This document shows, piece by piece, positions 1 to 25,664 of a DNA stretch of 25,664 nucleotides. The notes under the pieces were generated by a model. It was given only the letters and a program-made list of their open reading frames with translations. It was not told the origin of the DNA and did no database searches. Made by a program: the position numbers and the translations under genes. Source of the stretch: Helicobacter sp. (GTDB taxonomy: Bacteria > Campylobacterota > Campylobacteria > Campylobacterales > Helicobacteraceae); NCBI GenBank assembly GCA_029257755.1, contig JARIAP010000002.1:1-25664 (forward strand). The letters are read 5' to 3'. Positions within the stretch are counted from its first letter, which is position 1. Each line of letters begins with the position of its first letter.

Positions 1-1201
1 AATTTCTGCTAATTCTGATGAAAATATTGGAAAACTAATTGCTAATGCAATGGATAAAGTTGGAAAAGATGGCGTTATAACAGTTGAAGAGGCAAAAGGC
101 ATTGAAGATGAACTAAGTATAGTTGAAGGTATGCAATTTGATAGGGGTTATTTAAGCCCATATTTTGTTACAAATGCAGACAAAATGAATACTGAACTTG
201 AAAACCCATACATTCTTATAACAGATAAAAAAATAACTTCTATGAAAGATATTCTTCCTATTTTAGAATCTACAATGAAAAGTGGGAGACCTCTTTTAAT
301 CATTGCAGAAGATTTAGAAGGGGAGGCTTTGACAACTTTAGTTGTAAATAAACTTCGTGGAGTTTTAAATGTAGCAGCAGTAAAAGCACCAGGGTTTGGA
401 GACAGAAGAAAAGAAATGTTAAGAGATATAGCAATTCTTACTGGTGGTGAAGTAATTAGCGAAGAAGTTGGGTTAATGCTTGAAAGCATTGACATGAATC
501 ATTTGGGACAAGCTAGTAGAATTGTAATTGACAAAGACAATACTACAATAGTAGATGGAAAGGGCAAGAAAAAAGCAGTAGATGAAAGAGTATCTCAAAT
601 TAGAACTCAAATTGAAACAACCACAAGTGATTATGATAAAGAAAAATTACAAGAAAGACTTGCAAAACTTTCTGGTGGTGTTGCTGTTATCAAAGTTGGT
701 GCTCCTAGTGAAGTGGAGATGAAAGAGAAAAAAGATAGAGTAGATGATGCATTATCGGCTACAAAAGCAGCTGTTGAAGAAGGTATTGTAATTGGTGGTG
801 GTGCAGCATTAATACATGCAGCAAATAAGGTAAATGCAAAAAACGCACATTTAAAAGGAGATGAAAATATAGGATTTGATATTATTCATCGTGCAATTAA
901 AGCACCTTTAGCACAAATTGCTACTAATGCAGGTTATGATTGTGGTGTTGTTATTAATGAAGTTAGCAAGTCAAAAGATTCTAAATTAGGATTTAATGCT
1001 AGTAATGGAGAATATGTAGATATGTTTAAAGCGGGTATAATTGACCCTTTAAAAGTTACTAGAGTTGCATTACAAAATGCTGTTTCTATATCAAGCCTAC
1101 TTCTTACAACAGAAGCAGCAATTACTGATATAAAAGAAGATAAACCAGCTCCTGCAATGCCAGACATGGGTGGAATGGGTGGTATGGGTGGAATGATGTA
1201 A
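1..1201 (+). CDS. groEL: Chaperonin GroEL, 3' part (5' end outside window)
   Basis: This is the 60-kDa chaperonin subunit, which forms double rings in the cytoplasm and folds proteins with ATP and GroES. The frame is open from base 2, giving about 399 codons, so roughly the first 145-150 residues of a normal ~545-residue protein are missing. The visible part starts at the [20 protein letters not shown] segment of the intermediate/apical region. It continues through [45 protein letters not shown] and [21 protein letters not shown] contains the Asp matching the E. coli ATPase Asp398. The end is the usual Gly-Met repeat tail ([10 protein letters not shown]). The ATG at base 50 is internal, not a start. 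groES is expected just upstream of the window. The sequence shows no frameshift or missing key segment. Confidence 0.98.
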
Positions 1202-1243
1202 AACACTTTACCCATATAACACTTAAATAAAATACAATAAAAT

Positions 1244-1281
1244 ATAAATCTATTTCTTATATAAAAAAGAAATTGATTTAT
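1244..1281 (+). terminator. Hairpin downstream of groEL, probable terminator
   Basis: A 15-bp inverted repeat with a single T-T mismatch lies 43 bases after the groEL stop. The left arm is 1244-1258 (ATAAATCTATTTCTT), the loop is 8 bases, and the right arm is 1267-1281 (AAGAAATTGATTTAT). It is almost pure A/T and has no clean U-tract afterwards, so it is not a textbook intrinsic terminator. Its position and long stem make it the best candidate for the end of the groESL transcript or a 3' stabilising structure. Confidence 0.45.
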
Positions 1282-1580
1282 AAAACAATTTTAATTTGTA
1301 ATTGCCACTTATAACACTAAATATTTACACCATAATTGCAATATTTGTTTAATAGTTAATATTTCATTATAAAGTTTTACTATTTAATGCTTGAAGTTAT
1401 ATTTTAATATAGTTTGCAAAATTTTCAAAATAATTAATAATATTTAAAATAATTGAAAAGTTAGATTCTAGATGCAAAACATGATAATTTTACAATCTAA
1501 TTGCAAATTAATATTTTTACATACTTATGAATTGCCATTTTGTGATAGAATCATAATTTAATTTTAATTAGAGTGTTTTT
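1282..1580. other. Intergenic region between groEL and hypC
   Basis: This A+T-rich stretch has no open frame of note on either strand. It holds one copy of the dispersed word TAGATTCTA (1462-1470) and, at its right end, the putative hypC promoter. I see no RNA gene. Confidence 0.5.
1543..1551 (+). promoter_or_regulatory. Putative extended -10 promoter of hypC
   Basis: The sequence TGATAGAAT has the form TGn plus a TATAAT-like hexamer (TAGAAT, 1546-1551). It lies about 30 bases before the hypC ATG, leaving a leader of roughly 20 bases. Helicobacter sigma-80 promoters rely mainly on the -10 element. The match is inferred from sequence only, and the hexamer also overlaps a copy of the abundant TAGAATC word, so it may be coincidental. 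Confidence 0.35.
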
Positions 1581-1850
1581 ATGTGTTTAGCAATTCCATC
1601 CAAAGTTATAAGTATTAATTTAGAAACAAATATGGCAACACTTGATACATTAGGCGTGAAACGCGAAGCAAGTTTAGATTTAATGCAAGATGATGTTGTT
1701 GTTGGTGATTTTGTTTTATTGCATGTTGGGTATATAATGGGAAAAATTGATGAAGAAGATGCAAAGGAAAGTTTAAAGTTATATGCTCAAATGGTAGAGG
1801 CAATAAAAGAAGAGGAAGAAGAACTTCAAAAAATAAATAATGCAAATTAG
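1581..1850 (+). CDS. hypC: [NiFe]-hydrogenase maturation chaperone HypC
   Basis: HypC/HupF family, 89 residues, the usual size. It opens with the diagnostic MCLAIPSKV; family knowledge says the cysteine at position 2 binds the Fe(CN)2CO precursor and the hydrogenase large subunit. The second family signature, HVGYIMGKID, matches the conserved H-x-G segment. HypC works with HypD in the cytoplasm to build the iron ligand sphere of the [NiFe] hydrogenase. The C-terminus carries a run of glutamates (EEEEE). The start is fixed by the MCLAIP motif although the ribosome-binding site is weak (GAGTG). hypB and hypD, often next to hypC, are not here; the neighbours are groEL and a small unknown ORF. 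Confidence 0.95.
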   Translation: MCLAIPSKVISINLETNMATLDTLGVKREASLDLMQDDVVVGDFVLLHVGYIMGKIDEEDAKESLKLYAQMVEAIKEEEEELQKINNAN

Positions 1851-1858
1851 GAATATTT

Positions 1859-2044
1859 ATGGAACAAGAAAATTTAGATATCACAAATTTAATGTATTAT
1901 GAGATAATATTAAATATTTCATGCAAAGAAAACTATTTGCAAGAAATTGTAATGCAAAATATAGCAGATATAATTTTAGAAAATGGTGATGCCATAGAAT
2001 TTATTGAAGACAATATGATTATATTTGAAAATCCAAAAGATTAA
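1859..2044 (+). CDS. Small acidic hypothetical protein downstream of hypC
   Basis: This 61-residue ORF begins 8 bases after the hypC stop; AGGA overlapping that stop can act as its ribosome-binding site, so it is probably translated in the same transcript. The protein is acidic, rich in Ile, Glu, Asn and Asp, with one cysteine (ISCKEN) and no signal peptide or membrane segment. The segment QNIADIILENGDAIEFIEDN looks amphipathic. I do not recognise a family. Its position suggests a link to hydrogenase maturation, but this rests on proximity alone. The alternative is a chance ORF in AT-rich DNA; codirectional spacing and lack of a competing frame make a real gene more likely than not. Confidence 0.6.
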   Translation: MEQENLDITNLMYYEIILNISCKENYLQEIVMQNIADIILENGDAIEFIEDNMIIFENPKD

Positions 2045-2401
2045 ATAACAATAAAATCCAAAAAATATTAAAAATTGTAATTTTAGCTTATAATAAATTA
2101 TTGTTAAAATCACAAAACAAACAAAAACTACATTAATTATGATAAAAAAATAATGAATTATTATATTAAATCAAATAATGTAAAAAATATTTAAATATAA
2201 TATAACAATAGGGGTTTATAAGTAATAATTCAACTTATGGATAAATCTTTAATCTTTTGTAAAATGAAATTATGGTAAAATACGATTACTTTATTAAATT
2301 AATATTGTGCTATGTTTTATATAACTATAGTTTTATATTGCAAAACATAATATATTAAAATCTAAAATTTATGCTTTGATATAAAACACATTAATAAAAA
2401 A

Positions 2402-2431
2402 TATTATGGTGATTCAAATCACTACATAATA
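2402..2431. promoter_or_regulatory. Palindrome upstream of the barrel protein gene, candidate operator
   Basis: TATTATG (2402-2408) and CATAATA (2425-2431) are perfect inverted repeats separated by 16 bases. Inside lies a second palindrome, GTGATT-CA-AATCAC (2409-2422). The whole forms 13 paired bases with a 2-base asymmetry. It sits about 30-60 bases upstream of the start expected from the -10 at 2450. Layout and half-site spacing resemble NikR-type operators (the E. coli NikR half-sites are also 16 apart), but the half-site sequence does not prove that assignment. Confidence 0.4.
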
Positions 2432-2449
2432 ATATAAAGATAAAAACTT

Positions 2450-2455
2450 TATAAT
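2450..2455 (+). promoter_or_regulatory. Putative -10 element (TATAAT) for the barrel protein gene
   Basis: A perfect TATAAT lies 75 bases before the ATG at 2531, downstream of the palindrome at 2402-2431. No -35 box is obvious, as is usual in Helicobacter. Confidence 0.35.
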
Positions 2456-2530
2456 TAAAGGGTTGTAAATAATACAAAAAGTAACTATTATTTATTAATG
2501 TAATAAATTTTAATAATATTTAGGCTTTAC

Positions 2531-3460
2531 ATGCAAAAATTTGTAATTTTATATCTTATTTTTTGTTTTTCTTTATTATGGTCCGCTCCGCTTTTACCAT
2601 TTATACAGGCAAAAGCAGATATAAATCAAGATAAAGTGGGTTGGGAAGTTGATTTAAATAGAATTGCATTAAATTTTTCACAATCATCATTAACAAATCA
2701 ATTGCCATATAAGGGATTTTCTGATAGCAACCTAAAAGGTAACTCTCAAATGGCATTGCAATTTTTTTTTACTTTAGATGGTAATTTGTATGCACCACGA
2801 TTTGTTGTGTTTAATTCAATTAATGCTGAATATGGCTTTACACAAATTAAGCAAAACGAAACAAAACTTATAACAAACAAAAATTTAGACAAACTATTGT
2901 TTTCAACAGATTATACACAAAGAATGTGGGATTTTGATTGGGGGTTTGAAACATTTGAAATGGGTCCATATATACGATCTTCATATCAAACAGAATTTAA
3001 TCCTACTCCAAAAATTGGAAGACGACATATAATAAACTATATGGTGGGTGCTAAATTATTTGATGGTAAATATATAAAAAGCTTATACTTTGATTTGTTT
3101 GGTGAACATGATTTCAACCCAAACACAAAACTTAATGGGATGGGAATAGAAATTGGAATCTCTCTTGAATATAAAATTAATAGTAGCATACGTTGGACAT
3201 ACACAATGAATCTTAAAAGGTATTTATTCAATGAAAAAACATCAAAAATTTTACCAAGCTATCAATTTTTATTAGAAACTAGAATTGAAGCAAAACTTTT
3301 TAAAAGCTTAAGTATATCACCATTATTAAGATATTATGTATTAAAGGCAGATGATATAAAAGAGTCAGCATCAAATCTACTCTTAGGGGTATCTCTAAAC
3401 TTTGGTAAAGTATTGTTGCCACCCAAACAAGCACTTAAAGAGCACGAGTTTTTATATTAA
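2531..3460 (+). CDS. Putative outer-membrane beta-barrel protein
   Basis: This 309-residue protein has a clear Sec signal peptide (MQKFVILYLIFCFSLLWSA, cleavage near residue 19). The mature part is rich in alternating hydrophobic/polar strands with many aromatic residues, e.g. RWTYTMNLKRYLF and ASNLLLGVSLNFGKVLL, which points to a small outer-membrane barrel. No specific family is recognised; related 'putative OMP' genes are common in Helicobacter. The ribosome-binding site is poor (AGG before CTTTACATG). The coding sequence holds a T9 run (2762-2770) encoding Phe-Phe-Phe, a possible slippage site. It stands alone behind a long regulated-looking leader and ends 74 bases before a small lipoprotein gene. 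Confidence 0.75.
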   Translation: MQKFVILYLIFCFSLLWSAPLLPFIQAKADINQDKVGWEVDLNRIALNFSQSSLTNQLPYKGFSDSNLKGNSQMALQFFFTLDGNLYAPRFVVFNSINAEYGFTQIKQNETKLITNKNLDKLLFSTDYTQRMWDFDWGFETFEMGPYIRSSYQTEFNPTPKIGRRHIINYMVGAKLFDGKYIKSLYFDLFGEHDFNPNTKLNGMGIEIGISLEYKINSSIRWTYTMNLKRYLFNEKTSKILPSYQFLLETRIEAKLFKSLSISPLLRYYVLKADDIKESASNLLLGVSLNFGKVLLPPKQALKEHEFLY

Positions 3461-3534
3461 AAATTCAATATTTTTATATTATCATGCAATATGGATTCAT
3501 TTTTGCTTGACATTTATTATTTATAGGAGTTAAG

Positions 3535-3705
3535 ATGAAAAAAGTGTCTTTAACAATGTGTATTATATGTATTATAAGTTTTAGTGCATGTTCTAGTAAA
3601 AAACCTAAAGCTTCTAGTGTATTTGTTAGCACAAAATGTGAAATGGTATGTAGCAATACAGAATGCAATCAAGTATGTGTTAGCGTAGATGGAACTTTAA
3701 AATAA
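3535..3705 (+). CDS. Small Cys-rich lipoprotein (56 aa)
   Basis: ATG at 3535 follows a strong AGGAG at 3525-3529. The 56-residue product has a lipoprotein signal peptide ending in the lipobox FSAC (Cys19), so about 38 residues would be lipid-anchored. The mature part has basic Lys residues after SS and then four regularly spaced cysteines at 35, 39, 44 and 48 (pattern C-x3-C-x4-C-x3-C). Such spacing suggests either two disulfides or metal binding in the periplasm; this is inference. I recognise no family. It is surrounded by an OMP gene upstream and panC downstream, all on the same strand with about 75-105-base gaps. Confidence 0.75.
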   Translation: MKKVSLTMCIICIISFSACSSKKPKASSVFVSTKCEMVCSNTECNQVCVSVDGTLK

Positions 3706-3811
3706 ATTGCAAATATTTCTTATATACCTAAAAATAACATTACAAAATACATTAATATATCAAATTGTATAAAAATTTAATATAGAATCTAAGTTTATTT
3801 TAGGAGAACAT

Positions 3812-4795
3812 ATGGGTTTAGAAGAAATATTAAATTATAAACAATTTAAACAAGTAAATAAACATAAAATGATTGTTGCAACAACAAAAGAAGAAATAAA
3901 AAAAGCAATATCAAAAAAACAAGAACAATATATAAAATACATAAACCAAAAACATCAAAATAAAGGCATACCTTGTGAGAATACAAGTAGTACAAAAAAC
4001 TCTAATAGTTTAATGCTTAAAAATATAAATATAGGGCTAATACCAACTATGGGTGCATTGCATAATGGACATAAAAGCCTTATAGAAGAAAGTATAAAGC
4101 AAAATATTATAAGTATTGTATCTATATTTGTAAATCCAACACAATTTGCACCAACAGAAGATCTAGATAAATACCCTCGCACATTAGATAGAGATTTAGA
4201 GTTATGCAATAATTTAGGAGTTGATATAGTATTTGCACCTACAAAAGAAATAATGTATGAAGATACAGATGAAGTTTCAATAGAGCCACCAAAGAAAACG
4301 GGATATATACTTGAAGGATATTATAGACCTACTCACTTTAAAGGTGTACTACAAATTGTATTAAAACTTTTTAATTTAATTATGCCAACAAATGCTTACT
4401 TTGGCAAAAAAGATGCACAACAACTGCTAATAATAAAACAAATGGTAAGGCACTTATTTATTCCAATAAAAATTATAGCAATGCCCATAGTAAGAGATAA
4501 TGATGGATTAGCATTAAGCTCACGCAATGTATATTTAAGCATTAAAGACAGAGAAAAGGCATTAGCAATACCAAAAACAATATATCATATAGAATCTCTA
4601 ATCAAACAACAAAATGAAACTGATATAAAAGTATTAAAAAAAGAAGCATTAAAAATTCTAAAAAATACGAATATAAACTATTTAGATTTTTATAAACATA
4701 ATTTAAGTATTGCTAAAGAAGCGAAAAATTGTATATTTTTACTTGCGGTTAAGGTTGGAAATATACGACTACTTGATAATCTTTGGATAGAATAA
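3812..4795 (+). CDS. panC: Pantothenate synthetase with N-terminal extension and insertion
   Basis: PanC condenses pantoate with beta-alanine using ATP to make pantothenate, the precursor of coenzyme A. Family motifs are clear: PTMGALHNGH (residues 78-87, the HxGH nucleotide site), FVNPTQF, YPRTLDRDLELC, YFGKKDAQQL, IVRDNDGLALSSRN (KMSKS-like site) and the closing VGNIRLLDNLWIE. The protein is 327 residues against the usual 270-285. The extra is about 19 residues before the normal start (Met20, MIVATTKEEI) and about 30 polar, Lys/Asn-rich residues between the first helix and PTMG. The start at 3812 is supported by AGGAG; Met20 has no Shine-Dalgarno. The catalytic segments look intact, so activity is expected. 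Confidence 0.95.
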   Translation: MGLEEILNYKQFKQVNKHKMIVATTKEEIKKAISKKQEQYIKYINQKHQNKGIPCENTSSTKNSNSLMLKNINIGLIPTMGALHNGHKSLIEESIKQNIISIVSIFVNPTQFAPTEDLDKYPRTLDRDLELCNNLGVDIVFAPTKEIMYEDTDEVSIEPPKKTGYILEGYYRPTHFKGVLQIVLKLFNLIMPTNAYFGKKDAQQLLIIKQMVRHLFIPIKIIAMPIVRDNDGLALSSRNVYLSIKDREKALAIPKTIYHIESLIKQQNETDIKVLKKEALKILKNTNINYLDFYKHNLSIAKEAKNCIFLLAVKVGNIRLLDNLWIE

Positions 4796-4851
4796 CAAGA
4801 TTTATGTAAATTTATTTATAAAAATTTGTGCTTAACATTATAAGGATATTA

Positions 4852-6135
4852 ATGCGTTTTTTTATATTTTTATTGTTTCTATCAAGCCTTGCCTTTGGTA
4901 AATATAAAACACTTGATTCCGCTCTTCTTAATGGGACGAAACAAGTTGATGTTGTATTGTATGGAGACTATATATCAAGCAATGGTGCTAATGGGTTTTA
5001 CACAAATAACTTATATAATTCTAATAAACTTTTGGGTAATGCTGGATTTATTAATGCTTCTATAGGATTAGGATATACAACTGGATTTTATTATAACATT
5101 AGAGCTGCAATATCATTTAGAGCCGCACAAACATTATTAAATTATAACTATGGATCAAAAAAAGACTTTTATGGGAATATAGAAAATAATGTTGTAGGAG
5201 ATAGTAGCGTTGCCTTAGGAGAATCTTTTGTTGAATATTTTGATGGTGATACCGCTATAAAAGCAGGTAGATTTCAACCAATAAATGAATGGATAAATCA
5301 TTTAATAGATGGTATATGGGTAAGGAATGGTAGCTTTAGAAATCTTATAATTGAATCTATATGGGCGTATAAATATGGTAGAGTAAATTATTATGAAATG
5401 ACACAATTTAATCAATTAGACAAAACCGGATGGTTTAATATCGGCTTAAAATATTATCTATCTAAGGAACAAAAAGATATTAAAAACACGATATTTATTA
5501 ATGGATTTAGCACTTTTATACCCGGAGTTTTTGTTACTGCTGGTGCTAGATTTCATTGGGCAAATAGATTTAATGGTGGTAATTTATGGTGGTTTGGGAT
5601 TGATGTGGGTATTGCTGGGAGTTTCGAAAATCATAAAAATATACATTCCTTTAGAGATAATACATTCTTATTTGATTCTAAATTTACAATAGGATACAAA
5701 AATATTGATGTTATGGTGGGCTATCTAACAAATGGTAATGCTGGTATGGGTAGTCTAGGTGTTTTAGGTGTTGGAAATGGAACGCAAGTTGATCTATCTA
5801 GCTCATTTTACACAAACATACAGCCTTTTTTTGTATGGGGTGGTAGAGCAATCAAAATGGGTAAAAACGCACATTTAATTTATGCCGCTTCTAGGATAGG
5901 AATATTAGACAATAAACTTAATATGTATTTTGTTTATGGTGCTACATTTTTTAATGGCACACAATATTATGGCGGAAATAAAACTGGACTAATACAAAAT
6001 GAATTAAATGCCATGCTTGAATTTGGAATCACACAAACATTAAGCTCTATAATTCATATTAGTAATACACATTTTGGTGGATCAAATCTACCAAATACCT
6101 TTGAAATAAATGGTGGATTTAGATTTATGTTTTAA
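4852..6135 (+). CDS. Opr-type outer-membrane porin
   Basis: A 427-residue protein with a signal peptide (MRFFIFLLFLSSLAFG, cleavage near residue 16) and a C-terminal phenylalanine (GGFRFMF), the classic end of outer-membrane barrels. The body has many amphipathic strands with aromatic girdles, e.g. YYGGNKTGL, GGNLWWFGIDVGIAG. The layout FVEYFDGDTAIKAGRFQP followed by HLIDGIWVRNG resembles the Campylobacterota Opr (OprD-like) porin family, where the first segment is the 'GR' strand. A longer frame opens with GTG at 4828, but ATG 4852 has AAGGAT at the right distance and starts directly at the signal peptide. It likely passes small solutes; the substrate is unknown. The 56-base gap to panC leaves room for its own promoter or cotranscription. 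Confidence 0.85.
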   Translation: MRFFIFLLFLSSLAFGKYKTLDSALLNGTKQVDVVLYGDYISSNGANGFYTNNLYNSNKLLGNAGFINASIGLGYTTGFYYNIRAAISFRAAQTLLNYNYGSKKDFYGNIENNVVGDSSVALGESFVEYFDGDTAIKAGRFQPINEWINHLIDGIWVRNGSFRNLIIESIWAYKYGRVNYYEMTQFNQLDKTGWFNIGLKYYLSKEQKDIKNTIFINGFSTFIPGVFVTAGARFHWANRFNGGNLWWFGIDVGIAGSFENHKNIHSFRDNTFLFDSKFTIGYKNIDVMVGYLTNGNAGMGSLGVLGVGNGTQVDLSSSFYTNIQPFFVWGGRAIKMGKNAHLIYAASRIGILDNKLNMYFVYGATFFNGTQYYGGNKTGLIQNELNAMLEFGITQTLSSIIHISNTHFGGSNLPNTFEINGGFRFMF

Positions 6136-6179
6136 TTTATAAATTTTTAACATAAATCATATCTATTCAAAGAAATAAG

Positions 6180-6185
6180 TATAAT
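6180..6185 (+). promoter_or_regulatory. Putative -10 element of the fucosyltransferase gene
   Basis: A perfect TATAAT lies 63 bases before the ATG at 6248, in the gap between the porin and the fucosyltransferase. A transcript from here would have a leader of about 55 bases. Confidence 0.35.
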
Positions 6186-6247
6186 TTTATTAAGGAAATT
6201 AAATTTTTGGGATTTATATATGTTTTATTTAAATTAAAGGATATTAA

Positions 6248-7249
6248 ATGATAGTTAAATTAATAGGTGGTTTAGGAAATCAAATGTTTCAATATGCCTT
6301 TACTAAATCTTTAGAATCTAAGGGTTTTGAAGTTTTGCTTGATGCTAGTTTATATGCCAATAATACAATGTATAAAAGCGATATTAATGGGGTGGGGGGG
6401 GTAGTATCCACTCATACTAGTATTCGTAATTTAGAAATAATTGACTTTAATATTTCACTGCCTATCATAAATGATTTTAATTTTAATGAATATTTATTGC
6501 AATACAAAAAATTAAACAAACAAAATATATTTTATAGAATCTATAAAAATTTTATACCAGAAAAAATACAGAAAAAAAGAAAACAAATTTATTTTATTGA
6601 AGATATAGATTTTTTACAAAAATTTAGCAATATTAAAGAATTTAATCCATATTCTTATTTTGAAGGTTATTTTCAAAATATTATATATTTTAAAAATATA
6701 GAAGATATTATTAAAAAAGATTTTACACTCAAAAAACCATTATCAATCAATAACGCTAAGATAAAAGATAATATTATAAATACTAAAAATTCTGTATTCT
6801 TACATATTAGAAGAGGGGATTATTTAGCACATAATTCTATACATATTAATCTAGGTGCAACATATTATAATAACGCATTAAAAATTATTAAACAAAAATT
6901 AAGTGAGCCTTATATTTTTATATTTAGTAATGATATTAAATGGTGTAAAGATAATTTTTTACATTATATTAATGATGATATTAAAAAAAATATGAAATTT
7001 GATTTTATAGATGAAAATAATGAAGGCAATGCAATAGAAGAGATGGAATTAATGAGATCTTGCAAACATGCTATTATGGCTAATTCTACATTTAGCTTTT
7101 GGGCTGCGTATTTAATTGATAATGTAGATAAAATTGTTATTATGCCATCACAAATATTATATAATAGCAATTTGTTTATAATAGAAAATATACGCTTAAA
7201 AGATTGGATAGTAATTGATCATATTTGTGGAGATGTTAAATATCAGTAA
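6248..7249 (+). CDS. futC: Alpha-1,2-fucosyltransferase (GT11), poly-G phase-variable
   Basis: GT11-family enzyme transferring fucose from GDP-fucose to galactose, the last step making H-type 1/Lewis b/Lewis y-like antigens on lipopolysaccharide. Signatures: IGGLGNQMFQYAF at the N-terminus, the GDP-fucose motif HIRRGDY (residues 186-192), a YFEGYFQN segment, ANSTFSFWAAYLID and a closing region as in H. pylori FutC. At 333 residues it is slightly longer than H. pylori FutC (~300). Ribosome-binding site AAAGGATATTAAATG. A G8 tract (6394-6401) preceded by GGGGT lies at codons 49-52. As written the frame is ON; loss of one G gives TAG directly after the tract, gain of one G gives TAG after six further codons. 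The symbol is by homology to H. pylori; linkage specificity is inferred. Confidence 0.93.
   Translation: MIVKLIGGLGNQMFQYAFTKSLESKGFEVLLDASLYANNTMYKSDINGVGGVVSTHTSIRNLEIIDFNISLPIINDFNFNEYLLQYKKLNKQNIFYRIYKNFIPEKIQKKRKQIYFIEDIDFLQKFSNIKEFNPYSYFEGYFQNIIYFKNIEDIIKKDFTLKKPLSINNAKIKDNIINTKNSVFLHIRRGDYLAHNSIHINLGATYYNNALKIIKQKLSEPYIFIFSNDIKWCKDNFLHYINDDIKKNMKFDFIDENNEGNAIEEMELMRSCKHAIMANSTFSFWAAYLIDNVDKIVIMPSQILYNSNLFIIENIRLKDWIVIDHICGDVKYQ
6394..6401 (+). repeat. G8 homopolymer (contingency locus) in futC
   Basis: Eight consecutive G, with GGGG just before at 6389-6392, in a genome where G is roughly one base in seven. Slipped-strand mispairing at poly-G/C tracts is a well-known ON/OFF switch in Helicobacter and Campylobacter surface glycosylation genes. 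Confidence 0.85.
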
Positions 7250-7453
7250 AATGTATAAAAAAGTATCAAAAAAATCACAAAAACCTATAATATACATGTT
7301 ATAAAAAATAAGCATAACTCACTAAACATTTAAAAATACACCATCAAATTATCCAAGAGAGTATAGCTATAATAGCATTTATAATGCGAAGTTAAAAGAT
7401 AAAAGACTAGATTCTATGAATCAAAAAGCTTTAAATAATTAAGTCATAAACAA

Positions 7454-7912
7454 CTATTCATTTTGCATAAACCTTTGTGCATTTAGTCTTGCTATTTTAT
7501 CACAATGTTCATTTTGCGGATGCCCATTATGTGCTTTTACCCATTTAACTTTTATTTCATGGTTTTTGCTTAAATGAATATATTCTCCCCATAGATCTGT
7601 ATGCTTAACATCTTTAAATCCTTTTGTTTGCCAATTAGGCAAATAATGCTCTATAGAATCGCATACATATTTTGAATCACTAACTACGATAACACTGCAA
7701 GGCTCTATAAGAAGCTTTAATCCCTCAATAACAGCTTTTAATTCCATTCTACCATTTGTGCTATATGCTTCTCCACCGCTAACTTGCTTATATACCAACT
7801 CACCATTTTTTGCTTTATATTCAAGTAAAGCACAAAACCCACTAGCTCCAGGGTTTCCCAAGCTAGAGCCATCTGTATATAAACACACTTCTTTTTTTAT
7901 TAAGTTTGACAT
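7454..7912 (-). CDS. rnhA: Ribonuclease HI
   Basis: RNase HI cleaves the RNA strand of RNA-DNA hybrids (R-loops, primers) in the cytoplasm. The 152-residue length is standard (E. coli 155). The full catalytic set is visible: Asp14 in YTDGS, Glu57 in NGRMELKAV, Asp79 in VSDSKYV, His128 and Asp138 in KAHNGHPQNEHCD. The basic handle region is shortened around WQTKGFKDVKHTDLW but retains the family pattern. Start ATG 7912 is preceded by AAGGAT. It lies 128 bases downstream of valS on the same strand, so it could have its own promoter or be a late gene of that operon. Nothing odd. Confidence 0.97.
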   Translation of the reverse strand: MSNLIKKEVCLYTDGSSLGNPGASGFCALLEYKAKNGELVYKQVSGGEAYSTNGRMELKAVIEGLKLLIEPCSVIVVSDSKYVCDSIEHYLPNWQTKGFKDVKHTDLWGEYIHLSKNHEIKVKWVKAHNGHPQNEHCDKIARLNAQRFMQNE

Positions 7913-8040
7913 AATTATCCTTAATTAAAAGAATAAATTTTGTAATTAATTATACCAAAAACTTATTTTAACTAACAATTAAAATAAATATAATTTAATG
8001 TTAATACTCAAATAAATAACGAATTTTATTAATTATACAA

Positions 8041-10773
8041 TTAATCCATGATTAAACTATTCTTTTCATCTATTATTCTTGATAACTTTTCTTTTAAATC
8101 TAGCAAACTTTGTTTATTTTGTTGCACTATATCTTTTGGTGCATTTTCTATAAATTTTTCATTATTTAACATAGATTCTATTTTGTTTATTTCTTTTTGT
8201 ATTTTGTCTTCTTGCTTATTTAATCTATCTAAAATTCCATTTACATCAAAATCACTTGACTTAATGTATATCTTAGTATATTCACCAATATCTGCTATAC
8301 AATCATTTGGTTTAGAATCTACAAATTTAATTTCTTTTACTTTTGCAAGTTTTATGATAAATGGAATAAACAAATCATTAAAACTACAATATTTACCACC
8401 TATTTGTAAAGATTCTAGATTCTTTCTATCTATATCTTTAACTTCAATAAACACATCACTTACAGCATCATTGCTAATACCCAAATTTACACGCATTCTA
8501 CGAATAGTGGTTATAGAATCTAGTATAATAGAAAAAGCATTTTCTATATTAATATTTCTATCTAAATCCATAGGAAAAGATTCTACCATTATAGAATCAA
8601 AATCTAAAAGACCATTTTCTATATCTCTATTTAATAGTGTTTGATATATATATTCACTTAAAAACGGCATTAATGGATGCAAAAGCTTCATAGATTCTAT
8701 AAGAATACTTGCTAATTCAAAAACACTTTGCTTACTAGCCTTTGCAAATTCAATCCCAATATCACAAAATTCATTCCATAAAAAACGATATAAAATACTT
8801 GCATATAAATCAAATCTATATGTATCAAGAGCATTTCTAGCTTCAAATATAGCTAAGTTAAGTCTAGATTTCATATAGATTCCAAGATCTGTTTCATACT
8901 CACTTAAATAATATCTCTCCATAAATGTATAATTAGAATCTAATTGTCCTGCATATAGCTTTAAAAAATTCATTGCATTTATTATTTTGTTTGTGAAATT
9001 TCTTGTTATTTCTAATTGCTTTTTTGACAATCGTATATCTCTACCCTGTATGCACAAAAACGCTAAAGTAAAACGAACAATATCTGGATTATATTCTTTG
9101 CATAATGTTAATGGATCTATTACATTACCTTTTGATTTACTCATTTTCTGCCCTTTTTCATCAAGGACTAAAGCATGTAAATAAATATCTTTAAATGCTA
9201 TTTCACTACAATTTACATCAGCACTTAAAAGCATTCTTGCTACCCAAAAGAATAATATATCAAAACCTGTTATAAGTAAAGAATTAGGATGAAATTTTTC
9301 TAAATCATTACTACTCCATAATGTTCCTTTACCAAAATCACCATTTCTAAAACCCAATGTGCTATGACTCCATAAAGCAGAGCTAAACCAAGTATCAAGC
9401 ACATCACTATCTTGTGTTACTTTGTCTTTATTGCATTTTGGACATTTTGGTGATGACTCAATACTTGCAAATTCATTTCCACACTCACAATAAAATACCG
9501 GAATTCTATGCCCCCACCATAATTGACGACTAATACACCAATCTCTTAAATCTCTCATCCATGCGTTATAGTTATTTTTCCATTGACTAGGATAAAATGT
9601 AGTTTCATTATTTGCTACGCGTCTAATAGCACCTTTTGCTATATCTGCTTTAACAAACCATTGTTTTGATATATATGGCTCTATTATATTACCACAACGA
9701 TAACACTTACCAATCTTATTTGTATAATCTTGTATATCTTCTACAAAACCCTCATCTTGTAATTTTTGAATAATTTTTTCTCTAGCATGTAATCTCTCAA
9801 TACCATTAAACTCACCGCAATGTTCATTTAAGATTCCATATTTATCAAACACAACAATACTCTCTAATTTATGTCTTATGCCAACATCATAATCATTAAT
9901 ATCATGTGCTGGTGTTACTTTTACTGCACCTGTCCCAAACTCCATATCAACTATAGAATCTGCAATAATTGGTATCTCCCTATTAATTAGTGGCAATACT
10001 AATTTCTTGCCTATTAAATGCTTATATCTATCATCATTTGGATTTACCATTAATGCTGTATCCCCAAAGTATGTTTCTGGTCTAGTTGTAGCTACAATTA
10101 TATATTTTATATCAGAATCTTTACTAGATTCATTACTTAAATAGTATCTTAAGTAGTATAATTTAGTGTTATTTTCTTCATATTCTACTTCAATATCACT
10201 TAATGCACCATCATGGGTACACCAATTTATCATACGCTCTCCACGATAAATAAAACCTTTTTCATACCATGATTTAAAGGTTTCTTTTACCGCATTCTCA
10301 AGCCCTTTATCCATTGTAAAACGAACTCTTTTAAATGCGGGTGAAAATCCCATTATACGCATTTGCTCTAGAATCGCACCACCACTCTCTTCTTTCCATT
10401 CCCATACTTTTTTAATAAAATTTTCTCTACCAATATCTTCTTTTTTTATATTTTTAGCTAAAAGTTGTTTTTCTACCACATTTTGTGTTGCAATGCCTGC
10501 ATGATCTAAACCCGGTTGCCATAATGTCTCATATCCATCCATCCTTTTATATCTAGTAATAATATCTTGTAAAGTAAAAGTTAAAGCATGTCCTATATGT
10601 AAAACACCGGTTACATTTGGTGGTGGCATCATAATGCAAAATGTCTTAGAATCTTTTGGTAATGTTGGATTTAATTTTTTGGAATGACAATCAGGCTCAA
10701 AATATCCTCTCTTTTCACATTGATTATAAACAATAGATTCCCATTTTTCATCAAATAGTTTTTTATCTCCCAT
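8041..10773 (-). CDS. valS: Valyl-tRNA synthetase
   Basis: Class I aminoacyl-tRNA synthetase charging tRNA-Val, 910 residues (usual 870-950). It has PPPNVTGVLHIGHAL with HIGH at 59-62, the editing domain with ATTRPETYFGDTA and NDYDVGIRHKL, the WCISRQLWWGHRIP core segment, Cys pairs typical of a zinc-binding insertion (CYRCGN; CPKCNK), and KMSKS at 543-547. The anticodon-binding domain and a C-terminal coiled-coil (LDRLNKQEDKIQKEINKIESM) follow. Start ATG has AAGGATAATAT ahead. It is the last gene of a tightly spaced unit, 16 bases behind the PilO-like gene, so an essential housekeeping gene is probably cotranscribed with a pilus/secretion-type platform. Five copies of TAGAWTCTA fall inside it. 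Confidence 0.98.
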   Translation of the reverse strand: MGDKKLFDEKWESIVYNQCEKRGYFEPDCHSKKLNPTLPKDSKTFCIMMPPPNVTGVLHIGHALTFTLQDIITRYKRMDGYETLWQPGLDHAGIATQNVVEKQLLAKNIKKEDIGRENFIKKVWEWKEESGGAILEQMRIMGFSPAFKRVRFTMDKGLENAVKETFKSWYEKGFIYRGERMINWCTHDGALSDIEVEYEENNTKLYYLRYYLSNESSKDSDIKYIIVATTRPETYFGDTALMVNPNDDRYKHLIGKKLVLPLINREIPIIADSIVDMEFGTGAVKVTPAHDINDYDVGIRHKLESIVVFDKYGILNEHCGEFNGIERLHAREKIIQKLQDEGFVEDIQDYTNKIGKCYRCGNIIEPYISKQWFVKADIAKGAIRRVANNETTFYPSQWKNNYNAWMRDLRDWCISRQLWWGHRIPVFYCECGNEFASIESSPKCPKCNKDKVTQDSDVLDTWFSSALWSHSTLGFRNGDFGKGTLWSSNDLEKFHPNSLLITGFDILFFWVARMLLSADVNCSEIAFKDIYLHALVLDEKGQKMSKSKGNVIDPLTLCKEYNPDIVRFTLAFLCIQGRDIRLSKKQLEITRNFTNKIINAMNFLKLYAGQLDSNYTFMERYYLSEYETDLGIYMKSRLNLAIFEARNALDTYRFDLYASILYRFLWNEFCDIGIEFAKASKQSVFELASILIESMKLLHPLMPFLSEYIYQTLLNRDIENGLLDFDSIMVESFPMDLDRNINIENAFSIILDSITTIRRMRVNLGISNDAVSDVFIEVKDIDRKNLESLQIGGKYCSFNDLFIPFIIKLAKVKEIKFVDSKPNDCIADIGEYTKIYIKSSDFDVNGILDRLNKQEDKIQKEINKIESMLNNEKFIENAPKDIVQQNKQSLLDLKEKLSRIIDEKNSLIMD

Positions 10774-10789
10774 ATATTATCCTTAAATT

Positions 10790-11338
10790 CTATCTTGCAT
10801 AAGTGCTTTGTGTTATAGCTATTTTTGTTTCAAATGAAAGATTGCCTTTTGGTGTTTTTTTTAAAGACAATGGTAATTCTAATATAGCACTTATATTTTT
10901 TGTGTGTAGTGTTGGGACAATATCAAAAACAAGCGATAAATTATTGATACTCACTTCTCCATTAATAGAATAAAATTGTTTTTTAAGTTGATCTTGTGGA
11001 ATAACTTTCTCGCCAATTTTTTTAACATTTATACGCAAAAATCCTTTTGGTAGGTTTTTCTTTATTATAGATTCATTAATATTGCCACCAAAAACCTTCA
11101 ACTTTTCATAGTTGCTATCAGAAAATGAATTTACTTGTGATTGTGCATTTAAATTAATTGCTTTAGTGTTTTCAAGAACTTCACTTGTTACCCTAGTAAA
11201 ACGCACTTGTTCTTTATAATCCTCAACATTTGGCAATATATATGTATTTATATAATATGCAACTGCAGCAATAAACAACACGCTCCATATAAAATGTCTA
11301 AATATAATATCTGGTTCTGTATCTTTAAGAAATATCAC
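10790..11338 (-). CDS. PilO-like inner-membrane protein of a type II/IV secretion-type platform
   Basis: About 182 residues from the GTG at 11338, chosen because GGGAG lies 6 bases upstream. An upstream in-frame TTG at 11398 would give 202 residues but has no comparable site. Topology: short cytoplasmic tail (FLKDTEPDIIFRHF), one membrane helix (WSVLFIAAVAYYINTYIL), a helical stretch with coiled-coil character, then a beta-rich periplasmic domain (SINGEVSINNLSLVFDIVP) like the PilO/GspM fold. It is the third gene of the PilM-, PilN-, PilO-like order. Sequence identity to known PilO is weak; the call rests on topology and order. It probably heterodimerises with the PilN-like partner. In Campylobacter the comparable genes belong to the cts transformation locus. 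Confidence 0.6.
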   Translation of the reverse strand: MIFLKDTEPDIIFRHFIWSVLFIAAVAYYINTYILPNVEDYKEQVRFTRVTSEVLENTKAINLNAQSQVNSFSDSNYEKLKVFGGNINESIIKKNLPKGFLRINVKKIGEKVIPQDQLKKQFYSINGEVSINNLSLVFDIVPTLHTKNISAILELPLSLKKTPKGNLSFETKIAITQSTYAR

Positions 11339-11409
11339 CTTAAACTCCCAACAAAAAATAATATAAAAATAAAATTTAATATTTAATACAATAAACAACT
11401 AAATTTTAA

Positions 11410-11949
11410 TCATCTAATTTCATCAATCCTTTCTATCAATCCATCATCACCAATAGTTTGACTAATTGATTCAAAGTTTAACCAACCACTTGGTAACTCA
11501 TAAAAACTAGCATTGCTCATAGAATATATCGTTCTTAATTGTGATTGTAATGAAGTTTCAAACAATTCTTTACTAATTGTTGTGCCTCGTATAAATAATA
11601 TTTGATTATCAAATTTTATTTCAGATATTTGAATACCTTGTGGTATCATATTGATTATATTTTTAATTTGTGTTCTTAATTTTTCATCTCTATTTTTAAT
11701 CTGCGAAGCAACTCCTAACTCATAATGGAGTCTTTCACCTTCTTTTTCTAACGATTGCGTTGTTTTTAATATTCTTTTTTGCTCTGCTTTCATATTTTCT
11801 TGAGATTCTTTTAAACTTTCTATTTGCAATAATAAATTTACTTTAAATACCACAAGAATCCCAAAGGCTATTATAAAATAAAATGCCCAAATCTTTGTAA
11901 CAGGCTTTAAAACATGTTTTGAAGTTGCTTTTGTAAAACTATAAGTCAT
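11410..11949 (-). CDS. PilN-like inner-membrane protein
   Basis: 179 residues: cytoplasmic N-terminus of about 20 residues, one membrane helix (WAFYFIIAFGILVVFKVNLL), a coiled coil (residues ~43-85, ESLKESQENMKAEQKRILK), and a C-terminal domain whose pattern IINMIPQGIQISEIKFDNQ followed by LFIRGTTISKELFETSLQ is typical of PilN/GspL periplasmic domains. These sit in the inner membrane, with the N-terminal tail gripping PilM and the periplasmic part pairing with PilO. Start ATG is preceded by AAGGA. It follows the PilM-like gene after 11 bases. Order, size and topology support the assignment although overall similarity appears low. Confidence 0.65.
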   Translation of the reverse strand: MTYSFTKATSKHVLKPVTKIWAFYFIIAFGILVVFKVNLLLQIESLKESQENMKAEQKRILKTTQSLEKEGERLHYELGVASQIKNRDEKLRTQIKNIINMIPQGIQISEIKFDNQILFIRGTTISKELFETSLQSQLRTIYSMSNASFYELPSGWLNFESISQTIGDDGLIERIDEIR

Positions 11950-11960
11950 ATTAATTTTCC

Positions 11961-13004
11961 TTAACCATCTAGTTCTATTTGTATAACATTTGCGAGTTCT
12001 TTAAGCAAGTCTAGTGCCACAAGTGAAAAATCTATCATAAGATTTGACTTTATATTATCAATAGCTTGCAATGAAATTCCACAACAATCAAAAAATACCA
12101 CTTCTTCTATGAAATCACTTTCATACAATGAATTATTATAAAAATCTTTTATAGCAGCATTTAAAAGATTTATAATTGTTGTAGAACGACCCAAATCTTT
12201 TAAGTTATCCATAGTAGAACTATCATCACTTTCACTAGAACCACTAATGTTTTCTCCAGTGTCACTAGGTAAACTATCAAAATCAAAATTTTCAAAATCT
12301 TCTAATTCATCTTCAAGCCCACCAAGCTCTGTATTTAAATCATCAAGTCCTTGTGCAGTGGAGCCACTATGAGTTGTTTCTGCCACTAAAGTGCTTTCTG
12401 AAAGAGATGGTGGCAATTTAGCCCCAACATGAGTTACTTGTTCTCCTGCACTCATAGGCAAAAAAGAACCATATAAAATACTCTTACGAGTTGCAATCAA
12501 TGTGCAAAGCTCATCTTTTTCCTGTAATACAAAAAGCTTTGGTCTATCTCCAACAAAACTTTTAGATTTAAAAAAAAGCAATACAAATGGAGAAAATAAA
12601 AAATCAAGCCCCTTTGCTTTTTTAAATATGTTTTGATATTTAACTATATCATCTTTTAATATAAAAGCAAATGCACTTGGTAATTTAACAAACTTATATT
12701 CTTTTTCATTAACATTAAATGCACCAAATTGACTTTTCTTTGTTCCCGGCACTAATACTTGTTCTACATTTTTGCTAATAATTGCTAAATAGCTAAAAGC
12801 ATAACGAGATTTAATTTTCTTAATATATTTAATTACCTCAACAGATAATTCACCATTTAGAATCTTAAACTCTTTGTCTATTTCTTCCACTATACTCCCA
12901 CCGCGTTTCTTTACAACCTTAACACTACAAGATGAATCGCTATAATTTACAGCAATTAATACAGTTGCAAAAAGCGGTCGAAAAAGCATACCAAGAATGC
13001 TCAC
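11961..13004 (-). CDS. PilM-like actin-fold platform protein with acidic linker
   Basis: 347 residues starting at GTG 13004 (GAGG about 10 bases upstream). The N-terminal segment IAVNYSDSSCSVKVVKKRGG aligns with the first strands and phosphate-1 loop of PilM (normally D-x-G-x-x-S/T-x-K-V-V), but the Asp is Asn here and the glycine is missing, so ATP binding may be lost. In the middle (about residues 200-265) is a long acidic, Ser/Gly/Asp-rich linker (e.g. LGGLEDELEDFENFDFDSLP) absent from standard PilM. The C-terminus (EEVVFFDCCGIS... to the end) could be the second half of the actin fold. Expected to be cytoplasmic, docked to the PilN-like tail. A weaker alternative is a GspL-type cytoplasmic domain. 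First gene of the unit ending in valS. Confidence 0.55.
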   Translation of the reverse strand: MSILGMLFRPLFATVLIAVNYSDSSCSVKVVKKRGGSIVEEIDKEFKILNGELSVEVIKYIKKIKSRYAFSYLAIISKNVEQVLVPGTKKSQFGAFNVNEKEYKFVKLPSAFAFILKDDIVKYQNIFKKAKGLDFLFSPFVLLFFKSKSFVGDRPKLFVLQEKDELCTLIATRKSILYGSFLPMSAGEQVTHVGAKLPPSLSESTLVAETTHSGSTAQGLDDLNTELGGLEDELEDFENFDFDSLPSDTGENISGSSESDDSSTMDNLKDLGRSTTIINLLNAAIKDFYNNSLYESDFIEEVVFFDCCGISLQAIDNIKSNLMIDFSLVALDLLKELANVIQIELDG

Positions 13005-13044
13005 AATAAAACCTCACCCTATTTTCGTTATAAGAATTATTGAT

Positions 13045-13053
13045 ATTATAGCA
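13045..13053 (-). promoter_or_regulatory. Extended -10 promoter of the pilM-like/valS operon
   Basis: On the minus strand the sequence reads TGCTATAAT: a perfect TATAAT with the TGn extension. It lies about 41 bases before the GTG of the PilM-like gene and faces away from comEA. The next three genes have gaps of 11-71 bases, so this is probably the operon promoter. Confidence 0.6.
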
Positions 13054-13178
13054 TAGTTTTTATTTTATATAAAATTTTAGTTAAAGCATTGCCAAAAACA
13101 AAATCATTAAATAAATAAATGATATACATAAAATAAGAGAATTTAAAACAAAAAACATTTAATTTTTATAATTTTTTA

Positions 13179-13187
13179 TGGTATAAT
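13179..13187 (+). promoter_or_regulatory. Extended -10 promoter of the comEA-like gene
   Basis: TGGTATAAT combines a perfect TATAAT (13182-13187) with the TGn extension, 62 bases before the ATG at 13250. It is divergent from the promoter at 13045-13053; both lie in the same 245-bp intergenic region. Confidence 0.6.
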
Positions 13188-13249
13188 GCAAGAAGTTTTG
13201 TATATTATATTGTTATTGATATAAGATAACATGTAAAATAGGAGTTATC

Positions 13250-13510
13250 ATGAAAAAAATATTTTGTTTATTTGCGATATTATCTAGCATATTATTTAGT
13301 GCAGTAAATATAAACACAGCAAGTCAAAAAGAGCTTATGTCTTTAAGTGGTATAGGAGAAACTAAGGCTAAAGCTATAATAGAATATAGAAATAATACTA
13401 GATTTAAAAAAATAGAAGATATTATGGAAGTAAAGGGTATAGGAAAAAATATATTTGATAAAATTAAAAAAGATATTGTTGTTACAACCCCTACTACAAA
13501 AAAACCATAA
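13250..13510 (+). CDS. comEA: ComEA-like helix-hairpin-helix DNA-binding protein (periplasmic)
   Basis: 86 residues with a Sec signal peptide ([18 protein letters not shown], cleavage near 18) followed by [19 protein letters not shown], the standard opening of the ComEA helix-hairpin-helix domain. Two hairpins are visible: [13 protein letters not shown] and [12 protein letters not shown]. The short Thr/Pro/Lys tail is disordered. ComEA proteins of this short Gram-negative type bind incoming double-stranded DNA in the periplasm during natural transformation and pull it in by a ratchet mechanism. AGGAG precedes the ATG. It is divergent from the PilM/N/O-like operon, which fits a shared DNA-uptake role. 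H. pylori uses ComH for this step, so a ComEA here suggests a Campylobacter-like system; that part is inference. Confidence 0.88.
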
Positions 13511-13765
13511 AACATTTTGCATAAACTATAAAGATGCATACTAAAATAAAACAATTTTATATTCTTTATCACTAGTTTAGAATCTAAAATTTTTGTTGTA
13601 GTTTTTATATATCTCAATATCAAAGACAAATACCCATGACTACATGCCAAAAGAATATATTTATTGTTAAATTCTCATTATGTAATATTTATGCTAACAT
13701 AAAGCTTAATATCCCTAATATTTTTGCTTTTGTAATTGTTGAGATATAACACAAAAGGAGAATCT

Positions 13766-14450
13766 ATGTAGTGTTTAAAAGAAAAGGGTAAAGCAACATG
13801 GAATCAAAATGCAACATTTTTTATATAATGTAATAAGGGATTTCTTCAAATGTATTCCATAGAGAAATAGTATATCTTAAAGCTACAAACCTTTAAATTT
13901 AAATTATGTGGATTATATTTTGGATGTTGCTTGTGGCAATTAACTCTGCATATTTAAGTAAAAAATAACATTTGTGTTGTTGTATTTGATTATAATGAAA
14001 AAATGATTGCATTAGCAAATAAAATGCAAACACAATATACCAAATAAAATTGAATTTTATATTGCAGATGCAACAAAACAAGGAATATTATTATCATTAA
14101 AGCAAAGTTTGTCATTTACAAAGGCTGTTGCTAATAAGAAATTATTGATATTACTAATATTAAACCCCTCGTTATAGCACTTTATGAGATATTAGCTGAT
14201 ATAGTATTTTTGTATTTACTACACAATATCTATGTTTTATTGTGCTTACTAAAAAATATATAATCTCTCATGGTTTTATGATATTACTATTGATGGGTAA
14301 CCAAAAAAGCAATGCTATTATATCTCTATACAAGATATTTTTAACTTTTGTTTTCAAGCAGGTTTTGTTATTGGTGGATTTTATTAAGAATTCTTACAAA
14401 CAAATCGAGAAATCATTATGGTTATGATTGTAAGAGTAAGAAAAATGTAA
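13766..14450 (+). pseudogene. Decayed class I SAM-dependent methyltransferase
   Basis: A ~228-codon methyltransferase gene broken by many stops and frameshifts. AAGGAG precedes an ATG (13766) that is immediately followed by TAG. Pieces in changing frames line up in family order: KATWNQNATFF, then VDYILDVACGN (motif I, the SAM-binding loop), VVVFDYNEKMIALANKMQ (motif II acidic region), KIEFYIADATKQGILLSL, EIIDITNIKPLVIALYEILA, FVFTTQYLCFIVLTKKY, ISIQDIFNFCFQAGFVIGGF, and finally NREIIMVMIVRVRKM with TAA at 14448-14450. At least six frame changes plus internal TAG/TAA codons are needed, so it is long dead. Intact relatives are UbiE/BioC-like methyltransferases of unknown substrate. It lies downstream of comEA on the same strand. 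Confidence 0.85.
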
Positions 14451-14844
14451 AATTGCTTTACATAATTATGCTAAAGTATTATTAGGGGGGAAACAAATAT
14501 AATATAAGCATAAGTTTATTAAATTTATATTGTAAAATACCATAAAATAAATATAACCTTAGTTTATCAAATAGAGTTACAATAAAATATTTTAATATAT
14601 TTACATTAATACATTCTTATATGTAAAAGTTTTAATAATAAAATATACATTTGATTACTAGCAAATTTATACAATAAATAATATTTTATATTTAACAAAT
14701 CAATAAATATTATTATAAAATTTATTACATTTGAAATATAATATTAAATATAAAACATATTTTTATTTAAAGCGTATCTATTCAATAAACATAATAAATA
14801 TCTAGATTTCCTACTACTTATTATGCTTTAAGTTAGTGTAATAT
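14451..14844. other. Intergenic region between methyltransferase remnant and flgG-like gene
   Basis: A 394-bp, extremely A+T-rich stretch. It holds a lone G6 run (14485-14490) close behind the dead methyltransferase. No open frame, RNA gene or clear terminator was found. The two flanking genes converge here. Confidence 0.5.
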
Positions 14845-15702
14845 TTATGCTCTTGCTGCCAATTTACTTATTGCTTCAGAGTTTAATTCATCCATATGTG
14901 TTTTCATCACTCTAGAATACATATCAACTAAACGATTTGTTTCAATCATACTTGTCATCTCTAAAATCGCATTTACATTGCTTTTTTCTAAAAAACCTTG
15001 TTCAACAGAACCGCTATTATATACTAAATTCGCACCAGCTAAACCATCTGAATCTGTATTATCTTGCTCTTTTCTTTCTTCAATATAAAGACTGCTACCA
15101 ATTTTTTTAAGAAATTTTGGATTATCAAAAGTTACAACAGCAAGACTACCTCCTGCTATATTATCCGCAATACCCTCATTTCCCAATTCTTTAAAATTAA
15201 TATTGCCATTTTTATCTACTGAAATCTGCATATTAGAATTCATTAAAATTCCACCACCATTATCAATTCCATCTCTAGACAATACATGAAAACCCTCTTG
15301 CGTTACCAAATAACCATCATCACTTATGCTAAAACCACCATTTCTAGTGTATGCAATACCATTTGGAGTTTGAACTGCAAAAAAAGTATTCGGTGCTTTT
15401 AATGCAAAATCAAGAGTATTTTCTGTATGTTCCATAGAGCCAACAGAAAAATCTGTATATTCTTCTGCTATAGTTGGCACTCTTGTCATAGTTCTGTTAA
15501 TAAACTTTGCCGCTGCTTTTGTATCATCTGGTATAGGGAGAGTATCTTGATGTCCTTGTGTCATACGCAAAAAATCCCCAATAACAACATCATCTCTTTT
15601 AAAACCATTTGTATTAAGATTTGCAAGATTGTTTGATATAATATCTAAGCGGTTAAATTGTGTAACCATGCCACCGGTAGCACCATAATATCCTGTTTGC
15701 AT
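14845..15702 (-). CDS. flgG: Flagellar basal-body rod protein, FlgG family (FlgG1/FlgG2-type)
   Basis: 285 residues. The N-terminus MQTGYYGATGGMVTQFNRLD plus SNNLANLNTNGFKRD is the hallmark of the rod/hook helical domain; the C-terminus contains SNVNAILEMTSMIETNRLVD, the conserved partner helix. The central D2 part has TPNGIAYTRNGGFSISDDGY. Campylobacterota encode two such proteins; this one resembles H. pylori HP1092 and C. jejuni Cj0697 (called FlgG1/FlgG2 or FlgF), the proximal-to-distal rod component exported by the flagellar type III system. The second copy is not in the window. ATG with AAGGAT upstream. A strong sigma-54 promoter lies 55-72 bases before the ATG, fitting middle-class flagellar control by FlgS/FlgR/RpoN. 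Confidence 0.93.
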   Translation of the reverse strand: MQTGYYGATGGMVTQFNRLDIISNNLANLNTNGFKRDDVVIGDFLRMTQGHQDTLPIPDDTKAAAKFINRTMTRVPTIAEEYTDFSVGSMEHTENTLDFALKAPNTFFAVQTPNGIAYTRNGGFSISDDGYLVTQEGFHVLSRDGIDNGGGILMNSNMQISVDKNGNINFKELGNEGIADNIAGGSLAVVTFDNPKFLKKIGSSLYIEERKEQDNTDSDGLAGANLVYNSGSVEQGFLEKSNVNAILEMTSMIETNRLVDMYSRVMKTHMDELNSEAISKLAARA

Positions 15703-15756
15703 ATTCTATCCTTAGAGTTAGTTTATAAGCTAATTATTTAGCAATCACATAGCAAT

Positions 15757-15774
15757 AAGCAAAAATCTTTCCAA
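15757..15774 (-). promoter_or_regulatory. Sigma-54 (RpoN) promoter of the flgG-like gene
   Basis: Minus-strand sequence TTGGAAAGATTTTTGCTT: GG and GC doublets exactly 10 bases apart, with TTGG at -24 and TTGC at -12 as in the Helicobacter consensus. The predicted start of transcription would be about 45 bases before the ATG at 15702. It also falls just outside the end of the upstream lipoprotein gene (15780). Confidence 0.75.
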
Positions 15775-15779
15775 ATTGT

Positions 15780-16907
15780 TTAATATTTGTGTATTTTGTT
15801 TTTTTGTATCTTATTGTTTTTATATTTTTTATTTAGTTCTATATATAAAATATCACAAAAACCATCTTTATTGTTTGGATACATCATTGTTTTATCATGC
15901 CACACAAGCAAACAAAGCTTATGGTCTGTATATATAGGAAAAAAATCATAACTATTTCTTTGTTTTAATGTAGATTGCAAATATTCTATCCATGGCAAAA
16001 ATATATTAGTTATACATAAATTTTTATCCACATAACTAATGCTACCTGCTTTACATTGTTGTATTGCTAATGGGTTTGTTGGCTCAAAATTAGTAAGTTT
16101 GAAATGATTCTGCATTTGCAACAAATTATTGTGCTTGAAGTTAGTTTTCAGAATCTTATTTGTAGCATTTACCATACTTTTTGGGAATTCTATTGCCATT
16201 TTATTCAATAAATAGTTGCTTTGAAATTTCTCAAAATATTTCATATATAATATTTTATAATACAAAAAGTCTTGTAATGACTGCGGTATGTTATAGCTAT
16301 CTAATCCAGTAATATCTTGAGTTTCTTTGCTAATATTATTTTGTTTGGAATATTTATTTGTTATGATTAAAAGATTATTAACTAATGCTATATCATTAAA
16401 ATTTTCATAACTCTCATTTTCAAATTGACCTATCTGCTCTGCAATCTGTGCTACAAAACTAGCACTAACCACATTATCATGTAAATCTAATTTACTTTTA
16501 AATTCAAACCAAGGAGCTATATTAGAATCTTGTGATAATACAAAAGCATATTCATTTAAAAGTTCTATAGCAAAATAAGTAAAACTTACAGATTGTAAAA
16601 GCTTATTTGTTGCTATAAGTTTATTGTCTAATCTAATTTGACTTAGATCTGCAAAATAAATTTTTGCAAATTGTTCATATTCTAACGCTTCCTGTTTTTT
16701 AAGCAATTTTTTAACATTTCCTGCAAAATATTCCTTATACCATTTGTTGCTTTGTGCTTGGGTTTTAGCAAATGATATACTAGGCTTATTTTCTTTAATT
16801 TGGGTTTTAATATCTTGTGTAATATTCTGTGTTTTATTTGCACATGCGATTATATGAAACATTAATATAGAAATTATTGTATTGTATATAATTTTTTGTG
16901 CCAACAT
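15780..16907 (-). CDS. Putative lipoprotein of unknown function (375 aa)
   Basis: The N-terminus has a lipoprotein-type signal: Lys5, hydrophobic core IIYNTIISILMFHIIAC, lipobox ending at Cys22, then a polar stretch. The remainder is mixed alpha-helical, Asn/Gln/Lys-rich, with cysteines near QCKAGS, LCITNIF, LCLLVW and FCDILYIE, and a basic C-terminus (NKIQKNKIHKY). I recognise no domain. It starts 37 bases after serA on the same strand with its own AAAGGATATAGATG site, so it is probably in or just behind the rpsA-serA operon. Predicted location is periplasmic, lipid-anchored. Codon use and AT content resemble its neighbours, so no sign of recent transfer. Confidence 0.7.
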   Translation of the reverse strand: MLAQKIIYNTIISILMFHIIACANKTQNITQDIKTQIKENKPSISFAKTQAQSNKWYKEYFAGNVKKLLKKQEALEYEQFAKIYFADLSQIRLDNKLIATNKLLQSVSFTYFAIELLNEYAFVLSQDSNIAPWFEFKSKLDLHDNVVSASFVAQIAEQIGQFENESYENFNDIALVNNLLIITNKYSKQNNISKETQDITGLDSYNIPQSLQDFLYYKILYMKYFEKFQSNYLLNKMAIEFPKSMVNATNKILKTNFKHNNLLQMQNHFKLTNFEPTNPLAIQQCKAGSISYVDKNLCITNIFLPWIEYLQSTLKQRNSYDFFPIYTDHKLCLLVWHDKTMMYPNNKDGFCDILYIELNKKYKNNKIQKNKIHKY

Positions 16908-16944
16908 CTATATCCTTTAATATATTTATAATATCAAAGTATAT

Positions 16945-18552
16945 CTACATAAGAACACTTCTAACACTTAAACACTGAGGAATAGCCTTTAAATCTCTGA
17001 GTAAATCTGCAGATACAGGACTATCAACAAGTATTAACGCTAAGGCATGTCCCTCATGGCTATCATCTTGCCTACCAAGCCTAAAATCTGCTATATTAAC
17101 ACTATGCTTTGCAATAGTATTACCAACACTACCAATAACACCCGGCACATCTGTATTTCTAACAAGTATCATATTACCTTTTGGTTCTAAATCCATACTA
17201 AAACCATTTATATTATTAAATCTAATTATATGACCATCATAAACAGTGCCACTTACACTAACACTTTCTTTTTCTGTGTTTAAAGTAATTTTAACAAGGT
17301 TTTTATATGGACTAGAATTATGTCCTACTTCTACACTAGAATTAACCCCCCTATCTCTTGCAACAAATGAAGCATTTACATAATTAATCTGATCATCAAG
17401 TGAATATTTTAATGATCCAACAAGCCCAAATGTTAAGAATGCATCTTTATATTTCTCAAGCTCTTGACCATTAAGAAAAATATGCAATGTACTTATAGCA
17501 CCATCAATTACTTGAGAAGCAAAATATGTAAGTTTTTGAGTAAGCTCCAAATATGCTATAATAGAATTTGGCATATCTTGAGTCTTTGTAGGCAAATTTA
17601 AAGCATTTGGAAAAGCAGATCCTCTAGCCGCAGAAATAGCCGCATTTGCTGCTTCTATTGCTATTTTTTCTTGACTTTCAAGAGTATTTGCACCAATATG
17701 AGGTGTTACATATATATTATCTAGATCAAGAAGTTTGTTGTTTGTTGCTGGCTCTTCATCAAATACATCAATACCAGCCCACGCAATTTTTTTAGATTTT
17801 AATCCATCATATAAATCATCTTCATTATACAAACCACCTCTAGCACAATTTATCAAAATAACACCATTTTTCATTTTTTCAATTTCTCTATTTGTAATCA
17901 TGTTTGTAGTTTGTTTATTTTTAGGTGTATGAATTGTAATTATATCACATGATAATATATCATCAAAATTAGTTGCATATTCAATACCCAAATCAATTGC
18001 TTTGTTTGGATTAATATATGGATCATAAGCAATTACATTCATACCAAATGCCTTTGCACGGATACCGACTCTACTACCAATATTTCCAAAGCCAATAACC
18101 CCAAGTTTTTTGTCTTTTAGTTCAATTCCATACCAATCTTCACGCTTCCACTTTCTATCACTTTTTAATTGAGCATTAGCACTAGGAAATCTTCTAATAG
18201 AATTTAACAAATGTGTCATAGTTAATTCAACAGCAGCAATAGTATTTGCAGTTGGAACATTCATTACAACAACACCCCTATAAGAACAACCATCAATATC
18301 TACATTATCCACTCCTACACCTGCCCTAATTACTGCTTTTAATTTCTTAGAATCTTTAAAAGCAGATTCTAAAAACCTCTCATTAATTGCAGTAGAGCTT
18401 CTAGTGATTAATACATCTGCTTTATGTAAATGTGTTAATAACTCATCTTTTGGTAAATTAGCGAGATTCTCCATTACAATATCATCTTGTTTTGATAGAA
18501 TCTTTAAACCCTCATCATGTATATGATCGCAAACTATAATGTATTTTTTCAT
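16945..18552 (-). CDS. serA: D-3-phosphoglycerate dehydrogenase (long form with ASB and ACT domains)
   Basis: SerA oxidises 3-phosphoglycerate to 3-phosphohydroxypyruvate with NAD+, the committed step of serine synthesis. Seen here: substrate-domain start, RAGVGVDNVD, the Rossmann loop GVIGFGNIGSRV (152-162), catalytic Arg238 (NCARGG), Glu267 (FDEEP) and His285 (TPHIGANT). After about residue 310 come the allosteric substrate-binding domain and a C-terminal ACT domain (NTDVPGVIGSVGNTIAKHSV). At 535 residues it is the long, ACT-bearing form, so feedback inhibition by serine is expected from family knowledge. ATG with AAAGG upstream. It follows the small membrane protein by 21 bases, in the same order I recall for HP0397-HP0399 of H. 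pylori. Confidence 0.97.
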   Translation of the reverse strand: MKKYIIVCDHIHDEGLKILSKQDDIVMENLANLPKDELLTHLHKADVLITRSSTAINERFLESAFKDSKKLKAVIRAGVGVDNVDIDGCSYRGVVVMNVPTANTIAAVELTMTHLLNSIRRFPSANAQLKSDRKWKREDWYGIELKDKKLGVIGFGNIGSRVGIRAKAFGMNVIAYDPYINPNKAIDLGIEYATNFDDILSCDIITIHTPKNKQTTNMITNREIEKMKNGVILINCARGGLYNEDDLYDGLKSKKIAWAGIDVFDEEPATNNKLLDLDNIYVTPHIGANTLESQEKIAIEAANAAISAARGSAFPNALNLPTKTQDMPNSIIAYLELTQKLTYFASQVIDGAISTLHIFLNGQELEKYKDAFLTFGLVGSLKYSLDDQINYVNASFVARDRGVNSSVEVGHNSSPYKNLVKITLNTEKESVSVSGTVYDGHIIRFNNINGFSMDLEPKGNMILVRNTDVPGVIGSVGNTIAKHSVNIADFRLGRQDDSHEGHALALILVDSPVSADLLRDLKAIPQCLSVRSVLM

Positions 18553-18573
18553 AAGAACCTTTCATAAAATAAT

Positions 18574-19074
18574 TTATCTTTTAATACCAACTTCATACTC
18601 TATGCCATAATATCTAAAATCCTGCAAAACAATATCCCTTATTTTTTCATCAGGAACAAATAAAAGTAAATCAAGGGAATTATTATTTTTAAAATAAGAA
18701 AAATCAATATGTTTTTGCCTTAAAATTTCATTTAAACAAAAAAATTTGTAATCATCAAGATTTTTTATAACAACTTTTGTATAATCCATCTGTAAATCTT
18801 CATATCGTTTAACCTCTACATTTATATCTAAAACATTAGATGGAAATTGATAGTTAGTAGAAGCAATTTTTTCATTTGCATTGTTAATCCAAGCTTCATT
18901 TTGCACATTTTCCATTTTGGGTATATTTACTATACTTTCCTTTTTTGGTATTTTAGCTACTGGTTGTTCTACATGAATTTCACTATTTTGCATTTTTTGA
19001 TAAAAAACATACAAAACATAACCACCAACAGACATTACAACAAAAATTAAACCTGCAATTACACCCTTTATCAT
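18574..19074 (-). CDS. Single-pass membrane protein between rpsA and serA
   Basis: 166 residues with a membrane anchor at residues 3-28 (GVIAGLIFVVMSVGGYVLYVFY), a basic/acidic linker (AKIPKKESIVNIPKME) and a soluble domain, most likely periplasmic. The C-terminal half (about 80-166) has alternating strands and helices, including FFCLNEILRQKHIDFSYFK and IRDIVLQDFRYYGIEYEVGI. I recall H. pylori HP0398, also between serA and rpsA, as the positional counterpart; no function is known to me. Gaps are 28 bases to rpsA and 21 to serA, with AGGA before the ATG, so the three are one transcription unit. Conserved order suggests a real, vertically inherited gene of unknown role. Confidence 0.8.
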   Translation of the reverse strand: MIKGVIAGLIFVVMSVGGYVLYVFYQKMQNSEIHVEQPVAKIPKKESIVNIPKMENVQNEAWINNANEKIASTNYQFPSNVLDINVEVKRYEDLQMDYTKVVIKNLDDYKFFCLNEILRQKHIDFSYFKNNNSLDLLLFVPDEKIRDIVLQDFRYYGIEYEVGIKR

Positions 19075-19102
19075 TCATAAATCCTAATAATAATAAGCAA
19101 AT

Positions 19103-20794
19103 TTATTGCTTATTTAGACTACTTTTAAAGGCATCACTAATAGCATCACCAAGTGTTATTTTTTCATCCGAATTATACTCATTTAACTCTTGCCTTTCTT
19201 TCTTTTTCTGCAATCTTCTTATGGATAACCTAACTCTATTTGTTTTTTTATCTATGTGTGCTAATGCACCTTTTATTGCATCTCCAATTTTTATGTTTTC
19301 ACGAGACAAATTGCCTAGATCTTCATTTTTAATCAAAGCATCTATATCTTCATTATCTACTTTTATAAATATTCCAAAATCCTTAATATCTATTACTTTA
19401 CCAGATATTTCATCATCAATATTATATTTTTTAGCAAACTTTTCACTTGGAGATTCAATTAAATATCTTCTATTAAGTGATATTTTTTCATTTGTCGCGT
19501 CAATTTTTTCAATTTTAACCTCAATGATATCACCAACTTTAAATTCATCTGAACATTTTTTTGATTTATCCCAAAAAGCATCTTCATTGTGTAACAATCC
19601 ATCAACATTTCCAAGATTCACAAATGCACCAAAATTTGTAATTGTAGCAACATTACCTTTTAAAATATCTCCAACTTTATGTGCTTTCACAAACTTATCA
19701 AATGGTTTATCTTGGAGTTTTTTAAGACTTACCCTCAATTTCCTGTTGTCTACATCAACTTCTATTACCTCAACATTAATTTCATCTCCAACCTTTAAGC
19801 AATCGCTTGGTTGCTTAATATTTTTATCCCAAGACATTTCTGATATATGCAAGAAACCTTCAACATCATTACCCAAATCTACAAATGCCCCATAAGATTC
19901 AAGATTGCTAACTACCACTCTAATTACATATCCAACCTTAATTTCATCTTTTATCTCTTTCCATGGGTCCTCAAATAATGCACGAATTGAAAGTGATAAA
20001 CGATTTTTTTCTTCATTATATTCAATTGGTTTTACTTGTATCTTTTCACCAACCTTATAAGCTTTAGCAGGATTTACAGGACCTTTATAACTAATTTCTG
20101 TAAAATGAACTAACCCTTCAACCGCACCAATTTCAACAAACAAACCAAACTTAGTAATGCTTTTAATAACTCCTTCATATGCTAATCCACTTTCTACAAG
20201 CTTCTTTGCGTTTTCTTTTTGTATTGCAACATTTGTATCAAGATACCTCTTTCTGGATATAATAATAGAATTTGTATGATGACGAATCTCAACTATACAA
20301 GCTTTTATGCTTTTTCCATATAATTTTGAATTGTCTCTATCTTTGCTAAATGCAGATAAATGTCTTGGCATAAAATATTCAATGCCACTTGATGATTCTA
20401 CTACATAACCCCCTTTATTGGACTCTTTAATAACACCTTCTACCACCTTATCTTTATAATTATCACCAAGAGAATTTATTTCATCAATAATTTTTTTATA
20501 TTTTTGGGCTTTCTTATATGATACTTTTAGCCCATTTCTCCTTGAAACATAAACTAAAATGCAATCTCCCTCTTTAAATAGTAACTTACCATGAGAATCT
20601 TTTATTTCATCAACACTCATGCGACCTTCTTTTTTTTCCTTTATATCTATCATGACATTTGCATTATCAATTTTTACAATATTCCCCTCTTTCAATACAT
20701 TATCTTCAAGTTGCTCTGAATGACCTAGCATCGAAACAAAATCTTCTCCTTCATTTGGGTACATTTCATCAATTTTTTCTGGACTAATTTTCAT
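19103..20794 (-). CDS. rpsA: 30S ribosomal protein S1
   Basis: 563 residues, the normal length for S1 (E. coli 557). Six S1 (OB-fold) RNA-binding domains follow one another, starting near residues 35, 115, 208, 290, 375 and 460; recurrent signatures are ITKFGLFVEIG, LESYGAFVDLG, ITNFGAFVNLG and IKDFGIFIKV. The last two are more diverged, as usual. S1 binds mRNA at the 30S platform and promotes initiation on structured or weakly ribosome-binding-site-containing messages. ATG with AAAGGT upstream. It heads the rpsA / membrane protein / serA (/ lipoprotein) group. A 224-codon frame on the opposite strand inside it is a shadow. Confidence 0.97.
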   Translation of the reverse strand: MKISPEKIDEMYPNEGEDFVSMLGHSEQLEDNVLKEGNIVKIDNANVMIDIKEKKEGRMSVDEIKDSHGKLLFKEGDCILVYVSRRNGLKVSYKKAQKYKKIIDEINSLGDNYKDKVVEGVIKESNKGGYVVESSSGIEYFMPRHLSAFSKDRDNSKLYGKSIKACIVEIRHHTNSIIISRKRYLDTNVAIQKENAKKLVESGLAYEGVIKSITKFGLFVEIGAVEGLVHFTEISYKGPVNPAKAYKVGEKIQVKPIEYNEEKNRLSLSIRALFEDPWKEIKDEIKVGYVIRVVVSNLESYGAFVDLGNDVEGFLHISEMSWDKNIKQPSDCLKVGDEINVEVIEVDVDNRKLRVSLKKLQDKPFDKFVKAHKVGDILKGNVATITNFGAFVNLGNVDGLLHNEDAFWDKSKKCSDEFKVGDIIEVKIEKIDATNEKISLNRRYLIESPSEKFAKKYNIDDEISGKVIDIKDFGIFIKVDNEDIDALIKNEDLGNLSRENIKIGDAIKGALAHIDKKTNRVRLSIRRLQKKKERQELNEYNSDEKITLGDAISDAFKSSLNKQ

Positions 20795-20956
20795 CGGTTA
20801 CCTTTTTTAAAATCTATAGATTTTGTTATTTTAGTATATTTTATATAAAATTGTGCTAAAAAATTTAAAATTACTTAATTTATTTAATTTTTATAAAATA
20901 ATTTTATAGTCATTATATTAATTATAAACTAATCTCAAATTTTAATTTTAATAAAA

Positions 20957-22165
20957 TTATAAAATATCATTGCCCGCAATAAGAAGTCTTGATGCTTGTT
21001 TGGCATTTAAGATAAAACTAGATGCTACATTGTCCATGCAATTCAAATCAACTTCAAATAGTGCAATATCAGCAAACTTGCCATTTGATAAAACACCATT
21101 ATTTAAATTTAGTGCATTTGCTGGGTTACTTGTTATGGAATATAATAATTTTTTAGATATTTTCTCAATATCAATATTAGAATCCAACAAAATAGTGTTA
21201 AGCAAAGTATATCTAAGTTCTTCTAAAATATTAACATCTATATTTGAGCTTTTTCCATCTGTTGCTATAATATTATTTATTCCCATTTTTCCATTTAGTA
21301 AAATATTTGATCTTGGGCATGATATTATTGCTCCTTGTTTTGAAATTATATCACATACATTTTCATCTGCATAAAGACAATGAACAAAAAGAGTTTTTAA
21401 ATCTTTTAACATGAACAAAAAACTATCTATATCAAAATGTGGCTTAGAGTCGTGTATATTAAAATTATTTGAATAAAATGATTTAAAATATCCGCTTTTA
21501 TTTGTAAGCCATTCTAATTCTTCTTTTGATTCTAAAAAATGAGTAGATATTAACAAATTATATTTCATTGCTAAATCAACAACATATTGTGCTATTTGCT
21601 TATTAACAGAGTATGGTGAATGCAATGCTAAAGAGGGAATAAAAGTTGGACTTTTTAAAGGTAGTGTCTTTTCAAGTCTATTAGATATTTGTAATGCTTG
21701 TTTTGTAAAGTCCTCTTCCATTGCTCCTAATACTTCATGGAAATATATAACTCTTAACTTAGAATCTAAAAGTAAATCTAAATCTAAATCATAACTACTA
21801 ATAGCACATACACTCCCTACACCACTTTTCTTTTGAGTTAATATAGCTTGTTGAATCGAACTATAATTATCTTTTAACACTTCCCCTCTATTTTCCATAA
21901 CGCTATCAAGCCATATACCAAAATTTCCATATCTAAAACTTGTTTCATTTTTGCTGAACTCAAAATGTATATGTGAGTTTATAAATGCAGGTAAAATTGT
22001 ATGATTCTTATAAAATACAAAATCACAGTTGTAATACTTTTGTGCGAGTTCATCAAAATTGCCAACATCCTTAATAACACCAGAATCAAAAACAATCCCA
22101 CCATCTCTTAATATTTCCCACTTTTCATTACATGTTATTAGTGTGCTTGCACCTATAAGCTTCAT
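20957..22165 (-). CDS. mqnX: 6-amino-6-deoxyfutalosine deaminase (menaquinone pathway)
   Basis: An amidohydrolase of 402 residues, similar in layout to H. pylori HP0267, shown to deaminate aminodeoxyfutalosine to futalosine in the alternative (futalosine) menaquinone pathway. Metal-site residues visible: HxH at 65 and 67 (FINSHIHFEFS), His182 (ALHSPYS), His209 (STHFLESKEE with Glu212) and Asp303 (ATDGKSS). GAGGAA precedes the ATG. Other mqn genes are not in the window, which is common. It lies 162 bases upstream of rpsA on the same strand. Related members act on S-adenosylhomocysteine or methylthioadenosine, so substrate is inferred from the Helicobacter counterpart. Confidence 0.88.
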   Translation of the reverse strand: MKLIGASTLITCNEKWEILRDGGIVFDSGVIKDVGNFDELAQKYYNCDFVFYKNHTILPAFINSHIHFEFSKNETSFRYGNFGIWLDSVMENRGEVLKDNYSSIQQAILTQKKSGVGSVCAISSYDLDLDLLLDSKLRVIYFHEVLGAMEEDFTKQALQISNRLEKTLPLKSPTFIPSLALHSPYSVNKQIAQYVVDLAMKYNLLISTHFLESKEELEWLTNKSGYFKSFYSNNFNIHDSKPHFDIDSFLFMLKDLKTLFVHCLYADENVCDIISKQGAIISCPRSNILLNGKMGINNIIATDGKSSNIDVNILEELRYTLLNTILLDSNIDIEKISKKLLYSITSNPANALNLNNGVLSNGKFADIALFEVDLNCMDNVASSFILNAKQASRLLIAGNDIL

Positions 22166-22488
22166 TGTTGTTCCTCAAATTTTTATTTAATTTTATCATG
22201 TTTATTATAATCTAAGTTTTAATAAAATTAAAATCTTTTTCTATCACCTTTATTTACTATAAAATATATATAAATACTACTCATTTTTAATTTTTCAATT
22301 ATACTAAATAATTCTTTGTAAAAAATATATCACACAAGATTATTTTATTATTATGATTTTTGCTTTAACAAAACTACGACTTTTTAAGCCATTTAAAATT
22401 TAAAACATAGTGGCATATAAAGCCATTATAATTTGGTGTTTAGGTTTAATTGCTTTATTAATACATTGCAATAGATTCAAATAAATAA
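22166..22488. other. Intergenic region between the deaminase and CxxC lipoprotein genes
   Basis: A 323-bp A+T-rich stretch without an ORF. It has a small hairpin TGGC-(7)-GCCA near 22412-22426, positioned downstream of the lipoprotein gene on the minus strand, but with a short stem; a possible weak terminator. Nothing else seen. Confidence 0.4.
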
Positions 22489-23127
22489 CTATCGTCTATC
22501 CCATGAATAACTTTCACTATAAAAGTGCAAAACAATAATTTGCCTATCCACTATAAATCCTTCAAGTGAATTACTATTATATGATGTCTCATCATCACTT
22601 TCAATTGTCTCAACAGAATCTAACATTGCACGAGGAAGAGAAGCATTATTATTTAATCTTCTAGCATAAGACAATGAACTAAATTCTTTAATATCAATTT
22701 CATCAATAGTATTCATATTCGAAAAGTCATTTTTACCCAATTTGATTGCATCCATTAATCTAAATTTTAATTCTCTGTTAATTCCCTCTGCAAAAATATT
22801 AGAATCTAAAATCATAAAAAAAGCTTGTTCTATGCTAACATTATCAAATATATATACACGAACACCTGTTTTGCTTCTAGAACCTCCAATTTGATTTTCA
22901 TTTTTTCTTGCAGTTTGCTTAAGAATTGCTTCTTGCACATAAAAATTACAATCATCACATGCAATTTCTACTGCACTTAAATTTAATCCTTGCAAACGCT
23001 CATCAATAGCTAACTTTTGTAAATCACTATCATTTGATGTTTGTATTGGATACATACAACCATAAATAAATATAAAAGAAATAAATATAAAAAAGATATA
23101 GTTTATTAAATATAAATAGTTTTTCAT
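22489..23127 (-). CDS. Putative lipoprotein with CxxC, unknown function
   Basis: 212 residues. A long hydrophobic signal (IINYIFFIFISFIFIYGC-like region, residues 8-24) ends in the lipobox IYGC (Cys24). After it comes a helical segment and ACDDC (Cys57, Cys60), the only other cysteines, spaced as a CxxC. The stretch VRVYIFDNVSIEQAFFMIL resembles, loosely, the strand-helix pattern of secretin/TonB short N-terminal domains; this is a weak hint. The C-terminal third is acidic and Ser/Asn-rich, then SLEGFIVDRQIIVLHFYSES. ATG is preceded by AAAGGAA. Monocistronic in appearance. I recognise no family; a pilotin-like or envelope role is possible but unproven. Confidence 0.7.
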   Translation of the reverse strand: MKNYLYLINYIFFIFISFIFIYGCMYPIQTSNDSDLQKLAIDERLQGLNLSAVEIACDDCNFYVQEAILKQTARKNENQIGGSRSKTGVRVYIFDNVSIEQAFFMILDSNIFAEGINRELKFRLMDAIKLGKNDFSNMNTIDEIDIKEFSSLSYARRLNNNASLPRAMLDSVETIESDDETSYNSNSLEGFIVDRQIIVLHFYSESYSWDRR

Positions 23128-23286
23128 ATTATTCCTTTGAATTTGAATAAGATAAATTGTATTTCATTTAAAACTAAACATATTATGATATTATATCGAA
23201 ATTATATATCAAAGTAATTAAAAGTATTTATAAATATAATCTGTATCACATTGCAATTTAAATCATTCAAATAAAATTTATAAGTT

Positions 23287-24210
23287 TTATTTATTACATT
23301 TGTCTATATAATCTTGTAGCATAACATAAAGTTTATTTTTAAGATTATCTGGCGATATAATCTTTATATGAGGTAAAAACATTTTTACAACATTTAATAA
23401 TTCATCATCATAACTATACTTGCAAGACACTAAAAAATAATCTTTATTCTGTTCAATAATTTTTGGTTCTGATACAAAAGCTTTGCGAAAAAAATACTCT
23501 TGTGAGCTATTATCAATCATAAGTTTTGCTTCTTGAATATTTTGAGATGCCCATACAATTTGTTCTTCGTTAATTAATTTTTCAACTTCTAAATCTATTT
23601 TAAACCTTTCTTTTTTTACATATACATCTTTTATCAAATTTAATGTAAAATGCTTTAATGTTTCATCCTCAACCGCTAAAAGATACCAGACTCCATTATT
23701 GTTTAACATACGATATGGCTTAACATTTCTCTTTTTATCTTTATATGTAAAATTTGTGTGCTTGTTTTTTAGTATAGCTATACTAAGGGTTTTAAAATGT
23801 TTATAATATAAAGCACTATTACTAAAACCTTGATTTTTTACAATAATTGGTGAATCTTTGTGTTGTTGATTATTTGTATTTAAAGTGGATTTAATTCTAG
23901 CAAATAAAATTTCACTAATAAACTCATCGCTAAGATTAGGGTATAGATCTGCTATGCCACTAAGTTTAGCAAAGTCTCTAATATCTTTAAATCCTATTTT
24001 ACCTAACGCCTCTTCCTGTAAATAATAACATTGATTGATATCCCTTTTTAATGGTAGATACCCTAACCTATCATGCAAATCTCTTTGTATTGTTCTAATA
24101 TTAACGCCAAATTCTTTAGCTAATTCAATAGTGCTTATATGCTCACCACTAAGAAAAATTTTTAAAATTTGCCCTAATCTAATCCCTATACCATCGTGAT
24201 TTATTCTCAT
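23287..24210 (-). CDS. HTH-WYL domain transcriptional regulator
   Basis: 307 residues. Residues about 10-50 form a winged HTH of the HTH_11/DeoR-like kind (ISTIELAKEFGVNIRTIQRD). Residues about 150-215 hold a WYL domain: LSIAILKNKHTNFTYKDKKR then NVKPYRMLNNNGVWYLLAVE, with the W-Y-L core at GVWYLLAV. The C-terminal part (residues about 225-300) is a WCX-like extension. WYL proteins sense small molecules or nucleic acid ligands and regulate from nearby promoters; in some phyla they control defence or DNA-damage genes. AGGGGAA precedes the ATG. It is divergent from the TolC-like gene over a 235-bp gap with a perfect palindrome, so that gene is a likely target. Confidence 0.88.
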   Translation of the reverse strand: MRINHDGIGIRLGQILKIFLSGEHISTIELAKEFGVNIRTIQRDLHDRLGYLPLKRDINQCYYLQEEALGKIGFKDIRDFAKLSGIADLYPNLSDEFISEILFARIKSTLNTNNQQHKDSPIIVKNQGFSNSALYYKHFKTLSIAILKNKHTNFTYKDKKRNVKPYRMLNNNGVWYLLAVEDETLKHFTLNLIKDVYVKKERFKIDLEVEKLINEEQIVWASQNIQEAKLMIDNSSQEYFFRKAFVSEPKIIEQNKDYFLVSCKYSYDDELLNVVKMFLPHIKIISPDNLKNKLYVMLQDYIDKCNK

Positions 24211-24273
24211 ACTATTCCCCTAAACTTAATTCCTTTTTATAACTATTTTATCAAAGCAATGTAAAAATAAATA

Positions 24274-24292
24274 AAGAAAATATAATTTTCTT
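24274..24292. promoter_or_regulatory. Perfect palindrome between the WYL regulator and TolC-like gene
   Basis: AAGAAAAT-ATA-ATTTTCTT: two 8-bp arms around a 3-base centre, in the intergenic region shared by the divergent genes. It lies 64 bases before the regulator's start codon and overlaps a TATAAT-like hexamer, a good place for autoregulation. A/T-only arms make some chance occurrence possible. Confidence 0.4.
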
Positions 24293-24359
24293 GTTAGTAT
24301 AAAAAATTTTTAACAAAAATAAACAACAAAATAATGAAAATACAATGTTTAACTAAAAA

Positions 24360-24368
24360 TGATATAAT
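24360..24368 (+). promoter_or_regulatory. Extended -10 promoter of the TolC-like gene
   Basis: TGATATAAT: TGn extension plus perfect TATAAT (24363-24368), 77 bases before the ATG at 24446. Confidence 0.5.
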
Positions 24369-24445
24369 AAATCCCTATTTTAAAGAATAAAAATATATTT
24401 TGTTAATATTTATTAAATTTCAAATGCTTTAAATTAGGAGGTTGC

Positions 24446-25664
24446 ATGTTAATTAAAATCTCAATAATTTTGCTTAGTTTTATTTCTTTTGTTTATGCAA
24501 AGATTCCATTAAACACAAATACAAACATAGAAACAAATAGCGACCAGTCTTTCCTTGTAGATTTAGCTTTGGAAGATATTCTAAAGAGAGATAATGATGT
24601 AGGCATAACATTAAAAGATCTTTTGCAAAATGCAAATAATAACTACTCAATACAATCTCAAGAATTACTTACAAAACAAGCAGATTCAGATTATATGGTG
24701 CAAATAATGGCTTTAATTCCAAATCTCGACTTTAAATATAATTTCAACAAAGTGTATTCTAGTGCACCTACAAATTATGATACACAAACAGCTCAATTAT
24801 CTTTCAACCTAAAAATTGATTATGCCGACTATAACGCAATAAAACAAAAAAGTGCAAACGCAACAAAAAATGCCTATGATAGCAAATACATAAAACAAAA
24901 CATATATCTACAAGTTGTCCAACAATATTATACATATTTTAGCAACGAATCTAAGCTTATAACATTGAAACATAAGTTAGAACAAATCAAATCCGATGTG
25001 GATAGAGTGCAAAAACTTTATGATCAAGGATTAAAAACTATTGCAGATTTAGAATCTTTAAAATCATCATATTCATTAACTCAATATCAAATAGATGATG
25101 CTAGATTAGCCCTAGAACATAGTAAGCTTATGTTGGAATATCTAACAAATAGCAAAATAGATTCTATAAAGAGGGTAAAAATAAATGATCCAAGCTATAA
25201 GATAGAAGATAGAAGCGATATTAAATCGCTTGAATATCAAGTAATGTCTCAAAAATATTTAAATAAACAACTTCATTATTTCCCCGTATTAAATATACAG
25301 GATTCATATACATATAATATACAAATTCCGGCATTCGCAAAAGATCTAATAGAAAGTGGGAGTTTTCCATCAACAATGTTAGCACAATTTGCAGATCATC
25401 AAAATACATTTAGTATTAATATAAGTTATGGGTTATTTGCCAAAATAGGTCAAAGTATGCAAAAGCAGTCTTTCAAGTTAGCACAACTAGCAATAGAAAA
25501 AAATCTTGCCTATAAAAAAAGTGAACAAAAAAAAGATGAAGAACTTTATAGAAAGGCAATTGAATTAGCTAGAAATCAAATAAATAGTGCAAAGGCAAGT
25601 TTAATATCAGCAAATTTATCTTATGATAATATGAAAAAAAGATATGATGCAAACCTTGTTACTT
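24446..25664 (+). CDS. TolC-family outer-membrane efflux protein, 3' end outside window
   Basis: The frame is open from ATG 24446 (AGGAG at 24436-24440) to the end of the window: 406 codons, no stop. A signal peptide (MLIKISIILLSFISFVYA, cleavage near 18) precedes the mature protein. LKDLLQNANNNYSIQSQEL begins the outer-membrane factor repeat, followed by long amphipathic helices (LQVVQQYYTYFSNESKL, VDRVQKLYDQGLKTIADLE) and barrel strands (AQLSFNLKIDYADYN, NTFSINISYGLFAKI). The second repeat starts around ARNQINSAKASLIS. TolC-like channels serve RND pumps, e.g. HefA/HefD/HefG in H. pylori. Membrane-fusion and pump genes are expected just downstream, outside the window. Confidence 0.9.
   Translation, partial: MLIKISIILLSFISFVYAKIPLNTNTNIETNSDQSFLVDLALEDILKRDNDVGITLKDLLQNANNNYSIQSQELLTKQADSDYMVQIMALIPNLDFKYNFNKVYSSAPTNYDTQTAQLSFNLKIDYADYNAIKQKSANATKNAYDSKYIKQNIYLQVVQQYYTYFSNESKLITLKHKLEQIKSDVDRVQKLYDQGLKTIADLESLKSSYSLTQYQIDDARLALEHSKLMLEYLTNSKIDSIKRVKINDPSYKIEDRSDIKSLEYQVMSQKYLNKQLHYFPVLNIQDSYTYNIQIPAFAKDLIESGSFPSTMLAQFADHQNTFSINISYGLFAKIGQSMQKQSFKLAQLAIEKNLAYKKSEQKKDEELYRKAIELARNQINSAKASLISANLSYDNMKKRYDANLVT

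What the first reader, a model, noticed from the sequence alone, without database searches (positions are those of the whole stretch)
6394..6401. G8 tract makes the alpha-1,2-fucosyltransferase an ON/OFF switch
The sequence shows eight G at codons 49-52 of an intact GT11 gene. Removing one G puts TAG straight after the tract; adding one G gives TAG after six further codons, so both neighbours of this length are OFF. In H. pylori futC is phase-variable by a poly-C tract; here the tract is elsewhere in the gene, suggesting independent evolution of the same switch. The product would shape host-like fucosylated surface sugars.
Basis: partly seen in the sequence, partly recalled or inferred. Interest (0 to 1): 0.7.

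Follow-up and report, generated by a model that had tools for sequence, protein, structure and literature searches.

The report
Slow G-tract switch in fucosyltransferase gene
A Helicobacter sugar-adding enzyme gene carries a short run of eight Gs at a spot where many related genes carry longer, changeable runs, so it is probably a slow on/off switch of a well-known kind.

Summary
In detail: G8 at 6394-6401 lies at codons 49-52 of an intact 333-aa GT11 gene, and one G fewer or more ends the frame at 51 or 57 residues. The genome is a 67%-complete Helicobacter-family MAG. A lone G8 is no excess in it (0.80 expected, 1 seen), but four G13 runs are. What makes the site credible is kinship: of 75 other GT11 loci mapped, 19 carry a G9-G15 or C12 run in the same N-terminal loop, and four near-identical relatives there have 10, 11, 12 and 13 Gs. 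The loop is a predicted turn between strands. So slipped-strand ON/OFF switching is likely. Parsimony does favour a separate gain here. The run is also interrupted, GGGG-T-GGGGGGGG, so it is probably a slow or partly locked switch. Switching in this species and the sugar made are unproven; there are no reads or isolates. A new member of a known kind.

The parts
6248..7249 (+). GT11 alpha-1,2-fucosyltransferase-like gene, 333 aa, intact (ON as assembled)
   Evidence: ORF; PF01531 E 1.6e-27; AF2 model, mean pLDDT 90.6, whose best Foldseek matches in the PDB are fucosyltransferases (POFUT2, Arabidopsis FUT1, POFUT1, FUT8, NodZ) at E 1e-6 to 1e-4 but low TM-scores, 0.36-0.51
6236..6241 (+). AAAGGA, likely ribosome-binding site, 6 bases before the ATG
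   Evidence: read from the sequence; not tested
6394..6401 (+). G8 run, codons 49-52
6389..6401 (+). GGGGTGGGGGGGG: 13-base block, G run interrupted once by T; encodes GVGG
   Evidence: the four longest runs of this genome are uninterrupted G13
6365..6427 (+). 'Site A': predicted strands 40-47 and 53-60 around a turn at 48-52 encoded by the G block (hairpin inferred)
   Evidence: AF2 model, block pLDDT 71 and 78 here, among the lowest of the model; the same stretch carries runs in 19 of 75 other GT11 loci
6402..6404 (+). TAG read after loss of one G
6418..6420 (+). TAG read after gain of one G
6803..6823 (+). HIRRGDY, residues 186-192, core GT11 motif
   Evidence: R188, G190, D191 invariant and H186, Y192 at least 90% in 73 aligned proteins

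Best explanation
The G8 run is a working but slow translational phase-variation switch. During replication the run gains or loses a G by slipped-strand mispairing, uncorrected because MutL-type mismatch repair is missing; the frame then ends at 51 or 57 residues, before the catalytic core, so the enzyme is OFF; a later slip turns it ON again. The run codes for the turn between two predicted strands, a place that tolerates a short glycine run, which would explain why it has repeatedly been used for repeats in Helicobacter GT11 genes. The enzyme probably adds fucose in alpha-1,2 linkage to a surface glycan. Shown: run, frames, family, same-site runs and length variation in relatives, no MutL match. 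Inferred: switching in this species, its rate, the tolerance of the turn, the glycan.
For: Frame behaviour. 19 of the 75 other GT11 loci mapped carry a G9-G15 or C12 run in the same stretch, and one more has (GA)11 there; in 18 of the 20 site-A loci, window included, an R-x-L-E-like motif follows within 80 bases of the run's start. Four relatives with 143-150 of 150 flanking bases identical on each side have runs of 10, 11, 12 and 13 G; one of the four is open, three are frame-broken. Own genome has four G13 runs against 9e-5 expected, three inside ORFs that are open, one in front of a CST-I sialyltransferase gene. MutL family PF01119 matched in 0 of 14 genus genomes, with 11 of 14 control genomes positive. 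C. jejuni rates for 8 Gs, derived by that paper's authors from earlier data: gain 4e-4, loss 4e-5 per division (PMC8224891 Table 2, passage); cj1139 is ON at G8 (PMC8437040, passage).
Against: It is the shortest run at the site apart from a G6 in one frame-broken copy (L171), and it is interrupted. Its two nearest relatives (C158 paralogue, G044:C98) have no run. About one G8 per genome is expected by chance. The gene is known from one MAG only (one member, one contig; the next proteins are the own C158 copy at 71% and one at 58%), so no length variant of it was seen. The rates come from another genus.
Confidence: 0.6

Rival explanations
1. Vestigial switch: a former uninterrupted run of about 13 G was split by one G-to-T change, leaving a G8 that hardly slips; the gene is now in effect locked ON.
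For: 12 of 13 bases are G, and the four longest runs in the genome are all G13, encoding GGGG in three ORFs; GVGG is one base from GGGG. In C. jejuni, breaking a poly-G run (one base changed in every G triplet) made switching undetectable (PMC8437040, passages). A G6 copy (L171) may also be a shortened run, and is frame-broken.
Against: No ancestor or intermediate was seen; neither nearest relative has a run; G8 still switches in C. jejuni (passages); the total of 13 could be coincidence.
Confidence: 0.22
2. Chance: an ordinary G8 in a glycine-coding turn, fixed in length, with no history as a switch.
For: 0.80 runs of exactly 8 expected in the genome, 1 seen; quick stops out of frame are common in the gene (128 of 283).
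Against: It falls in the stretch that carries runs in 19 of 75 other mapped GT11 loci, GGGG stands just before it, and only 21 of 20,000 synonymous recodings give such a run.
Confidence: 0.13
3. The assembled length is not the real majority length (MAG consensus of mixed lengths or of strains).
For: Assembly in 199 contigs, 67% complete; no reads available.
Against: The frame is open through the run with conserved GT11 residues on both sides; four G13 runs were assembled in the same genome.
Confidence: 0.05

Closest known systems
H. pylori futC, GT11 alpha-1,2-fucosyltransferase switched by a poly-C run (PMC2752801, passages)
   Same: Same enzyme family and same principle: a G/C run inside the ORF whose length sets the frame.
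   Different: Other GT11 lineage; run of G not C on the coding strand; in the N-terminal loop before R-x-L-E instead of after the G-Y-F motif; shorter and interrupted. No named H. pylori record was fetched; the site was read from unnamed family members (1.5-1.7 Mb genomes, taken to be the H. pylori group) and from H. japonicus L024.
Site-A GT11 genes of other Helicobacteraceae (G036, G037, G040, G041 and 15 further loci)
   Same: Same lineage in the tree (18 of the 19 were in it; L203 had no usable piece), same stretch of the gene; length differs between near-identical copies.
   Different: Runs of 9-15, uninterrupted; 18 of the 19 are frame-broken as assembled, the window copy is open.
Campylobacter jejuni cj1139 (wlaN), G8 = ON (PMC8437040, passage)
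   Same: Surface-sugar transferase switched by a G8 run.
   Different: Not a GT11 fucosyltransferase; switching measured there, not here.
H. canadensis phase-variable genes (PMC2823697, passages)
   Same: Helicobacter, G runs in ORFs with lengths differing among reads.
   Different: The paper's main text holds the word fucosyltransferase 0 times; the passages name a glycosyl transferase (HCAN_0101).

Membership tests
GT11 (Pfam PF01531) | Profile match over the whole domain | tested here: met
   E 1.6e-27, 97 bits against a cut-off of 23.9, profile 7-297 of 298
GT11 (Pfam PF01531) | H-x-R-R-G-D-Y core motif | tested here: met
   residues 186-192; R188, G190, D191 invariant and H186, Y192 at least 90% in 73 aligned proteins
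GT11 (Pfam PF01531) | Fucosyltransferase fold | tested here: met
   AF2 model; 28 of the 32 Foldseek matches with E up to 0.001 are fucosyltransferases, at low TM-scores; no sequence match in the PDB at E 0.01
GT11 (Pfam PF01531) | Alpha-1,2-fucosyl transfer | not testable with these tools
   needs an enzyme assay
Simple-sequence-repeat (translational) phase-variable gene | G/C run of at least 7-8 inside the early part of an ORF | tested here: met
   G8 at codons 49-52; cut-off of 7 used for Campylobacter (PMC6321876, passage)
Simple-sequence-repeat (translational) phase-variable gene | Neighbouring lengths end the frame early | tested here: met
   51 and 57 residues of 333
Simple-sequence-repeat (translational) phase-variable gene | Run length varies between reads or isolates | not testable with these tools
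   one MAG; protein known from one contig. Seen in four close relatives at the same site
Simple-sequence-repeat (translational) phase-variable gene | Host lacks MutL-type mismatch repair | tested here: met
   0 of 14 genus genomes match PF01119 (own MAG 67% complete), 11 of 14 controls positive
futC-type (poly-C after the G-Y-F motif) GT11 | Poly-C run at that site | tested here: not met
   no C run of 7 or more in the window; window gene lies in the other lineage

The most novel reading that the evidence does not exclude
The N-terminal turn of one Helicobacter GT11 lineage is a recurrent landing place for hypermutable repeats (G, C and GA units, gained several times), and the window's copy shows the switch being slowed in nature: a G13-like run split by one T, keeping the enzyme ON with a lowered switching rate. 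That would make GT11 a case where both the place and the speed of a contingency switch can be followed as evolving traits.
Probability: 0.35. Interest if true: 0.55.

Novelty: new member of a known kind. Interest (0 to 1): 0.4.

Why it matters
Phase-variable fucosylation is well studied in H. pylori futC. If this is right, a separate GT11 lineage spread over Helicobacteraceae uses the same principle at another place in the protein, perhaps because that turn tolerates a glycine run. The comparison of run site, unit and length across 76 loci gives a ready data set for asking how contingency switches arise and are tuned. For the single locus the result is ordinary.

Tried and rejected
Whole-genome count of runs as proof: rejected, because runs of exactly 6, 7 and 8 (20, 4 and 1) fall off much as a dinucleotide model predicts (31, 5.0, 0.80); only the G13 runs stand out.

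Conserved neighbourhood: 36 GT11 loci (34 with long flanks, plus contig C158 and part of C49) were searched for 17 window genes, GT11 among them. valS lies within 1.6 kb of GT11 in three (G048, G050, G052, another genus). serA is next to GT11 in G042:C24 (same genus, run at the second site), a weak serA match lies near G062:C12, and hypC lies about 8 kb from GT11 in G036; the window's serA and hypC are not next to GT11. The rest had no window neighbour, so orthology by position is not established.

Promoter or terminator signals around the gene: 14 promoter-like sites against 18.9 in shuffles, no terminator; uninformative. Sequence match to solved structures: none at E 0.01.

Literature: searches (15 papers; 1; 4; 10; 19, 10 listed; 5) showed no report of a run in this GT11 lineage; I saw listings and, for nine papers, the passages returned by 'find' (searches cover ten), no whole text and no supplement. 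Related reports there: H. bizzozeronii GT10 with a C20 run (PMC3234257); H. mustelae, one predicted fucosyl transferase and several homopolymer runs, gene lists in a supplement not seen (PMC2846917).

Excess of broken copies: 18 of 19 other site-A copies are frame-broken (P 0.005 if two thirds were expected), but the copies are related and some carry further damage (L203), so I draw no conclusion.

Limits of the counts: the 76 loci were taken from the listing, which was itself cut. 20 weaker regions were mapped later (19 gave a match); a few weak listed places were never fetched. These 20 are outside the tally of 76; distant GT11-like genes among them also carry runs, two in the N-terminal part (L265 near residue 52, L268 near residue 30) and others near residue 210-225 or after the gene. 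The automatic site labels disagree with mine for some loci: goes by raw residue number and puts 17 poly-C-site loci in its B group; one search looks for motifs and misplaces L151, L152, L153 and L198, where a motif was missed or a chance one was met. I placed these by hand. For the poly-C site 16 of 19 are borne out by a G-Y-F-like motif before the run; L195, L198 and L210 rest on position and tree.

Full report
What is there. The window is contig C137 of a 1.31-Mb, 199-contig genome, 67% complete; window GC is 26.7%. ORF 6248-7249 is a GT11 protein of 333 aa with the H-I-R-R-G-D-Y motif at 186-192. Its predicted fold (mean pLDDT 90.6) matches solved fucosyltransferases best (28 of 32 matches with E up to 0.001), though with TM-scores of about 0.3-0.5. 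The genome holds two more GT11 copies: C49 (44% identity, open) and C158 (74%), the latter frame-broken as assembled by a 32-base deletion.

The run. G8 is at 6394-6401, preceded by GGGGT. One G fewer or more ends the frame at 51 or 57 residues. Over both strands of the genome, runs of exactly 6, 7, 8, 9 and 13 G number 20, 4, 1, 1 and 4; a dinucleotide model built on the window expects 31, 5.0, 0.80, 0.13 and 9e-5. So G8 alone is no excess; G13 is. The G13 runs lie in a GT10 fucosyltransferase, a FkbM-type methyltransferase and a dynamin-like GTPase (all open frames), and in the leader of a CST-I sialyltransferase gene, 83 bases before its first ATG and inside a 33-codon ORF that ends just before it: a typical contingency-gene set. 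The G9 run lies in a 118-codon open stretch of no known kind.

Kin. Of 121 family genomes, 57 have a GT11 match. I mapped 76 loci from that listing, window and its two copies included. A G or C run of 8 or more lies inside the gene in 47 of 76: by my placing, 20 at site A (between the first ~35 residues and the R-x-L-E motif, window included), 2 before the G-Y-F motif (G042:C24, G038:C149), 19 after it (the poly-C site of the H. pylori-type lineage) and 6 in the last third; 9 more have a run only near the gene and 20 have none. Motifs bear out 18 of 20 at site A and 16 of 19 at the poly-C site. Among the 20 without, one has (GA)11 at site A (L154), one G6 there (L171) and one C7 at the poly-C site (L204). 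18 of the 19 other site-A copies are frame-broken as assembled. A quick tree of 75 C-terminal pieces puts 35 rows on one side (all 20 rows labelled poly-C site, no site A; support 92) and, on the other, 36 rows (18 site A, 2 of the second site, 15 without, the window; support 84) plus 4 odd rows; neither support reaches the 95 mark, and 32 of 72 inner branches are under 80.

Length variation. G036, G037, G040 and G041 share 143-150 of 150 bases on each side of the run but have four lengths from 10 to 13. This is the strongest evidence that the site is hypermutable. H. saguini passaged in mice also showed insertions and deletions in polynucleotide runs of surface-sugar genes (PMC7096620, passage; its gene table was not seen).

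The window's own case. Its two nearest relatives, C158 and G044:C98, have no run. On the tree, site-A runs need at least 6 changes with the window (36 rows) and 5 without it (35 rows), and still 6 if the GA and G6 copies are counted in, so the window's run was probably gained separately at the same loop. But window and C158 are mosaics, nearly identical near the start and again over much of the later half, and 55-75% alike in between, so gene conversion may blur this. The 13-base block, one base short of G13, in a genome with four uninterrupted G13 runs, suggests a longer run that was interrupted; no intermediate was seen.

Mechanism. The run codes for residues 48-52, the turn between predicted strands 40-47 and 53-60, among the least confident parts of the model (block pLDDT 71 and 78; blocks 91-110 and 191-200 are as low): a place that can carry a glycine run, as the open relative L148 shows. 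With no MutL match in 14 of 14 genus genomes, slippage should go uncorrected. For 8 Gs C. jejuni shows about 4e-4 gains and 4e-5 losses per division (PMC8224891) and a switching frequency of 0.004 for the G8 of cj1139 (PMC4965091). Breaking runs made switching undetectable there (PMC8437040). Hence: a slow switch, ON as assembled.

Limits. No reads, no second isolate, no sugar chemistry. gmd was found in 13 of 14 genus genomes, the miss being this incomplete MAG, so GDP-fucose supply is unconfirmed here. GT10 was found in 13 of 14, this MAG included.

Noticed in passing
G000:C194:3694-3706 (L138 2195-2207): GT10 alpha-1,3-fucosyltransferase gene of the same genome has an in-frame G13; in several genus members the GT10 profile match stops at positions 92-95 with a short frame, which hints at a shared run site there too.
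   Followed up: partly
G000:C31:581-593 (L134): G13 in the leader of a CST-I sialyltransferase gene, 83 bases before its first ATG and inside a 33-codon ORF that ends just before it: a possible promoter or leader type switch.
   Followed up: partly
   Followed up: partly
G000:C158:4106-5057 against window 6248-7249: Second GT11 copy, nearly identical to the window gene in patches and 55-75% alike between: likely gene conversion between copies; the C158 copy is broken by a 32-base deletion.
   Followed up: yes
L079 2876, 6328, 6747; L080 7, 2308, 2804: Two Gastranaerophilales MAG contigs carry six G runs of 9-14 near a GT11 match, at least one inside an ORF that looks like a GT2 glycosyltransferase by eye: repeat-based switching may occur in this group too.
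   Followed up: partly
L256 (G061:C1): Two GT11 copies in tandem, each with a run of 12 at the poly-C site and a frame break there.
   Followed up: no
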